DNA from: an uncultured Ruminococcus sp.
Lineage (GTDB): Bacteria > Bacillota > Clostridia > Oscillospirales > CAG-272
Length of the DNA: 55,060 nucleotides
Direction: 5' to 3'
NCBI GenBank assembly: GCA_902779285.1
Contig: CACZAZ010000005.1
Location: 1 to 55,060 of the forward strand
Below the pieces are notes generated by a model. It saw nothing but the letters and a program-made list of their open reading frames with translations, was not told where the DNA came from and did no database searches. Each line of letters opens with the position of its first letter. Positions within the stretch are counted from its first letter, which is position 1. Below, one piece after another: positions 1 to 55,060 of the stretch. Position numbers and translations under genes: made by a program.

Positions 1-91
1 GGCAGGGTTCCGCAGGGGCATCCAGTAATAGTGGATTATTTCTACCACGAAGAGATCAGAGGGTCGGATAATACTGGAAAACGAAATAAAT

Positions 92-403
92 AAGAAATAC
101 TACTTTTTTCATTTTGGAATACCTCCGAATAATTTATTTGCCTTTCGGCAGGGGCAACGAAAGCACCGAGAAAAGCCATTATCTTTTCTTCTTTCGGTCT
201 TTATCCCCGAAGTCAGCGGATCAGAAAAAAATATTGCGTAAATAAAAAAAGCCGAACTTTTCGTTAAGTCCGACTCTCGGTACTCTATAAGTTTTCAGCG
301 ATATTTTTTCCCGTTGACTTCCGATTTTCTCCGTGCTACGATAAGCCACAACGGAAGGCAAATAAATCGGAGGGATTCCATTTTTATAGAAAAAGTATTC
401 TCC
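92..403. repeat. Diverged inverted duplication in AT-rich intergenic DNA
   Basis: The stretch 1-569 has no convincing gene and is much AT-richer than the rest of the window. Positions 92-180 read forward resemble 321-403 read on the minus strand. The shared core is GGAATMCCTCCGA, then (after a 4-nt insertion in the left copy) TTTATTTGCCTTYCG, then AGCACSGAGAAAA. In the left copy, read on the minus strand, GGAGG is followed by ATG and an 18-codon open frame beginning MKKVVFLIYF and ending at a stop near position 44. The right copy keeps the GGAGG but has no ATG at the same place. It could be a remnant of a small mobile or leader-peptide unit; the function is unknown. Confidence 0.55.
243..275 (-). 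terminator. Intrinsic terminator-like hairpin
   Basis: On the minus strand, AGTCGGACT pairs with AGTTCGGCT (two G-U wobbles) around a short loop, followed directly by a run of seven T. No gene on the minus strand ends just upstream, so the transcript it would end is unknown. Confidence 0.5.
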
Positions 404-434
404 ATCACAACAACGGGAAGAAGGTTTATAGTAA

Positions 435-467
435 GAAAAAATCCGAGCAATCGCTTGCCCGGATTTT
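435..467 (-). terminator. Intrinsic terminator-like hairpin
   Basis: AAAATCCG at 438-445 pairs with CGGATTTT at 460-467, and the minus-strand side runs into a T tract. It is the second of three successive minus-strand hairpins downstream of the tRNA gene. Confidence 0.5.
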
Positions 468-516
468 CATTTCCTTTCGTATTCATCGTGGTATTTTGAC
501 TCCAAAGAAGTCTTTT

Positions 517-563
517 GCAAAAAATAATACGAACTCCGACTTATCATCAGGGTTCGTATTATT
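517..563 (-). terminator. Terminator of the tRNA-Ala gene
   Basis: A perfect 12-bp stem (AATAATACGAAC at 523-534 with its complement at 552-563) is followed on the minus strand by a run of T. It starts 7 nt after the encoded CCA end of the tRNA, which fits Rho-independent termination of the tRNA transcript. Confidence 0.85.
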
Positions 564-569
564 TGCATA

Positions 570-645
570 TGGTGGAGCATACGAGACTCGAACTCGTGAC
601 CCCAACACTGCCAGTGTTGTGCGCTCCCAGCTGCGCTAATGCCCC
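570..645 (-). tRNA. tRNA-Ala (anticodon GGC)
   Basis: Read on the minus strand, the sequence folds into a complete 76-nt cloverleaf with an encoded CCA end. The acceptor stem is GGGGCAT/ATGCTCC and contains the G3-U70 wobble pair that identifies alanine tRNAs. The D arm is GCGC/GCGC, the anticodon stem CAACA/TGTTG with loop CTGGCAG (anticodon GGC, reading GCC/GCU), and the T arm ACGAG/CTCGT with loop TTCGAGT. A terminator hairpin follows immediately. No other tRNA was seen next to it. Confidence 0.97.
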
Positions 646-749
646 GGGCGAGGAATAGTATAGCATATCGGGGACGGTTTTGCAAGGGGTTTCTCAAAAA
701 AACTTGCCGGGGAGAATACAGGGGCGAGCGAGGGGAAACAAGGAAGAAT

Positions 750-945
750 GAAGAAATGAAGAAATGAAGAAATGACGGAATGAAGACGGGAGGCGCGGCG
801 GGAGAGGGGGAGCGAGACGGAGGCGGCGCGAGAGGAAGAAGAGAAGAAATGAAGAAATGACGAAATGAAGACGGGAGGCGCGACGGGAGAGGGGGAGCGA
901 GACGGAGGCGGCGCGAGAGGGAGAAAAGAAGAAATGAAGATCGAG
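750..945. repeat. 85-bp direct tandem duplication, purine-rich
   Basis: Two copies of an ~85-bp unit lie head to tail: the GACGGGAGGCGC segment starts at 785 and again at 870. The flanks carry shorter GAAATGAA repeats. Copies differ by only a few bases, so the duplication is recent. The strand shown is almost all purine. It lies between the MecA-like gene's stop codon and the tRNA gene, and I see no coding function. Confidence 0.85.
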
Positions 946-953
946 GGGCGAGG

Positions 954-1589
954 TCAGGCGAGGGGGGCGAGGTCCGCGACGGCGTGGGAGGGGGAGACGC
1001 AGACGCCGTGTTCCTTGATGTACGCGAGCGCGGCGCCGGCGCGGCGGCGGACGCCGAACTCCTCGGCAAACGAGAGGGGCGAGGGGCGGTCGCTTTGGAT
1101 CTTTTCCTGCAGGACGAGATACCAGAGACCGTCGTCCCCGCAGTAGGCGGCGGAGAGGTGCGGGTATCCTACGCGGGCGAGGTGGCGGCAGACCGAAAGC
1201 AGGGGCGAGAGCCGCTCGAAGACGAAGACCGCCGAGCGGAGCGGAGGCGGGGCGGCGGGCAGAGACGCGGGTTTGCGGGCGCTCGGCTTGTCGCCCGGCT
1301 TCTCGCCCGGTTTTTCTCCCGGCAGTTTGTCGGGGAGTTTGCCGAGCCGGGTGACGAACAGTTCGCAGCCGCCGTCCGACGCCGGGAACATCTGCATCAG
1401 AACGCGCTCGCCCGTCGCGTCGAAGCCGGTCTTTTGCCGGATCTCCCGAAGGATCGCGCGGAGCGTGCCGTGGGAGCCGCCGGAGCCGTCGGAGCCGCGC
1501 TCGCGTTCGCCCTCGGTCACGCAGCGGTCAAGGTCCTCCTGCGACAGCGTCACCTTGATCTTCACGTCGCTGATGCGTATGAAATCCAT
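954..1589 (-). CDS. MecA-family adaptor protein
   Basis: A 211-residue protein with the two-domain layout of MecA, the adaptor that delivers substrates to the ClpC AAA+ unfoldase. The N-terminal part begins MDFIRISDVKIKVTLSQEDL and continues to an LFVTRL strand typical of the family. The C-terminal part has the conserved VGYPHLSAAYCGDDGLWYLV pattern. Between them is a Pro/Lys-rich linker with a small repeat (PGEKPGEKPGDKPS). Length is close to the usual ~220. The start has GGAGG 8 nt upstream. It is divergent from mtnN. Family membership is inferred from sequence pattern; whether it controls competence or proteolysis here is unknown, and no Clp gene is present in the window. Confidence 0.8.
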   Translation of the reverse strand: MDFIRISDVKIKVTLSQEDLDRCVTEGERERGSDGSGGSHGTLRAILREIRQKTGFDATGERVLMQMFPASDGGCELFVTRLGKLPDKLPGEKPGEKPGDKPSARKPASLPAAPPPLRSAVFVFERLSPLLSVCRHLARVGYPHLSAAYCGDDGLWYLVLQEKIQSDRPSPLSFAEEFGVRRRAGAALAYIKEHGVCVSPSHAVADLAPLA

Positions 1590-1618
1590 ATCCCCGCCCT
1601 CCTCTTTCTTCTGTTATC

Positions 1619-1647
1619 ATTATACTCGCGGCGGGGCGAAAAGGGAA
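1619..1647 (-). promoter_or_regulatory. Possible promoter of the MecA-like gene
   Basis: A perfect TATAAT (minus strand, 1619-1624) lies 30 nt upstream of the MecA-like start. The matching -35 position (TTCCCT, 17 bp away) is poor, so this is only a moderate candidate. Confidence 0.4.
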
Positions 1648-1692
1648 CAGGAAATAACGGGGAGGCGAGCCGGCATCTGCCGTTTGCGGGGC

Positions 1693-1721
1693 TTGCGCTT
1701 TTTCTTGAAACGTGGTACAAT
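1693..1721 (+). promoter_or_regulatory. Sigma-A promoter of mtnN
   Basis: TTGCGC at 1693-1698, a 17-bp spacer and TACAAT at 1716-1721, about 40 nt before the mtnN start. Confidence 0.7.
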
Positions 1722-1759
1722 AAATAAAACGGGCGACGCCCGATTGAAGGAGGATCGGT

Positions 1760-2452
1760 ATGACCGGACGAATCGGCATTATCGGCGCGATGGAGAGCGA
1801 GGTGGCGACCCTGATCCCCGCGCTGGAGGATCATTCAGAGCAGACGATCGGGATCGTGGTCTATCACACGGGGAAACTCGACGGGCGCGAGGTCGTTGTC
1901 GCGCGGAGCGGCGTCGGCAAGGTGAACGCGGCTCTGACCGCCGCCGAGATGATCCGCACCTTCGGGGCGGCGGCGATCGTCAATACCGGCGTGGCGGGGG
2001 CGCTCGAGGAGACGCTCGACCCGGAGGACGCCGTGATTGCGACCGATCTCGTCCAGCACGACTACGATACGACCCCCTTCGACCCGCCCGGATTCGTGTC
2101 GGGCGTCGGACGGGTGAAGATCCCCGCGGACCCCGCGATATCCGCCGCCGCCGCGGACGCCGCAAGGGAACTCGGGATGCGGGTCCTTTCGGGGACCGTC
2201 GCTTCGGGAGATCAGTTCATCTCGGACGGGAAAAAGAAGGCGTGGATCAGAGAGAACTTCGGCGCTCTTGCCTGCGAGATGGAGGGGGCGGCGATCGCGC
2301 ACGTCTGTTTCCTCTACGGGGTGCGGTGCGGCGTGATCCGGACCATCTCCGACCGCGCCGACGGCAAAGCCGACGTGGATTTTCCGACGTTTGCGGAGCA
2401 CGCGGCGGCGCTGAACGCGAAGATCGTGAGACGGGTACTCCCCGTTATCTGA
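1760..2452 (+). CDS. mtnN: 5'-methylthioadenosine/S-adenosylhomocysteine nucleosidase
   Basis: A 230-residue MTA/SAH nucleosidase, which cleaves adenine from methylthioadenosine and S-adenosylhomocysteine in the methionine salvage and activated methyl cycle in the cytoplasm. Hallmarks are GAMESEV near the N terminus (catalytic Glu), CEMEGAAIAHV (ribose-binding Met-Glu) and RTISDRAD (catalytic Asp), all in the expected order. Length matches the family (~230). The ATG has GGAGG 7 nt upstream and a good promoter. It is monocistronic: a strong terminator follows within 15 nt. Confidence 0.95.
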   Translation: MTGRIGIIGAMESEVATLIPALEDHSEQTIGIVVYHTGKLDGREVVVARSGVGKVNAALTAAEMIRTFGAAAIVNTGVAGALEETLDPEDAVIATDLVQHDYDTTPFDPPGFVSGVGRVKIPADPAISAAAADAARELGMRVLSGTVASGDQFISDGKKKAWIRENFGALACEMEGAAIAHVCFLYGVRCGVIRTISDRADGKADVDFPTFAEHAAALNAKIVRRVLPVI

Positions 2453-2462
2453 ATCCCACCCA

Positions 2463-2506
2463 AACAACCGGGATGGCGCAAGCCATCCCGGTTGTTTTAT
2501 TTTTGG
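2463..2506. terminator. Bidirectional terminator between mtnN and the AraC-type gene
   Basis: A perfect 15-bp stem (2463-2477 with 2482-2496) with a GCAA loop is followed by a T-rich tract on the plus strand. The stop codon of the convergent AraC-type gene (2497-2499) lies inside the T tract, so the two transcripts share this hairpin. Confidence 0.9.
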
Positions 2507-4533
2507 AGGAAGTCGTCGTCGGAGAAGACAGGGGGTCCTCCGGCGCGGCGCACCGTCTCGAAGTAGGCGCGGGGGGTCATCCCCATCCACTTGCGGAAGA
2601 CCCGCTCGAAATGGTAGTAGGAGGGAAATCCGACCGACGCCGCGAGAGCGGAAAGCGACGGGAACCGCGCGGGATCGAGCTGCTTGCTCTTCCGGATCCG
2701 GAAGTTCTGGAGATAGACGGCGAAGGGAAGCCCGAACTCCTGCCGGAAGCGGCGGCAGAAGTAGCTTTTGCTGAAAAAGAAGAAACGCGCCGCCGTTTCG
2801 GTCGAGAGATCGCCGCGGTAGTTGTCCTCGATATAGCGGATCATCTCGGTACGGAACTTTGCGTTCTTCTGCTCCTTCTGGTCGACCGAGAGCGACATCA
2901 GCCCGTGCTCCGCCATCTCCGAAACGAAGCGCCAGACCCCCGCGCGGAGCCGCAGTTTCTCGCTGACGGCGGCAGGCACGAAGGAGAGGGGGCGGTCGGT
3001 AGTTTTCCCTTTGTTTTCGAACAGATAGTCGATCGCAGCCGTCACGCCCGGAAACCCGGGATCGGAGGGCGGGATCACGTTCGCAAAGCGGACGTGCCCG
3101 GGATTGTCCGAGAAGAGCAGATCGAAGGGCGAGTCCTCCTGCCTGACGAACTCGGGCAGCGAGAACGAGAAGAAGTCAACGGAGGTCCGCTTCGCGTCGG
3201 AGGGCGAAACGAACGCCTGGAAAAAGTCGTAGGGGTTGACGACGAAGACCGAGCCGGGTACGCCGACGTAGCGGTCCTTGCGGATCCGGACGTTCAGAAC
3301 GCCCTCGGTGACCCGGATGATCTCGACGCGCTTTTCGTCGTGGGGGGAGAGAAGCGCCGGATGGTCCCGCCGGACGGTCGGGTCGATCTGCTCGCGCATC
3401 GAGGCGAATACGAAGCAATCGGTGACAGAGGTCGAGAGGGCGGCTCCGGTCGCGACGGCTCCGAAGATCCCGCCGAGGAAGCAGACGTTCGAGTAGATCG
3501 AGCCGCAGATCTCGCCCCCGACGACCGAGCGCGAGACGCTGCCGTTGACCGAGAAGCCGATAAGCCCCCCCGCGTTGCGGTCGCCCGCCGTTCCTTTTAA
3601 ACAGAGCCGGTTGTCGGCAAGGCAGTTCTCGACCGCGCCCCCAAGACACAGCACCCCCGCGATCGCGGCGACGCGTCCGGAGCCGGAGAAGCACGAATCG
3701 GTGATCGCCAGATTCTTTACGGTCCCGTGGAGAGAGCCGAACAGCGACACCCCGTTGTTGTAGACGTAGTCGTCCGAGGGATAGCGCTTCTTTTCCTCGT
3801 CTTCCGAGACGTAGAGTCCGCGGATGAAATGTCCCGCGCCGTCAAAGGTCCCCGCGAAAAAGGCGGAGCGACCCCAGGCGGCGTTGCGGTTGCAGATAAT
3901 GGGGAAGGAGACCCCCTCGGCGGGATCGCGCGCGGGATCGTTCCAGACGATATCGCGGGTCAGTTTGAAATACTTTCCGCGGCTCCAATCGGCAAAGCTG
4001 TCCCCGATCTCCTCCGCAAGCGTCGGGTCGACCCCGGTATAGACGCGGTGATTGGAGAGATAGGAGAGCAGGAGCAGGTCCTCCGCCGACGAGACGCGGT
4101 AGGGATCCTCCGCCGTTCCGCGCCCGCCCGCAAACCGGGGAGAGTGGACGGGATCACCCCCGATCGGGGGCGCGGGGTCGGGGGCGCGGTCGAACGCCGC
4201 CTGCAGGATCGGGATCGCCCGTCCGGGACGGTACACGAACCCCTGCGGCAGACGGCAGCCCGGCTCGGGTCCGCTCGCGTCGATCCAGCCGCAGCTCTCG
4301 ACGGGACCGGAGATCGCCGCCGGATCGTCGTAGCTCACGAAGCGGTAACAGCAGAAGTGGCGGGAACAGCCGGTCTTCGCGTAGACCCGCGTCAGACTCA
4401 ACTGGTGCGCGTGCATATAGGAGACGACAGCCGCCTGCCTCGTCGATTCCTCCGGACGGAACCAGACGGGGAAGCGCCGCTTGCCGAAATCGAAGGTAAA
4501 GGTCTCGGGCGGGCGCGCGTCGGATGCTTTCAT
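2497..4533 (-). CDS. AraC-type transcriptional regulator with embedded GLUG/beta-helix module
   Basis: A 678-residue protein. I chose the ATG at 4533 because AAGGAG sits 7 nt upstream; an open frame extends 23 codons further but has no such site. Domains in order: residues 1-130 unknown, Cys-rich in part (CSRHFCCYRF); ~136-375 a module that starts GGRGTAEDPYRVSSAEDL and contains GLUG-like repeats (AGGLIGFSVNGSVSRSVVGG at ~321-340), normally seen in secreted adhesins and sugar-binding beta-helices; ~392-500 a cupin-like sensor of the AraC type; ~559-663 a double helix-turn-helix AraC DNA-binding domain (AASVGFPSYYHFERVFRKWM). There is no signal peptide or membrane segment. It sits directly upstream of two glycosidase genes, so it may sense a glycan-derived ligand and control them. 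That role is inference. Family assignment of the HTH is secure; the GLUG call is by motif. Confidence 0.8.
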   Translation of the reverse strand: MKASDARPPETFTFDFGKRRFPVWFRPEESTRQAAVVSYMHAHQLSLTRVYAKTGCSRHFCCYRFVSYDDPAAISGPVESCGWIDASGPEPGCRLPQGFVYRPGRAIPILQAAFDRAPDPAPPIGGDPVHSPRFAGGRGTAEDPYRVSSAEDLLLLSYLSNHRVYTGVDPTLAEEIGDSFADWSRGKYFKLTRDIVWNDPARDPAEGVSFPIICNRNAAWGRSAFFAGTFDGAGHFIRGLYVSEDEEKKRYPSDDYVYNNGVSLFGSLHGTVKNLAITDSCFSGSGRVAAIAGVLCLGGAVENCLADNRLCLKGTAGDRNAGGLIGFSVNGSVSRSVVGGEICGSIYSNVCFLGGIFGAVATGAALSTSVTDCFVFASMREQIDPTVRRDHPALLSPHDEKRVEIIRVTEGVLNVRIRKDRYVGVPGSVFVVNPYDFFQAFVSPSDAKRTSVDFFSFSLPEFVRQEDSPFDLLFSDNPGHVRFANVIPPSDPGFPGVTAAIDYLFENKGKTTDRPLSFVPAAVSEKLRLRAGVWRFVSEMAEHGLMSLSVDQKEQKNAKFRTEMIRYIEDNYRGDLSTETAARFFFFSKSYFCRRFRQEFGLPFAVYLQNFRIRKSKQLDPARFPSLSALAASVGFPSYYHFERVFRKWMGMTPRAYFETVRRAGGPPVFSDDDFLQK

Positions 4534-4647
4534 CTCTTTTCTCCTTTTTCGTATTCCGGCTCTATTGTAGCAGAAACGCGCCAAAATGTCAAGCGACGGC
4601 AAGAATACCGTATCAGGCGGGGCATATCGGCTTTAACAAGTTAATCC

Positions 4648-4886
4648 AAAGCAAAACGAAAACAGGAAGAACGGACGGCGCGAGCCACACGGAGAGCGCC
4701 GGTTTTTCCCTGTCGTTCGGGGAAAAATCGCTTGACAGAAAAAGCGGGGATTGATATAATAGAATCAATACGGAACGACCGTTCCGACGGACGACAAAAG
4801 GAGCGTAACGGTATGGGAAACGTCAAGATCGATTTTGCAAAGACGCAGGGCAAGATCAAGGATATGAACAGCGTCAACAACGGTCC
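4648..4886 (+). repeat. Upstream copy of a duplicated promoter/5'-coding segment
   Basis: This 239-bp segment recurs at 6232-6469 with about 95 percent identity by eye. It spans the promoter, leader, ribosome binding site and first ~25 codons of the glycosidase gene; downstream of it the two genes differ at many silent sites. Confidence 0.85.
4732..4760 (+). promoter_or_regulatory. Consensus sigma-A promoter of the first glycosidase gene
   Basis: TTGACA at 4732-4737, a 17-bp spacer and TATAAT at 4755-4760, about 50 nt upstream of the start codon. Both boxes are perfect. Confidence 0.93.
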
Positions 4887-6153
4887 TCTCGGGGATCACG
4901 ACCTTAAAAACAACGAGTATTACGCCGCGGCGCGGATCCCCTACGCGCGTCTGCACGACTCGACCTTCGAGTGGCGGCACACGGTCGACGTGCACGAGAT
5001 CTTTCCGAACTTCGACGCCGACGAGAACGATCCGGCTTCCTACGATTTCACCCTGACCGACGTTTATCTTGACTCGATCGAAAAAGTCGGGACAAAGATC
5101 TTTTACCGGCTGGGGACCACGATCGAGCACGAGATCAAACGCTACGGCTCCATCCCGCCGAAGGACTTTCGCAAGTGGGCGCGGATCTGCGAGCATATCA
5201 TCCGGCACGAGAACGAGGGGTGGGCGGACGGATTCCACCGCGGGATCGAGTACTGGGAGATCTGGAACGAGCCCGACCTGCTCGGTCACATGTGCTGGAC
5301 CGGGACCATCTCCGAGTATATCGAACTGTTCGATATCGCGATCCGGCATTTGAAAAAATGTTTCCCGGATATCAAGGTCGGGGGCCCCGCGCTGACGCAC
5401 ATCAAACGCGTCGAGTGGTGGGCGGAGTTCATCCCGTATCTGAAAGAGAAGAAACCGCCGATGGACTTTTTCTCGTTCCACCGCTACGCCAGCACGACCG
5501 AGCAGTTCACGCGGGACATCGAGATCGCGAAGAACTATATGGTCGAGGCGGGCTACGGCGACGTCGAACTGATTTTGAACGAGTGGAACTACCTGCTCGG
5601 CTGGGAGCCGCGGGAGACCCTGCTCCATTCGTATCGGACCATCCACGCGCTGAAGGGCGCGGCGTTCAATATCGCCGTGATGATCACCTGCCAGGACTCG
5701 CCGCTCGACCACCTGATGTACTACGACGCGCGGCACACCTGCGCCGAGTTCAACGGTCTGTTCGACAGGATCTCCTACGAGCCCTTGAAGCCCTACTACG
5801 CGTTCTACGCCTTCTCCGATCTCGCGGAACTCGGCACGGAGGTCAAGGCGACAGCGGAAGGAGAGGGGATCTACGCGCTCGCGGCGAAGAGCGAAGACGG
5901 TAAACGCGGCGCGCTGCTCCTGACCAACTACCGCAACGAAATGACCCTTGACGGAAAGGAGTTCCCGCCCGAGACCGTGAAGATCGCTTGGAAGGGGCTT
6001 CCCGACAAGCCGACGCGCCTGACCGTTCGGACGCTGGATAACGATCACGATCTTGAAAAGACCGTCGGGTTGACCGTACCCTCCTGTGCGGGCGAGATCA
6101 CGCTGACCCTGCCGCTGTTCGCCTCCGTCGTTATCAATTTCGACGTCGAGTAA
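4813..6153 (+). CDS. GH39-like clan GH-A glycoside hydrolase, copy 1
   Basis: A 446-residue cytoplasmic protein (no signal peptide) resembling GH39 enzymes (beta-xylosidases, iduronidases). The acid/base is Glu153 in YWEIWNEPD and the nucleophile is Glu257 in ELILNEWNY, both in correct clan GH-A context. SFHRYAS and HLMYYDARH are further barrel motifs, and the last ~100 residues form a beta-sandwich-like tail (LLLTNYRNEMTLDGKEFPPE). I start at the ATG at 4813 because AAAGGAG lies upstream and the open frame before it crosses the promoter. It has its own terminator. It is about 75 percent identical by eye to copy 2. Substrate cannot be told from sequence. Confidence 0.85.
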   Translation: MGNVKIDFAKTQGKIKDMNSVNNGPLGDHDLKNNEYYAAARIPYARLHDSTFEWRHTVDVHEIFPNFDADENDPASYDFTLTDVYLDSIEKVGTKIFYRLGTTIEHEIKRYGSIPPKDFRKWARICEHIIRHENEGWADGFHRGIEYWEIWNEPDLLGHMCWTGTISEYIELFDIAIRHLKKCFPDIKVGGPALTHIKRVEWWAEFIPYLKEKKPPMDFFSFHRYASTTEQFTRDIEIAKNYMVEAGYGDVELILNEWNYLLGWEPRETLLHSYRTIHALKGAAFNIAVMITCQDSPLDHLMYYDARHTCAEFNGLFDRISYEPLKPYYAFYAFSDLAELGTEVKATAEGEGIYALAAKSEDGKRGALLLTNYRNEMTLDGKEFPPETVKIAWKGLPDKPTRLTVRTLDNDHDLEKTVGLTVPSCAGEITLTLPLFASVVINFDVE

Positions 6154-6172
6154 ACGAACGATAACTCCAACG

Positions 6173-6213
6173 AATAAACCCGCCCGCCGATCTCGGCGGG
6201 CGGGTTTATTTTG
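6173..6213 (+). terminator. Terminator after glycosidase copy 1
   Basis: An 18-bp GC-rich perfect stem around TCT followed by a T tract, 20 nt after the stop codon. Confidence 0.9.
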
Positions 6214-6231
6214 AGAAAAAAGATTTTGAAA

Positions 6232-6469
6232 AAAGCAAAACGAAAACAGGAAGAACGGACGGCGCGAGCCACTCGGAGAGCGCCCGTTTTTCCCTGTCGT
6301 TCGGGGAAAATCGCTTGACAGAAAAAGCGGGGATTGGTATAATAGAATCAATACGGAACAGAGATTCCGACGGACGACAAAAGGAGCGTAACGGTATGGG
6401 CAACGTCAAGATCGATTTTGCAAAGACGCAGGGCAAGATCAAGGATATGAACAGCGTCAACAACGGTCC
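6232..6469 (+). repeat. Downstream copy of the duplicated promoter/5'-coding segment
   Basis: Near-identical partner of 4648-4886. Differences cluster just after the transcription start (ACGACCGT versus AGAGAT) and at single bases. Confidence 0.85.
6315..6343 (+). promoter_or_regulatory. Consensus sigma-A promoter of the second glycosidase gene
   Basis: TTGACA at 6315-6320, 17-bp spacer, TATAAT at 6338-6343. It duplicates the promoter of copy 1. Confidence 0.93.
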
Positions 6470-7733
6470 CGACGGGGAGTTCGATTACGGGAGTTACGAC
6501 GCCTACAAGGCGGCGCGCATCCCCTTCGCGCGGCTGCACGACTCGGCGCTCAACTGGCGCCATACCGTCGATATCATCCACGTTTTCCCGAACTTTGACG
6601 CCGACGAGAACGACCCGGCGTCCTACGACTTTACCCTGACCGACGAATACCTCGATACGATCGAGCGCACGGGGACCAAACTCTTTTACCGGCTGGGCAA
6701 CGCGATCGAAGCCGAGTCGAAAAAGTACGGCGCCGTCCCGCCGAAAGATTTTCATAAGTGGGCGCGGATCTGCGAGCATATCGTCCGGCACGAGAACGAG
6801 GGCTGGGCGAACGGTTTTCATCGCGGGATCGAATACTGGGAGATCTGGAACGAGCCCGACCTGAAGGGGCATCAATGCTGGACGGGGACGATCGGCGAGT
6901 ATATCGAACTGTTCGATATCGCGATCCGGCACCTGAAGGGCTGCTTCCCGGATCTGAAGATCGGGGGACCCGCCCTGACCCATATCAAGTGCGCCGAATG
7001 GTGGGACGAGTTTATTCCTTACCTCAAAGAAAAGAAGCCCCCGATGGACTTCTTCTCCTTCCATAAATACGGCAGCGAGCCCGGGAAGTACGCCGAGGAT
7101 ATCGAGATCGCGAAAAAGTATATGGTCGAGGCGGGCTATCCCGACTGCGAACTGATCCTGAACGAGTGGAACTACCTGTGGGGCTGGCAGCCGAAAGAAA
7201 GGGTGCATCACTCCTATCAGGCGCTCCACACGCTGAAGGGCGCGGCATTCGTTGCGGCGGTTATGACCGTCTGCCAGAACACGGCGCTCGATCATCTGAT
7301 GTACTACGACGCGCGGCACAGCTCCTATTTCAACGGGCTGTTCGAGCGCTACACCTGGAAGAACCTCAAACCCTACTACGCCTTCTACGCCTTCGCAGAC
7401 CTCGCCGATCTCGGAACCGAGGTGAAGACCGTCGCCGCGGGAGAGGGGCTGTACGCTCTGGCGGCGAAGAGCGCGGACGGCAAACACGGCGCCCTGATGC
7501 TGACCAACTACAAGAACGAAGTCTCCCTCGACGGCAAGGAGTTTCCGCCCGAAGAGGTGAAGATCGAATGGAACGGGCTCTCCGAAAAGCCGGTGCGCGT
7601 GACGGTGCGGATGCTCGATAACGAACACGACCTCACCGAGATCTCGGGCGAGACCTTCGGGAGCGGCGCCGGGTTCCATACGCTTTCGCTGCCGCTGTTT
7701 GCCACCGCCGTCGTCAATTATGACGAGTTGTGA
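6396..7733 (+). CDS. GH39-like clan GH-A glycoside hydrolase, copy 2
   Basis: A 445-residue paralogue of the preceding gene. Both catalytic residues are kept: Glu153 in YWEIWNEPD and Glu257 in ELILNEWNY. Variation is concentrated in likely substrate loops: residues 25-40, SFHKYGSEPGK versus SFHRYASTTEQ, and LWGWQPKERVH versus LLGWEPRETLL. So the two enzymes may differ in substrate preference while sharing control. The ATG at 6396 has AAAGGAG upstream. Each gene has its own promoter and copy 1 ends in a terminator, so they are adjacent but independent transcription units. No transporter gene accompanies them. Confidence 0.85.
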   Translation: MGNVKIDFAKTQGKIKDMNSVNNGPDGEFDYGSYDAYKAARIPFARLHDSALNWRHTVDIIHVFPNFDADENDPASYDFTLTDEYLDTIERTGTKLFYRLGNAIEAESKKYGAVPPKDFHKWARICEHIVRHENEGWANGFHRGIEYWEIWNEPDLKGHQCWTGTIGEYIELFDIAIRHLKGCFPDLKIGGPALTHIKCAEWWDEFIPYLKEKKPPMDFFSFHKYGSEPGKYAEDIEIAKKYMVEAGYPDCELILNEWNYLWGWQPKERVHHSYQALHTLKGAAFVAAVMTVCQNTALDHLMYYDARHSSYFNGLFERYTWKNLKPYYAFYAFADLADLGTEVKTVAAGEGLYALAAKSADGKHGALMLTNYKNEVSLDGKEFPPEEVKIEWNGLSEKPVRVTVRMLDNEHDLTEISGETFGSGAGFHTLSLPLFATAVVNYDEL

Positions 7734-7734
7734 T

Positions 7735-7840
7735 TTTCGCTGACGCGAAACGTTATGACGCTCCTTTGGAGCGGTTATGAGATTGCCGGGGGCGCGCCCC
7801 CGGCAATCGGTTATGAGCAGGCCGCGCCGTTCGGCGCGGT
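7735..7840. repeat. Mini-hairpin array 1 (GTTATGA spacer)
   Basis: Four short inverted repeats of different sequence are separated by an almost constant spacer (CGTTATGAC, GGTTATGAG, CGGTTATGAG). Hairpins: TTTCGC/GCGAAA; GCTCC-TTT-GGAGC; a perfect 26-nt palindrome at 7782-7807; and CCGCGCC/GGCGCGG. The first spacer-plus-hairpin unit is 22 bp. It starts one base after the stop codon of glycosidase copy 2. Two other arrays of the same design lie at 45880 and 48371. Confidence 0.75.
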
Positions 7841-7869
7841 CTGCGTTTTGGTTTACCGAAAGGGAAGCA

Positions 7870-7977
7870 CGGGACGTCGAGGACGCCGTCCCCTACAACG
7901 GGAGAGGCTGGCGCAACAGACAGAGATTGATTTTTTATTTCGCGCCAGCGGTAGGGGACGGCGTCTACGACGTCCCG
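7870..7977. repeat. MITE-like imperfect palindrome
   Basis: A 108-bp element whose ends are 27-bp inverted repeats (7870-7896 and 7951-7977) with one or two mismatches; the ends read CGGGACGTCG...CCCCTAC. A second, inner inverted repeat (CTGGCGC/GCGCCAG) flanks an AT-rich centre. There is no coding capacity. The shape is that of a small non-autonomous mobile or RNA-structured repeat. Confidence 0.75.
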
Positions 7978-8018
7978 CAATATGAGAATAGAACCTACAT
8001 AGTATCGTCTATAGAACC

Positions 8019-8057
8019 GCGCCCCGAGAATCCGCAGATTTTCGGGGCGCTTAATCT
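8019..8057 (+). terminator. Hairpin with T-rich tail upstream of the topB 3' end
   Basis: GCGCCCCGAGA at 8019-8029 pairs with TCGGGGCGC at 8042-8050 and is followed on the plus strand by TTAATCTTTTCTTTT. A second palindrome, CCACTTTCTT/AAGAAAGTGG, lies at 8083-8104. Together with the array and the palindrome these account for the whole 393-nt gap between glycosidase copy 2 and topB. Confidence 0.6.
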
Positions 8058-8126
8058 TTTCTTTTATGAAATTCTTTGCTCCACTTTCTTCTAAGAAAGT
8101 GGACGTATCCTCTCCCCCGCGGGGCG

Positions 8127-10310
8127 TTATTTCTTCTTCGCCGCGGGTTTGCGTTTGGCGGCGGGCTTTTTCTTTTCGTCCTTCGGGGTGGAAAAGGCGA
8201 ACTCGACGTTCCCGTCGCGCAGGACGAGTTCCGACGCGAAGGTGCGCCCGGCGCGCGAGACGAAGCCGTCGATCTTTTTGGTCTTGCCCTGCGTCAGGAG
8301 GTCGCGGGCGGCGGCAAGCGGGATATCGCGGCGGCAGAGGTTGACGGGGATGGTGAACTTGCATCCGTTTTTGAATCCCATACACCCGTAGCGGAACCGT
8401 CCGCGCACGACGTGCTCCCCGCAGAGCGGGCAATCCCCGACGATCTCACCGAGCGTCCCGGTCTGTCCCGAATCTCCCGGCGTCTGTCCCGGGATCTCGT
8501 CCTGCCTCGCGAAGATCTCTCCGATCTCTTTGGCGGCGAGCGACACGCTGTCCGAGACGGTCATCTCCCGACGGTAGACCGCCTTCAGCGCCTTTCCCAT
8601 TTCGGCGGTCTTATACTTGTTCATATCGATCTTCATCCGGTCGAGCGCCTGCACCAGATACTCTCCGTCGGGGAGGATGGTATAGACGTCCTTTTTCAAG
8701 GCGATATACCGGCTGCGTTTGGCGTTCTCGATGATCCCGGTGCGGGTGGCTTCGGTGCCGAGTTCCAGCCCGAGAAAGACCGCGCGGTACTCCTCGGTAT
8801 CGTCCTCCGGCGCGCCCTCCTCCGCCGCCTTTTCCTTTTCCTCGCGGAAGGGGTTTTTCAAGAACTGGTTGAGCGTCTCGATGGTATAGTGCTTCGGCGG
8901 GGTGGTCTCCTTTTCCTCCGGGGCGAAGCGGGTGTTCACCTTGTCCCCGACCGAGAGATTCGGGAGGATCTTGTCGCGGCGGGCGTAGTCGTCGTATTTG
9001 GTCCAGCCGGGCTCGACCAGGACCGTGCCTTTCAAGGTAAAGGTCTCGACGTCCCCGACCTTGACCGTGATCTCGGATCGCTCGACCTTGCACTCCTCCG
9101 AACAGAAGTTCGCGACGAAGCGCCGGAAGACCGTGGCGTAGACCTGATTCTCGCGCTCCGAAAGCTTGCCCTTTTCGGGGATCTTGTAGGTCGGGGTGAT
9201 CGCGGAGTGCGACTCGATCTTGCTGTCGTCGAAGATGGATTTCGACTGACGGAACGAGACGGGGTAGCCGAGTTTTGAGATCCCCGCGAGGATCTGGCGC
9301 ACTTTGTCGCACTCGTTTTTCGAGAGGTACTCCGAGTTGGTACGCGGATAGGTGAGATACCCTTCCTCGTAGAGTTTCTGCACGGTCGCCAAACTGTCGT
9401 TCATCGACATCTTGTACTTCTTGCCGAGCAGGTTCTGGAGCGTGGAGAGCGAGAAGAGTTTGCCCGGAAACATCCGGTCGGTCTTGCTCGATTTGTCGGT
9501 CACGACGGCGGTCTCCGCGTTGAGTTTGTCGCAGTAGGCGCGCGCCTCGTCGGCTTTGTCGGCGTCGTAGCGGTTCTTCGAGATCAACTCGACGACCTCG
9601 CCCCCGGTCTTCGCCGCCGAGCGCACCGAAAAATACTTTTTCGGGGAGAAATTGCGGATCTCCATATCCCGGTCGTACACGGCGCGCACGATGGGTACGA
9701 TCACCCGCCCGACGCGCAGGAACTTGCCGGTCTTCAAGGTCGCGTAGCGGGTCAGGTTGGTGCCGTAGAGCCAGTCGATATAGGTGCGGGCGTAGCCCTC
9801 GTTCGCGAGATCGTCGTACTTGTCGTCGTCTTCGAGCGAGGCGAGCGCGCTTCGGACGGTCTCCGGGGTCTGGTCGGGGAGCCAGAGCCGCTTCATGGGC
9901 TTATCCGAGCGGAGCGCGAAGCGGACGCAGGTGCGGACGATGATCTCGCCCTCGCGGTCGGCGTCGCCCGCGTTGACGATCGCCTCGACGTCGGGGCGGT
10001 TGACGAGCGACGTGATGACGTCGAACTGCTGCCGGATGCCGGGATCGACCTTCCGGTTCTCGCCCCGGCGGAGTTCAAACCGGAACTCGGTCGGGATGCA
10101 GGGCAGGTTGTCGAGTTTCCAGCGGGCTTTTCCCGATTCGGGCATCCCGCCCTGGTAGTCCTCGATATCGACGAGCGAGAACAGATGCCCGAACGCCCAG
10201 GTGACGAGATACCCCGGACATTCGAGGTAACCGTTCCGCCTGACGGAGTTCCCGACGGCGGAGGCGATGTTGCGGGCAAGACTCGGTTTTTCGGCTACGA
10301 TCAGGTACAT
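8127..10310 (-). CDS. topB: DNA topoisomerase III (type IA)
   Basis: A 727-residue type IA topoisomerase that relaxes and decatenates DNA through a transient 5'-phosphotyrosine. The N-terminal TOPRIM domain starts MYLIVAEKPSLARNIASAVG and has the acidic NAGDADREGE motif. The active-site tyrosine lies in YLTYPRTNSEYL. The C-terminal part has a zinc-ribbon-like segment (CPLCGEH followed by GCMGFKNGCKF) and ends in a lysine-rich tail (PAAKRKPAAKKK). Length fits the TopB group. The ATG has GGAGG 7 nt upstream. It is transcribed alone, away from a structured intergenic region that carries DnaA-like sites. Confidence 0.95.
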   Translation of the reverse strand: MYLIVAEKPSLARNIASAVGNSVRRNGYLECPGYLVTWAFGHLFSLVDIEDYQGGMPESGKARWKLDNLPCIPTEFRFELRRGENRKVDPGIRQQFDVITSLVNRPDVEAIVNAGDADREGEIIVRTCVRFALRSDKPMKRLWLPDQTPETVRSALASLEDDDKYDDLANEGYARTYIDWLYGTNLTRYATLKTGKFLRVGRVIVPIVRAVYDRDMEIRNFSPKKYFSVRSAAKTGGEVVELISKNRYDADKADEARAYCDKLNAETAVVTDKSSKTDRMFPGKLFSLSTLQNLLGKKYKMSMNDSLATVQKLYEEGYLTYPRTNSEYLSKNECDKVRQILAGISKLGYPVSFRQSKSIFDDSKIESHSAITPTYKIPEKGKLSERENQVYATVFRRFVANFCSEECKVERSEITVKVGDVETFTLKGTVLVEPGWTKYDDYARRDKILPNLSVGDKVNTRFAPEEKETTPPKHYTIETLNQFLKNPFREEKEKAAEEGAPEDDTEEYRAVFLGLELGTEATRTGIIENAKRSRYIALKKDVYTILPDGEYLVQALDRMKIDMNKYKTAEMGKALKAVYRREMTVSDSVSLAAKEIGEIFARQDEIPGQTPGDSGQTGTLGEIVGDCPLCGEHVVRGRFRYGCMGFKNGCKFTIPVNLCRRDIPLAAARDLLTQGKTKKIDGFVSRAGRTFASELVLRDGNVEFAFSTPKDEKKKPAAKRKPAAKKK

Positions 10311-10409
10311 CCCGATCCTCCTTCAAAGGGTGTTTTTCGGCTTCCGGCAACGCCGCCGGAGGGGGTCGGACGCGTCGCCGCCGCGCCTTCTTTTCCGTCC
10401 GCCGCGGCA

Positions 10410-10428
10410 ATTCGTAAACTTTACGAAT
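10410..10428. promoter_or_regulatory. Perfect 19-bp palindrome upstream of topB
   Basis: ATTCGTAAACTTTACGAAT is a perfect dyad with a single central base, about 100 nt upstream of the topB start. The form suits a dimeric repressor operator. No -10 box was found next to it, so its role is inferred. Confidence 0.5.
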
Positions 10429-10530
10429 CCGGTGAAGACGGGACGGGAAAGCGGGGGAGAGCGCCTTTCGGTCGCTTTTATCTGTCAAGCGGGCAAAACG
10501 GAGAAAATGAAGATTTGAAGAAAAAAGTTT

Positions 10531-10660
10531 CCCACCTGCGGAAATGTGGAAAATGTGGATAACTTCCGGGTGGGCGGGGTCGATTTTCGCCGTCAGAACT
10601 GATTTTGAGCGAAAACGGGGGGAGTTGCACACTCTCTCCACACCCGACCCTGTGGAAAAC
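10531..10660. promoter_or_regulatory. Cluster of DnaA-box-like sites in a foldable intergenic region
   Basis: A perfect DnaA consensus box (TGTGGATAA, 10554-10562) is joined directly to a one-mismatch box (TGTGGAAAA, 10545-10553). Another TGTGGAAAA lies at 10651-10659 and a weaker box on the other strand near 10634-10642. The first pair sits in the loop of an inverted repeat (CCCACC...CGGAA with TTCCG...GTGGG), and GGGTCG/CGACCC enclose the next segment. An AT-rich, G/A-rich stretch (10503-10530) is adjacent. No dnaA or dnaN gene is nearby. It may be a DnaA-responsive control region or a minor initiator site. Confidence 0.5.
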
Positions 10661-10837
10661 CGCGGAAACCCCGAAATTTGTCAGGTTTGCACAATTCTTC
10701 AAAACGACGCCGTCCGACAGAGCCCGACGGAACGGTCGCCGCGTTTTTCCGTCGGTATCTTTTGCGCGGCGCGATTCGCATATCGTGCGAAAGAGGTCGG
10801 TCGTGAGAGCGTTTCCGGTCGGTTTTCTCCATCAAAA

Positions 10838-10906
10838 AACCCGGCCCCGGGGGACGTTCCCTCCGTGTGTCACGGAGGGAACGCGCGCCGGGGGCTGGGT
10901 TTGCCG
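10838..10906 (-). terminator. Terminator of the mrnC-hisS operon
   Basis: A long compound hairpin: CGTTCCCTCCGTG and its complement form the tip and a GC-rich CCCCCGG/CCGGGG lower stem encloses it; the minus strand then runs into TTTTTT. It begins 11 nt after the hisS stop codon. Confidence 0.88.
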
Positions 10907-10916
10907 GTAAACCGCG

Positions 10917-12161
10917 TCAGGGAAGCGTAAAGGTGTCGAGTTCGACCTCGGTCTGGGTGCTGTTCTTCATATCGCGGAGGAACGCGCGGCGGGACTCGAG
11001 TTCGTTGTCGCCCAGGATCAGCGTGTAGTCGGCGCCGATCTTGTTCGCGTACTTCATCTGCGCCTTGAGACTCCGTCCGACGAGGTCGCATTCGACGAAC
11101 GCCCCGGTTTGGCGGAGACGTTCGGTGATGACCGCCGCCGCCTCGCTCGCTTTTTCTCCGAGGGCGGCGATATAGAGCCGGGGGGCGGCGGGCTTCGGTT
11201 CTTCGATCCCCTGCGCCCGGAGCGCGAGGATCACGCGGGTAATGCCCATCGCGAATCCGATCGCGGGCATCGGCGCTCCGCCGAGTTCCTCGACCAGTCC
11301 GTCGTACCGTCCGCCGCCGCAGACCGTGCTCTGCGCGCCGATCCCGTCCGCGATGAATTCAAAGACGGTACGGGTGTAGTAGTCCAGCCCGCGTACGATC
11401 GCGGGGTCGATCACGTACCGGATCCCCATTCCGTCGAGCAGGCGGGTCAGCGCGTCGAAGTGCGCCTTGCAGTCGGGGCAGAGGAAGTCGATCGTTTTGG
11501 GCGCGCCCTTCGCGATCGAATTGCAGATCGGGCTCTTGCAGTCGAGCAGCCGGAGCGGATTCTTTTCAAGCCGGGTCTTGCAGGTGTCGCAGAGTTCCTC
11601 GCGCCGCGCCCCGAAATAGTCGACCAGAGCCGAGCGGTAGCCGCCGCGGCAATTTTTGCATCCGATCGAGTTCAGGTGCAGGGTGAGCCCCTTGAGCCCC
11701 AACCGGCGGAATACCGACGAGGCGAGCGCGATCATGGTGGCGTCCGCCGCGGCGCCCTCCGCCCCGAAAAGTTCGGCGCCGAACTGGAAGAACTCGCGGC
11801 TCCGTCCCGCCTGCGGCGCTTCGTGACGGAAGCAGTTGATGAGATAGAAGTATTTGAGGGGCATCGGGTCGCTCTGACAGCCGTGCTCGAGCAGCGCCCG
11901 GACGACCGACGCCGTCCCCTCGGGGCGCAGACTGATGCGGCGGTTCTCGTCGCGGTCGACGAAGGTATACATCTCCTTCTGCACCACGTCGGTCGTGTCT
12001 CCGACCCCGCGCTCGAACAGTTCCGTGTTCTCGAAGGTCGGGGTGCGGATCTCGCCGAAACCGTAGTTTTTCGCCTCCTCCCGCATGACCGATTCGATCA
12101 TACGGTAGAGCGGAGTTTCGTCGGGCAGGACGTCGATCGTCCCTTTGATTTTCTGGATCAT
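10917..12161 (-). CDS. hisS: Histidine-tRNA ligase
   Basis: A 414-residue class II aminoacyl-tRNA synthetase that charges tRNA-His. It has the family motifs in order: motif 2 around LRPEGTASVVRALLEHG, FRHEAPQAGRSREFFQFGAE, the histidine A-box region RGLDYYTRTVFEFIADG and motif 3 GGGRYDGLVEELGG with GFAMGITR. It also has four Cys in an internal insertion (CKNC, CDTC, C, CPDC), common in Firmicutes HisRS. The open frame extends 161 codons further, but the ATG at 12161 has AAGGAG 9 nt upstream and gives the normal length. It lies 32 nt behind mrnC in the same operon. I saw no T-box leader. Confidence 0.96.
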   Translation of the reverse strand: MIQKIKGTIDVLPDETPLYRMIESVMREEAKNYGFGEIRTPTFENTELFERGVGDTTDVVQKEMYTFVDRDENRRISLRPEGTASVVRALLEHGCQSDPMPLKYFYLINCFRHEAPQAGRSREFFQFGAELFGAEGAAADATMIALASSVFRRLGLKGLTLHLNSIGCKNCRGGYRSALVDYFGARREELCDTCKTRLEKNPLRLLDCKSPICNSIAKGAPKTIDFLCPDCKAHFDALTRLLDGMGIRYVIDPAIVRGLDYYTRTVFEFIADGIGAQSTVCGGGRYDGLVEELGGAPMPAIGFAMGITRVILALRAQGIEEPKPAAPRLYIAALGEKASEAAAVITERLRQTGAFVECDLVGRSLKAQMKYANKIGADYTLILGDNELESRRAFLRDMKNSTQTEVELDTFTLP

Positions 12162-12193
12162 GATATCGTCTCCTTGCGGTAATGGGTAAAAGG

Positions 12194-12607
12194 TCAGGGA
12201 AGCGCGGTCTCCCGGTGGGCGAGCCCGTCGAGCAGCCGGTCGAGGACGGATCGCAGCCGTTCGGTTTGCCCCGTCACTTCCAGCATCCCGAGCAACGCTT
12301 CGAGCGCCGTCGCGCGGCGGTAGTCGGCGGGGGAGGCGTGGCGGGGTCGGTTCAGATGCCCCGAGTTCGACGCCCGGTGCGCGACCGCCCTCTCGTCGTC
12401 CGACAGCGTTTCTTCGATCAGAAGGAATCCCTCGGATTGCGCCTCCGCCGTCACGTAGGCGAGCGAAAGCCGGGTCAGTTCTCCGTTCCTTGAAACGCCG
12501 CGGGAAACGAGGCGGGAACGGACGGCGTGGGAAAAGATCGCGTCCCCGAGAAAAGCGAGGGCGAGGACGTCGGGCAAATCCGACTGACGGATCGGGTTGG
12601 TCTCCAT
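12194..12607 (-). CDS. mrnC: Mini-ribonuclease 3
   Basis: A 137-residue RNase III-like domain protein without a double-stranded-RNA-binding domain, the enzyme that trims 23S rRNA precursor ends in Firmicutes. LALAFLGDAIFSHAVRSRL contains the conserved GDA aspartate, and YRRATALEALLGML contains the second acidic catalytic motif. Length is typical. The start at 12607 has GGGAG upstream. In many Firmicutes mrnC is next to cysS; here it precedes hisS, 32 nt away, also a tRNA synthetase gene. Confidence 0.92.
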   Translation of the reverse strand: METNPIRQSDLPDVLALAFLGDAIFSHAVRSRLVSRGVSRNGELTRLSLAYVTAEAQSEGFLLIEETLSDDERAVAHRASNSGHLNRPRHASPADYRRATALEALLGMLEVTGQTERLRSVLDRLLDGLAHRETALP

Positions 12608-12644
12608 AGTTTCTCCCTCTTTCGGGTCTTGGTTTATCCAACAC

Positions 12645-12681
12645 AAAAGGGACCGCCCGTCCGGTTTATCCGGTCCCTTTT
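12645..12681 (-). terminator. Terminator after the TPR/zinc-ribbon gene
   Basis: AAAAGGGACC pairs with GGTCCCTTTT across a 17-nt loop and ends in four T on the minus strand. It lies in the 101-nt gap between the two genes and may allow read-through into mrnC, for which no separate promoter is visible. Confidence 0.65.
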
Positions 12682-12708
12682 ATGCGCCCTCCCGAGACGG
12701 AGGGGCGT

Positions 12709-15700
12709 TTATTTTCCGAACGCCTGCTTGAACGCGGCGATCATATCGGAAACGCTTCCGTGGTAGCGGAACACGAGCAGAGCCGCAGCGCCGATCAGGG
12801 CGACGGCGAGCGTGATCCCGAGCAGGAAGAACGCCACCTTGAGCCCGCCGAGGCGCCCGCCCTCGTGGAGGTAGTAGTCGGGGTCGTCGTCCGCAAACGC
12901 CGAGCCCGTACGGGGAGCCTCGCCGCGCTTGGCGAGTTCCGCCTCAAGATCCCGGTTCCGCTGTTCGAGGTCGGAGATCCGGCGGCGGCTGACTTCCTCG
13001 CGCCGACGGGCGAGTTCGGTGTAGGTCACGGGGACCTGCTCTTCCTTCTTGCCGAAACGGCGGTCGGCGCGCGCGGCGTACTCGCGGAGACGTTCCGCGG
13101 TCTTCGCGTCGGCGCAGCAGAGCGCGAGCAGGAAATAGCGGTTGTCGGAGAAGGCGGTCTTCGCTCTCGCGAGATCGCGTTCCTCACGGAGACCGAGCGA
13201 GACCAAGAGCAGCCCGATATAGACCGCGCAATCGGCGGGATCCTCGTTGCGGACGCGCTCGAAGCACGCCTCCGCCTTGACCCATTTCTTCTTTTTCAGG
13301 TATTTGTAGCCCTGTTTCAGGGTCTTCTCGTGTTCGGGCTTCGACTGTCCGGCTTTGCGTCCCGGAGCGGCGGCAGCCGCCTTGACCGCGTAGACGTCGA
13401 GTTTCACGCGGCGCTGTTCGGCGTGGTCGCCCGAAGCGCGGTAGAGCGCCTCGCGTTCGCGCAGATTCTCCGCGCGTTCGGCGTCCTCGATCTCCGCCCA
13501 TTCGGCGCCGGTCTTGACGCCCGCCTTCTCGGCGCGTTTATCCGCTTTCGCCGCGTACTTGGCGAGACGGCGGCGGGTCCCGCGTTTCCCGAAGTGGTAG
13601 GCGAGGATGTAGTCGGGGTTGTCGCGGATCGGAGAACTGACCTTTCCGAGTTCGGAGGGCTTCCGGCAGGAGAAGGTGCAGAGCAGGCGGAGCAGGTACG
13701 CGCTTGCAAGATCGGGAGACCGTTCGATCAGTTCGTCGAGTTTCGCGCGCGCCCTCGCGTACTTGTCGCGTTTGACGAGCCGTTCCGCCTCCGCGAGCAC
13801 CTCGTCTTCCTCTTTGACGCGGGCGTGGGTGCCGGCGATCCTCGTCGCCTTCGCCTTGCGTTCCGCCTCCTGCGCGATGGAATCGCGTCTCGCGGCGCGG
13901 CGTTCTTCGATCTTTTTCTTGTCCCGGCGGGAGTTCTTTTCGGTCGCCTTGGACGTCGCGACGCCCAGCCGTTTGTCGACCTTTTCCGCCGCCTTGGAGA
14001 GATATGCGCGTTCGTCGGGCGTCGAGAAACGCACCGCCATAAAGAAGTTCTCGTCGCCCGAGAAGGAGCGGCGGCTCTTCTTCAGATTCTTGACTTTCTT
14101 GATCTTCAGGTCGCAGAGCAGCCGTCCGACGTAGGCGTCGCCGTTGGTCGGATCGAGCGCCAGGATCTCGGCGTAGACCTCGTCGGCGCGCTCGAACTTG
14201 CCGCGCTTATGCAGTTTTCTTGCCCTCTTGAAGAGCGGCTCGAGTTTCGATTCGGTGTCGCGGAGTTCCGACGCGTAGTAGTCGCCGTCGACCACCGCCG
14301 CCTCGGCGTCCCGCATCGCGGCGCGGAGGCGGATGACCTCCTCCTCTTTCGCGTGGAGCCGCGCCAGCAGTTCAGCGCGCTTCTCGGACGAGGCGAGCGT
14401 CTCCTCCTTCGACAGTTCCGCCGCGGCGATCCGAGTTAGGTAAACTTCGCGTTCCGCCGCGTTGAGCCGCGCGGCGATCTCCTGCGGGGTGAGCCGGGAG
14501 ACGTCGTAGACCCCGTAGGCGATCATCTGCTCGATCCCGTCGAGCCGATGGTTCATCTCGGCGCGCAATTCTTCCAGCCCCGCGCCGGTCGTAACGGGAA
14601 CGGCGGGGGACGCCGAGGGAAGGACCACGACCCCGCCGGAACTTGAGACGGGGGTCTGTCCCGCGGACGCGAGATAGCGTTCGAGCCGCCGCCGCATCAC
14701 GCGGGAGCCGTAGTGCATCGCGAGCAGGAAGTTCGGGTCGGTCCCGAAGGGCTCCTTGCAATGCGCGAGTTTCTTTTCCTGTTTCAGTTTCAGCGAGACG
14801 AGCAGCAGCCCGAGATACGCGTCGGCGCACTCGCCGTCGATCGCGAGAGCGGCGTGATACAGGTCATTTGCCTTCGCCCATTTCTTCTTTTCGCGGTAGG
14901 CGTCGGCGCGGTCGAGGATCTTCGAGATGCGCTCGTTGCGCTCCTTCTCGGTCTTCTCGTCGTTGAAGTTTTCGGGCAGGGAAGCGTTGATCTCCGCGAC
15001 GCGGCGGTCGGTGTCCGCCTCCGCCTGACGGAAGCGCTCCATCTCCCGGATCGCCTGGCTCCTCTCAATGACGAGGGCGGAGCGGGTCGACGCGTCGGCG
15101 TAGCCCATCAGACGGCGGTTCAGAGCCCCCGTACTGTAGTTCAGCGCGAGCAGGAAATAGCGGTGATCCGAAAGGTTGCCCTCGTACTCGGCAAGACAGC
15201 GTTCCTCGGGCAGTTTGATCTCCGCGAGCAGTTTGTTGCGGTAGGCGTACGCCGACTCGGGATCGGTCGCAAGGATCTCGTCCGCGTACGCGTCGGCTTT
15301 CTTCCATTTCCGTTTCGACAGCGCGCGGTTGGACTTGTTCAGCAGTTTCTGGTTGCGCTTCCGGTCGATCGAATCGGAGAGCCGCGCCGTCATACGGCGG
15401 TCGGTATCCGCGATCTCGGACTCGGCGCGGCGGCCGGTTTCGGTCTCGGGAACGAGAACGGGGGTAACGGGTGCGGGCGCGGGCTCCTCCGCGGGAGCGG
15501 GCGCGGGTGCGGGAACCGGCGCGGGAACGGGGACGATCACGGGAGCGGGAGCTGCCGCCGTCTCCGCAACGGGCGCGGGAACGGGTGCGGGCGTCTCCGC
15601 GGGTGTGCGGACGGGCTCCGCCGGGGCGGGCGTCTCGTCGGGAAGATCGGTCTTGTGCGCCGCGACCAGCCGTTTGCCCCGCAGGGCTTCCTCGTTGTCG

Positions 15701-16131
15701 GGCTCGACCTTCAGAATATCGTTCAAGGTGGCGTCGGCGCGCATCCATTGCTTGGCGTTGATGGCGCGGAAAGCCGATTTGAGCCGCTGCTCGGTAAGGG
15801 AGGACTGCCCAGGCGTTTTTTCGGACTGCGCCGCCTCTCTCGCCGCGCGGTTCGCCGCCTCCGCGGCGCGATCCGCCTCTTCGCGGCGGGCGTCCTCGCG
15901 TTTTTGATCCGCCATCGAGAGCCGTCCTCTTGCCGCGGGAGCGCCGGGACGGTAATCGTCGGCGGACGGAGCAGATACCGCCGCAGCCGGTTTGGTCTCC
16001 GGCACCGTCAGCGGCGCTTCGCTGCCGAGCCCAAACTTGCTCCCGCAGGAGGGGCATACTCCGCCCGCGAGATCTCCGTCCAGTTTGACGGTCCCGCCGC
16101 ATTTCGGGCAAGTCATCTTCCTGATTTCCAT
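12709..16131 (-). CDS. Zinc-ribbon, TPR-like repeat protein with C-terminal membrane anchor
   Basis: A 1140-residue protein of unknown function. It begins with a zinc ribbon (CPKCGG...CPSCGS, residues ~8-31), followed by an Ala/Arg/Glu-rich coil and a long Pro/Ala/Thr-rich linker (PAPVPAPVAETAA). About six copies follow of a ~85-residue module that begins like a TPR (KKKWAKANDLYHAALAIDGE, DAYLGLLLVSLKLK) and ends with a (F)LLA..(Y/F)...R.R(L) helix and charged spacer. A coiled coil (RISDLEQRNRDLEAELAKRG) precedes one transmembrane helix (FFLLGITLAVALIGAAALLV) near the C terminus, so the repeats are probably cytoplasmic. RBS GGAG lies 9 nt upstream, with a strong promoter. It may scaffold a complex or scale with wall growth, but no function can be assigned. 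Confidence 0.8.
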   Translation of the reverse strand: MEIRKMTCPKCGGTVKLDGDLAGGVCPSCGSKFGLGSEAPLTVPETKPAAAVSAPSADDYRPGAPAARGRLSMADQKREDARREEADRAAEAANRAAREAAQSEKTPGQSSLTEQRLKSAFRAINAKQWMRADATLNDILKVEPDNEEALRGKRLVAAHKTDLPDETPAPAEPVRTPAETPAPVPAPVAETAAAPAPVIVPVPAPVPAPAPAPAEEPAPAPVTPVLVPETETGRRAESEIADTDRRMTARLSDSIDRKRNQKLLNKSNRALSKRKWKKADAYADEILATDPESAYAYRNKLLAEIKLPEERCLAEYEGNLSDHRYFLLALNYSTGALNRRLMGYADASTRSALVIERSQAIREMERFRQAEADTDRRVAEINASLPENFNDEKTEKERNERISKILDRADAYREKKKWAKANDLYHAALAIDGECADAYLGLLLVSLKLKQEKKLAHCKEPFGTDPNFLLAMHYGSRVMRRRLERYLASAGQTPVSSSGGVVVLPSASPAVPVTTGAGLEELRAEMNHRLDGIEQMIAYGVYDVSRLTPQEIAARLNAAEREVYLTRIAAAELSKEETLASSEKRAELLARLHAKEEEVIRLRAAMRDAEAAVVDGDYYASELRDTESKLEPLFKRARKLHKRGKFERADEVYAEILALDPTNGDAYVGRLLCDLKIKKVKNLKKSRRSFSGDENFFMAVRFSTPDERAYLSKAAEKVDKRLGVATSKATEKNSRRDKKKIEERRAARRDSIAQEAERKAKATRIAGTHARVKEEDEVLAEAERLVKRDKYARARAKLDELIERSPDLASAYLLRLLCTFSCRKPSELGKVSSPIRDNPDYILAYHFGKRGTRRRLAKYAAKADKRAEKAGVKTGAEWAEIEDAERAENLREREALYRASGDHAEQRRVKLDVYAVKAAAAAPGRKAGQSKPEHEKTLKQGYKYLKKKKWVKAEACFERVRNEDPADCAVYIGLLLVSLGLREERDLARAKTAFSDNRYFLLALCCADAKTAERLREYAARADRRFGKKEEQVPVTYTELARRREEVSRRRISDLEQRNRDLEAELAKRGEAPRTGSAFADDDPDYYLHEGGRLGGLKVAFFLLGITLAVALIGAAALLVFRYHGSVSDMIAAFKQAFGK

Positions 16132-16201
16132 TTCGGCTCTCCTTGTGGTTCGATTTCGGAAAAGTCTGTTCCAAAGAGATTGCGACAGTTTTACATATAA
16201 T

Positions 16202-16229
16202 ATTATATCATATATTTGCGCAAAGTCAA
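16202..16229 (-). promoter_or_regulatory. Promoter of the TPR/zinc-ribbon gene
   Basis: On the minus strand TTGACT, a 16-bp spacer and TATAAT, in a strongly AT-rich stretch. The predicted leader is ~60 nt. Confidence 0.8.
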
Positions 16230-16283
16230 GGTCGAAATCCGGTTTTTCCCCCTATTTTCGTTTGCCCCGGAACGGGCGCCGCG

Positions 16284-16325
16284 ACAAAAGAAGATCGGGG
16301 AATATCACGGTCGATATTCCCCGAT
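16284..16325 (-). terminator. Terminator of the transglutaminase-like gene
   Basis: A 13-bp perfect stem (16294-16306 with 16313-16325) lies 31 nt past the stop codon; the minus strand then has CTTCTTTTG, a modest T tract. Confidence 0.7.
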
Positions 16326-16356
16326 AAAAGCTGAATTCTGAAGATCCCCCCCGCGG

Positions 16357-18147
16357 TCAGTCGTCCCCGAACAGAGCCCCGGTGAACGCCGCGTTCGCCG
16401 CCGCGACGCGCAGGGCGAAGTCGTCGGCAATGCCGTTCAGTTCGGTCACGCGATCGGACGCCTCCGCGTAGCCGGCGTTCGCGTAGGGGAGCAGAAGAAG
16501 GGCGGCGCGGATCAGCCGGTACTGCTCGCGCAGGGCCTTGCCCTCCGTTTCCGTTTCGTTGCGGTCCATCCGGAACTGCGCCGTGTAGGTCGCGTTCGCG
16601 CTTGCCTGACGGACGGTTTTGTCCCATTGTACGAAGGTATAGTCAAACAGGTTGGAGGGGAGTTCGAGCGAGCCGTCGAAGTGCGGCGTTTCCCCTTTGA
16701 GGCAGACCGTCTCGTAGGTCTCGCCCGCGACCTGCCAGGTGATGACGTAGCCCCCCTTGGAGCGCTTCTCCTCGGTGACGTTCCCGCTATTGGGATCGCG
16801 CATCAAGGCGAGAATGAAGGTGACGGTGTTCTCGTCGGCGTACGCTCTCATTCCGAAGACCGTGCCGGACAGCGACAGATAGCGGTCCACGCGGGTCCCC
16901 GCCGCCGCGCCCGAGCCCGGGGCGTAGGAGTAGACGCTGTCCTCGCCGTTCCAGTAGAGTTTGCCGTTCAGATACCAGAGCCCCGCGTAGGTCCCCTGCC
17001 ATACCCCGCCTAAGGCGTGCCATTGAAGCCCGAGCGAAAAGAGTTCCGTGAACTGCTCGGTTTTCGGATCGTAGGTGACGAGTTTCCCGTCGCTGATCGC
17101 GTAGACGCCGTCGGTCGTGCAGACGAAGGGGGTCGTCACGTCGGCAAAGAAGCCGTCGTAGTTGCCGCTCGTCGCCCGGACGGGGGAGACCCAGCCGACG
17201 TTGGTCGGATCGTGATGGTTGCGGTCGGCGCCGTAGCCCTGATCGAAGAACGCGTCCGACGCGAGAAAGTAATCGTGCGAGACCTGCCCGTAAAAGCCCT
17301 TGTCGTCCCGGTCGTCCCAGGTCACGTCCATGTGATACCAGGCGTTGCCGATCTTGACGATATTCCACTCGTGGTTCAATCCATCGCAGGAAACGCACTC
17401 GCACTCGACGCCGAGTTTTTTGAGCAGGTAGCGGGTGAGCAGCGAGTACGCCTGGCAGACGCCGATCTTCTCTTTCAGCATCCGGTAGGCGTCGTAGACG
17501 GCTTGCTCCTTTTCGTCGTCGTCGTAGGCTCTGTGGTCGTAGTCGTAGTTCAGCGCGATATAGTCGTGGATGAAAGCGACCTTTTCCCACGTCGACGCCT
17601 TGGGATCGACCTTCGCAAGGATCGCGTTCGCCAACTCATGGAATTCGGCGAGTTGCGTTTGCGTGGTTTCGCGAACCTGTTTTACTTCTTCATCGGTAGC
17701 GGGGGAAGGTAATTCACTATAGATGAAATAAACTGTTTGGACGATGTTGTTCGAAAAGGAATACCTGTAAAGATAGGGAAGGAAAAAGAGTTCCGCCTCG
17801 GAATAGAAGAGAGACTTGCAAATCAGGGCGAAATCACTTTCGGTCAAATTGTATTTTGTTACACTAATCTCTGCACATATATAGTGATGCTTCACGAAAG
17901 ATTTGTCCGTTTGCGTTACTGCAGTTGCCCTACATTTCAGAAGTTCTTCAAGCAGATAGAGGTATGCCTCGCTCTCGGTGATCAGACCGCTGTCGGGGGA
18001 AGACGATTGCAGGGCGGGGACCGACGCTTCTTCGGTCTCCGTTCCGATCTCCCTCGTGCCGAGGGGGGAGAACAGCGGGAGCAGCAGAAGGACGGCGACG
18101 AGCAGCGCCGCGATCCGTTTGCACGCCGACCAAGATACGGTTTTCAT
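16357..18147 (-). CDS. Secreted transglutaminase-like protein
   Basis: A 596-residue exported protein. The N terminus is a signal peptide (KRIAALLVAVLLLLPLFSPLG). A transglutaminase/protease-like core has its triad in order: Cys231 in KIGVCQAYSLL, His259 in GLNHEWNIV and Asp274 in YHMDVTWDD. After it comes a region with beta-propeller-like strands (DGVYAISDGKLVTYDPKT, GLWYLNGKLYWNGED), then an InlB-repeat-like strand set (VQWDKTVRQASANATYTAQF) and a helical end. The start has GGAG 8 nt upstream. The bases for the region ~17,690-17,960 (residues ~60-150) are less GC-rich than the rest, suggesting an N-terminal segment of different history. Substrate (wall, peptide or protein) is unknown. Confidence 0.82.
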   Translation of the reverse strand: MKTVSWSACKRIAALLVAVLLLLPLFSPLGTREIGTETEEASVPALQSSSPDSGLITESEAYLYLLEELLKCRATAVTQTDKSFVKHHYICAEISVTKYNLTESDFALICKSLFYSEAELFFLPYLYRYSFSNNIVQTVYFIYSELPSPATDEEVKQVRETTQTQLAEFHELANAILAKVDPKASTWEKVAFIHDYIALNYDYDHRAYDDDEKEQAVYDAYRMLKEKIGVCQAYSLLTRYLLKKLGVECECVSCDGLNHEWNIVKIGNAWYHMDVTWDDRDDKGFYGQVSHDYFLASDAFFDQGYGADRNHHDPTNVGWVSPVRATSGNYDGFFADVTTPFVCTTDGVYAISDGKLVTYDPKTEQFTELFSLGLQWHALGGVWQGTYAGLWYLNGKLYWNGEDSVYSYAPGSGAAAGTRVDRYLSLSGTVFGMRAYADENTVTFILALMRDPNSGNVTEEKRSKGGYVITWQVAGETYETVCLKGETPHFDGSLELPSNLFDYTFVQWDKTVRQASANATYTAQFRMDRNETETEGKALREQYRLIRAALLLLPYANAGYAEASDRVTELNGIADDFALRVAAANAAFTGALFGDD

Positions 18148-18186
18148 TATGGAACTCCTTTCAAAAAAGGGAGGATTCTTTTACCT

Positions 18187-18215
18187 ATTATATCACTCGC
18201 GCGTGTATTTGTCAA
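18187..18215 (-). promoter_or_regulatory. Consensus promoter of the transglutaminase-like gene
   Basis: Minus strand TTGACA, 17-bp spacer, TATAAT, with ~33 nt to the start codon. Both boxes are perfect. Confidence 0.92.
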
Positions 18216-18241
18216 TCGAGACCTTTACGGCGGCAAACGGG

Positions 18242-18274
18242 AAAAACAAACGGCTCCCGCGTTCGCGGGAGCCG
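18242..18274 (-). terminator. Terminator of the parE-parC operon
   Basis: CGGCTCCCGC pairs with GCGGGAGCCG around GTTC; the minus strand continues TTTGTTTTTC. It lies 14 nt after the parC stop. Confidence 0.9.
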
Positions 18275-18287
18275 AAAGGGGAGAAGA

Positions 18288-20405
18288 TCATTTCCGTTTG
18301 GCGATCCCGGTCACGGTCACGCCTTCGGGGAGTTTGATCCCCCTTACGCCGTAGGTGCGGCGTCCGGTGACGGGGATCGGGTCCTTGCGCGGCTTTCGCT
18401 TGCCGTCCGAGAGCAGCAGATCGACGGTCGACGCGCCCGCGAGCAGACCCGTGTAGATCAGTTTGTCGCCCTCGCGGAGCAGAGCCGATTCGTACTTCTT
18501 GCGGTTGATCTTGTATTCCGAAAATGCGGAGCATTTCAGCATCCCGCGCTCGGTCGCGGTCAGAACGGTCTCCTCGTCCGAAAGGGTCGACGGCAGCACG
18601 CAGAGCAGATAGTCGTCCGTGAAATCGCGGATCAGTTTCTCCGGGATCACGCCTTTGTCCTTGGCGGAGCGGCATTCGGGGATATCCCCGGCGCAGAGTT
18701 GGTACACGCCCGCCCGGTTGCCGAAGAAATAGAGGGTGACGTCGGTCCGCGTTTTGACGAACAGCTCCGCGGGGGTGGTTGCTGATTTCTGCATATTTTC
18801 AAAGATCTTTTCGCTCACGCGGTGGAGGTTCCCGGTCTCGTCGATATAGGCGACGGTGTCCTCCGCCACCCGGAAGTCGTCGAGTTTGACGGTCTCCTCC
18901 TCGATCTCGCCCGCAAGTTCGGTGCGGCGCTCGGAGTGCAGCGCCCGCTTGACCTCCTTCAGCGAGTCGATGATCGCGCGGTCCATCTCGGCGGGATCCC
19001 CGAGCAGGCGTTCGTAGTTCGCGATACTCTCTCTGACCTTCGCCAGTTCGTTTTCGAGCGTCTCGATCTCAAGACCCGTCAGCCGGCGGAGTTTCATTTC
19101 GAGGATGGCTTCCGCCTGCCGGTCGGAGAGGTTGAACTCGGCGCAGAGCTGCTCCTTCGCGGCGGCGGGGGTCTTCGAGCCCCGGATCACCGCGATCACG
19201 CGGTCGATATTGAGCGCCGCGATCGTCAGCCCCCCGAGGATCTCCTCGCGGTCGCGGGCGACCCGCAGATCGTAGTTGATCCGGCGGCGTTCGATCTTGC
19301 GCCGGAACGCAACGTAGTAGTTGACGGCGTCGACCAAGGAAAGCTGCTTCGGGCGCCCCTCCGCGATCGCAATCATATTGACGGCGAAGGTCTTTTGCAG
19401 GTCGGTGTAGCGGTAGAGGTAGGTCAGCAGTTTGTCGGCGTCGTAGCCCCGCTTGACCTCGATGACGGCGCGGATCCCGGTGCGGTCGGATTCGTCGCGG
19501 ACGTCCGAGATCTGCTGGATGATCTCGCGCTTCGACTGCGCGTGTTCCAGCACTTTGGCGAGCAGTTCCGCCTTGTTCGACTGGAAGGGGAACTCGGTGA
19601 TGACGATATTGGTCTTGCCGTCCGGGAGTTTCTCGGTCACGGCGCGGGCGCGGACGTAGAGTTTGCCCTCTCCCGTCGCGTAGACGGCGGGCAGATCCTG
19701 CGGGTTGACGATGATCCCGCCGGTCGGGAAATCGGGACCCTTGATATGCTTCATCAGCCCTTCGAGCGTGAGTTTCGGGTTTTTGATCGCGTGGATGACG
19801 CCGTCGATCACCTCGTCGGGATTGTGGGGCGGGACGTTGGTCGCAAGTCCGACCGCGATGCCCGCTGAGCCGTTGATCAGCAGGTTGGGGAAGAGCGCGG
19901 GCAGAACGTCGGGCTCGCGCCTCGTGTCGTCGAAGTTGAGCGAGGACGGCACGGTCTCCTTCGCGAGATCGCGCATCATCAGCAGGGCGGCGGGCGCCAT
20001 CCTCGCCTCGGTATAGCGGAAGGCGGCGGCGGTGTCCCCGTCCATCGAGCCGAAGTTCCCGTTCCCCTCGACGAGAGGAACGCGCATATTGAAGTCCTGC
20101 GCGAGCCGCACCATCGTGTCGTAGATGGAACTGTCGCCGTGGGGATGGTATTTCGCCATGGTCTCCCCGACGATGTTCGCGGATTTGCGGAAGGGCTTGT
20201 CGGGGGTCAGCCCTGCCTCGTTCATCGCGAACAGCACCCGGCGCTGCACGGGTTTCAGACCGTCCTCCACCCGCGGGACCGCGCGTTCGAGGATGACGTG
20301 TTCGGAATAGGGCATCATGGAGGCGTGCATCACGTCCTCCATATTGCGTTCGAGGATGACGGTATTGTCGACCGTTTCCTTCGGAGTCTTCGACTGTCGG
20401 CTCAC
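18288..20405 (-). CDS. parC: Type II topoisomerase subunit A (ParC/GyrA family, topoisomerase IV-like)
   Basis: A 705-residue DNA-cleaving subunit. The catalytic tyrosine is in AAAFRYTEARM. The quinolone-resistance-determining region reads KYHPHGDSSIYDTMVRLAQ, with Ser and Asp at the positions that usually mutate, so it looks drug-sensitive. The C-terminal domain is short and I see no GyrA box (QRRGGKG), which favours ParC over GyrA. It begins at GTG, three bases after the parE stop codon, with GAGGG overlapping the end of parE; the next in-frame ATG (MEDVMHASMM) would remove the conserved N-terminal helix. Translational coupling with parE is likely. The symbol is by domain logic only. Confidence 0.88.
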   Translation of the reverse strand: MSRQSKTPKETVDNTVILERNMEDVMHASMMPYSEHVILERAVPRVEDGLKPVQRRVLFAMNEAGLTPDKPFRKSANIVGETMAKYHPHGDSSIYDTMVRLAQDFNMRVPLVEGNGNFGSMDGDTAAAFRYTEARMAPAALLMMRDLAKETVPSSLNFDDTRREPDVLPALFPNLLINGSAGIAVGLATNVPPHNPDEVIDGVIHAIKNPKLTLEGLMKHIKGPDFPTGGIIVNPQDLPAVYATGEGKLYVRARAVTEKLPDGKTNIVITEFPFQSNKAELLAKVLEHAQSKREIIQQISDVRDESDRTGIRAVIEVKRGYDADKLLTYLYRYTDLQKTFAVNMIAIAEGRPKQLSLVDAVNYYVAFRRKIERRRINYDLRVARDREEILGGLTIAALNIDRVIAVIRGSKTPAAAKEQLCAEFNLSDRQAEAILEMKLRRLTGLEIETLENELAKVRESIANYERLLGDPAEMDRAIIDSLKEVKRALHSERRTELAGEIEEETVKLDDFRVAEDTVAYIDETGNLHRVSEKIFENMQKSATTPAELFVKTRTDVTLYFFGNRAGVYQLCAGDIPECRSAKDKGVIPEKLIRDFTDDYLLCVLPSTLSDEETVLTATERGMLKCSAFSEYKINRKKYESALLREGDKLIYTGLLAGASTVDLLLSDGKRKPRKDPIPVTGRRTYGVRGIKLPEGVTVTGIAKRK

Positions 20406-20408
20406 CTC

Positions 20409-22382
20409 TTACACCCTCACTTTCTTCGCGAACGCGTCCACTTTGTTGAAGTCGGCGTGCGCGAAAATGTAGTCCTGCCGTCTCGCGGCGTCGTCGCCCA
20501 TCAGGATCGTCACCATATTCTCGGCTTCCGCCGCGTCCTCGATCCCGACGCGGATCAGCGTGCGGTGCGCGGGATTCATCGTGGTCTCCCAGAGCAGTTC
20601 GGGATTCATCTCCCCGAGCCCTTTGTAGCGGGAAATGGTGTAGGCGGAACTCTTTTCAAACTGAGAGGTGATCTTCTCGCATTCGGCGTCGTCGTAGGCG
20701 AACCAGACCTTGCCGTCCGATTTGCGCTCGACGCGGTAGAGCGGCGGCATCCCGATATAGACGTGTCCCTCGAGGATCAGTTCCTTCATATAACGGTAGA
20801 AGAAGGTCAGGAGCAGCGCCCGGATGTGCGCGCCGTCCTGGTCCGCGTCCGCCAGGATGATGACCTTGTCGTAGCGGAGGTTGGCGATATTGAAGTCGCG
20901 TCCGACCCCCGTTCCGAGGGCGGTGATGATCGAACGGATCTCCTCGTTTGCGAGCAGGGCTTCGAGGCGGCGCTTTTCGCTGTTGACGGGCTTGCCGCGC
21001 AGCGGGAGGATCGCCTGGAAATTCCGGTCGCGCCCCTGCTTCGCGGAGCCGCCCGCGGAGTCGCCCTCGACGATGAACATTTCGTTTTTCGAGAAATCGC
21101 GCCCGATGCTCGCGGCGAACTTGCCGACCAGCGCCGTGACCTCCAGACTGTTCTTTTGCCTTGCGAGATCGTTTGCTTTTTTGGTCGCCTCGCGCACGCC
21201 CCGCGCCGCCTTCGCCTTTTCGAGCGCCGCCTTCACGACCGCCTGATTGGAGCGGTTCTGGGTGAAGCGCCCGAGTTGTTCGGTAACGATGGTCTCGACC
21301 GCCGTGCGTACCGAGATGTTGCCGAGTTTGGTCTTGGTCTGCCCCTCGAACTGCGCCTCTTTCATCTTGACGTGCAGGATGACGGTCAGCCCCTCGCGCA
21401 GATCCTCACCGATATAGTTATCGTCCTTTTCTTTCAATACGCCGAGCTCGCGGGCGGCGGTGTTGAAGACCTTGGTAAGGGCGGTCTTGAAACCCGTCTC
21501 GTGCGTGCCGCCCTCGGTGGTGCGGATATTGTTGACGTAGGAGAGGATGGTATCGCTGAAGCCGTCGGTGTGCTGGATCGCGGCGGTCAGACGGACGCCG
21601 TCGGATTCGCCCGCGATCAGGATGGGCTCCTCGTAGAGCGGTTTCTTCCCCTGGTGGAAGAACTTCATATAGTCGACGAGCCCGTTCTTGTAACTGTAGA
21701 CGAAGTGGTTTTCGCCCTCGACGCGCCGCTCGTCCCGGAACGTAATGGTCAGCCCCGCGTTCAGAAACGCCAGTTCGCGCAGTTTGTTCTGGATGGTGTT
21801 GAAGTCGAAGTGGATGGTGTTGAACACGCGGTCGTCGGGCATAAAGGTCACGGAGGATCCGTGTCCCGGCACGTCGCGCCCCACGACGCGGAGTTTGCGT
21901 TTGAGCACCCCCGAGCGGACGTTCCCTTCCTCGTCCTCGGGGCTCTCGAACTCGATGCGGTAGCGTTTGCCGTCCCGGATCGATTCCGCGACGAGCCAGC
22001 GCGAAAGGGCGTTGACGACCGACGCGCCCACGCCGTGAAGACCGCCCGCGTAGGAATAGCTCTTTCCGTCGAACTTTCCGCCCGCGTGCAGTTTCGTAAA
22101 GATCAGTTCAATGCCCGGTACCTGCGTTCCGGGGTGGATGTCGACCGGCATCCCGCGCCCGTTGTCGGTGACGGTCAGGCTGCCGTCGGGGTGAACCGTC
22201 ACGTCGATCCTGTCGGCAAATCCGTTCGCGGCTTCGTCCACCGCGTTGTCGACGATCTCCCAGACCATGTGGTGGAGACCTCTGACGTCGGTGTCCCCGA
22301 TATACATACCCGGGCGCCGTCTGACCGGCTCCAACCCCTCCAGGACCGTGATGGAACTCGCATTGTATTCGTTTTTCGCCAT
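20409..22382 (-). CDS. parE: Type II topoisomerase subunit B (ParE/GyrB family)
   Basis: A 657-residue ATPase subunit. It has the GHKL fold motifs EIVDNAVDEAANG, DNGRGMPVDIHP and the lid GGLHGVGASVVNALS, a transducer domain, and the TOPRIM motifs EGDSAGGSAKQGRDR and ILADADQDGAHIRALLL. The end (ANMV-type ENMVTILMGDDAARRQDYI) is as in GyrB/ParE. Length fits subunits lacking the E. coli GyrB insert. The start has GGAGG and a perfect promoter 45 nt upstream. It forms an operon with parC, encoding the full heterotetramer. The lack of recF/dnaA neighbours supports topoisomerase IV rather than gyrase. Confidence 0.9.
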   Translation of the reverse strand: MAKNEYNASSITVLEGLEPVRRRPGMYIGDTDVRGLHHMVWEIVDNAVDEAANGFADRIDVTVHPDGSLTVTDNGRGMPVDIHPGTQVPGIELIFTKLHAGGKFDGKSYSYAGGLHGVGASVVNALSRWLVAESIRDGKRYRIEFESPEDEEGNVRSGVLKRKLRVVGRDVPGHGSSVTFMPDDRVFNTIHFDFNTIQNKLRELAFLNAGLTITFRDERRVEGENHFVYSYKNGLVDYMKFFHQGKKPLYEEPILIAGESDGVRLTAAIQHTDGFSDTILSYVNNIRTTEGGTHETGFKTALTKVFNTAARELGVLKEKDDNYIGEDLREGLTVILHVKMKEAQFEGQTKTKLGNISVRTAVETIVTEQLGRFTQNRSNQAVVKAALEKAKAARGVREATKKANDLARQKNSLEVTALVGKFAASIGRDFSKNEMFIVEGDSAGGSAKQGRDRNFQAILPLRGKPVNSEKRRLEALLANEEIRSIITALGTGVGRDFNIANLRYDKVIILADADQDGAHIRALLLTFFYRYMKELILEGHVYIGMPPLYRVERKSDGKVWFAYDDAECEKITSQFEKSSAYTISRYKGLGEMNPELLWETTMNPAHRTLIRVGIEDAAEAENMVTILMGDDAARRQDYIFAHADFNKVDAFAKKVRV

Positions 22383-22426
22383 GAGTTCGGTTTCCTCCGG
22401 TATTGCGGTTTTGATTCTATTAAATC

Positions 22427-22455
22427 ATTATACCCCGTTTCTCCCCCGGTGTCAA
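22427..22455 (-). promoter_or_regulatory. Consensus promoter of parE-parC
   Basis: Minus strand TTGACA, 17-bp spacer, TATAAT. A DnaA-like TTTTCCACA lies just upstream at 22461-22469. Confidence 0.92.
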
Positions 22456-22535
22456 GCGATTTTTCCACAGGTTGACGTCGGACCGCCCGAATCGTCTATA
22501 TATAGTTGTCGAATTCGCCGAAAACGACGTCAGAC

Positions 22536-22566
22536 AAAAAAACAAGCGCCCCGATCGGGGCGCTTG
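22536..22566 (-). terminator. Terminator of nudF-cvpA
   Basis: CAAGCGCCCCGATCGGGGCG is the core of a perfect 24-nt palindrome at 22543-22566; seven T follow on the minus strand. Confidence 0.92.
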
Positions 22567-22578
22567 GGGAAAGCGGGA

Positions 22579-24165
22579 TCAGTTGCCGCCGTTCATCGTG
22601 GCGAGGAACGCTTCGATATCCTCCGCGGTGATCGACTGCTCGGGATCCTCGAGCTTCGCTTTGAGGTCCGGATCCTGCGCCATCGCGTCGGCAAGCAGAT
22701 CCTTCGCGATCGAGATCATTTCGCTGTTGATCGCAACGTCGGGGTTATCGTCGAGCGCCGTCTGCACGTCGGAGCCGATGAACGAATCCGGATCGTTGAA
22801 GAACGACTGCAGATCCGAAGAATCGATCCCGTTCAGGGCGTTCGCCATATCGGTCGTCATCTGGTGATACTCGATATACTCGGGCGAACTCTTCTCGGGG
22901 ATGTCGATGTAGCTGGCGACGACCGCCTTGACCGCCGCTCTTTCGAGCGCGTCGCAGACCGCGTCGTAGTTGTGGTACTCGTTGTTCCTCAGGGCAAACC
23001 GGACGTCGGGGATCAGCGTCGGGTCGCTCGAGAGCTTGTTCTTCATCGCGTCGGCGTCGTCGATGATCGGGAAGACCCCGTGATCCTCAAAGACGTCCAT
23101 CAGCCGGACCAGCGTATCGAAGTTCGCGGCGACCTCGGTCTTCGCGCCCGCGGCGTCGGATTTCGGGTAAGCCGACGTGTTCGCCAGCACTTTGTAGAGC
23201 TCGATCATCGCCTCTTGGAATTCTCCCGAGATCTCGGGCGCCTTGATCGAGAGGAAAGTCCCCGTCCCGTCGCCGTCGGGACCCAGCCATCCGTTGCCGG
23301 CGGCGTTCAGAAGGGCGGTGATCAGACGCGGGAAGAGCGAGGACTTGTCGATATCGTCCACCAGCTTGTCCATCGCGTCGATCTGGTCCTGCGTGTACTC
23401 TTTGATATTCGTGCCGATCAGGGGGAAGCTGTGCGCGTAGAGCGCGGCGACGTTGTCGGTCTCTTCCTTGATATTGACCTCTTTGCCGTCCACCTCGTAG
23501 CGCATCAGAGAATTGCAGATCGGGGTGCCGGCGTACTTGTCCACCAGCTGATAGATCGGGGCGTCGGTGATCGAGAGAATCTGTTCTTTATATCCCGAGA
23601 GCTGATCGACCGCGGCGACGTTGTAGCGGTCGTCCTTCTCCTCCTCGATCGTGTCGATCGCGGAGACGGCGTTGGTGAGCAGCCCGCAGAGCGGGACCAT
23701 GATCGCGACGGTGATAACGGCGCCCTGCGCCGCGCCGATCACGCCGCCGAGCAGACGGAAACTGCGTTTCGGACCGGAGAAGAAGCCGATGATCACCGCG
23801 ACGAGCCACAGAACGATCGCCGCGATAAAGAAGATCAGGGTGAAGAAGACGGGCGAGAGGATCGCGACCGGCAGCCCGATCAGAAGATCGTAGGCGTCGG
23901 GGACCTGCTCCTTCAGCTGGTCGAGGACCGTGATCTTCAGAAGACCGAGCAGTTTCTGCGTCCAGGGATGGTTCAAAACCTTCTCGGTGTTCGAGAGAAA
24001 ATACCTGCAGGCGAACAGCGAGCCGAAGAAGGCGACAGCCACGAAAAGAAAGTGGATGAACGCCCGCTTGAAGCCGCGGAGCAGCCCGATCAGCGCCCCG
24101 AAACCGACGAGGACGCCCGCAAGGATCAGAAGGACCGTGGGGCCGTTATTGAGGATCATTTCCAT
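22579..24165 (-). CDS. CvpA-family membrane protein with long extracytoplasmic extension
   Basis: A 528-residue membrane protein. The first ~170 residues hold four hydrophobic helices with the CvpA signature VGFGALIGLLRGFKRAFIHF and GFFSGPKRSFRLLGGVIGAA. The remaining ~350 residues are acidic and helical (DDIDKSSLFPRLITALLNAA) with no recognised domain; this part is much longer than in standard CvpA (~160-200 residues). CvpA proteins are linked to colicin V production in E. coli and to envelope functions elsewhere, but the activity is unclear. The start has GGAGG 8 nt upstream. It follows nudF by 30 nt in one operon. Confidence 0.78.
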   Translation of the reverse strand: MEMILNNGPTVLLILAGVLVGFGALIGLLRGFKRAFIHFLFVAVAFFGSLFACRYFLSNTEKVLNHPWTQKLLGLLKITVLDQLKEQVPDAYDLLIGLPVAILSPVFFTLIFFIAAIVLWLVAVIIGFFSGPKRSFRLLGGVIGAAQGAVITVAIMVPLCGLLTNAVSAIDTIEEEKDDRYNVAAVDQLSGYKEQILSITDAPIYQLVDKYAGTPICNSLMRYEVDGKEVNIKEETDNVAALYAHSFPLIGTNIKEYTQDQIDAMDKLVDDIDKSSLFPRLITALLNAAGNGWLGPDGDGTGTFLSIKAPEISGEFQEAMIELYKVLANTSAYPKSDAAGAKTEVAANFDTLVRLMDVFEDHGVFPIIDDADAMKNKLSSDPTLIPDVRFALRNNEYHNYDAVCDALERAAVKAVVASYIDIPEKSSPEYIEYHQMTTDMANALNGIDSSDLQSFFNDPDSFIGSDVQTALDDNPDVAINSEMISIAKDLLADAMAQDPDLKAKLEDPEQSITAEDIEAFLATMNGGN

Positions 24166-24195
24166 CGTATGTACCTCCGTATTGAGTCAAAATCG

Positions 24196-24795
24196 TCAGA
24201 GCAAACCGCGCTGCCGCATCAGAGCCACGCGCGCGAGCGCCGCCTGGGTCTTCCCGTCGGTGATCTCGCCCCGAACGATCGCGTCCGTGAGTTCTTCGAG
24301 CGGGATCCGTTTCACCGAGAGGAATTCGTCGTCGTCAAGGTCGCGCTCGCCCTCGGAAAGTTCGGTCGCGAGGTAGAGCGTGATGCGTTCGTCGACGATC
24401 GCGGGCGAGCCGAAATAGTCGCCGAGGCAGATCAGCTTTCCGGCGGTGAGTCCGGTCTCCTCGCGGAGTTCGCGCCGAGCCGCCGCTTCACGGTCCTCGT
24501 CGGGGGCGTCGAGTTTCCCCGCGGGGATCTCGATCATGATCCTGCCGACCGCGTAGCGGAACTGTTCTTCCACGGCGACCGTCCCGTCGGGGAAGAGCGG
24601 TACGATCGCGACGGCGCCCTTGTGCCGGATCAGTTCGCGGGTCGCGATCCGTCCGTTCGGGAGCTTGACCCGATCGACCTCCAGATCGAAAACCGCGCCC
24701 GAAAACAGGCGCTCGCCCTCGACCCTGGTCTCGAGAAGCTCGTCCGGGTCGGTTTTGATCAGCGGCGACCTATCGGCGCCTCCCGTGCTTTTCAT
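24196..24795 (-). CDS. nudF: NUDIX hydrolase, ADP-ribose pyrophosphatase-like
   Basis: A 199-residue NUDIX enzyme of the ADP-ribose diphosphatase type, which splits ADP-ribose to AMP and ribose 5-phosphate. The NUDIX box is EDREAAARRELREETGL preceded by AGKLDAP, with one extra residue in the first spacer, as is common in this subfamily. IRHKGAVAIVPLF and EQFRYAVGRIMIEIPAGK are the usual strands before the box. I start at the ATG at 24795 (GGAGG upstream); the frame is open 13 codons further. A consensus promoter precedes it and cvpA follows. Confidence 0.9.
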   Translation of the reverse strand: MKSTGGADRSPLIKTDPDELLETRVEGERLFSGAVFDLEVDRVKLPNGRIATRELIRHKGAVAIVPLFPDGTVAVEEQFRYAVGRIMIEIPAGKLDAPDEDREAAARRELREETGLTAGKLICLGDYFGSPAIVDERITLYLATELSEGERDLDDDEFLSVKRIPLEELTDAIVRGEITDGKTQAALARVALMRQRGLL

Positions 24796-24824
24796 CGCGA
24801 TCCTCCGCAACTTGATTCGAGATG

Positions 24825-24853
24825 AGTATAGCACAATTCCCCTTTTCTGTCAA
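24825..24853 (-). promoter_or_regulatory. Promoter of nudF-cvpA
   Basis: Minus strand TTGACA, 17-bp spacer, TATACT, ~30 nt before the nudF start. Confidence 0.88.
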
Positions 24854-24892
24854 GAGAGAAAAAGGTCGGGGCGTCCCTTTTCCTGTCTTGCG

Positions 24893-25270
24893 TCAGTTTG
24901 CGCGGCGGCGGGAAAAGAACAGACAGAACGGCAGCGAGAGAAGACCCCAGAGCAGGGCGTAGGGGAGGCAGATCTGCCCGAGAAACTGACAGGGGAGATC
25001 CGAGTAATCCCAGACGTCCATCCCGAGCCAGATATTGAAGACGGCGCCGAAGAGCAGTTCGGTCAGCGTGATGATCCCGCACGAAGTCAGGAGACGAAGA
25101 CCGAGCGAGCCGCGGGCAAGGTCCCGGTTGACGCGGAAGAGCAGAACTGCCGAGAGCCCGCCCGCCAGCGCCATCGTCGGGTGGGTACAGCCGCGCCAGA
25201 GGATCTCAAGCGCGGGATAGCCGAGCGCGCCGGCAAGAAAGACCGAGGCGTCGGTGCGTATTCTGTCCAT
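24893..25270 (-). CDS. Small membrane protein, CmpB-type (putative ABC transporter type IV)
   Basis: A 125-residue protein with about four hydrophobic helices. LTELLFGAVFNIWLGMDVWD followed by YSDLPCQFLGQICLPYALLW matches the conserved core of the CmpB-like membrane family (often labelled putative ABC-transporter type IV), whose members share a WDYS...G.ICL...WG pattern. Function is not established in the family. The open frame extends ~80 codons upstream, but the ATG at 25270 has GAGG and gives normal family length. It is divergent from the isomerase gene; no promoter was clear. Confidence 0.72.
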   Translation of the reverse strand: MDRIRTDASVFLAGALGYPALEILWRGCTHPTMALAGGLSAVLLFRVNRDLARGSLGLRLLTSCGIITLTELLFGAVFNIWLGMDVWDYSDLPCQFLGQICLPYALLWGLLSLPFCLFFSRRRAN

Positions 25271-25370
25271 AGTTACCTCCTCGGGGAGAATTCGGCAGGG
25301 GATAGGATGTCCCTCCCGGCGCCGAATATACGGGCGGGCGCGCGTAAAAGAAAAAAAAGAGGGAAACCCC

Positions 25371-25399
25371 TTGCAAATCGGGCGGCGAAAAGGTATAAT
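25371..25399 (+). promoter_or_regulatory. Promoter of the sugar isomerase/epimerase gene
   Basis: TTGCAA, 17-bp spacer, TATAAT, 34 nt before the start codon. Confidence 0.85.
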
Positions 25400-25433
25400 A
25401 GAAGCGTCATCAAATGAAAAGGAGATTTTTCCT

Positions 25434-26402
25434 ATGAAACTCGGCGTTCTGACCAACCTGTTCGGCAAAATGTCGCTTGAGGAGGCGCTCACCAAGTTCG
25501 AGGCGCTCGGCATCGAGGCGGCGGAGATCGGCTGCGGCGGCTATCCCGGCAAGGCGCATTGCGATCCGAAAGTGCTGCTGAACGACCAAAAGGCGCTCGA
25601 CGAGTTCAAGGCGACGCTCGCCCGTCACCATATCGAACTCTCCAACCTGTCGGCGCACGGCAACCCCGTCCACCCCGACAAGAAGATCGCGAAGGCGTTC
25701 CACGACGACTTCATCGACGCGGTCCTGCTCGCGGAAAAACTCGGCGTCGACACCGTCGTTACCTTCTCGGGCTGCCCCGGCGGTTCCCCCGAAGACAAGA
25801 CCCCGAACTGGGCGACCTGCGCCTGGCCGGAGGATTTCCGCGCAGTTCTCAAATATCAGTGGGACGAGGTGCTGATCCCCTACTGGAAGAAGACCGCCGA
25901 GTTCGCGAGAAACCACGGCGTCACCAAGATCGCGTTCGAAATGCACCCCGGCTTCTGCGTCTACAACCCCGAGACCATGCTCCGCATCCGCGAGGCGGTC
26001 GGCGAGACGCTGGGCGCGAACTTCGATCCCTCTCACCTGATCTGGCAGGGCATCGATCCCGTCGCCGCGATCAAGGCGCTCGAGGGCGCGATCTACCACT
26101 TCCACGCCAAGGATACCAAACTGGACAAGTACAACGTCGCGAAGTTCGGCGTGCTGGATACCAAACGCTACCAGGACGAGGCGCACCGTTCGTGGATTTT
26201 CCGTTCGGTCGGCTACGGCAACGGACTGGACTACTGGCGCGACATCATCTCGGCGCTCCGGCTGGTCGGCTACGACAAGGTGATGAGCATCGAGCACGAA
26301 GACAGCTTGATGACCCCCGAAGAGGGGCTGCGCCACGCGGTGGAGTTCCTGAAGCAGTCGATCATCAAGGAGCCGAAGCCCGGTTCGATCAGCTGGGCTT
26401 GA
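25434..26402 (+). CDS. Sugar phosphate isomerase/epimerase (xylose-isomerase-like TIM barrel)
   Basis: A 322-residue AP-endonuclease-2/xylose-isomerase-like barrel. Metal-ligand candidates are spaced as in the family: Glu in AAEIGCGGYPGK, His in NLSAHGNPVHP, Glu and His in IAFEMHPGFCVY, Asp and His in GANFDPSHLIWQG, His and Asp in IYHFHAKDTKL, and Glu in VMSIEHEDSLM. Such enzymes isomerise or epimerise sugars and inositols. The ATG at 25434 has AAGGAG 9 nt upstream, and the frame before it crosses the promoter. It is monocistronic with a terminator downstream. The exact substrate is unknown. Confidence 0.9.
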   Translation: MKLGVLTNLFGKMSLEEALTKFEALGIEAAEIGCGGYPGKAHCDPKVLLNDQKALDEFKATLARHHIELSNLSAHGNPVHPDKKIAKAFHDDFIDAVLLAEKLGVDTVVTFSGCPGGSPEDKTPNWATCAWPEDFRAVLKYQWDEVLIPYWKKTAEFARNHGVTKIAFEMHPGFCVYNPETMLRIREAVGETLGANFDPSHLIWQGIDPVAAIKALEGAIYHFHAKDTKLDKYNVAKFGVLDTKRYQDEAHRSWIFRSVGYGNGLDYWRDIISALRLVGYDKVMSIEHEDSLMTPEEGLRHAVEFLKQSIIKEPKPGSISWA

Positions 26403-26515
26403 GGACGATGCGCGGATGCACGCACAGACCGAAAAACGAAGAGATGAATTATATTGTCCGTTAAAGCGTTTCGCTCTGTTCGTAATCCTTACGTTGGTAA
26501 ACGCTGATTAAGGTT

Positions 26516-26550
26516 GAAACCCGTTCGCGATCCGCGAACGGGTTTCTTCA
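26516..26550 (+). terminator. Terminator-like hairpin after the isomerase gene
   Basis: GAAACCCGTTCGCG pairs with its complement around ATC; the trailing T tract is short. It lies ~115 nt after the stop codon. The bases between (26403-26515) contain only short palindromes such as AGCG-TTT-CGCT and CGTAA-TCC-TTACG. Confidence 0.7.
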
Positions 26551-26571
26551 TTGGATTATAATTCGTTTTTC

Positions 26572-26630
26572 TATCCCCGCTCTCACCCTCTCGGAGTATG
26601 TAAATACACCTTCGGGGTGAGAGCGGGGAT
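26572..26630. repeat. Dispersed palindromic repeat, copy 1
   Basis: The ends ATCCCCGCTCTCACC and GGTGAGAGCGGGGAT pair; the centre reads CTCTCGGAGTAT...ACACCTTCGG. A diverged second copy lies at 41787-41845. The rest of the gap to 26786 holds no gene that I can support. Confidence 0.7.
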
Positions 26631-26785
26631 TCTGCACGCACCTGCGCGCACCTGACGGCAATAGCTGGCGCGGTGGGGCAAAGGACGACGCGCGGATTCT
26701 GCCTCCGTCCGCCGCGGCAGCATTGGCCGGCGCGGTTAGTAGAGAACGGTTCCAATCGAGGGGGGCAGTCGCGAAAGACCGCCTC

Positions 26786-26814
26786 TTGATTTTGAAAGAA
26801 AAATATTGTATAAT
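26786..26814 (+). promoter_or_regulatory. Promoter of the large lipoprotein gene
   Basis: TTGATT, 17-bp spacer, TATAAT, 32 nt before the start codon. Confidence 0.85.
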
Positions 26815-26846
26815 GGGAGCGAAATTACAATAAAGAGGAAAAACCG

Positions 26847-29800
26847 ATGAGAAAAGTTCGCATTTTCGCTTACTTTCTTTTGGTCCTGTGCATCGCGTTG
26901 GTATTCGCTTCGTGCGAGCTGGATATGACGCCTGCGCCATCATCCGACGGCACGTCGGCGGAAAGCGTCCGTGAGACGACGGGAACCGACGCGGAAACGA
27001 CCGCCGGGGGGACGACCGCCGCGCAAACGACTGCGGGGGAGACGACCGAGCCGCTTACGGAGTCCGACGGGGCGGAGATCGTGAAAGCGCCGGATTTCGT
27101 TATAGAAGGTACGACTCTGTCCGCCGCCGTGTCGAATGCGACCGAGACGTTTTCTTTCATCAATCGCGTCACGGTCAGCCCGAAGGCGACCTGGCAGATC
27201 AGTACCGATCTGCAGGGGAAAGAAGTGATCCCGACCAAAACCGTTCCGTTGAACGTGGGGGATAACGTCTTCTATATCCTCGTCACTTCCGGCGACGGAG
27301 AGGGGCTTTCGCTCTATACCGCGACGATCCGGCGCAAACCGATGTATACCGTTACCTATGATCTCGCCGGCGGGACCGGCGCCTATACCCCTCAACAAGT
27401 GGAGGAGGGTACGGTGATCACCCCGGAGGACCCGACCCGCGCGTGCTATGAGTTCGCCGGATGGGACGCCGATCTGACCGCGCCGGTCACGGAGAATATG
27501 ACCGTTACGGCGAAGTGGACGCTCGTCGGTCATACCTGGATGGACGAATATACGGTCGACGTTCCGGCGGGCTGCACGCCCGGATCAAAATCCTACCATT
27601 GTTCGGTTTGCAACGAGATAGATCCCGCGTCTGTCGTCGAGATTCCGGCGAAACACACGTGGGACGAAGGCTATGTCGCCGTCCCGGCGACTTGTACGCG
27701 CACCGGGTTGAGATCCTTTATCTGTATCGAGTGCGGCAAAAAAAGGACCGAAACGATCGAGATGACGGAACACCGTTGGAATACGGAGTACACGGTCGAC
27801 GTTCCCGCGGGTCATACGACTCCGGGATCCAAGTCCGTTCATTGCCTGGACTGCGACGCGCAGAAACCCGATTCGTCGGTGGCGATCCCGGCTGAAGGGC
27901 ATACGCCGGGGGCGAATTACGTGATCGTTTTGAAACCGACCTGCGTGACCGAGGGAGAGGAATCTCTGTACTGCGTCAAGTGCGGAGAGATGATCGCGGG
28001 TTCCACAAGGTCGATCCCGGTCGATCCCGACGCGCACTTTTTGGATGAGGGAGGGGTCGTCGTGGAGCCGACCCTGCTTGATCCCGTCGGCAGCAGGACC
28101 GGGACCTGCCTATACTGCGATCAGCCGATCAACGTCGTTCTCAACTGGGAACTCGATCCGTACAGTTCGGTAGACAAGACCGGGAAATACGCCGAAGGCA
28201 ACGATTTTTATATGCGCAAGAGCGCCGGAGATATCCGCGGCGAAAAGTCCTTTGCGCCGACAGCGGAGGATCCCGACGGCAACGACTTGTGGTTCGAGTA
28301 CTCGCTGCTTTATAACTCGACGCTCTACAACCACGACTATCCGAACTCTCTGTCCGAGATCCGTTTGTTCGGTTTCCGTGATTCCTCCAACCTGTCGAAC
28401 TACAGAGGTTTCTACTATCTGTATCTGCGCGACAACAACGACGGTTTCAGGACCTCGTACGATTGCCCCTACAGAGGGCATATCGACTATTCGACCTATG
28501 ATACGACCGCTTCTCCCGGGCAGAACTGCGCGCACGATCTCTCCGCTCTCGGCAACACGCTGAACGGACGGCCGATCGGCAGATACATTTCCGGTTGGGC
28601 GTCACCCGTCAAACGCGACGACTCCCCGTACTTATGGGACGCCGAATACCAGACCCTGAACGGCTGGCACCGTCTCGGCTTCCGGTATCATCAGGAAGCG
28701 GCGATCAACGAGGGGACGGTCGTTTACTCCGGCTACACCGAACTCTATATCGACGGCGTTCTGTGCTGGAGGGTCGACTCCAACTTCAAGCCGGGTCACA
28801 AGGACAGTCTCGTGACCAAGAACCTGCTCCTCTGGACCGCCCAGATCGATCCGGAAGATCCGGATAAGCTGATCTACACCGACCGCGATTCCGTGCTGGT
28901 CGGGATGCGGGTCGACAACGCCGGCAGATCCTCCAACGAAGTGCTGATCGCGGTCGACGACGTCAAATGGACCTGCGGCGACGGCTTTGCCGTTCCGGTC
29001 AAGCGCGTTGAGAATCCGAAGCCCGTTCCCACCACTCTGAAAGAGGGCGTCGACGACGTTATCGCGATGTACTATGCGAAACCCGGCTGCGTCCACGAGG
29101 AGGGGGACGAGTGGATCGTCGTCAAAGAGGCAAAGTCTCTGCTTGAGGACGGTATCCGAGCAAAGTTCTGCGTGAAGTGCGGCGAACGGATGGAAACCGC
29201 GACTGCCGAGTACGAGCCGCAGATTGTGGTGTTCACGGATACCGACGAAAAGTTCAGAACAGACGAATTCAGTTTGGCTGATGCTCGCGGCGACAAGCAC
29301 TTCTACCCGACCGATGAAAATCCAGAGGGCAACGATCTGTACGTTGAGTTCTCGATCCTCTGGAACGAAACGATCCTGAACTTTGACGCATCCCGAAATC
29401 CCTACATGGTCGGACGTTTTTACAACGGAAAACCGTTCTATTACCTCTCTCCCGTTTCCGGTATGTCCTACAGCGATGCTCAATTTTCAGGCGCGTTCGA
29501 GTGGATGGGTAACTTCGCGACGCCGATCTCCGACTCCGAAGTGACCACTCCTGCGACGATGTGCGGCGGGAACCCGAACTACTCCGACTATCCGAACATC
29601 GCGGGTACCGACGAGGCGCACCCCGAGTGGGGCTGGCACCGCTTCGGCATTCGGTATCATCTGGAACTGCTCGACGGCAAAACGGGTGAGAATCTGAAAG
29701 ACTACGTCGGAATCGTCACCGCTTACGTCGACGGCACCGCGATCTTTAAACTGTCGACCGGCACCGACGGTATGCAGAACTGGGAATCCATGCTGTTCAA

Positions 29801-30053
29801 AGCCGAATCCGACGGTGAGGGCGGCGTCGTTTACAGCGACGCCGGGGACATCGTCGTCCCGTTCTTTATGAACCAGTCGAAAACGAAGGCGGACACGACC
29901 GCTTACCTCGCATTCTCCGACGTGTACGTAACCTGCGGCACGGACTTCGTGATGAAGGTTGAGAAGGTTGCCAACCCCACCGCCGCGACCCTCGAAGTGG
30001 AGGGCGGCGTCGAGGTCACCTCGACCGTCTGGTTTAAGCTCGCTACGAACTGA
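26847..30053 (+). CDS. Large surface lipoprotein with duplicated C-terminal module
   Basis: A 1068-residue exported lipoprotein. The signal peptide ends in a lipobox (LVFASC, Cys23), followed by a Thr/Ala/Glu-rich tether to ~70. Then come a cadherin-like/beta-sandwich segment (DNVFYILVTSGDGEGLSLYT), an InlB/Listeria-type repeat (YTVTYDLAGGTGAYTPQQ to NMTVTAKWT), and from ~228 to ~420 four to five CxxC-bearing repeats (HTWDEGYVAVPATC, FICIECGKK). Two copies of a ~250-residue module start near residues 445 and 805; shared marks are DGNDLWFEYSLLYN / EGNDLYVEFSILWN and GWHRLGFRYH / GWHRFGIRYH. I do not recognise this module; it looks like a lectin-type sandwich. RBS is GAGG. It probably binds a surface or glycan partner outside the cell. 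Confidence 0.85.
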   Translation: MRKVRIFAYFLLVLCIALVFASCELDMTPAPSSDGTSAESVRETTGTDAETTAGGTTAAQTTAGETTEPLTESDGAEIVKAPDFVIEGTTLSAAVSNATETFSFINRVTVSPKATWQISTDLQGKEVIPTKTVPLNVGDNVFYILVTSGDGEGLSLYTATIRRKPMYTVTYDLAGGTGAYTPQQVEEGTVITPEDPTRACYEFAGWDADLTAPVTENMTVTAKWTLVGHTWMDEYTVDVPAGCTPGSKSYHCSVCNEIDPASVVEIPAKHTWDEGYVAVPATCTRTGLRSFICIECGKKRTETIEMTEHRWNTEYTVDVPAGHTTPGSKSVHCLDCDAQKPDSSVAIPAEGHTPGANYVIVLKPTCVTEGEESLYCVKCGEMIAGSTRSIPVDPDAHFLDEGGVVVEPTLLDPVGSRTGTCLYCDQPINVVLNWELDPYSSVDKTGKYAEGNDFYMRKSAGDIRGEKSFAPTAEDPDGNDLWFEYSLLYNSTLYNHDYPNSLSEIRLFGFRDSSNLSNYRGFYYLYLRDNNDGFRTSYDCPYRGHIDYSTYDTTASPGQNCAHDLSALGNTLNGRPIGRYISGWASPVKRDDSPYLWDAEYQTLNGWHRLGFRYHQEAAINEGTVVYSGYTELYIDGVLCWRVDSNFKPGHKDSLVTKNLLLWTAQIDPEDPDKLIYTDRDSVLVGMRVDNAGRSSNEVLIAVDDVKWTCGDGFAVPVKRVENPKPVPTTLKEGVDDVIAMYYAKPGCVHEEGDEWIVVKEAKSLLEDGIRAKFCVKCGERMETATAEYEPQIVVFTDTDEKFRTDEFSLADARGDKHFYPTDENPEGNDLYVEFSILWNETILNFDASRNPYMVGRFYNGKPFYYLSPVSGMSYSDAQFSGAFEWMGNFATPISDSEVTTPATMCGGNPNYSDYPNIAGTDEAHPEWGWHRFGIRYHLELLDGKTGENLKDYVGIVTAYVDGTAIFKLSTGTDGMQNWESMLFKAESDGEGGVVYSDAGDIVVPFFMNQSKTKADTTAYLAFSDVYVTCGTDFVMKVEKVANPTAATLEVEGGVEVTSTVWFKLATN

Positions 30054-30120
30054 TGAGCACTCTTCGAAACATAAGACAGACAGCATTTTTTAGCTTCATT
30101 TCCTTACGGCGTTTACCTGA

Positions 30121-30165
30121 AACCAAAAACTTCCCCGGAAATTCCGGGGAAGTTTTTGGTTTATA
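30121..30165. terminator. Bidirectional terminator between the lipoprotein gene and the ACT gene
   Basis: A near-perfect 20-bp stem (30121-30140 with 30141-30161) has an A-run on one side and a T-run on the other, so it works for both convergent transcripts. Confidence 0.9.
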
Positions 30166-30182
30166 AGAGACGATTGCGGAGA

Positions 30183-30614
30183 TCAAAGATTGGCGATATC
30201 CTCTTCCGAGACCAGTTTCACGCCTTTGGAGGCGAGGATCTCGGCGGCTTTGTCGTTGTCCGCGACGCGGAGGACGACGTAGGCGTTGTGTCCGCGGCTG
30301 GTTAAAAAGGCGTACATATACTCGATGTTGACGCCGTTCTCGGAGAGAACGTGCATCACGTCGTTGAGCGCACCCGGACGGTCGGAGACCGCGACCGCGA
30401 CGACCTCGGTGATCGAAACGACGCAGCCGATCTCGCGCACCGCCTGTTTGGTCTTTTCGGCGTCGCTGACGATCAGGCGGAGGATGCCGAAGTCCTGGGT
30501 GTCCGCGATCGACATGGCGCGGATGTCCACGCCGGCTGCGCCGATCGCGTCGGTGATCGAGACGAGAGTGCCCGGTTTGTTTTCGACGAAGATGGAGACC
30601 TGTTTGATAGCCAT
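30183..30614 (-). CDS. Tandem ACT-domain protein (aromatic amino acid sensor)
   Basis: A 143-residue protein made of two ACT domains and nothing else: MAIKQVSIFVENKPGTLVSI opens the first and EVVAVAVSDRPGALNDVMHV opens the second. Stand-alone double-ACT proteins of this type commonly follow iorAB and paaK genes in Clostridia and archaea and are thought to bind amino acids. The ATG at 30614 has GAGG upstream. It is the last gene of the operon, 35 nt after paaK1, and ends at a bidirectional terminator. Ligand identity is inferred from context. Confidence 0.9.
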   Translation of the reverse strand: MAIKQVSIFVENKPGTLVSITDAIGAAGVDIRAMSIADTQDFGILRLIVSDAEKTKQAVREIGCVVSITEVVAVAVSDRPGALNDVMHVLSENGVNIEYMYAFLTSRGHNAYVVLRVADNDKAAEILASKGVKLVSEEDIANL

Positions 30615-30649
30615 ACTGTGTTCCTCTCTTTCTTTTCGGTCGTTTTCGG

Positions 30650-31963
30650 TCAATGGAGTTTTCTGTGGTCGATGACGCGCTTGGCTTTGCCGGTCGAACG
30701 CTCGATCGAGCCGGGGCTGACGAGGATCACCTTGACGGCGACGCCGATCAGCGACTTGATCGCTTCTGCCAAGGCGCGTTCGCGCTGCGAGATCTCCGAG
30801 ACGGTATCCGAGAAGGTCGCCTCGTTCATCTCGACCCGGACGGCGATGGTGTCAAGGTTGTTGACCCGGTCGACCTCGATCTGATAGTTCGGGGAATGCC
30901 CGGTCTTGAGCAGCACGGTCTCGATCTGGGACGGGAAGACGTTGACGCCGCGGATGATCAGCATATCGTCGGTCCTGCCCATCGGTTTCGACATCCGGAC
31001 GAAAGTTCTGCCGCAGGCGCACTTTTCGTGGGTGATTGCGCCTATATCCTTGGTGCGGTAACGCAGGATCGGGAACGCCTCCTTGGTGATGCAGGAGAAG
31101 ACGATCTCGCCCTTCTCCCCGTCCTTTACCGGAAGTCCGGTCTCGGTGTCGAGGACCTCGATGATGAAATGGTCCTCGTTGACGTGCATCCCCGCCTGGC
31201 ACTCGCACTCGTAGGCGACGCCGGGACCCATGATCTCGGTCAGCCCGTAGATATCGTACGCCTTGATGTCGAGTTTTTCTTCGATCTGGCGGCGCATTTC
31301 CTCGGTCCAGGGCTCGGCGCCGAACACGCCGCAGCGGAGCGGGAGCTTTTTCGCGTCGACGCCCATTTTCTCCATCGTCTCCGCGATATACATGGCGTAG
31401 GACGGGGTGCAGGCGATGCAGTCGGGCTCGAAGTCCTGCAGAATGGTGATCTGCCGCTCGGTGTTGCCCGAGGAGACCGGGATGATAGTCGCGCCCATGC
31501 GACGCGCGCCCTCGAAGATGCCGAGACCGCCGGTGAAGAGTCCGAAACCGTAGGAGATATGCACTTTGTCGCGCGGGGAAAGCCCGATCGCGGTGAGCTG
31601 GCGCGCGACGATGTCACCCCAGATATCGAGGTCGTTCTGCGTGTAGCCGACGACGATCTGCTTGCCGGTCGTGCCGCTCGAGGCGTGCAGCCGGGCGATC
31701 TTCTCCATCGGGACGGCGAACAGACCGAAGGGGTAGAAATCGCGAAGGTCCTGCTTGGTGGTGAAGGGGAGTTTGCGGATATCGTCGATCCCTTTGACGT
31801 CGTCGGGGGTAACGCCCGCCCGCTCCATCCGTTCACGGTAGGGGGCGACGTTCTCGTAGACCCGTTTGACCGTCGAGACCAGGCGTTCGCTCTGCCACGC
31901 GGTGATCTGATCCCGCGAGGCGGTCTCGGCTTCGGGCTGCCAGTAGCGCTTGGGGTTCTGCAT
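30650..31963 (-). CDS. paaK: Phenylacetate-CoA ligase family enzyme (copy 1)
   Basis: A 437-residue adenylate-forming ligase (aryl-acetate + CoA + ATP). The phosphate loop is LHASSGTTGKQIVVGY; YGLTEIMGPGVAYEC, the hinge-like GRTDDMLIIRGVNVFPSQIE and the C-terminal lysine region (RSTGKAKRVID) are all present. A Cys pair in EKCACGRTF may bind zinc. RBS is AAGGAG. It lies 45 nt after iorB. With IorAB it can interconvert aryl-acetyl-CoA (phenyl-, indole- or hydroxyphenylacetyl-CoA) and the free acid, possibly running toward ATP formation in aromatic amino acid fermentation; direction is inference. Confidence 0.93.
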   Translation of the reverse strand: MQNPKRYWQPEAETASRDQITAWQSERLVSTVKRVYENVAPYRERMERAGVTPDDVKGIDDIRKLPFTTKQDLRDFYPFGLFAVPMEKIARLHASSGTTGKQIVVGYTQNDLDIWGDIVARQLTAIGLSPRDKVHISYGFGLFTGGLGIFEGARRMGATIIPVSSGNTERQITILQDFEPDCIACTPSYAMYIAETMEKMGVDAKKLPLRCGVFGAEPWTEEMRRQIEEKLDIKAYDIYGLTEIMGPGVAYECECQAGMHVNEDHFIIEVLDTETGLPVKDGEKGEIVFSCITKEAFPILRYRTKDIGAITHEKCACGRTFVRMSKPMGRTDDMLIIRGVNVFPSQIETVLLKTGHSPNYQIEVDRVNNLDTIAVRVEMNEATFSDTVSEISQRERALAEAIKSLIGVAVKVILVSPGSIERSTGKAKRVIDHRKLH

Positions 31964-32008
31964 AAAGTTCTCCTTATATTTTAACTTCGGCTTGGGAAAA
32001 CGGAGGGA

Positions 32009-32587
32009 TCAGTCGAGCGCGTAGCCGAGGTCGAAGGCGCGGAGGTTGACCTCGACGAACTTGGGCTTGACCGACGACTTGATCGCGTCCTGCCACGCCT
32101 CCTTCGGGATGGCGGGGAGCGACCGGGCGAGACGGCCGAGCAAAACCACGTTGACCGCCTTCGCGGTGCCGGCTTTCTCCGCGAGCGAGAGGGCGTCGAC
32201 GGCGTCCACCGTCACGTCCTTGGATTCGAGTTCGTTCAGAACGTGGGAGGGATAGACGGCTTTGCCGACGATGACCGGCATCGGGTCGATCTCCTGCGTG
32301 TTGACGATGATCTTTCCGTTCGGGGAGAGGTATTCGGCGTAGCGGGCGGCTTCGAGTTTCTCGAACGAGAGGATGAAATCGCTCTCCCCGAGGTCGATGA
32401 TCGGTGACGCGACTCTGTCTCCGAAACGGACGTAGGTGACGACCGATCCGCCGCGCTGACTCATCCCGTGGACCTCGGAGACCTTGACGTCGTAGCCGGC
32501 GTCGACCAGGACCTTTCCGAGCAGTTTGCTGGCGAGGAGGGATCCCTGTCCCCCGACGCCGACGATCATTACGTTGACGGTTTTCAT
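32009..32587 (-). CDS. iorB: Indolepyruvate:ferredoxin oxidoreductase, subunit beta
   Basis: A 192-residue gamma-type subunit of the 2-oxoacid:ferredoxin oxidoreductase family. It starts KTVNVMIVGVGGQGSLLASK and has SEVHGMSQRGGSVVTYVRFG, both typical of IorB. The start codon overlaps the iorA stop by one base (TGATG), so translation is coupled. I use the ATG at 32587 rather than the GTG one codon earlier. Together with IorA it converts aryl-pyruvates to aryl-acetyl-CoA and CO2 with reduction of ferredoxin. Confidence 0.95.
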   Translation of the reverse strand: MKTVNVMIVGVGGQGSLLASKLLGKVLVDAGYDVKVSEVHGMSQRGGSVVTYVRFGDRVASPIIDLGESDFILSFEKLEAARYAEYLSPNGKIIVNTQEIDPMPVIVGKAVYPSHVLNELESKDVTVDAVDALSLAEKAGTAKAVNVVLLGRLARSLPAIPKEAWQDAIKSSVKPKFVEVNLRAFDLGYALD

Positions 32588-34329
32588 CACTTGACCTCCT
32601 TATCCCCGATGGCGTGGAACGGGCAGAGCCCCGCGCAGACGCCGCAGCCGGTGCAGAGCGTGTCGTTGATCACCGCGTGCCCGTCGCGGAAACTGATCGC
32701 GGGGCAGCCGAGCGAGAGACACTTCTTGCAGCTCCGGCAGAGATCGGTCTTGACTTCGAGCGGCGGGTTGGTCTTGACCCGTTTGAGCAGGACGCAGGGA
32801 CGGCGGGAGATCACGACCGACGGCTCGTTTGCCGCGAGTTCCTCCTTGATCGCCGCGTCGGTCGCCGCGAGATCGTAGGGATCGACCACGCGGACCCGGT
32901 TGATCCCCATCGCGCGGACGAGCGATTCGAGGTCGATCTTGCCGGCGGGGTCGCCGTGGATGTTGTAGCCGGTGGTCGGGTTCTCCTGATGCCCCGTCAT
33001 ACCGGTAATGGAGTTGTCGAGGATGACGATCAGCGAGTTCGACCCGTTATAGGCGATATCCGCAAGCCCGGTCATCCCGGAATGTACGAAGGTAGAGTCT
33101 CCGATGACGCAGGCGGTCTTCATCGTCCGTCCGGTCGCGGCGAGCCCGCGGTTGAAGCCGTGCAGCCCCGAGACCGACGCGCCCATACAGAGCGTGCTGT
33201 CGATCGCCGCGAGCGGCGGCTGCGCGCCGAGGGTATAGCAGCCGATGTCCCCCAGCACGGTCACGCCGTTCTTTTTCAGCGTGTAGAACATCCCGCGGTG
33301 CGGGCAGCCCGCGCACATCATCGGGGGACGGGCGGGGATCGGGTCTTCCAGAACGACGTGCGGCTTCGCCTCGATCCCGAAGGCGGCGGCGATCACCGAC
33401 TGACTGTACTCTCCGATCGGGGAGAAGATGGACTTGCCGTCGACCTTGACGCCGATATTCCGGCAATGATCCTCGATGAAGCCGTCGAGTTCCTCGATCA
33501 CGACCACGCGCTCGACCGAGGCGGCGAAGTTCTTGATGAGGTCGACGGGAAGCGGCCAGACCATACCGAGTTTCAGCACGCTGACCTGATCCCCGAGCGC
33601 TTCGCGCACGTACTGGTAGCAGGTGCCGGAGGTGATGACGCCGACGTGCTTGCCCCCTTCTTCCACACGGTTGAGGGGGGAGGTTTCTGCGAACGCGGTC
33701 AGTTTTTGCAGCCGTTCCTCCACGAAGGGATGCCGCTTTTTGGCGTTGCCCGGCATCATGATAAACTTTTCGCCCTTGCGCTCGTAGGGGATCGCCTCGG
33801 GGACGACGCGCTCTCCGGTCTCGACCACGCTCTGCGAGTGCGCGATGCGGGTGCAGAGACGGAACAGGACGGGGGTGTCGAAGGTCTCGGAGATATGGAA
33901 CGCCTCTTTTGCGAACGCGAGGCACTCCGCCGAATCCGACGGCTCGAGCATCGGGATCTTCGACGCCTTCGCGTAGTGGCGGGAGTCCTGCTCGTTCTGG
34001 CTGGAGTGCATCGCGGGATCGTCCGCGACGCAGATCACCAGCCCCCCGTTGACCCCGGTATAGGAGAGGGTGAACAGCGGGTCGGCGGCGACGTTCAGCC
34101 CGACGTGCTTCATACAGGTCACGGCTCTCACGCCCGAGAGCGACGCGCCGAAGGCGACCTCGGTCGCGACCTTCTCGTTCGGCGCCCACTCGGAGTAGAG
34201 GTCGGGGTACTCCGAGAGGAACTCGGTGATCTCGGTCGAGGGGGTGCCGGGATAACTCGCGACGACCGATACGCCGCCCTCGTAGAGCCCGCGCGCGACC
34301 GCCTCGTTTCCGATCATCAATCGTTTCAT
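32587..34329 (-). CDS. iorA: Indolepyruvate:ferredoxin oxidoreductase, subunit alpha
   Basis: A 580-residue catalytic subunit. It opens with the pyrimidine domain (SYPGTPSTEITEFLSEYPDL), then the CAGCPHRGMFYTL segment, and the thiamine diphosphate-binding motif GDSTFVHSGMTGLADI...NS. It ends with two [4Fe-4S] sites (CRSCKKCLSLGCP and CTGCGVCAGLCP). Length is typical (~600). The start has GGA upstream and lies 22 nt after paaK2. It acts in the cytoplasm, in oxidative decarboxylation of transaminated Trp, Phe and Tyr, feeding electrons to ferredoxin. Confidence 0.96.
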   Translation of the reverse strand: MKRLMIGNEAVARGLYEGGVSVVASYPGTPSTEITEFLSEYPDLYSEWAPNEKVATEVAFGASLSGVRAVTCMKHVGLNVAADPLFTLSYTGVNGGLVICVADDPAMHSSQNEQDSRHYAKASKIPMLEPSDSAECLAFAKEAFHISETFDTPVLFRLCTRIAHSQSVVETGERVVPEAIPYERKGEKFIMMPGNAKKRHPFVEERLQKLTAFAETSPLNRVEEGGKHVGVITSGTCYQYVREALGDQVSVLKLGMVWPLPVDLIKNFAASVERVVVIEELDGFIEDHCRNIGVKVDGKSIFSPIGEYSQSVIAAAFGIEAKPHVVLEDPIPARPPMMCAGCPHRGMFYTLKKNGVTVLGDIGCYTLGAQPPLAAIDSTLCMGASVSGLHGFNRGLAATGRTMKTACVIGDSTFVHSGMTGLADIAYNGSNSLIVILDNSITGMTGHQENPTTGYNIHGDPAGKIDLESLVRAMGINRVRVVDPYDLAATDAAIKEELAANEPSVVISRRPCVLLKRVKTNPPLEVKTDLCRSCKKCLSLGCPAISFRDGHAVINDTLCTGCGVCAGLCPFHAIGDKEVK

Positions 34330-34351
34330 TTTTTCGTATCCTTTCGCCCGG

Positions 34352-35659
34352 TCAGTCGGGAGTTTCGTTCCGCTTGTCGATGATCCGCTTCGCCTTGCCC
34401 TCGTAGCGTTTCAGCGAGGACGGGGCGGCGAGGGTGACCTTCGCCTTGATGCCGAGGACCGTCTGCAGCTTCGCCACCACCGTCTGACGGAGACCGTCGA
34501 GGGCGGCGTAGTTTTCGAGCAGCGAGGCGTCGGTCAGTTCGACCCGCACTTCGAGGTAGTCGGTGTAGTTCTGCCGGGTCAGGATCAGTTCGTAATGCGG
34601 GGCGATGCCGTTGATCGCCGCGATCACGCTCTCGATCTGGGACGGGAAGACGTTGACGCCGCGGATCTTCAGCATATCGTCCGAGCGTCCGCGCACCTTG
34701 TCCATACGTGCGAAGGTCCGTCCGCAGGCGCAGGGCTCGTAGTTCAGGCGGGTGAGGTCCTTGGTGCGGTAGCGCAGGAGCGGGATGCCCTCTTTGGTCA
34801 GCGTGGTGACGACCAGCTCGCCGCTCTCGCCGCGCTCGCGGGGCTCGCCGGTCTCGGGGTCGATGATCTCGGGCAGGAAGTGGTCCTCGTTGACGTGCAG
34901 ACCGCAGCGGAGGTGACACTCGCCCGACACGCCGGGACCCATCAGTTCGCTCATACCGTAGTTGTCGGTCGAGAAGAGCCCGAAGCCCTGCTCGATCTTG
35001 TCGCGGAGCGCGTCGGTGCAGCCCTCCGATCCGAACAGACCGATCCGGAGTTTCAGCTCGTCCCGGGTGATGCCCATACCCTTCGCCACTTCGCTCATAT
35101 ACATCGCGTAGGACGGGGTGCTGATGAGGACGGTGGTGCCGAAGTCTTTGAGCAGCATCGCCTGTTTTTCGGTGTTGCCCGAGGAGACCGGGATGACGGC
35201 GCATCCGACCTTTTCAAGCCCGTAGTGCAGACCGAGCGCCCCGGTGAAAAGCCCGTAGCCGAACGAGACCTGCGCGATATCGCCGTCGTCGACGCCGACG
35301 GCGCGGATCAGACGCGCCACGCAGTCCGACCAGTTGTCGAGATCGTTCCGGGTATAGCCGACGACGGTCGGTTTCCCGGTCGTGCCGCTCGACGCGTGGA
35401 TGCGGACGATCTGCTTCATCGGCACGGCGAACAACCCGTAGGGGTAGTTGTCGCGGATGTCCGCTTTGGTGGTCAGCGGGATGTACTTGACGTCCGAGAG
35501 GGTCTTGATCTTCTCGGCGGTCACGCCCGCTTCCGCGAGCCGCTTGGCGTAAAAAGGAACGTTGCGGGCGCAGTAGTCCACCTGGTGGCGGAGCCGCTCG
35601 AGCTGCAGCCGTTCGAGTTCCTTTCTCGGCATTGTCTCGATCTCTTTCTGAAAAAACAT
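34352..35659 (-). CDS. paaK: Phenylacetate-CoA ligase family enzyme (copy 2)
   Basis: A 435-residue paralogue of copy 1 and first gene of the operon. It has IHASSGTTGKPTVVGYTRND, YGMSELMGPGVSGEC, GRSDDMLKIRGVNVFPSQIE, and the RYEGKAKRIIDKR tail with the family lysine. The ATG at 35659 has AGGAGG; an upstream in-frame start lacks a site. Two PaaK-type ligases flanking IorAB suggest either two acyl specificities (for example phenyl- and indole-acetate) or opposite directions of use. No promoter is visible in the ~115 nt before the amidohydrolase gene; see the antisense promoter at 36636. Confidence 0.93.
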   Translation of the reverse strand: MFFQKEIETMPRKELERLQLERLRHQVDYCARNVPFYAKRLAEAGVTAEKIKTLSDVKYIPLTTKADIRDNYPYGLFAVPMKQIVRIHASSGTTGKPTVVGYTRNDLDNWSDCVARLIRAVGVDDGDIAQVSFGYGLFTGALGLHYGLEKVGCAVIPVSSGNTEKQAMLLKDFGTTVLISTPSYAMYMSEVAKGMGITRDELKLRIGLFGSEGCTDALRDKIEQGFGLFSTDNYGMSELMGPGVSGECHLRCGLHVNEDHFLPEIIDPETGEPRERGESGELVVTTLTKEGIPLLRYRTKDLTRLNYEPCACGRTFARMDKVRGRSDDMLKIRGVNVFPSQIESVIAAINGIAPHYELILTRQNYTDYLEVRVELTDASLLENYAALDGLRQTVVAKLQTVLGIKAKVTLAAPSSLKRYEGKAKRIIDKRNETPD

Positions 35660-35692
35660 GTTGATCCTCCTGCCCGAATTGCTCGGGAGCAC

Positions 35693-35721
35693 TTGATTTT
35701 TCGCGTCGGATAAGGTATACT
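35693..35721 (+). promoter_or_regulatory. Promoter of the amidohydrolase gene
   Basis: TTGATT, 17-bp spacer, TATACT, 54 nt before the start codon. Confidence 0.75.
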
Positions 35722-35775
35722 GGATATCGGATTTTACTCCCCCGCGAGGGGGATGGAACGTGAGCGAGGGACCAA

Positions 35776-36603
35776 ATGAGCCTGATCGATTTTCACACCC
35801 ACATATTTCCCGACAAGATCGCTCCCGCGGCGGTCGCCTCTCTCGCAGAAGCGGGCGGGACCAGACCCGAGGGAGGAACGGGGACGCTCGACGATCTCGA
35901 AGGGGTCGCCCTGCGGGAGGGGATCTCCCTGTGCGTCAATCTCCCCGTCGCGACCCGCCCCGATCAGGCGGCGTCGATCAACCGGTTCGCCCGGGAGGTC
36001 AACCGGCGCGAGGGTCGGGTCATCAGTTTCGGCGCGATCCATCCCGACGCCGCCGAGCCCGAACGCGAACTCGCGGAACTTGCCGAAGCGGGCTTCCGGG
36101 GGATCAAGCTGCACCCCGACTATCAGGGGCATTACGCCGACGATCCCGCGGTGATCCGGGTGGTGAAAGAAGCCAAGCGGCTGGGGCTGCATACCGTGTT
36201 CCACGGCGGGGTGGATATCGCGTTCCCGAACGACGTACACGCCGTGCCGGAACGGATCTCCCGTCTCCTTTCGGCTCTCGGGGAGGGAGAGGGCAAAGTG
36301 ATCGTCGCGCATATCGGCGGCTACCGCCTCTGGGACGACGTGGAGCGGGTGCTGGTCGGACGGGACGTCTTCTTCGACCTCTCTTACGGGATCGATCATC
36401 TGCCTCCCGAACAACTCCTGCGGATCGTTACGCGGCACGGGGCGGACAAGATCCTGTTCGGCTCGGATTACCCGTGGCGGGATCCCGCCGATATCGACCG
36501 GGTACTCTCGAAACTCCCGCTCTCGGACGAGCAGTTCTCGCTGATCCGTTCGGGGAACGCCGAGCGGCTGCTGGGGCTCGACACGTGCGCCCGCGCTGAA
36601 TAA
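35776..36603 (+). CDS. Amidohydrolase-2 family metal-dependent hydrolase
   Basis: A 275-residue amidohydrolase-2 type TIM barrel. The first metal site is DFHTHIFP at the N terminus; GIKLHPDYQGHY, TVFHGGVDIAFP, VIVAHIGGY and LFGSDYPWRDPADI supply the further His and Asp ligands in the expected order. Relatives include aminocarboxymuconate-semialdehyde and 6-methylsalicylate-type decarboxylases and simple hydrolases. A GAGGG site precedes the ATG. It is divergent from the paaK2-iorAB operon, so a link with aromatic compound metabolism is possible but unproved. Confidence 0.88.
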   Translation: MSLIDFHTHIFPDKIAPAAVASLAEAGGTRPEGGTGTLDDLEGVALREGISLCVNLPVATRPDQAASINRFAREVNRREGRVISFGAIHPDAAEPERELAELAEAGFRGIKLHPDYQGHYADDPAVIRVVKEAKRLGLHTVFHGGVDIAFPNDVHAVPERISRLLSALGEGEGKVIVAHIGGYRLWDDVERVLVGRDVFFDLSYGIDHLPPEQLLRIVTRHGADKILFGSDYPWRDPADIDRVLSKLPLSDEQFSLIRSGNAERLLGLDTCARAE

Positions 36604-36635
36604 TTACTCACCCCGCGTGAATAACTTTAGATAAT

Positions 36636-36664
36636 ATTGTATCATTGTGATAAGGGTTTGTCAA
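36636..36664 (-). promoter_or_regulatory. Strong antisense promoter facing the amidohydrolase gene
   Basis: On the minus strand TTGACA, 17-bp spacer, TACAAT. No minus-strand gene starts within the next 960 nt: the transcript would cross the whole amidohydrolase gene in antisense and then reach paaK2 at 35659. It may be the true promoter of the paaK2-iorAB operon with a long antisense leader. Confidence 0.75.
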
Positions 36665-36752
36665 GGATAAATACACGATTTTTGCGGGCAAAATAACGAA
36701 TACCGAAAAGGGAAACCGACCGGGAGAACGAGACGGTGAAAGGGGAACGTGG

Positions 36753-37772
36753 ATGACGGATATACGGGAAGGCGCGGAACGGGATCTCGGGATCGGGATC
36801 GTCGGGACGGGAAAGATCAGCCGCCAATTCGCGGAGGCGCTCCGCCTGACGCCGGGCGTTGTCGCGCACACGGTCTACTCCCGGAAAGCCGAGACGGGCG
36901 AACTCTACGCGAAAGAGTGCGGAGTCCCCTCCTCGACCGACTCCTGGGAGGGGTTTTTGTCCGATCCCGCGATCGACGCGGTCTATATCGCCACGCCGAA
37001 CGTCGCGCATTTCGGGCAGGCGCTTGACGCATTGAAGGCGGGAAAGCACGTCCTCTGCGAGAAGCCGCTGACCACCGACACCGCCCGTTTCGACGTTCTC
37101 GCGCGGGAAGCGAAGGCGCGGGGGCTGGTTCTGATGGAGGGGATGCGGATCCTGCACGACCCGGTCTTCTCCCTGATCCGGAAGGCGGTCGCCCGGCTCG
37201 GGAAGATCAAGCGCGCCGAGTTCATCTACTGCCAGTACTCCTCTCGCTACGATAAATTCAAGGACGGGATCGTTCTGAACGCCTTCGATCCCGTGCTGTC
37301 GAACGCCGCGGTGATGGATATCGGCGTTTACCCCGTCGCGCTGAACGTCGCTCTCTTCGGCGTGACCGACGATCTTTCGGCTTCGTCGACCTTCCTTCAC
37401 AACGGATTCGAGGGCGCCGGGACCGCGACGCTCCGCTACGACGGATTCGAGTCGACCCTGACGTGGTCGAAGATCGCGGACGCGACCGCCCCCTCGGTCG
37501 TGACAGGCGAGTGCGGGTCGCTGATGATCGACCGGCTCTCGGGGACGACGCGGGTCGACTGCGCCGAGGCGGGCGGGAGAGCCGAGACCATCCCGTATTT
37601 TCCGTCCGGGAACAATATGATCTACGAGGCGGCGGATCTCCGCGACGCGATCCGGGGAAAACTCGATCCCGAGCCCTTCCTTGCGATCAGCCGGATGACC
37701 GTCGCGACCCTCGACAGGATCCGCCGCGCCGCCGGGATCTCCTTTCTCTCGGACACGCAGCCGATCGAATGA
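36753..37772 (+). CDS. Gfo/Idh/MocA family NAD(P)-dependent oxidoreductase
   Basis: A 339-residue sugar or polyol dehydrogenase-type protein. The Rossmann motif is LGIGIVGTGKISRQFAEAL; the conserved AGKHVLCEKPLTTD carries the catalytic Lys-Pro; VMDIGVYPVALNVALFG is the substrate-domain motif with the usual Asp-x-Gly-x-Tyr. Length and order are typical. AAAGGGG lies upstream of the ATG; no sigma-A promoter is obvious on this strand in the 149-nt gap. It stands alone. Substrate cannot be told. Confidence 0.92.
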   Translation: MTDIREGAERDLGIGIVGTGKISRQFAEALRLTPGVVAHTVYSRKAETGELYAKECGVPSSTDSWEGFLSDPAIDAVYIATPNVAHFGQALDALKAGKHVLCEKPLTTDTARFDVLAREAKARGLVLMEGMRILHDPVFSLIRKAVARLGKIKRAEFIYCQYSSRYDKFKDGIVLNAFDPVLSNAAVMDIGVYPVALNVALFGVTDDLSASSTFLHNGFEGAGTATLRYDGFESTLTWSKIADATAPSVVTGECGSLMIDRLSGTTRVDCAEAGGRAETIPYFPSGNNMIYEAADLRDAIRGKLDPEPFLAISRMTVATLDRIRRAAGISFLSDTQPIE

Positions 37773-37852
37773 CGGGAAACCGTTCCGCGGAACGTATCTC
37801 CCCGTCCGGATAGAAAGGAATGTAAATAAATCTTTACATTCGTACCCGATTT

Positions 37853-37891
37853 CCTCAAAAACGACCGACCCGCGGGGATCCCGCGGGTCGG
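37853..37891 (-). terminator. Terminator of ruvX
   Basis: CCGACCCGCGGG pairs with CCCGCGGGTCGG around GAT, followed on the minus strand by TCGTTTTTG. The region 37892-37987 between it and ruvX holds nothing else I can support. Confidence 0.8.
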
Positions 37892-37987
37892 TGAATAAAA
37901 GGGCGATCAGAAAAACGGTCGTAAGAAAAGGGGACGCGGAAACGCTAAAGAGGGGAACGGGTCGAAAGCAAGCGGTTTCGGCGCGGG

Positions 37988-38428
37988 TCAGTTTTTCTGC
38001 TCCGCTTCTTCCCGCCGTTTCCTGTCGAGCCAGCTCTGCAGGATCAGTTCCGCCGAGAGCGCGTCGACCTTCTCCTTACGCTTTTTGCCGAAGGTCTCGG
38101 TCGCCGTGAGGAAACGCGACGCCTCCATCGTGGTCATCCGCTCGTCCTCAAAGCAGATCGGGAGGTCGGTCTCGTTTTTCAGAAGGTCGACGAAGGCGCG
38201 CACGATCTCGGCGCGGGGACCCTCGCTGCCGTCCATGTTCTTCGGGAGGCCCACCACGATCCCGACGGCGTTTTGATCCTTCGCGATCTTTGCCACCTCA
38301 ACGGCGGTATTCTTCATCCCGCCCGGCTTGATCGTGCCGACGGCGGACGCCATCAGCCCGAGCAGGTCGGACGAGGCGATCCCGGTGCGGACGTCGCCGT
38401 AATCCACGCCGATCAGTTTTCCGTTCAT
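37988..38428 (-). CDS. ruvX: Holliday junction resolvase-like protein RuvX/YqgF
   Basis: A 146-residue RNase H-fold protein. MNGKLIGVDYGDVRTGIASS carries the first catalytic Asp; GIVVGLPKNMDGSEG and CFEDERMTTMEA carry the later acidic residues, and the tail has KVDALSAELILQSWLD with the last Asp. Family members process 16S rRNA 5' ends or resolve junctions. Length is typical (~140). The RBS is GAAG, weaker than its neighbours. It is divergent from rlmA. Confidence 0.92.
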   Translation of the reverse strand: MNGKLIGVDYGDVRTGIASSDLLGLMASAVGTIKPGGMKNTAVEVAKIAKDQNAVGIVVGLPKNMDGSEGPRAEIVRAFVDLLKNETDLPICFEDERMTTMEASRFLTATETFGKKRKEKVDALSAELILQSWLDRKRREEAEQKN

Positions 38429-38495
38429 AATCGTCTTCTTTCTGCCCGTTTGCGGGCGGATATATTCCGGAGAAACTCCGGGGAAAGGACTGCCG

Positions 38496-39341
38496 ATGAG
38501 AGACTATACGCTGTCCGACTGGGTCTATCCCGCGCTCCGCTGTCCGAAGTGTTCGTCGCCGCTCATAAGGGACGGGGGAAGCGTGCGCTGCGCGGCGGGG
38601 CATTCGTACGATCTGTCCGCGAAAGGCACGCTCAACCTGTCGCCCGCCGCCGGGAAAAACCACGGGGACGACGCCGAAATGATCGCCTCTCGCCGCCGCT
38701 TTCTCGAAACGGGGTGCTACGCGCCGCTCGCCTCCGCCCTCTCGGACGAGATCGCGGAGCGGACCGGAGACGGATCTCCCTTGCTCCTCGACGCCGGGTG
38801 CGGCGAGGGGTACTATACCGCCGCCGTTTCCCGCAAACTGCCGACGGCGCGCCTGTTGGGGCTCGATCTCTCGCCCGAGGCGGTGAGGGCGCTCGCCGGA
38901 CGGGACGAGGCGCGGGCGGGGCGGATCTTTCCCCTTGTTGCGGGGGTCTACCGCCTGCCGCTTGCGGACGGGTCGGTCGACGGGGTGATCTCCGCGTTCT
39001 CGCCCTACGCGGGGGAGGAGTTCCGGCGCGTTTTGCGGCGGGGCGGGTATCTGTTCCGCGCGATCCCCGACCGGCGGCACCTGTTCGCCCTGAAGGAAGT
39101 TTTGTACGATCTGCCCTACGAGAACGAGGTCGCGGATTTTGAAGAAAAGGGGTTCGCGTTCTGCGGCGCGAAGGAGATCAAGACGGTCTTTACCCTGAAA
39201 ACCCCATCCGAGATCGCGGATCTTCTCGGGATGACCCCGTACGCGTACCGCACCCCGCCCGCGGGAAAGGAGCGGCTCGCCAAGTTGACGGAACTCACCG
39301 TCGGGGCGGAGTTTCTTCTGCTTACCTATCGGCGGGAGTGA
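38496..39341 (+). CDS. rlmA: RlmA-family 23S rRNA guanine-N1 methyltransferase
   Basis: A 281-residue SAM-dependent methyltransferase with the RlmA layout: a zinc-binding head (CPKCSSPL...CAAGHSYDL) followed by DLSAKGTLNLSP and a Rossmann domain (LLLDAGCGEGYYTAAV, LLGLDLSPEAVRAL). It methylates N1 of a guanine in helix 35 of 23S rRNA; RlmA(II) variants lower or alter tylosin response, but the subtype cannot be decided here. The ATG has a weak GGAAAGG. The last 20 bases overlap the convergent histidine kinase gene. Confidence 0.9.
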   Translation: MRDYTLSDWVYPALRCPKCSSPLIRDGGSVRCAAGHSYDLSAKGTLNLSPAAGKNHGDDAEMIASRRRFLETGCYAPLASALSDEIAERTGDGSPLLLDAGCGEGYYTAAVSRKLPTARLLGLDLSPEAVRALAGRDEARAGRIFPLVAGVYRLPLADGSVDGVISAFSPYAGEEFRRVLRRGGYLFRAIPDRRHLFALKEVLYDLPYENEVADFEEKGFAFCGAKEIKTVFTLKTPSEIADLLGMTPYAYRTPPAGKERLAKLTELTVGAEFLLLTYRRE

Positions 39342-40419
39342 CCTCGTCGGGGAGGAATACCGTAAAGGTCGCTCCCTCTCCGGGGCTTGACTTGACGTCG
39401 ATCCGTCCGCCGTGCAGTTCGACGATCCGTTTGACCAGCGGCAGCCCCAGCCCGTTGCCCTCCGCCTTATGGGAGGTGTCGCCCTGGAAGAACGCCTCGA
39501 AGATATGCTTCTCGGTTTCGTTGTCCATCCCGGCGCCGTTGTCCGAGACGACGACCGTGACCCCGCCCTCGGTCCTCACGCAGGAGACGCGGATCACGCC
39601 GCCCTCGTCGGGGCAGAACTTGATCGCGTTCGAGAGCAGATTCTCCCAGACGTGAAAGAGCATTTCGGAGTTGGAGGAATAGGTGACGGTCTCGTCCAGA
39701 TCGAGCGAAAGCCCGATCTTTTTTTTGGTCCAGTCGCGCTCCTGCATTAAAATCGCGTCGCGGAGCTGTTCGGTCAGATCGAACGATTCGCGCTCCGAGA
39801 TGATGCGCTGGTTTTCGAGTTTGGAGAGCAGAAGGATCGCGGTGGTCATCCCGGTCAGGCGGTCGCACGCCTCGGTGATGATGCGGATGTATTCCGCCCG
39901 TTCCGAATCCGAGAGCGCGGGGTCCGCAAGTTCGCGGACGTAGCCGCGGATGGCGTTCAGGGGGGTCTTGAACTCATGCGAGACGTTCCCGATAAAGTCC
40001 TTGCGGAAGATCTCGATGCCAGACAGTTCGCGCTCCATGTCGTTGAAGGACTCGATCAGCCGGCTGAACTGGTTTTTGCGGAAACGGACCGGGATCGGCG
40101 TCGAGAAATCGCCCCTCGCGATGCGTTCGGTCGCGCGGATCAGATCGTCGACCGGGCGCAGGATTTGCTTGGAAACGATGATCGAGAAGAAGGTGCCGAG
40201 CAGGAGGCTGGCGGGCAGGGCGATCAGGACCAGAACGACCGGCGTATAGCGCGTAAAGCCGTCCGGGTTGGCGTGATAGACCGCCGAGGCAGCGCCGCCC
40301 GCGATGACCGAGGAGGCAAGCATAATGAGAAAGACCGAGCCGATCATGGTGAAGCGGAAGGAGTGGAAGATCGCCCCGATCCGCCGCTTCAGCCCGCGAA
40401 AGAAACCGCCGAACGTCAT
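39322..40419 (-). CDS. Sensor histidine kinase
   Basis: A 365-residue membrane kinase. Two hydrophobic segments (FTMIGSVFLIMLASSVIAGG and TPVVLVLIALPASLLLGTFF) flank only ~15 extracellular residues, so it probably senses within the membrane. A HAMP linker (ILRPVDDLIRATERIARGDF), the H box FIGNVSHEFKTPLNAIRGYV, the N box WENLLSNAIKF, and the G boxes SDNGAGM and GNGLGLPLV follow. Its ATG overlaps the response regulator's stop by four bases, and its end overlaps rlmA by 20 bp. The stimulus is unknown. Confidence 0.93.
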   Translation of the reverse strand: MTFGGFFRGLKRRIGAIFHSFRFTMIGSVFLIMLASSVIAGGAASAVYHANPDGFTRYTPVVLVLIALPASLLLGTFFSIIVSKQILRPVDDLIRATERIARGDFSTPIPVRFRKNQFSRLIESFNDMERELSGIEIFRKDFIGNVSHEFKTPLNAIRGYVRELADPALSDSERAEYIRIITEACDRLTGMTTAILLLSKLENQRIISERESFDLTEQLRDAILMQERDWTKKKIGLSLDLDETVTYSSNSEMLFHVWENLLSNAIKFCPDEGGVIRVSCVRTEGGVTVVVSDNGAGMDNETEKHIFEAFFQGDTSHKAEGNGLGLPLVKRIVELHGGRIDVKSSPGEGATFTVFLPDEVTPADR

Positions 40420-41105
40420 TTCTTATCCTCCCCGTTCACGTTGGCGCGGTAGCCCAGCCCCCGGATGGTCACGATCTCAAAGTCGGGACAGTCGGGGAAA
40501 CGGTCGCGCAGCCGCTTGATATGCACGTCGACGGTGCGCTCGTCGGTATCCGATTCCATCCCCCAGAGTTCGTCCATCAACTGACGCCGGGTGAAGATCT
40601 TGCCGGGGTAGGAGAGCAGTTTGAAAAGAAGCAGGAACTCTTTTTGGGGCAGGATCTGCTCGCCCTCGCCGGATCCGGTCACCGAGAGCGCGTCGTAATT
40701 CAGGGTGTAGCGCCCGACGGTCAGCCGCCGCTCGGTCGCGATCTTCGCCCGCCTCAGCAGAGCGGAGACGCGGAGCAGCAGTTCCTCCTCGTCGATGGGC
40801 TTGACCATATAGTCGTCCGCCCCGGCGGAGAACGCCTCGCGTTTGTCGGAGAGCGATCCCTTCGCCGTGGTCATCAGGATCGGGGTCTCGTAGCGGCTGC
40901 CCCGGACGGCGCGGATGAACTCGAACCCGTCCATCCCCGGCATCATCACGTCCAGAAGGAACAGATCGACGTGATGGCGGTCCATCAGTTCGAGCGCCTC
41001 CGCCGCGTCGGACGCGGGGATGGGATCGTAACCGCCGCGGCGCAGTACCTGACACGTCAGGCGTCTGGTCACCTCGTCGTCCTCAACGACCATAACGGCA
41101 AACAT
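40416..41105 (-). CDS. OmpR/PhoB-type response regulator
   Basis: A 229-residue regulator. The receiver domain has acidic pocket VVEDDE, phospho-acceptor Asp in LFLLDVMMPGMDGFEF, conserved Thr in MTTAKG and Lys in YMVKPIDEEELLLR. The C-terminal winged helix has LPQKEFLLLFKLLSYPGKIF, the recognition helix region DERTVDVHIKRLRDRF and the wing VTIRGLGYRAN. The ATG at 41105 has GGAGG 7 nt upstream; the frame is open 18 codons further. It is co-translated with the kinase gene. Confidence 0.94.
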   Translation of the reverse strand: MFAVMVVEDDEVTRRLTCQVLRRGGYDPIPASDAAEALELMDRHHVDLFLLDVMMPGMDGFEFIRAVRGSRYETPILMTTAKGSLSDKREAFSAGADDYMVKPIDEEELLLRVSALLRRAKIATERRLTVGRYTLNYDALSVTGSGEGEQILPQKEFLLLFKLLSYPGKIFTRRQLMDELWGMESDTDERTVDVHIKRLRDRFPDCPDFEIVTIRGLGYRANVNGEDKK

Positions 41106-41307
41106 CGGTCTTCCTCCTTTTTCGGTCGGTTTTATTGGCAAGTTTGGCGACGTTCGCATAGAATACGAACGGAAAAAGCAACGACTTCCACAAATCGTTA
41201 ATAAAGAATTCTTTGTGCGTTCACACTCAAGTCATATATTACTGCTACAATTCGTCCTATCCCGTACGGGGCGGAACGCTCCGGGGACGGAAGGAGGATC
41301 TCTCGCT

Positions 41308-41646
41308 ATGGAAATGATCGGTCAGACCGTAAAACATAAAACGCTCGGAGAGGGGACGGTCGAGGCGGCGAACGGCAAATATCTGTCGATCCGCTTCGGA
41401 TGCGGGCTCAAGACCTTCGTATATCCCGACACCTTCGGAAAGTTCCTTTCCGCCGTCGATCCGGCGTTTGCCGAACAGGTCGAAAACGACCTTGCGGCGG
41501 GCAGGAGCGAAAAGGAGAAGACCGAGGCGCTTCGCCGCGAAGAAGCCAAGTGCTTCCGGAGCGGCATCGTGATCCCCGGCCGCGCCGCGCAGCCCGAGGA
41601 CGAGGGGCAGAGCGCGTACGTAAAGGACGACGGGGAAGACCTGTAA
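41308..41646 (+). CDS. Hypothetical protein with PcrA-tail-like (Tudor-type) N-terminal motif
   Basis: A 112-residue cytoplasmic protein. The first ~45 residues (GQTVKHKTLGEGTVEAANGK, YLSIRF) follow the pattern VxHxxFGxGxV...xxxxF seen in the C-terminal Tudor-like fold of PcrA/UvrD helicases and in short stand-alone relatives. The rest is charged and shows no motif. AAGGAGG precedes the ATG at 41308 by 8 nt; the longer frame upstream has no site. A TACAAT at 41246-41251 could be its -10. It may bind nucleic acid or RNA polymerase, but that is speculative. Confidence 0.75.
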   Translation: MEMIGQTVKHKTLGEGTVEAANGKYLSIRFGCGLKTFVYPDTFGKFLSAVDPAFAEQVENDLAAGRSEKEKTEALRREEAKCFRSGIVIPGRAAQPEDEGQSAYVKDDGEDL

Positions 41647-41704
41647 CGGGGCGCCGTATACGGCGCGGAACGAAAAACGCGGTTGATTTGATGACGGAAT
41701 AAGA

Positions 41705-41774
41705 GCGGAAGGATCTGCGATTCTCACGGAGTCGGACGAAAGCGGTGAGAATCCTCCGGATCCTTCCGTTTTTT
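41705..41774 (+). terminator. Terminator after the hypothetical gene
   Basis: A long two-step stem (GCGGAAGGAT with ATCCTTCCG; GATTCTCAC with GTGAGAATC) is followed by six T. Confidence 0.92.
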
Positions 41775-41786
41775 AAGCGCGTTTCC

Positions 41787-41845
41787 ATCCCCCCTCTCAC
41801 CCTCTCGACGCATCCGGATACGCCTTCGGAGTGAGAGCGGGATCC
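41787..41845. repeat. Dispersed palindromic repeat, copy 2
   Basis: Shares CTCTCACCCTCTCG and CCTTCGGRGTGAGAGCGGG with the copy at 26572-26630; the middle differs. Both copies lie just downstream of a terminator. Confidence 0.7.
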
Positions 41846-41916
41846 CGCGTCAAAAACCGATGTCCCGTTTTGACGGTTTTATTTTACCACGGCGGGCGAA
41901 AAAAATCAAGTTCAGG

Positions 41917-41945
41917 TGGACAATTCGGGAAAACTGTGCTACAAT
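41917..41945 (+). promoter_or_regulatory. Promoter of the HAD-GNAT-rqcH-mnmM cluster
   Basis: TGGACA, 17-bp spacer, TACAAT, 26 nt before the first start codon. Confidence 0.8.
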
Positions 41946-41971
41946 AGACAAAAACGGAAAGGGGAGACGGA

Positions 41972-42631
41972 ATGGGCGTTCTCGGGCGTTACGATACGCT
42001 GGTCTGGGACTTCAACGGCACGCTGCTCGACGACGTGGATCTCGGGATCGAATGCGCGAACGAGATGCTCGCCCGGCGGGGGCTTCCCGTCATCCCCGAC
42101 CGCGACCGCTATTTTGAACTGTTCGGGTTTCCGATCGAGGACTATTACCGCCGGCTGGGGTTCGATTTTTCGCGCGAGCCCTACGAGGTTTTGGCGCACG
42201 AATGGATCGCGGAATACCGCAGCCGCGAACGCTCCGTACCGCTTCGCAAAGGGGCTGCCGAGCTGCTCGCAGAGGTGAAAGCGGCGGGGGTCAAACAGGC
42301 GGTGCTGTCCGCGACCGAATCGAAGATGCTGAAGGAACAGCTCTTTGATCTCGGCATCCTCGGCTTCTTCGACGAGGTAGTGGGTCGGGGGGATATCTAT
42401 GCGCCCGACAAGACCGGGCTCGCCCGCCGCTGGGCGGAGGAGCGGAAACCGGGGCGCTGTCTTCTGATCGGGGATACCGAACACGATCTCGCCTGCGCCG
42501 GAGCGGCGGGATTCGACTGCCTGCTCGTCCGGGGCGGGCATACCTCGGACGCGGATCTCGACGCGCTGGGATGTACGGTCCTTGCCGATCTGTACGCCGT
42601 GAAGGAGGTGCTGTTCGGTGCTGAAACTTGA
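41972..42631 (+). CDS. HAD-superfamily hydrolase with DxN catalytic loop
   Basis: A 219-residue phosphoglycolate-phosphatase-like HAD protein. Motif I reads TLVWDFNGTLLDD: the nucleophile Asp is kept, but the second Asp, normally the general acid/base, is Asn. Motif II is the Ser in AVLSATESKM, motif III the Lys in APDKTGLARRW, and motif IV is CLLIGDTEHDLACA with acidic residues. The cap domain follows motif I. RBS is GGGG. It is the first of four closely packed genes. Substrate unknown. Confidence 0.88.
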   Translation: MGVLGRYDTLVWDFNGTLLDDVDLGIECANEMLARRGLPVIPDRDRYFELFGFPIEDYYRRLGFDFSREPYEVLAHEWIAEYRSRERSVPLRKGAAELLAEVKAAGVKQAVLSATESKMLKEQLFDLGILGFFDEVVGRGDIYAPDKTGLARRWAEERKPGRCLLIGDTEHDLACAGAAGFDCLLVRGGHTSDADLDALGCTVLADLYAVKEVLFGAET

Positions 42632-43313
42632 CCGCGAAGGCGAGGAATTCGTCTTCGCAAACGAGTGGGATATTCTGATCCCCGTCGAACTGTGCGAAAC
42701 CCCCGAAGCGGGACTGACCGTGACCGTGATCCCGCGGCTGAAGAAGCTCGGACGCGAATTTGTAAGGAAATTTGCGGACCGCCCCTTTTCCCGCGAGGCG
42801 CTGGAATGGCTCAGGACCGGGATCGCCGGGGTGAGCGCGGACTGGGGCTATCCCGTCGGGCGTCACTCGGTGCGGCATTGCCGGATCTTCCGCTTTCCCG
42901 AGGGGGAGACGCCGCGCGAGCCGCTCCCCGGCGGGCGCGTGCTGACCGAAGCCGACGAGGAGATCAACGAAACGACTTTCGATATCGCGGAGAGCGTCCG
43001 CGACGGGCGGCTCTGTTTCGGGCAGGAGGTCGGCGGGAGGATCGCGTCGGTCGCCGTGACCCACGCCTCGCCCGACGAACGCGAGAGGGGCGGGACGCTG
43101 GAGATCGGGATCGAGACCGTCCCACGGGCGCGTTTGCGCGGCTACGCGGCGTCGTGCCTTCTCGGACTGACCCGAATGATCCTCGATCACGGGCTGATCC
43201 CCGAATATCGCTGCACCTGTTCCAACGCGGCGTCGGCAAAGGTCGCGCGGGCGGCGGGATACGTACAGATCGGGGAGGCGTGTTCGTTCGTTCTGCGGAG
43301 AGCGGGACGGTAA
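42618..43313 (+). CDS. GNAT-like N-acetyltransferase
   Basis: A 231-residue protein whose second half resembles GNAT acetyltransferases: IASVAVTHASPDER, GTLEIGIETVPRARLRGYAA, SCLLGLTRMILDHGLIPEYR and SNAASAKVARAAGYVQIG fit the beta4/alpha3 CoA-binding and terminal motifs. The first ~110 residues are variable. It starts with GTG at 42618, preceded by AAGGAGG, and overlaps the HAD gene by 14 bases, so it is translationally coupled. The acceptor is unknown. Confidence 0.8.
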   Translation: MLKLDREGEEFVFANEWDILIPVELCETPEAGLTVTVIPRLKKLGREFVRKFADRPFSREALEWLRTGIAGVSADWGYPVGRHSVRHCRIFRFPEGETPREPLPGGRVLTEADEEINETTFDIAESVRDGRLCFGQEVGGRIASVAVTHASPDERERGGTLEIGIETVPRARLRGYAASCLLGLTRMILDHGLIPEYRCTCSNAASAKVARAAGYVQIGEACSFVLRRAGR

Positions 43314-43351
43314 GCAAATAAAACTTTACAAACCGAAAGGAGGGGAACAGT

Positions 43352-45109
43352 ATGGCGTTCGACGCGGGGATGCTTCGCGCGGTGCTTCGCGAGATCAATC
43401 GGGAGACTGGCGAAGGCGCGAAACTCGAAAAGATCTATCAGCCGGCGCGCGACGAAGTGACGCTGACCCTCCGGATGGGGAAGAATATCCGGCGGCTGGT
43501 CATCAACGCCGGGACCTCCTCTCCCAGGGTATGCCTTTCGGATCTGTCCCGCGAGAATCCGACGGTCGCGCCCATGTTCTGTATGCTGCTCCGCAAACAC
43601 CTTGCCGGGGCGCGGCTGCTCCGCTGCGAGCAGATCGGGTTCGAGCGGGCGGCGCGGTTCGTGTTCGCGGGCTACGACGAGATGGGCTACGCGACCGAGA
43701 AGTCGCTTATCGCGGAGGTGATGGGGAAGTACAGCAACTTGATGCTCCTCGACGCCTCCGACAAGATCGCGGCGGTTTTGCGCCCGGTCGATTTCACCAC
43801 CAGCCGCCTGCGGCAGGTATTGCCCGGGATGACGTACGAACTGCCCCCTCCGCAGGGAAAGGCGTCCCCGATCGGGGAGACGAGGGAGGGGTTTTTCGCA
43901 AAATACGAGGCGTATCCCCCGGAACTGCCGCTTGATAAGTTCATTCTGTCTACCTATCTCGGCACGTCAAGACAGGTCGCGCAACAGATCGCGTTCCTTG
44001 CCGGGGGTCCCGACGCGCTCTGCCGGGACGTGACCGCGGACGCGGTGTGGGCGGTCTTTTCCAAGTGGTTTGCCGATCTCGACGCGGGGCGGGTGACCCC
44101 GACCCTGGTGCTTTCCCCCGACGGAACGCCGGTCGATTTCGCCTACGCGCCCGAGACCTATCGCGGGGCGGGGTACGAAAACAGGGTCTGTCCCGATTTC
44201 GCGGGGCTATTCGACGCGTTCTTTGCCGAGCGCGACCGGATCGAGCGTACGCGGCAGCGGGCGCAGGACCTGATCCGTCTGCTCTCGGCGGCGAAGGGGC
44301 GGCTCGTGCGGAAACTCGACGCGCAGACGGCGGAACTTGCCGACACCGCGAAGGGGGAGGAGTACCGCCGGACGGGGGACCTGATCATAGCGAATCTTTA
44401 TCGGCTCCGGCGCGGGGATCGGATCGCGTCGCTCTACGACTATACGCTCGACCCGCCCGCGGAGGTGACGGTCGAACTCGATCCGCGCCTCTCGCCGTCC
44501 GACAACGCCGAGCGCTTCTACAAGCACTATCGCAAATCCAAAACCGCAAAAGCGGTTTTGAGTGAGCAGATCGAACGCTGCCGCGCGGAGATCGAGTATC
44601 TCGATTCGGTGGAGAGTTTTCTCGACCGTGCGGAGACCGAGCAGGACCTTGCGGATATCCGCGACGAACTTTATCGCGCCGGGTACGCGTCGCGGATGAA
44701 GAATTACGCCCCCGCGAAACAGAACAAGCCGTCGAAACCCACCGAGACGGTGACGCCGGGCGGGTACCGGGTGCTGATCGGGCGGAACAATCTGCAGAAC
44801 GACCGCCTGACTTTCAAGGTGGCGGCGCGGGGCGATCTCTGGTTCCACGCGAAGGGGGTGCCGGGGTCGCACGTGATCCTGCTCTGCGACGGGGCGGAGC
44901 CCTCCGCAGAGGATTATACCTTCGCGGCGTCGCTCGCGGCGGGTTACTCGAAAGCCAATGCCGCCGGGGGCGCGACCGTCCCGGTGGACTATACCCGCGT
45001 GTGCAACGTGAAGAAGCCCGCGGGGGCGAGACCGGGGTTTGTGATCTATAAGACCAATTATACGGCGTACGTTCTGCCGAGGAGGATCGGAGAATGGGAA
45101 AAGGGTTGA
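43352..45109 (+). CDS. rqcH: RqcH/NFACT ribosome quality control protein
   Basis: A 585-residue NFACT-family protein. In Bacillus, RqcH binds split 50S subunits with stalled peptidyl-tRNA and adds alanine tails. Domains: NFACT-N (residues 1-~200, MAFDAGMLRAVLREI), helix-hairpin-helix and long coiled coil (~270-430, DNAERFYKHYRKSKTA), and NFACT-R (~460-575, VLIGRNNLQNDRLTFKVAAR, DLWFHAKGVPGSHVIL). At the position of the functional Asp-Arg pair of the family I read Glu98-Arg99 (EQIGFERAARF). RBS GGAGG. It overlaps mnmM by 16 bases. Confidence 0.93.
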   Translation: MAFDAGMLRAVLREINRETGEGAKLEKIYQPARDEVTLTLRMGKNIRRLVINAGTSSPRVCLSDLSRENPTVAPMFCMLLRKHLAGARLLRCEQIGFERAARFVFAGYDEMGYATEKSLIAEVMGKYSNLMLLDASDKIAAVLRPVDFTTSRLRQVLPGMTYELPPPQGKASPIGETREGFFAKYEAYPPELPLDKFILSTYLGTSRQVAQQIAFLAGGPDALCRDVTADAVWAVFSKWFADLDAGRVTPTLVLSPDGTPVDFAYAPETYRGAGYENRVCPDFAGLFDAFFAERDRIERTRQRAQDLIRLLSAAKGRLVRKLDAQTAELADTAKGEEYRRTGDLIIANLYRLRRGDRIASLYDYTLDPPAEVTVELDPRLSPSDNAERFYKHYRKSKTAKAVLSEQIERCRAEIEYLDSVESFLDRAETEQDLADIRDELYRAGYASRMKNYAPAKQNKPSKPTETVTPGGYRVLIGRNNLQNDRLTFKVAARGDLWFHAKGVPGSHVILLCDGAEPSAEDYTFAASLAAGYSKANAAGGATVPVDYTRVCNVKKPAGARPGFVIYKTNYTAYVLPRRIGEWEKG

Positions 45110-45669
45110 ACAATATGGTGGATCTTCTCGAATTGCAGAAGCGGTTTATCCTCGCGCACCTTCGCCCGGGGGACGTCGCGGTTGACTGCACGATGGGGAA
45201 CGGGAACGATACCGCGTTCCTCTCGCAAACCGTCGGGGAAATGGGGCGCGTCTACGCCTTCGATATCCAGGAGGCGGCGCTCGAATCGACCCGCGCGCAC
45301 CTTGCGGAACTCGGCTGCCCGGAGAATTATACGCTGATCCACGCCTCGCATCACAGGATCCTCGAATTCGTGAAGGAAAACCCGAAAGCGGTGATGTTCA
45401 ATCTCGGGTATCTGCCGGGGAGTGGGAAGAAGCAGGTGACCACCATGCGCGAGACGACGATGGAGGCGGTACGGGGCGCCGTCGAACTGCTCGATCACGA
45501 CGGGATCCTCTTGGTCGCGATCTATCCGGGCCACGAGGAGGGTCGGCTCGAGGGCGAGATGCTCGGAGAGTACTTCGCCTCCCTCGACCGTCACAAGATC
45601 TGCTGCTCGTGCTTCAAGATCGTCAACTCTCCCACGTCGCCGTATTTTTACATTGTGGAGAAAAAATAA
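45094..45669 (+). CDS. mnmM: tRNA 5-aminomethyl-2-thiouridine methyltransferase-like protein (MnmM/YtqB family)
   Basis: A 191-residue class I SAM methyltransferase of the YtqB group. VAVDCTMGNGNDTAFLSQTV is the characteristic SAM loop, VYAFDIQEAALESTRAHL the second, and VMFNLGYLPGSGK the catalytic motif IV with the typical NLGYLPG. YtqB/MnmM completes mnm5s2U in the wobble position of some tRNAs in Gram-positive bacteria. It starts inside the end of rqcH with GGAGG from the rqcH reading frame. Length fits the family (~190). Confidence 0.9.
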   Translation: MGKGLNNMVDLLELQKRFILAHLRPGDVAVDCTMGNGNDTAFLSQTVGEMGRVYAFDIQEAALESTRAHLAELGCPENYTLIHASHHRILEFVKENPKAVMFNLGYLPGSGKKQVTTMRETTMEAVRGAVELLDHDGILLVAIYPGHEEGRLEGEMLGEYFASLDRHKICCSCFKIVNSPTSPYFYIVEKK

Positions 45670-45795
45670 GGAACGACGGGGGACGCCCTGCGGGGGAACG
45701 GGAGTTTTTCCCACTTTCTTTCGGGGCACGACCGCATCCCCCGCGCGGGCGTGGTAAGGAAAGTGGGGCAAAGAACTCTATAAAGAATAATAAAA

Positions 45796-45833
45796 GCAAA
45801 ACGGCGAGCCCCTGCGGACTCTCGCCGTTTTGC
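45796..45833. terminator. Hairpin after mnmM
   Basis: GCAAAACGGCGAG pairs with CTCGCCGTTTTGC. The T-rich tail is on the minus side, so as a plus-strand terminator it is weaker. An imperfect inverted repeat (CCCACTTTCTT/AAGGAAAGTGGG) lies before it at about 45710-45770. Confidence 0.6.
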
Positions 45834-45879
45834 GGTTCTATAGCCCGGACTTCAAAGATTGTTTTTGCCTTTGGTAATG

Positions 45880-45978
45880 AATCACGTCGCGCTTGCGCGA
45901 CAATTCATGCAAACGCAGTTTGCAATTCACGCGACCGAAGGGAGCAATTCACGCGGGCTTGCCCGCAATTCATCGCGT
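45880..45978. repeat. Mini-hairpin array 2 (AATTCAY spacer)
   Basis: The spacer AATTCAT or AATTCAC alternates with small hairpins of unrelated sequence, each unit 21-22 bp: GTCGCG-CTTG-CGCGAC, GCAAAC-GCA-GTTTGC, GCGACC-GAA-GGGAGC (needs tandem G-A pairs), GCGGGC-TT-GCCCGC. It lies between mnmM and the rplJ promoter. There is no open frame and no constant repeat long enough for CRISPR. Confidence 0.8.
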
Positions 45979-46042
45979 ACCGCCCCGAGCCCTCGCAGCA
46001 TCGGCTTTTTTCCATATAAATTAAAATAATCCGAAAAACCTC

Positions 46043-46071
46043 TTGACAAACCCGGCGCGGTACGCTATAAT
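46043..46071 (+). promoter_or_regulatory. Consensus promoter of rplJ-rplL
   Basis: TTGACA, 17-bp spacer, TATAAT; transcription should start near 46078. Confidence 0.93.
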
Positions 46072-46077
46072 AATGCC

Positions 46078-46236
46078 CGTTCCTAAGACAGCAGGTTACA
46101 GTAAAAGCGAAAGCCACCCTGCCGAGGAGAGAAGAATTGACCTGTCGAAACGACGTTTTCGGATCATTCGTCCTTTCCCGTCTTGTGGGGAAAGGATTTT
46201 TTCTTTTCTTCCCTCTTAGCGAATAATCCATACGGA
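46078..46236 (+). promoter_or_regulatory. Ribosomal protein L10 leader with attenuator
   Basis: The leader has the marks of the Firmicutes L10 leader: CCTAAGACAGCAGGT near its start and CCTGCCGAGG ~50 nt later, forming the element that mimics the 23S rRNA L10 site. A terminator hairpin (TCCTTTCCC at 46171-46179 with GGGGAAAGGA at 46187-46196) plus seven T lies before the ribosome binding site. Binding of L10(L12)4 is expected to promote termination, giving autogenous control. Confidence 0.9.
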
Positions 46237-46246
46237 GGTGAACTCA

Positions 46247-46771
46247 ATGCCCAGTCAGAAGATCCTGGAATCCAAGCAGGAGATCGTCCGGAATCTTGCC
46301 GAGAAGATCCGCGGCAGCGCCGCAGGCGTTCTCGTCAAGTACGAGGGGATCACGGTCGAGGATGACACGAAGCTTCGTGCCGCTCTCCGCGCCGCAGGCG
46401 TGGAATACTGCGTCATGAAGAATTCGCTCACCGGCCGCGCCTGTGAGGAAGTCGGATACGGCGATTTGAAGCAGTATCTGGTGGGAATGACCGCGATCGC
46501 GCTCTCCGAGAAAGATCCGGTCGCGCCCGCAAAAATCATCAAGGAGTATGCCGACAAGATCGAAACCTTTGAGATCAAAGCAGGTTTCGTGGACGGCGGT
46601 CTGCTTGATGCCGCAGGGGTCGGCACCCTTGCAAACATCCCGTCGAAGGAGACGCTGATCGCGAAGATGCTCGGGTCCATGATGGCTCCGCTCTACTCGT
46701 TCGCGCGCGTTCTTCAGGCAAAGATCGACAAAGACGGCGGCGCTCCCGCCGAAGCCGCGGCAGAGGCTTGA
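46247..46771 (+). CDS. rplJ: Ribosomal protein L10
   Basis: A 174-residue large-subunit protein forming the base of the L7/L12 stalk. SQKILESKQEIVRNLAEKIR, VLVKYEGITVEDDTKLRAAL and CVMKNSLTGRACEE are typical of the rRNA-binding domain; the end LGSMMAPLYSFARVLQAKID is the helix that binds L12 dimers. The start is the ATG at 46247 (GGAGG 8 nt upstream), not the GTG nine bases earlier that lies on the ribosome binding site. rplL follows after 45 nt. Confidence 0.97.
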   Translation: MPSQKILESKQEIVRNLAEKIRGSAAGVLVKYEGITVEDDTKLRAALRAAGVEYCVMKNSLTGRACEEVGYGDLKQYLVGMTAIALSEKDPVAPAKIIKEYADKIETFEIKAGFVDGGLLDAAGVGTLANIPSKETLIAKMLGSMMAPLYSFARVLQAKIDKDGGAPAEAAAEA

Positions 46772-46816
46772 TCTGCTCAACACATCTGAAAAGAAAGAAT
46801 ACGGAGGAATCTATCA

Positions 46817-47197
46817 ATGGCTACCGAAAAGACCACCCAGATCCTTGACCTTGTGAAAGGTCTCACCATTCTCGAACTTGCCGACCTCGTGAAGGCGCTC
46901 GAAGAGGAGTTCGGCGTTTCCGCCGCTCCCGTCGCCGTTGCCGGTGCTGCCGGCGCCGCTCCCGCCGCCGCTGCTGCGGAAGAGAAGACCGAGTTCGACG
47001 TCATCCTTGCCAGCTTCGGCGACAAGAAGCTCGACGTCATCAAAGCCGTTCGCGGCATTACCGGTCTCGGCCTGAAAGAGGCGAAGGACCTCGTCGAAGC
47101 CGCTCCGAAGGCGATCAAAGAGGGCGTTTCCAAAGAGGAAGCCGACAAGGTTGCCGAGGAACTCAAGGCTGCCGGCGCGACCGTCGAGATCAAGTAA
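46817..47197 (+). CDS. rplL: Ribosomal protein L7/L12
   Basis: A 126-residue stalk protein that recruits translation factors. The dimerising N domain ([20 protein letters not shown]), a flexible Ala-rich hinge and the globular C domain ([40 protein letters not shown]) are all present at normal length. GGAGG precedes the ATG. A strong terminator ends the operon. Confidence 0.98.
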
Positions 47198-47210
47198 TTT
47201 TCCGAACGGA

Positions 47211-47256
47211 AAAAAGAAAGACAGGGTACACAAGAGCCCTGTCTTTTCTTTTTTTG
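47211..47256. terminator. Bidirectional terminator after rplL
   Basis: AAAGAAAGACAGGG pairs with CCCTGTCTTTTCTTT; T runs follow in both directions, serving rplL and the convergent membrane protein gene. Confidence 0.92.
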
Positions 47257-47260
47257 CGGA

Positions 47261-48016
47261 TTATGGAATATCGTTTTCGCCGCCGTCAGAGGGGGCGGGG
47301 ACTTCGCTTTGCTTTTGCAAAACGACGCCGGTCGCGACCAAATGCGCACCTTCGTATAGCCGGAAGGTCTCGCCCGGGGCGGGATCAAACGGCATTTCTT
47401 CCGAAAACGGACGGATCGTCGCAAGGGTTTCGCGTTCTCCGGTCTGCTCTTTGACGCGAACGTCGACGCTCCACGCGTTCTCCGGATCCAACGCCTCATC
47501 GCCGAAACAGACGATCGGGTAGTATCCTTTTTCGGTTTTGGGGAGCGTTTTTCTCCCGCACTCGTCGGGGGAGAGCCAGTCGATCTTTGCGTCGGCGGAA
47601 CGGAGCGCCTGATAAACGTCGGCAAGGTATTGCCGCAACTGCGCGCAGTTCGGGACGTCGTAGATGCCGAACGGGTATTCTCCTATCCGCAGATCGCAGG
47701 TGTTCTTCGCCTGTTGGCGGGGGCTCTGCTTGAAATGATAGTCCTCAAAGCACAGGTCGTCGATACGGTATTGGTATTTGTCGTATCCGTTCGTTAAGAT
47801 CAGCACGTGGTTTTCAAAATCCAACAGCCAGATGACTTTTTTCCGCACGACGATCAAAACGATCAGTATACAGAACAAAACGATCCCTTCTAAAAAAAGG
47901 CAGGTCGCAAGATTGTTCAGAAGCCCGAGCAACGCCAGTAACCCCATTCCGAGGTATGCAAGCAGCGCGATCTGCGTGACTTTGCGGCTACTCGATTGGG
48001 TATGATACCGTTTCAT
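47261..48016 (-). CDS. Membrane protein of unknown function
   Basis: A 251-residue protein with two adjacent hydrophobic helices near the N terminus (IALLAYLGMGLLALLGLLNN and FLEGIVLFCILIVLIVVRKK) and a soluble C-terminal part. The region after the helices (DFENHVLILTNGYDKYQYRI) looks like a small PH-type strand set. The last ~65 residues (PGETFRLYEGAHLVATGVVL) vaguely resemble an EF-Tu-like beta barrel; this is only a pattern impression. The ATG at 48016 has GGAAGG upstream. It is the second gene of a two-gene unit, 23 nt after the CxxC protein gene. Confidence 0.75.
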   Translation of the reverse strand: MKRYHTQSSSRKVTQIALLAYLGMGLLALLGLLNNLATCLFLEGIVLFCILIVLIVVRKKVIWLLDFENHVLILTNGYDKYQYRIDDLCFEDYHFKQSPRQQAKNTCDLRIGEYPFGIYDVPNCAQLRQYLADVYQALRSADAKIDWLSPDECGRKTLPKTEKGYYPIVCFGDEALDPENAWSVDVRVKEQTGERETLATIRPFSEEMPFDPAPGETFRLYEGAHLVATGVVLQKQSEVPAPSDGGENDIP

Positions 48017-48039
48017 ACGGTTGTTTCCTTCCTTTTCAA

Positions 48040-48270
48040 TCACTTCCTGTGTTTGGCGCACTGTTCGCAGAAGCCGTTTTCATCGAGTGTCTGCGGTTTG
48101 AAGTATTTTTTGACGTAATACGCCGCGAGGTTCCATTCGGTTTCGCCGATATGTTCCGGCATCGCGGGATCGTAGCCCTTGGTGTGACAGCCGTTGCACT
48201 CGTTGATCCACTTTTTCAGGTGCGGGAACGCTTGGATATACTCTTCGCCCTCATTTTTTCCGTGCTGCAT
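48040..48270 (-). CDS. Small CxxC zinc-ribbon-like protein
   Basis: A 76-residue protein with two cysteine pairs (ECNGCHTKGYD and FCEQCAKHRK) at a spacing that suits one zinc site. Between them lies an aromatic helix (TEWNLAAYYVKKYFKP). I do not recognise a named family. The ATG at 48270 has AAGGAG upstream; the open frame before it crosses the promoter. It leads the unit with the membrane protein gene. Confidence 0.75.
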   Translation of the reverse strand: MQHGKNEGEEYIQAFPHLKKWINECNGCHTKGYDPAMPEHIGETEWNLAAYYVKKYFKPQTLDENGFCEQCAKHRK

Positions 48271-48313
48271 AGTTTTCCTGCTCCTTCCTTGGGTAAAAAC
48301 GGGTTCTTCCTTT

Positions 48314-48342
48314 ATTATACCGACGGTTCCCGTTTCTGTCAA
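48314..48342 (-). promoter_or_regulatory. Consensus promoter of the CxxC/membrane protein genes
   Basis: Minus strand TTGACA, 17-bp spacer, TATAAT, 44 nt before the start. Confidence 0.92.
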
Positions 48343-48370
48343 GTTCTGCGTCTCTCCCGCGCCCTCGTTC

Positions 48371-48474
48371 CTTCACTTTTCCGCTTGTGGGAAAACTTCA
48401 CTCGGCGCCGGCGCCGTCTTCACTTTGCCGCAGGCAAAACTTCACTTCGCGGGGCGCCCGCGCGCCGCGAAACC
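48371..48474. repeat. Mini-hairpin array 3 (CTTCACT spacer)
   Basis: CTTCACT occurs at 48371, 48396, 48418 and 48440, each followed by a different small palindrome: TTTTCC-GCTTGT-GGGAAAA, GGCGCCGGCGCC, TTTGCC-GCA-GGCAAA, and TTCGCGG...CCGCGAA. Unit lengths are 25, 22 and 22 bp. It lies between two divergent genes, upstream of both promoters. Confidence 0.8.
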
Positions 48475-48533
48475 TCGTTCTAAAACAGGGGGGCGGTGCA
48501 TAGAATATACCAAATTACCGAAGGAGAAGCGAT

Positions 48534-50087
48534 ATGGAAAAGGGAATCTACAAGGGTTTTCACGGGGTGAAGGATATGGCGCCCGGGGTCGTGCGCGGGG
48601 AGTGCGTGATCGACGTGACGCTCCCCGACTACGAGCCCGAGATCCGCAGGATCTTTGGGGCGTCGGCGTATGCGCAGCCGACGGGGAAGTACCTTTCCGG
48701 GGGAAAAGCCGAGTTTGCCGGGACGGTCCGGCACGTCGTCTACTGCGCGAACGCCGACGGGGGCGTGTCGGTCCTGCCGCTGTCGGGGGACTACCTGTTC
48801 TCGTTCCCCGCGCCCGACGGGGGAGAGCCGACGCTTTTGCCCGTGGTCCCGGACGCGCCGATTTGCCGTCTGATCGGTCCGCGCCGTCTTTCGATCCGCA
48901 CCCCGCTGTCGGCTACGGCTCGCTGCTACGCGCCGAGGGAGAGTTCGTCCGCCCTGCCGACGCTGACCGCCGACCCCGACGTGATCTCCCTGATCCACCC
49001 GGTCGGAACACACCGCGCCGAGACGGTCTCGCTCCGCGACGTGCGGGTGGGGGACGTGATCCGGACGGACGGGGAGGCAAAGGTGCTTTCGTGCGAGGCG
49101 TCGGCGTGCGTGCGCGAGGTAAACCCGACCCCGCATGGGGTGGAGGTAAGGGGCGACGTTCCGCTCGTTCTGAAACTCGACAGAGGCGACGGCGTACCCT
49201 CGGAGGTGCGGCGGAAGATCCCGTTTTCCGAGGTCGTCCCGCTTGAGGGAGAGTTCCTTGACGGCGGGAGCGCGTCGGCGTGGGCGTGCGTCACGTCGTG
49301 CGACGTATCCCCCTCGGGCGGGGAGCCGGCGAGCGAGATCTCGGTCGATCTGACGCTGGATCTTATTGCCGAGGTCACTTTTCCCGTCGAGGAGGAGGCG
49401 CTGGTCGACCTGTTCTCGCTGAAAGAGCCGACCGCCGTTCGGACCGAGCGGATCGGGGTGACCGACGTTTGCTTCTGCGGGGGCGGGGTCTATACGCTCG
49501 AGGGCGCGGCAGAGCGCAGCGAGTGCAACTGCGAGGACGCGATGACGGTGCTCGGAGAGTCCGCCGCCGTTTCGGTCGAGTCCGCGTCGGTCGGGGAGGA
49601 CGGGGCGACCGTTGCGGGCGAATGCCGGGTCTTCGCGGCGGTCGGCTCTCCCTCGGGCGACGGGGAGACGGTCTACACGGCGGCGAACTTCCGCTTCCCG
49701 TATTCCGTGACGGTCCCGGTCCCCGCCGAATGCCGCGCCGCCCCAAAGGTCGACGCGACGGCGATCCCGGTCTCGGTGACGGTGAAACTCGACGCCGCGC
49801 GGCTGCTCGCGTCTGTCGAGTGCGCGTTCACCGTCCGTCTCTCGGGCGAGGGGGAAGTAACGGTGGTCAGAGACGTCGAGCGAGGTGAGGGCGAGTACCC
49901 GGAACGGGCGCCGGGGGAGATCGTCGCGGTCTATCCCGAAGGGGGAGAAACGCTCTGGGACGTCGCCGTTCGCTACGGCGTTTCGCCCGATTCGGTCGCG
50001 GAAACGAACGGTTTGCCCGAGACGGCGAAAGCCGAGCCCGACGCGCAAAACTCGCTCGACGGGGTGGTTCGGCTGCTGATCGGGTGA
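48534..50087 (+). CDS. SPOCS (DUF3794) and LysM domain protein, SipL-like
   Basis: A 517-residue protein. The N-terminal ~130 residues (DVTLPDYEPEIRRIFGASAY) and a second and third unit (RDVRVGDVIRTDGEAKVLSC; DAMTVLGESAAVSVESASVG region) match the SPOCS/DUF3794 fold. The C terminus is a LysM domain (EIVAVYPEGGETLWDVAVRY...VAETNGLPE). SipL of Clostridioides, with this layout, ties coat morphogenetic protein SpoIVA to the forespore. This is the window's best evidence for a sporulation-capable ancestry. GGAG precedes the ATG. A weak TTCTAA-N17-TAGAAT promoter lies at 48478-48506. The exact role is inferred. Confidence 0.85.
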   Translation: MEKGIYKGFHGVKDMAPGVVRGECVIDVTLPDYEPEIRRIFGASAYAQPTGKYLSGGKAEFAGTVRHVVYCANADGGVSVLPLSGDYLFSFPAPDGGEPTLLPVVPDAPICRLIGPRRLSIRTPLSATARCYAPRESSSALPTLTADPDVISLIHPVGTHRAETVSLRDVRVGDVIRTDGEAKVLSCEASACVREVNPTPHGVEVRGDVPLVLKLDRGDGVPSEVRRKIPFSEVVPLEGEFLDGGSASAWACVTSCDVSPSGGEPASEISVDLTLDLIAEVTFPVEEEALVDLFSLKEPTAVRTERIGVTDVCFCGGGVYTLEGAAERSECNCEDAMTVLGESAAVSVESASVGEDGATVAGECRVFAAVGSPSGDGETVYTAANFRFPYSVTVPVPAECRAAPKVDATAIPVSVTVKLDAARLLASVECAFTVRLSGEGEVTVVRDVERGEGEYPERAPGEIVAVYPEGGETLWDVAVRYGVSPDSVAETNGLPETAKAEPDAQNSLDGVVRLLIG

Positions 50088-50104
50088 GGCGCCCGAAAAA
50101 AGTC

Positions 50105-50141
50105 TGCAAGGGGAGTCATTTTCCCCTTGCATTTCTTTTAT
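50105..50141 (+). terminator. Terminator of the SPOCS/LysM gene
   Basis: TGCAAGGGGA pairs with TCCCCTTGCA and is followed by TTTCTTTTA. Confidence 0.9.
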
Positions 50142-50155
50142 TGATATTGTATAAT
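50127..50155 (+). promoter_or_regulatory. Promoter of the DUF6062-ATPase genes
   Basis: TTGCAT, 17-bp spacer, TATAAT. The -35 box lies within the descending arm of the preceding terminator. Confidence 0.8.
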
Positions 50156-50240
50156 TGTATTATGAAATAGAATGCGCGAGCTATACGCTCGCGGGCGCGT
50201 ACCCGTGAGCGGGCGCGAAAACGAACAAGGAGGGCAAGCG

Positions 50241-50883
50241 ATGGAACGGATCTACACCATCCCGGTCAACGAGGCGTTCGACGACTCGCGGGATCATCCC
50301 GAATGCGGCTGCCCTCTTCCGCGTGCGCACCAACCGCGAGGGGTTTTGCCCGGGTCATTTTACCGCGATGCTGAAGCGCAAGAACCGGCTCGGACTGGCT
50401 TTGATGCTCGAAAGCCATCTCGCGGAACTCGCCCCGGCGGTTTTCCCCCGCGGGCTGGCGGCTCTCGGAGGGAGAGAAAAGACGGTCGCGCGGCTCGCGG
50501 AACTCGAAAAAGATTGCTACGTCTGCTCGCGGATCGAGTTCAGTTTGTCGCGGATGATCGAGACGGTGATCCTCCTTTACGAGGAGGACGGGTCCTTCCG
50601 CGAGAAGTTCCGTTCGCAGCCGCATTTCTGCCTGCCGCACTACCGCCGCCTGCTCTCGGTCGCGCGGGATCGGCTCGGCAAAAAGGCGCGGGCGGAGTTC
50701 AACCGCGAGATCGGGGAAGTCGAACAAAGATGGTTCGCGGCGCTCTCGGACGACGTGTCGGCGTTCTGCCGTTCGTTTGATTACCGCGTCGAGGAACCGC
50801 TGACCGAGGAACAGAAAACGGCGGTCGAACGCGCCGTCAAAGGATTATCCGGGCTGGAAGGAAGAGAGGTCAAACCGTGCTGA
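50241..50883 (+). pseudogene. DUF6062-family gene with internal deletion and frameshift
   Basis: Translation starts well (AGGAGG, ATG at 50241, MERIYTIPVNEAFDDSRDHP) and matches the N terminus of DUF6062 proteins, including the CPL that begins a Cys motif. After ~50318 this frame becomes nonsense, and the family sequence resumes in the +1 frame (RTNREGFCPGHF, GLALMLESHLAEL, CYVCSRIEFSLSRMIETVIL, SQPHFCLPHYRRLL, AFCRSFDYR) to the stop at 50883. The family normally has ~35 more residues between these points (the rest of the Cys motif, an LG..MME segment). So a deletion not divisible by three joined them. Either a real pseudogene, or a collapsed sequence. A GTG at 50323 could start a truncated product. 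Confidence 0.8.
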
Positions 50884-53800
50884 TACTGGAAGTTAAGGTC
50901 AAACACTTCGGTTTGCTTGACTATTTCGAGGTCAAATTCGGCGACAAGCTCAACGTGATCGAGGGCTCGAACGAGTCCGGTAAGAGCACGCTTGCCGCCT
51001 TCGTCCGGTTTATGCTCTACGGCTTCACGCCCGATCCCGCGGGGCTTGAGGAACGGCGCAAGCGGACGAGTTGGGAGACCGGGACCGCCGAGGGCGAGAT
51101 GACCGTCCTCGTCAAGGGAAAACGCTACCGCATCGACCGCTATTCCGCGATCGTGCAGGAGAACGGGCGCGAGGTCTTCCGCGACAGGACGCGGGTGGTC
51201 AATATCGAAGAGGGGAGTCTGGTCACCGAAAAAGACGCCGGGGAGTATTTCCTCGGGGTCCCGTCGGACGTTTTCTCGAGTTCCGCCTACATCAGCCAGA
51301 TGGACGATACCCACGTCGGGGAAGAGAAGATGCGCGAGACCATCTCGAACCTGCTCTTCTCGGGGAACGAACAACTCTCGGTCGACAAAGCCGCCGCCGC
51401 GATCAACGCCCGCCGCGTATCGGAGACCGAGGAACACGGGGTCGGGTCGCGCGCCCTGCTCGCCAGAGCCGAGGAGCTGATCGCGGAGGAACAGCGATCG
51501 ATCGAGATCACCGACACGCTGCTCGAACGCGAGAGCGAACTGGTCGAGAATCAGAAGGAGCGCGAGAAGGTCGAACAGGAGATCGCGAAACTCGAAAAAC
51601 TGAAGGGCAGTTTCCGCGCCATCGCTCTGCTCAACAGTTTCGATAAACTGCATACGCTCGAACAGGAGGAACGCCTGCTCCACGCGGAGGAAGCGGAGTT
51701 CCGGATGAAACATACGGGCAACGATTTTCTGCCCGACAGCTCCTATCGCACCGAACTCGCCATCAACCGCCGCGTGACGGCGGACGCCTATCGCACCTAC
51801 CGCGCGGCGGGCGAGGAACACGGACAACTGAAAGAGAAGATCGAGGACGAACGCGAAGAGGAGAAACTGCTCCACAGGATCGACCGTCACGGCGGCGACG
51901 AGGTCGTCTCCCGCGAGGTCCGCGAGGCGCGCAAGAGCGGGACCAACGCCCTTTTGCTCACGATCCTCTGCTTCGGGCTTGCGGTCTTTCTCCCCATCCT
52001 CGGCGCGATCCTTTCGTGGAAGCCCGGGGCGGCGCTCTACCTCGCGCTCGCGGGCGTGGCGCTCGTCGGCGGCGGGGTCATGGCGCTTATCTACCGCGGA
52101 CACTTCAAGCGTGCGCGGGCGCTCGCAAACGAGTACGGATTCAAGACGCTCTCGGCGTTCGCCGCGTTCCTTTCGGGGAACGGCGAAAGGCGTCGGGCGA
52201 TCGCGGACCGCGAACAGGCGCTGAGACACGCCGAGGACGTGGTCGACCGCACCAAGAAGACCTATCTTGCGACCTATTCTTCGCTCTCCGCGACGGTCGC
52301 CCGCTGGGGGCGTTCGCTGCCCGAATCGGGGGTCGGCGCCGCGATCGACAGGATGATCGAGGAGATCGACGCCGTTCTCGCGGGGCAAGCCGAGTTTGCT
52401 GAACGCGAAAAGCGTCTGGAAGCCGAGCTGAACGCCCTGCGCGGGAAACTGGCGGGCGAGAACGAAGAGCATCTGCGCCACTCGCTCTCCCCCGAACTGC
52501 AGAATATGCTCTGCGATATGTCGTTTGAAGACCTGCTCGACGGGATCAAGGTCCGCAACGAGAGAAAACAGGAACTCGAAAAGCACCGGCTCGATCTGGA
52601 GGACGAGATCGCGGGGCTCCGTCAGGGGGCGTCGAATCCCGTCGAGATCCGCGAGAAGATCGAGATCCTCCGCGACCGCATCCGCGCGGCGAGCGAACTG
52701 AAGCACGCGCTGGATCTGGCGTATTCCGCCGTTTCCGGCGCCGAGGGCAATCTGCGGCGCGAGATCACGCCGCGGCTGTCGGCGTACGCGGGGCGCTTGA
52801 TGAGCGCGATGACCGACGGCAAGTACGGTCAACTCGGGGTCAACCAGGATCTGTTCCTCGACTTTGCCCGCGAGGAGGGCGACCGCTATTCCGCCGAGTA
52901 TCTGTCGGGCGGTACGCGCGACCTCGCCTATATCGCGCTGCGGCTGGCGTATATCGACCTGCTCTATAAGGATGAGAAGCCGCCGCTCTGCTTTGACGAG
53001 AGTTTCGCGCATCAGGACAACTTCCGCGCGACCTGCACCATGCGGGCGCTGCGCGAACTGGCGGAGGACGGGGTGCAGAGTTTGATCTTCACCTGCCGGA
53101 GCCGCGAATCGACCATCGCGCGCGAGGTCGACAGGAAATACCACCACATCAAGATCGAGAAACTCCGCGCCGACCAAGCGCTTGCCCAGATCGAAGCAGA
53201 GCGGGCGAGACGGGAAGCCGAGGAGGAGCGCCGCCGCGCAAGAGAAGAAGCGATCAGAGCCGCCGCCCTAAACCCGCCTCCGACAGAGGAGCCCGCGCCC
53301 ACCGTCCTGCTCCCCGGGATCGACTATCCCGAGACCGAGGAGGAACACCGCGCGGCGGAAGAAGCGCGTCTTGCCGAGGAAGCGCGGATCGCGGAGGAGA
53401 CCCGGATCGCGGAGGAGACCGCAAGACGGATCGCGGAGGGGGACGAAGAAGCCCTCTTCGACGAGGATCGCGACCGGCAGGATCTCTCCGACGGGACCGA
53501 GGACAAAGACGAGGACGACGCGCTGTTTGACGGGGAGGATCCCGCAGCCGTTATGACCGAAACCGACGGGGACGAGCCCGAAGACGAGTCCGAAGACGAG
53601 CTTGAAGAAGAACTCGAAGAAGAGCCCGAGGAAGAGCCCGAGGAAGAGCCCGAGGAAGAGCCCGAAGAAGAACCCGACGTGACCGAAGAAGAAGCGGAAA
53701 CCCCCGCGGACGGTCCCGCGGGAGAGGGCGACCTGTTCGCTCCCTTCGATCTGTCCGCACCCGAAGGGGAAGAGGTCGACGAGCGACCCGAAGAAGAGCC

Positions 53801-54287
53801 CGAAGACGAGATCGAGGAGGAATCCGAGGAGGAATCCGACGAAGAATCCGACGAAGTGATCGAGGACGAATCGGAGGAAGAAGCGTCCGAGGACGAATCC
53901 GAGGAAGAAGGATCCGAGGAAGAAGCGGAGGACGATCCGGCGGATGAAACCGCGGGAGAGGACGATCTGTTCGCTCCGTTCGATCTGTCCGCGCTCGACG
54001 AAAACGCGGAGGAAACCGACGAAGAATCCGAGGAAGAGCCCGAAGAAGAGCCCGAAGAAGAGCCCGAAGAAGAGCCGGAGGAAGAACCGGAGGAAGGACC
54101 TGCGCCCATATCCGCCGAGGGAGGCGCGGACGACCTGTTCGCTCCGTTCGATCTGTCGGGCGGGAACGGGGGACACGGCGAGATGATCTCCGAGTTGATC
54201 GCGGAGCAGGGCGGACCCGGCTACGCGTTTTCCTCCGCGGAAGCAAACGCGGGTTATGGGGTCGTTGAATCCGCACAATTCTCCTAG
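50877..54287 (+). CDS. AAA/SMC-like ATPase with membrane hairpin and acidic repeat tail
   Basis: An ABC-type (SbcC/RecN/YhaN-like) ATPase. Walker A is GSNESGKST (30-38), the Q-loop region SSAYISQMDDTH, the signature YLSGGTRDLAYIALRLA (~674) and Walker B LCFDESFAHQD (~701), so both halves of the head are complete. The coiled-coil arm is interrupted by two hydrophobic helices (~354-405, ALLLTILCFGLAVFLPILGA), as in YhaN-type proteins. From ~760 the chain becomes a Glu/Asp/Pro low-complexity tail that contains the motif DLFAPFDLS three times (~951, 1029, 1085). GTG start with GAGAGG; overlaps the DUF6062 stop by 7 bases. The last ~15 residues come from the join with foreign sequence, so the native C terminus is unknown. 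Confidence 0.85.
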   Translation: MLILEVKVKHFGLLDYFEVKFGDKLNVIEGSNESGKSTLAAFVRFMLYGFTPDPAGLEERRKRTSWETGTAEGEMTVLVKGKRYRIDRYSAIVQENGREVFRDRTRVVNIEEGSLVTEKDAGEYFLGVPSDVFSSSAYISQMDDTHVGEEKMRETISNLLFSGNEQLSVDKAAAAINARRVSETEEHGVGSRALLARAEELIAEEQRSIEITDTLLERESELVENQKEREKVEQEIAKLEKLKGSFRAIALLNSFDKLHTLEQEERLLHAEEAEFRMKHTGNDFLPDSSYRTELAINRRVTADAYRTYRAAGEEHGQLKEKIEDEREEEKLLHRIDRHGGDEVVSREVREARKSGTNALLLTILCFGLAVFLPILGAILSWKPGAALYLALAGVALVGGGVMALIYRGHFKRARALANEYGFKTLSAFAAFLSGNGERRRAIADREQALRHAEDVVDRTKKTYLATYSSLSATVARWGRSLPESGVGAAIDRMIEEIDAVLAGQAEFAEREKRLEAELNALRGKLAGENEEHLRHSLSPELQNMLCDMSFEDLLDGIKVRNERKQELEKHRLDLEDEIAGLRQGASNPVEIREKIEILRDRIRAASELKHALDLAYSAVSGAEGNLRREITPRLSAYAGRLMSAMTDGKYGQLGVNQDLFLDFAREEGDRYSAEYLSGGTRDLAYIALRLAYIDLLYKDEKPPLCFDESFAHQDNFRATCTMRALRELAEDGVQSLIFTCRSRESTIAREVDRKYHHIKIEKLRADQALAQIEAERARREAEEERRRAREEAIRAAALNPPPTEEPAPTVLLPGIDYPETEEEHRAAEEARLAEEARIAEETRIAEETARRIAEGDEEALFDEDRDRQDLSDGTEDKDEDDALFDGEDPAAVMTETDGDEPEDESEDELEEELEEEPEEEPEEEPEEEPEEEPDVTEEEAETPADGPAGEGDLFAPFDLSAPEGEEVDERPEEEPEDEIEEESEEESDEESDEVIEDESEEEASEDESEEEGSEEEAEDDPADETAGEDDLFAPFDLSALDENAEETDEESEEEPEEEPEEEPEEEPEEEPEEGPAPISAEGGADDLFAPFDLSGGNGGHGEMISELIAEQGGPGYAFSSAEANAGYGVVESAQFS

Positions 54288-55060
54288 AACCTTCAGGTAT
54301 TTATTCATCTTTTGGTTGCTGATGACGGGAAGGGCAAGGTCATTGTCATACTTTTCCTTCTTATACTTGTCTAGAATCTCCTTGGCAAAGGCGTTCAGCT
54401 CGATGGGAATACGGTCATTGGTTTTCTGTGTTGTGATATAGAGAATGCCGTCGCGAATGTCGTGGCGCTTGAGATTAGCCATGTCGGAGTACCGAAGGGA
54501 AGTGAAAGCACAGAAGCAGAAGAGGTCCCTGGTCTTGGCAAGGCCGCTGGCATCGTGGAGAGTCTTCTTGTACTCGTTACCATTCTGGTCAATAAGGTCC
54601 ACTTCTTTCCCGTTGGCCGGGATCTGATAGTTGTATAGTTTGAGTAGTTCCTCCTTGGTGAGGAAGATGACCGGCTTCTCCAATACCTTGAACTTGGCTT
54701 TATACCGGTTGATGAAGTCTTGCCTCGTGTATCCCTTACGTATGGCCCAGTTGAGGAACCACTTCAAGTTGGAGTATTGCTTCTGGACCGTCTTTTCCTC
54801 CATGTCGAGCGTTCCGCGAAGATAGACGATGAAATTGGTGATGCCGATTTCGTCAAAGTCATCCAGGGTAACACTTGCATTGAAATCCTTGAGATGATTC
54901 TCGAAGGTCTTCCAGCACTGCAGGGTGCCATAGGCCCACTCATTAGCAAGACTCTGCTCCTTTTTGAATTCTTCCAGATACTCGAAGATGGATGGCTGTT
55001 GAGGTGTGGCCGCTTCAAGAGCCTCCTGCCCTTCTCCCTTACCCATCAGTCCCAGAGAAA
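54228..55060 (-). CDS. Tyrosine recombinase/integrase fragment, Bacteroidota type (partial at both ends)
   Basis: The minus-strand frame is open to the window edge. It encodes a SAM-like core-binding domain (FEYLEEFKKEQSLANEWAYG, TLDDFDEIGITNFIVYLRGT) and the first half of the catalytic domain: ALTSLRYSD-type first Arg (FCAFTSLRYSDMANLKRHDI) and TQKTNDRIPIELNAFAKEIL. It reaches ELCGFNDPITRV and then enters the acidic-tail gene in antisense; the His-x-x-Arg and Tyr motifs are missing. Base composition is much lower in GC than the rest of the window. The style is that of conjugative-transposon integrases of Bacteroidales. The N terminus probably lies beyond the window. It cannot be catalytically complete. 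Confidence 0.85.

Follow-up and report, generated by a model that had tools for sequence, protein, structure and literature searches.

Hairpin and heptamer arrays accompanied by S23/IVP genes in an uncultured Ruminococcus sp. and its relatives suggest a new kind of selfish DNA repeat

Three intergenic arrays of short hairpins alternating with constant heptamers, in a 55,060-nucleotide contig stretch of an uncultured Ruminococcus sp. (the whole of it is termed the window below), are confirmed as real, oriented and beyond chance. They belong to dispersed families that occur in the source genome, elsewhere in the genus and in some further families of the order. Genes of the S23/23S-rRNA-IVP family (PF05635, here IVP) are associated with such arrays, and the heptamer class of the arrays is congruent with the IVP protein tree. 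The results suggest that these hairpin/heptamer families, each tending to go with its own version of IVP, are a new kind of selfish DNA repeat. The link of S23/IVP genes to the arrays is new here; the ATTTCAY class of arrays is already catalogued as Gut-1. The interpretation offered in a preliminary description of this DNA is partly supported, and what it overlooked includes the TCAY core, the strand-specific loops and the PF05635 genes that accompany the arrays.

The window sequence places all three arrays where they had been described (Table 1). Each has a spacer of its own, and GTTATGA, AATTCAY and CTTCAC(T) were indeed recovered as separate classes. On one strand, a TCAY-containing heptamer comes after each hairpin. 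The spacer GTTATGA given for array 1 agrees with the sequence, but its orientation had been missed, as array 1 lies on the minus strand with TCATAAC. Hairpins described as perfect inverted repeats are perfect except for hairpin 3 of array 2 and hairpins 1 and 4 of array 3. The differing arms within an array, which had been read as covariation, mostly belong to different units, but a paired change does exist between species at the array-3 site, where the last hairpin is altered on both arms.

Table 1. Positions of the arrays and neighboring features in the window.
Feature	Position	Strand	Description	Basis
GH39-like glycosyl hydrolase gene	6315-7733	+	Upstream of array 1	Pfam PF01229
First heptamer of array 1	7727-7733	-	GTTGTGA on plus, TCACAAC on minus	Sequence
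Array 1	7735-7844	-	Four hairpins: 7735-7750, 7759-7773, 7781-7808, 7817-7844	
Array 1 heptamers	7752-7758, 7774-7780, 7810-7816		GTTATGA on plus, TCATAAC class on minus	
Topoisomerase gene	8127-10310	-	Convergent on array 1	
Putative rRNA methylase gene	45094-45669	+	Upstream of array 2	
Array 2	45886-45973	+	Hairpins 45886-45901, 45909-45923, 45931-45945 (imperfect), 45953-45966	
Array 2 heptamers	45902, 45924, 45946, 45967		AATTCAY, each 3' of a hairpin	
L10 leader	46064-46211	+	Downstream of array 2	Rfam RF00557
rplJ	46238-46771		Beyond L10 leader	PF00466
Array 3	48371-48478	+	Hairpins 48377-48394 (imperfect), 48402-48416, 48424-48438, 48446-48471 (imperfect)	
Array 3 spacers			(A/T)CTTCAC between hairpins	
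SipL/SPOCS-domain gene	48534-50087	+	Downstream of array 3	

The GH39 gene ends with the TGA that lies within the first heptamer of array 1, and the same coincidence was seen in a phage portal gene (position 1515 of L492). Such a TGA ends an open frame of at least 100 codons in 23 of 255 arrays, compared with 11 of 255 in another frame; stop-codon supply is recurrent and was rejected as a general role of the arrays. Elsewhere in the source genome (L045), a 60-base block of three hairpins with CTTG loops is repeated 177 bases apart, at 36-96 and 213-273. The window also holds another dispersed repeat, at 45678-45845 and about 8060-8100, which consists of ACTTTCTT..AAGAAAGT and then a CGCCGTTTTGCGGTTCTATAG terminator. 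The ACTTTCTT..AAGAAAGT repeat has several copies in the source genome and in the sister species G021 and G024, and sometimes adjoins arrays.

A strict detector, which required one 6-mer at least three times with perfect hairpins in between, recovered arrays 1 and 3 from the window and nothing from 20 dinucleotide shuffles, so that these two came through the shuffle check proposed for the arrays; array 2 was missed because its hairpin 3 is imperfect. With a 5-mer, the detector found three arrays in the window and 0 to 3 in shuffles, and that setting is therefore not significant. Across the source genome, a triple AATTCA pattern gave 46 overlapping matches (32 + 14) on 16 contigs, two of the matches being array 2, against none for the reversed pattern. 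A double TCATAAC pattern gave 19 matches and its control none (7 control matches in all over 40 genomes). CTTCAC pairs gave 33 + 14 matches, some hairpin arrays and some not, against 4 + 0 in the control. Of the 431 distinct intervals from one AATTCAY heptamer to the next, 289 are filled by a perfect full-length hairpin (shuffled mean 4.6), as are 83 of 139 for ATTTCAY (0.75), 45 of 80 for ATATCAY (0.25) and 17 of 46 for ACTTCAY (0.15), compared with 0/18, 0/3 and 1/25 for control words; since the DNA was largely chosen for matching, these are not genome-wide rates. A class-blind detector reported 14 arrays in 439 kb of the source genome versus 1 in one shuffle, although two of the 14 (AGGGTC, ATTCTT) look unlike this kind. 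It reported 2 versus 0 shuffled in 323 kb of genus genomes lacking AATTCAY triplets, and, for other families of the order, 10 versus 0 in 358 kb of DNA that had been selected in part because it lay near earlier matches. Folded as single-stranded DNA, array 1 has a z of about -7 on either strand, with none of 200 shuffles as stable; arrays 2 and 3 on the plus strand reach -2.9 and -2.5 (2/200 and 3/200 shuffles as stable).

Related genomes do contain similar arrays, a point on which the preliminary description had let its claim depend. Of 59 relatives (the source genome counted), 28 have AATTCAY triplets, as do 7 of 24 genera, and TCATAAC pairs are present in 35 of 40 genus genomes. In DNA largely selected for matches, the pattern N-N-W-TCAY/hairpin/N-N-W-TCAY was found 485 times versus 12 in shuffled sequence, and units with the same heptamer on both sides 391 times versus 0. 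The classes are AATTCAY, ATTTCAY, ATATCAY and ACTTCAY, with few GCTTCAY, ACATCAY and AAATCAY, and an ATATCG class was read by eye; the TCAY core is common to most of them. In a scan of the phylum, the AATTCAY-type pattern matched 2 of 398 genomes, namely the source genome and G209, whose match is without hairpins by eye. A scan of named genomes yielded at least 119 stretches, 75 of them with two or more units among the matches listed; 51 of the 80 titled stretches listed were positive by hand count, comprising 50 Clostridia-type or Bacillota and 1 Synergistes. Under a loose rule, 14 of 57 stretches from viral contigs had at least two units. On phage contigs L492 (100-4487), L483 and L525, arrays lie between portal, head and terminase genes, and L492 carries ATATCAY and ATTTCAY arrays at several gene junctions.

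Comparison of orthologous sites, which had been suggested as a check, shows replacement of units and classes. At the array-1 site, three sister species carry three classes on the same strand, all starting at or near the GH39 stop codon: TCATAAC in the source genome, ACGTCAY/ACATCAT in G021 and AATTCAY in G024. The GH39 gene of G021 is 97.5% identical over 1340 bases, on a contig that ends without the right-hand flank; G024 has two GH39 copies, and the one adjoining the site is 78% identical. The array-2 site has AATTCAY in the source genome versus ACATCAT/GCATCAC in G024 (the G021 contig stops before it), and the array-3 site keeps ACTTCAC in the three species with differing units and two ACATCAC in G021. 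At position 59067 of contig C3 the source genome has four hairpins and G024 one; at position 21645 of C81, G021 has another class, but the downstream gene differs there. Other intergenic regions compared had arrays in one species only, or none. Similar composites (minus array, centre, plus array) recur at different sites, and many elements contain both orientations. One relative has 15 TCATAAC elements at different places with a common core of about 126 bases. Among the 14 counted, the stems are nearly invariant and the variable parts are the loop bases, a single heptamer and the 5' edge; outside the core, the elements have other repeat modules in common, in mosaic fashion. A search for a clean empty site with target duplication found none, and no target-site duplication was established.

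The 359 distinct proteins adjoining arrays (from overlapping loci, some being pieces of one gene) have as their largest clusters a tRNA methyltransferase (10) and PF05635 (9, five of which were checked with Pfam). PF05635 is present in 47 of 59 relatives and 0 of 14 control genomes, and the source genome has three copies. Class-assigned arrays were found at 46 of 70 examined IVP loci of the order, upstream of the gene in all 46 and also downstream in 7, and 147 of 150 units belong to the main class of their locus. The controls gave 0/70 for shuffled flanks, 0/24 for Y1 loci and 2/28 for L10-region loci (p 2.7e-9 and 6.9e-8). A class-blind count found arrays at 12 of the first 30 IVP loci, 0/24 Y1 loci and 1/28 L10-region loci. 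The search itself supplied 30 of the 70 loci, and the other 40 were taken from further matches listed, for the most part by E-value; those picked out of order are G050:C49 and G021:C36, near which Gut-1 matches were known, and the third copy of the source genome, on C19. G054:C25, one of the 70, belonged to the loci that first pointed to the IVP gene, the ATATAAC class, with 4 loci, was introduced once the flanks had been read, and four array-bearing loci were excluded from the 70. No class-assigned array was found at 24 of the 70, and other repeats can be made out by eye at some of these. A second IVP type in the order (G012, G006:C21, G011, G016, G020:C43, G044) has AT-rich repeats (TTTGCATT, TTTCAACTTTC) in its flanks, not hairpin arrays.

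On the IVP protein tree, heptamer class changes 11 times over 46 loci and 8 states, compared with a mean of 32.2 and a minimum of 27 in 500 shuffles (103 columns, 32 of 67 inner branches open, GCATCAY merged with ACATCAY). This congruence is partly co-inheritance, because IVP genes of one class often lie at a common site. Pairs of loci with a common flanking ORF number 13/15 for AATTCAY, 6/10 for TCATAAC, 5/28 for ATTTCAY, 3/28 for ACATCAY, 4/15 for ATATCAY and 3/6 for ATATAACT. Against co-inheritance, the array-1 site changes class between sister species and IVP loci of the same class are found in different families. Among 23 other families, sampled at one genome each, 11 have both IVP and Gut-1, 3 IVP only, 1 Gut-1 only and 8 neither (p 0.003). 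The three IVP genes of the source genome have arrays on both sides, of the TCATAAC (C6), ACATCAT (C48) and ATATCGA (C19, by eye) types. The IVP cognate to the class of array 1 is thus C6:44198-44494. For arrays 2 and 3, the source assembly, which is 95% complete, yielded no IVP of the AATTCAY or ACTTCAC type, and relatives do have them; the cognate gene may have been lost or left unassembled, or the two arrays may be relics. In G019, G035 and G006, a composite and an AATTCAY-IVP follow a gene read by eye as tRNA methyltransferase, and at C19:14267 of the source genome a composite follows the methyltransferase gene without IVP.

The constant upstream position (46 of 46 array-bearing loci, with 7 downstream) is also what would be expected of operators or other binding sites, whereby arrays regulate the IVP gene or bind IVP or a nucleoid protein, and spread passively through slippage, duplication and template switching, which keeps the arms matched. 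A block of units duplicated at L131 and a loop that seems to have been inverted (GAAG/CTTC) agree with such passive spread. However, the source genome has 46 AATTCA matches but yielded no IVP of the AATTCAY type, copies that are almost identical are located at different places, arrays occur in phage head modules, and the class differs beside a 97.5% identical gene. These observations call for active spread, and the strand-specific loops described below are left unexplained by template switching alone. We consider the binding-site explanation unlikely.

The loops differ sharply between strands. On the TCAY strand, 528 distinct hairpins include 287 with triloops (GNA 150 versus TNC 8) and 199 with tetraloops, in which GNNA occurs 111 times (GNRA 60, GNYA 51) versus 1 TNNC, CTTG 18 times versus 1 CAAG, and TTCG not at all. 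Hairpins outside arrays (2,994 in all) are symmetric, with GNA 138 and TNC 122 among 1459 triloops and GNNA 117 and TNNC 129 among 1535 tetraloops. TCATAAC hairpins read on that strand agree, as 27 of 38 distinct ones have triloops, with GNA 19 versus TNC 1. The recurrence of a few mini-loops in different arrays had been noticed before, and GNA, GNNA and CTTG are the ones that prevail. Stem mismatches, of which the detector permits few, make up 73 of 2,716 pairs (G.T 22, A.C 11, G.A 23). GNA triloops are stable DNA loops, and d(cGNNAg) and d(gCNNGc) are stable DNA loop motifs as well, as Nakano reportedly described in 2002. GNRA and CUUG are also found as RNA loops, and RNA would prefer GNRA to GNYA, and UUCG. 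Since GNYA and GNRA are about equally frequent and TTCG does not occur, single-stranded DNA is favored over RNA, and the hairpins would act as the former.

Folding energy gives no such preference. Across 152 arrays with at least three units, the designed fold is formed more reliably by the TCAY strand than by its complement, under DNA as well as RNA parameters (0.811 versus 0.685 for RNA), and the two models on the TCAY strand do not separate (0.848 for DNA versus 0.811, p 0.42). Because the TCAY strand is favored under both parameter sets, energy does not decide between DNA and RNA, and this route was dropped. Read as minus-strand RNA, array 3 folds no better than shuffles (z +0.87). According to rough ORF calls, 23 of 206 arrays are inside an ORF, and the 140 arrays with both neighbors within 600 nt comprise 27 convergent, 34 divergent and 79 co-directional cases; in the last, transcription uses the folding strand as template in 51, and it is the coding strand in 28 (p 0.013). 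This template bias may point to the replication strand involved.

The closest catalogued element is Gut-1 RNA (RF01706), in which consecutive hairpins are joined by a constant linker, an architecture as in the arrays (PMC2864571). The Gut-1 linker reads UGUGAAAU, complementary to the heptamer ATTTCAY, and Gut-1 is the ATTTCAY class of the array architecture. The preliminary description set the arrays apart from CRISPR, REP/BIME and ERIC and missed this catalogued class. The accessible part of the source tables Gut-1 as an RNA, "human gut only" and not cis-regulatory, and makes an argument for RNA from UUCG for another motif; it differs from our description in filing Gut-1 as a non-coding RNA with a single heptamer class, with no partner gene mentioned in that part (PMC2864571). 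At the gathering threshold, an Rfam scan of the window reported only tRNA and L10_leader, arrays 1 to 3 being of other classes and missing the Gut-1 cut-off. The model scores 28-31 bits at array loci (gathering score 50). It passes the cut-off in 39 of 59 relatives and at other copies in the source genome, and its only match in 14 control genomes, in E. coli, is below the cut-off.

These matches, together with the better RNA folding of the TCAY strand and the known RNA loops GNRA and CUUG, are what would be expected if the arrays were structured non-coding RNA or mRNA elements whose hairpins work in the transcript and hence covary, as Rfam regards the ATTTCAY class. Alignments indicate, however, that the strand modelled by Rfam is not the TCAY strand but the one with complements of the GNA loops. 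The near parity of GNYA and GNRA, the lack of TTCG, the mixed gene orientations and the template bias of the TCAY strand (both on rough ORF calls) also speak against an RNA, and many elements contain both orientations, so that in any single transcript half of the hairpins would be read in reverse. We regard an RNA element as quite improbable, and the RNA-stability or nucleoid role once suggested for the arrays is unsupported by the loop and orientation data.

In style, the arrays resemble REP/BIME sequences and their RAYT partners, which are likewise short tagged palindromes, intergenic, mosaic, in inverted pairs and with a dedicated partner gene, as described in the accessible parts of two sources (PMC3733652, PMC6006769); the words Firmicutes and Clostridi- are absent from that part of the former. 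This likeness would be explained if the arrays were true REP/BIME moved by a Y1 (RAYT) transposase. The tags differ, though, being GTAG/CGTC in REP and A-N-W-TCAY, TCATAAC and others here. The arms of the arrays vary and their loops are conserved, unlike REP, and the adjoining gene is PF05635, not a Y1 transposase. Y1_Tnp (PF01797) has no match in the source genome, occurs in 3 of the 22 genus genomes that have AATTCAY arrays and in 5 of the 14 that lack them (hand count, source genome included), and adjoins arrays at none of the 24 Y1 loci. A Y1/RAYT partner is largely refuted, true REP is very improbable, and the preliminary description was right to set the arrays apart from REP as defined. 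CRISPR is characterized by cas genes and by unique, non-self spacers between identical repeats; the intervals here are mostly self-complementary hairpins.

When 299 genomes of the phylum were sampled, PF05635 was present in 57, of which three belong to this order. The heptamer classes described here were found at 0 of 30 IVP loci outside the order, and the class-blind detector reported hairpin arrays at 1 of 30, by eye a plain tandem repeat. The flanks have inverted short repeats instead, several with a seven-base period by eye; in L604-L633, inverted repeats such as AGTCAGG, TAACTAG or GTTCGAT often enclose the IVP genes. The longest inverted common word reaches at least 12 bases at 13 of 30 IVP loci (direct, 6/30), compared with 1/15 Y1 loci, 0/21 L10-region loci and 0 in shuffled flanks, and at least 10 bases at 22/30, 6/15 and 3/21; mainly for full flanks, the controls were reduced in this test to 15 of 24 and 21 of 28, and the IVP loci within the order to 17 of 30.

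The intervening sequences (IVS) of 23S rRNA are comparable, as the same protein family lies within an inverted-repeat element and heptamers (GACAGAT) precede the ORF; the accessible part of the source gives the S23/IVP family no known function and cites an older idea that the IVS ORF serves mobility (PMC4990558). IVS are located in 23S rRNA, whereas the IVP genes whose flanks we read appear intergenic with heptamer/hairpin arrays, which are also dispersed without the gene. The TAACTGA repeats of Beggiatoaceae are abundant intergenic heptamers for which no mechanism was evident; they differ in being direct repeats, the accessible text mentions no alternating hairpins, and S23, intervening and four helix have 0 occurrences in it (PMC4679880). 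In the literature searched, mostly open papers in their main text, we found no description of the IVP link, or of the arrays beyond Gut-1.

The IVP of C48 matches 2rld (S23 family, unknown function; E 1.8e-29). A model of the IVP homologue at L298, built from four sequences (pLDDT 91.9), forms a four-helix bundle whose nearest structures are 2rld and 2gsc. It also resembles Avd of diversity-generating retroelements (4dwl, TM 0.72-0.74) and a reverse-transcriptase RNP complex of these elements (8ube, 8ub8, TM 0.75-0.76), with Foldseek E of 0.15-0.37. We know of no catalytic activity or catalytic site of IVP, and another enzyme is therefore expected. The resemblance of PF05635 to Avd is noted in the accessible part of PMC10053308, and a Xanthomonas S23p is said in its description to be a pentameric torus.

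Taken together, we think it probable that the arrays are IVP-partnered dispersed repeats that work like REP/RAYT, with hairpins selected to fold as single-stranded DNA; as the REP tag and transposase tests fail, the system would be REP/RAYT-like but not REP. The arrays would be non-autonomous copies of a dispersed-repeat family, whose unit would be a TCAY-core heptamer alternating with a short hairpin selected for folding on the TCAY strand. The autonomous form would be a small PF05635 four-helix-bundle gene with arrays upstream, sometimes on both sides, pointing outward, and each IVP lineage would tend to pair with one heptamer class. IVP may recognize and bind its own heptamer, the hairpin or both where the DNA is single-stranded, as at replication forks. 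Like RAYT with REP, it may mobilize the arrays by helping units to be copied to, or inserted at, further intergenic sites, with catalysis supplied by a host or other enzyme. The preliminary description had listed a mobile hairpin element as one option, which is in line with the dispersed copies, the replacement at sites and the IVP link.

More tentatively, and with slightly less than even confidence, S23/IVP proteins in and outside 23S rRNA may be dedicated factors of widespread selfish elements bounded by inverted heptamer repeats. Within the order, heptamers and single-stranded DNA hairpins would have given dispersed non-autonomous arrays including Gut-1; outside it, the inverted repeats would be without hairpins. 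If so, orphan heptamer repeats such as TAACTGA would be explained. The novelty rests on the two-part system of arrays and IVP, since the arrays alone are close to Gut-1 or REP-like repeats. If true, Gut-1, an "RNA" in Rfam, would be reread as a DNA repeat, a REP-like system would exist without a Y1 transposase, and the S23/IVP family would have its first role.
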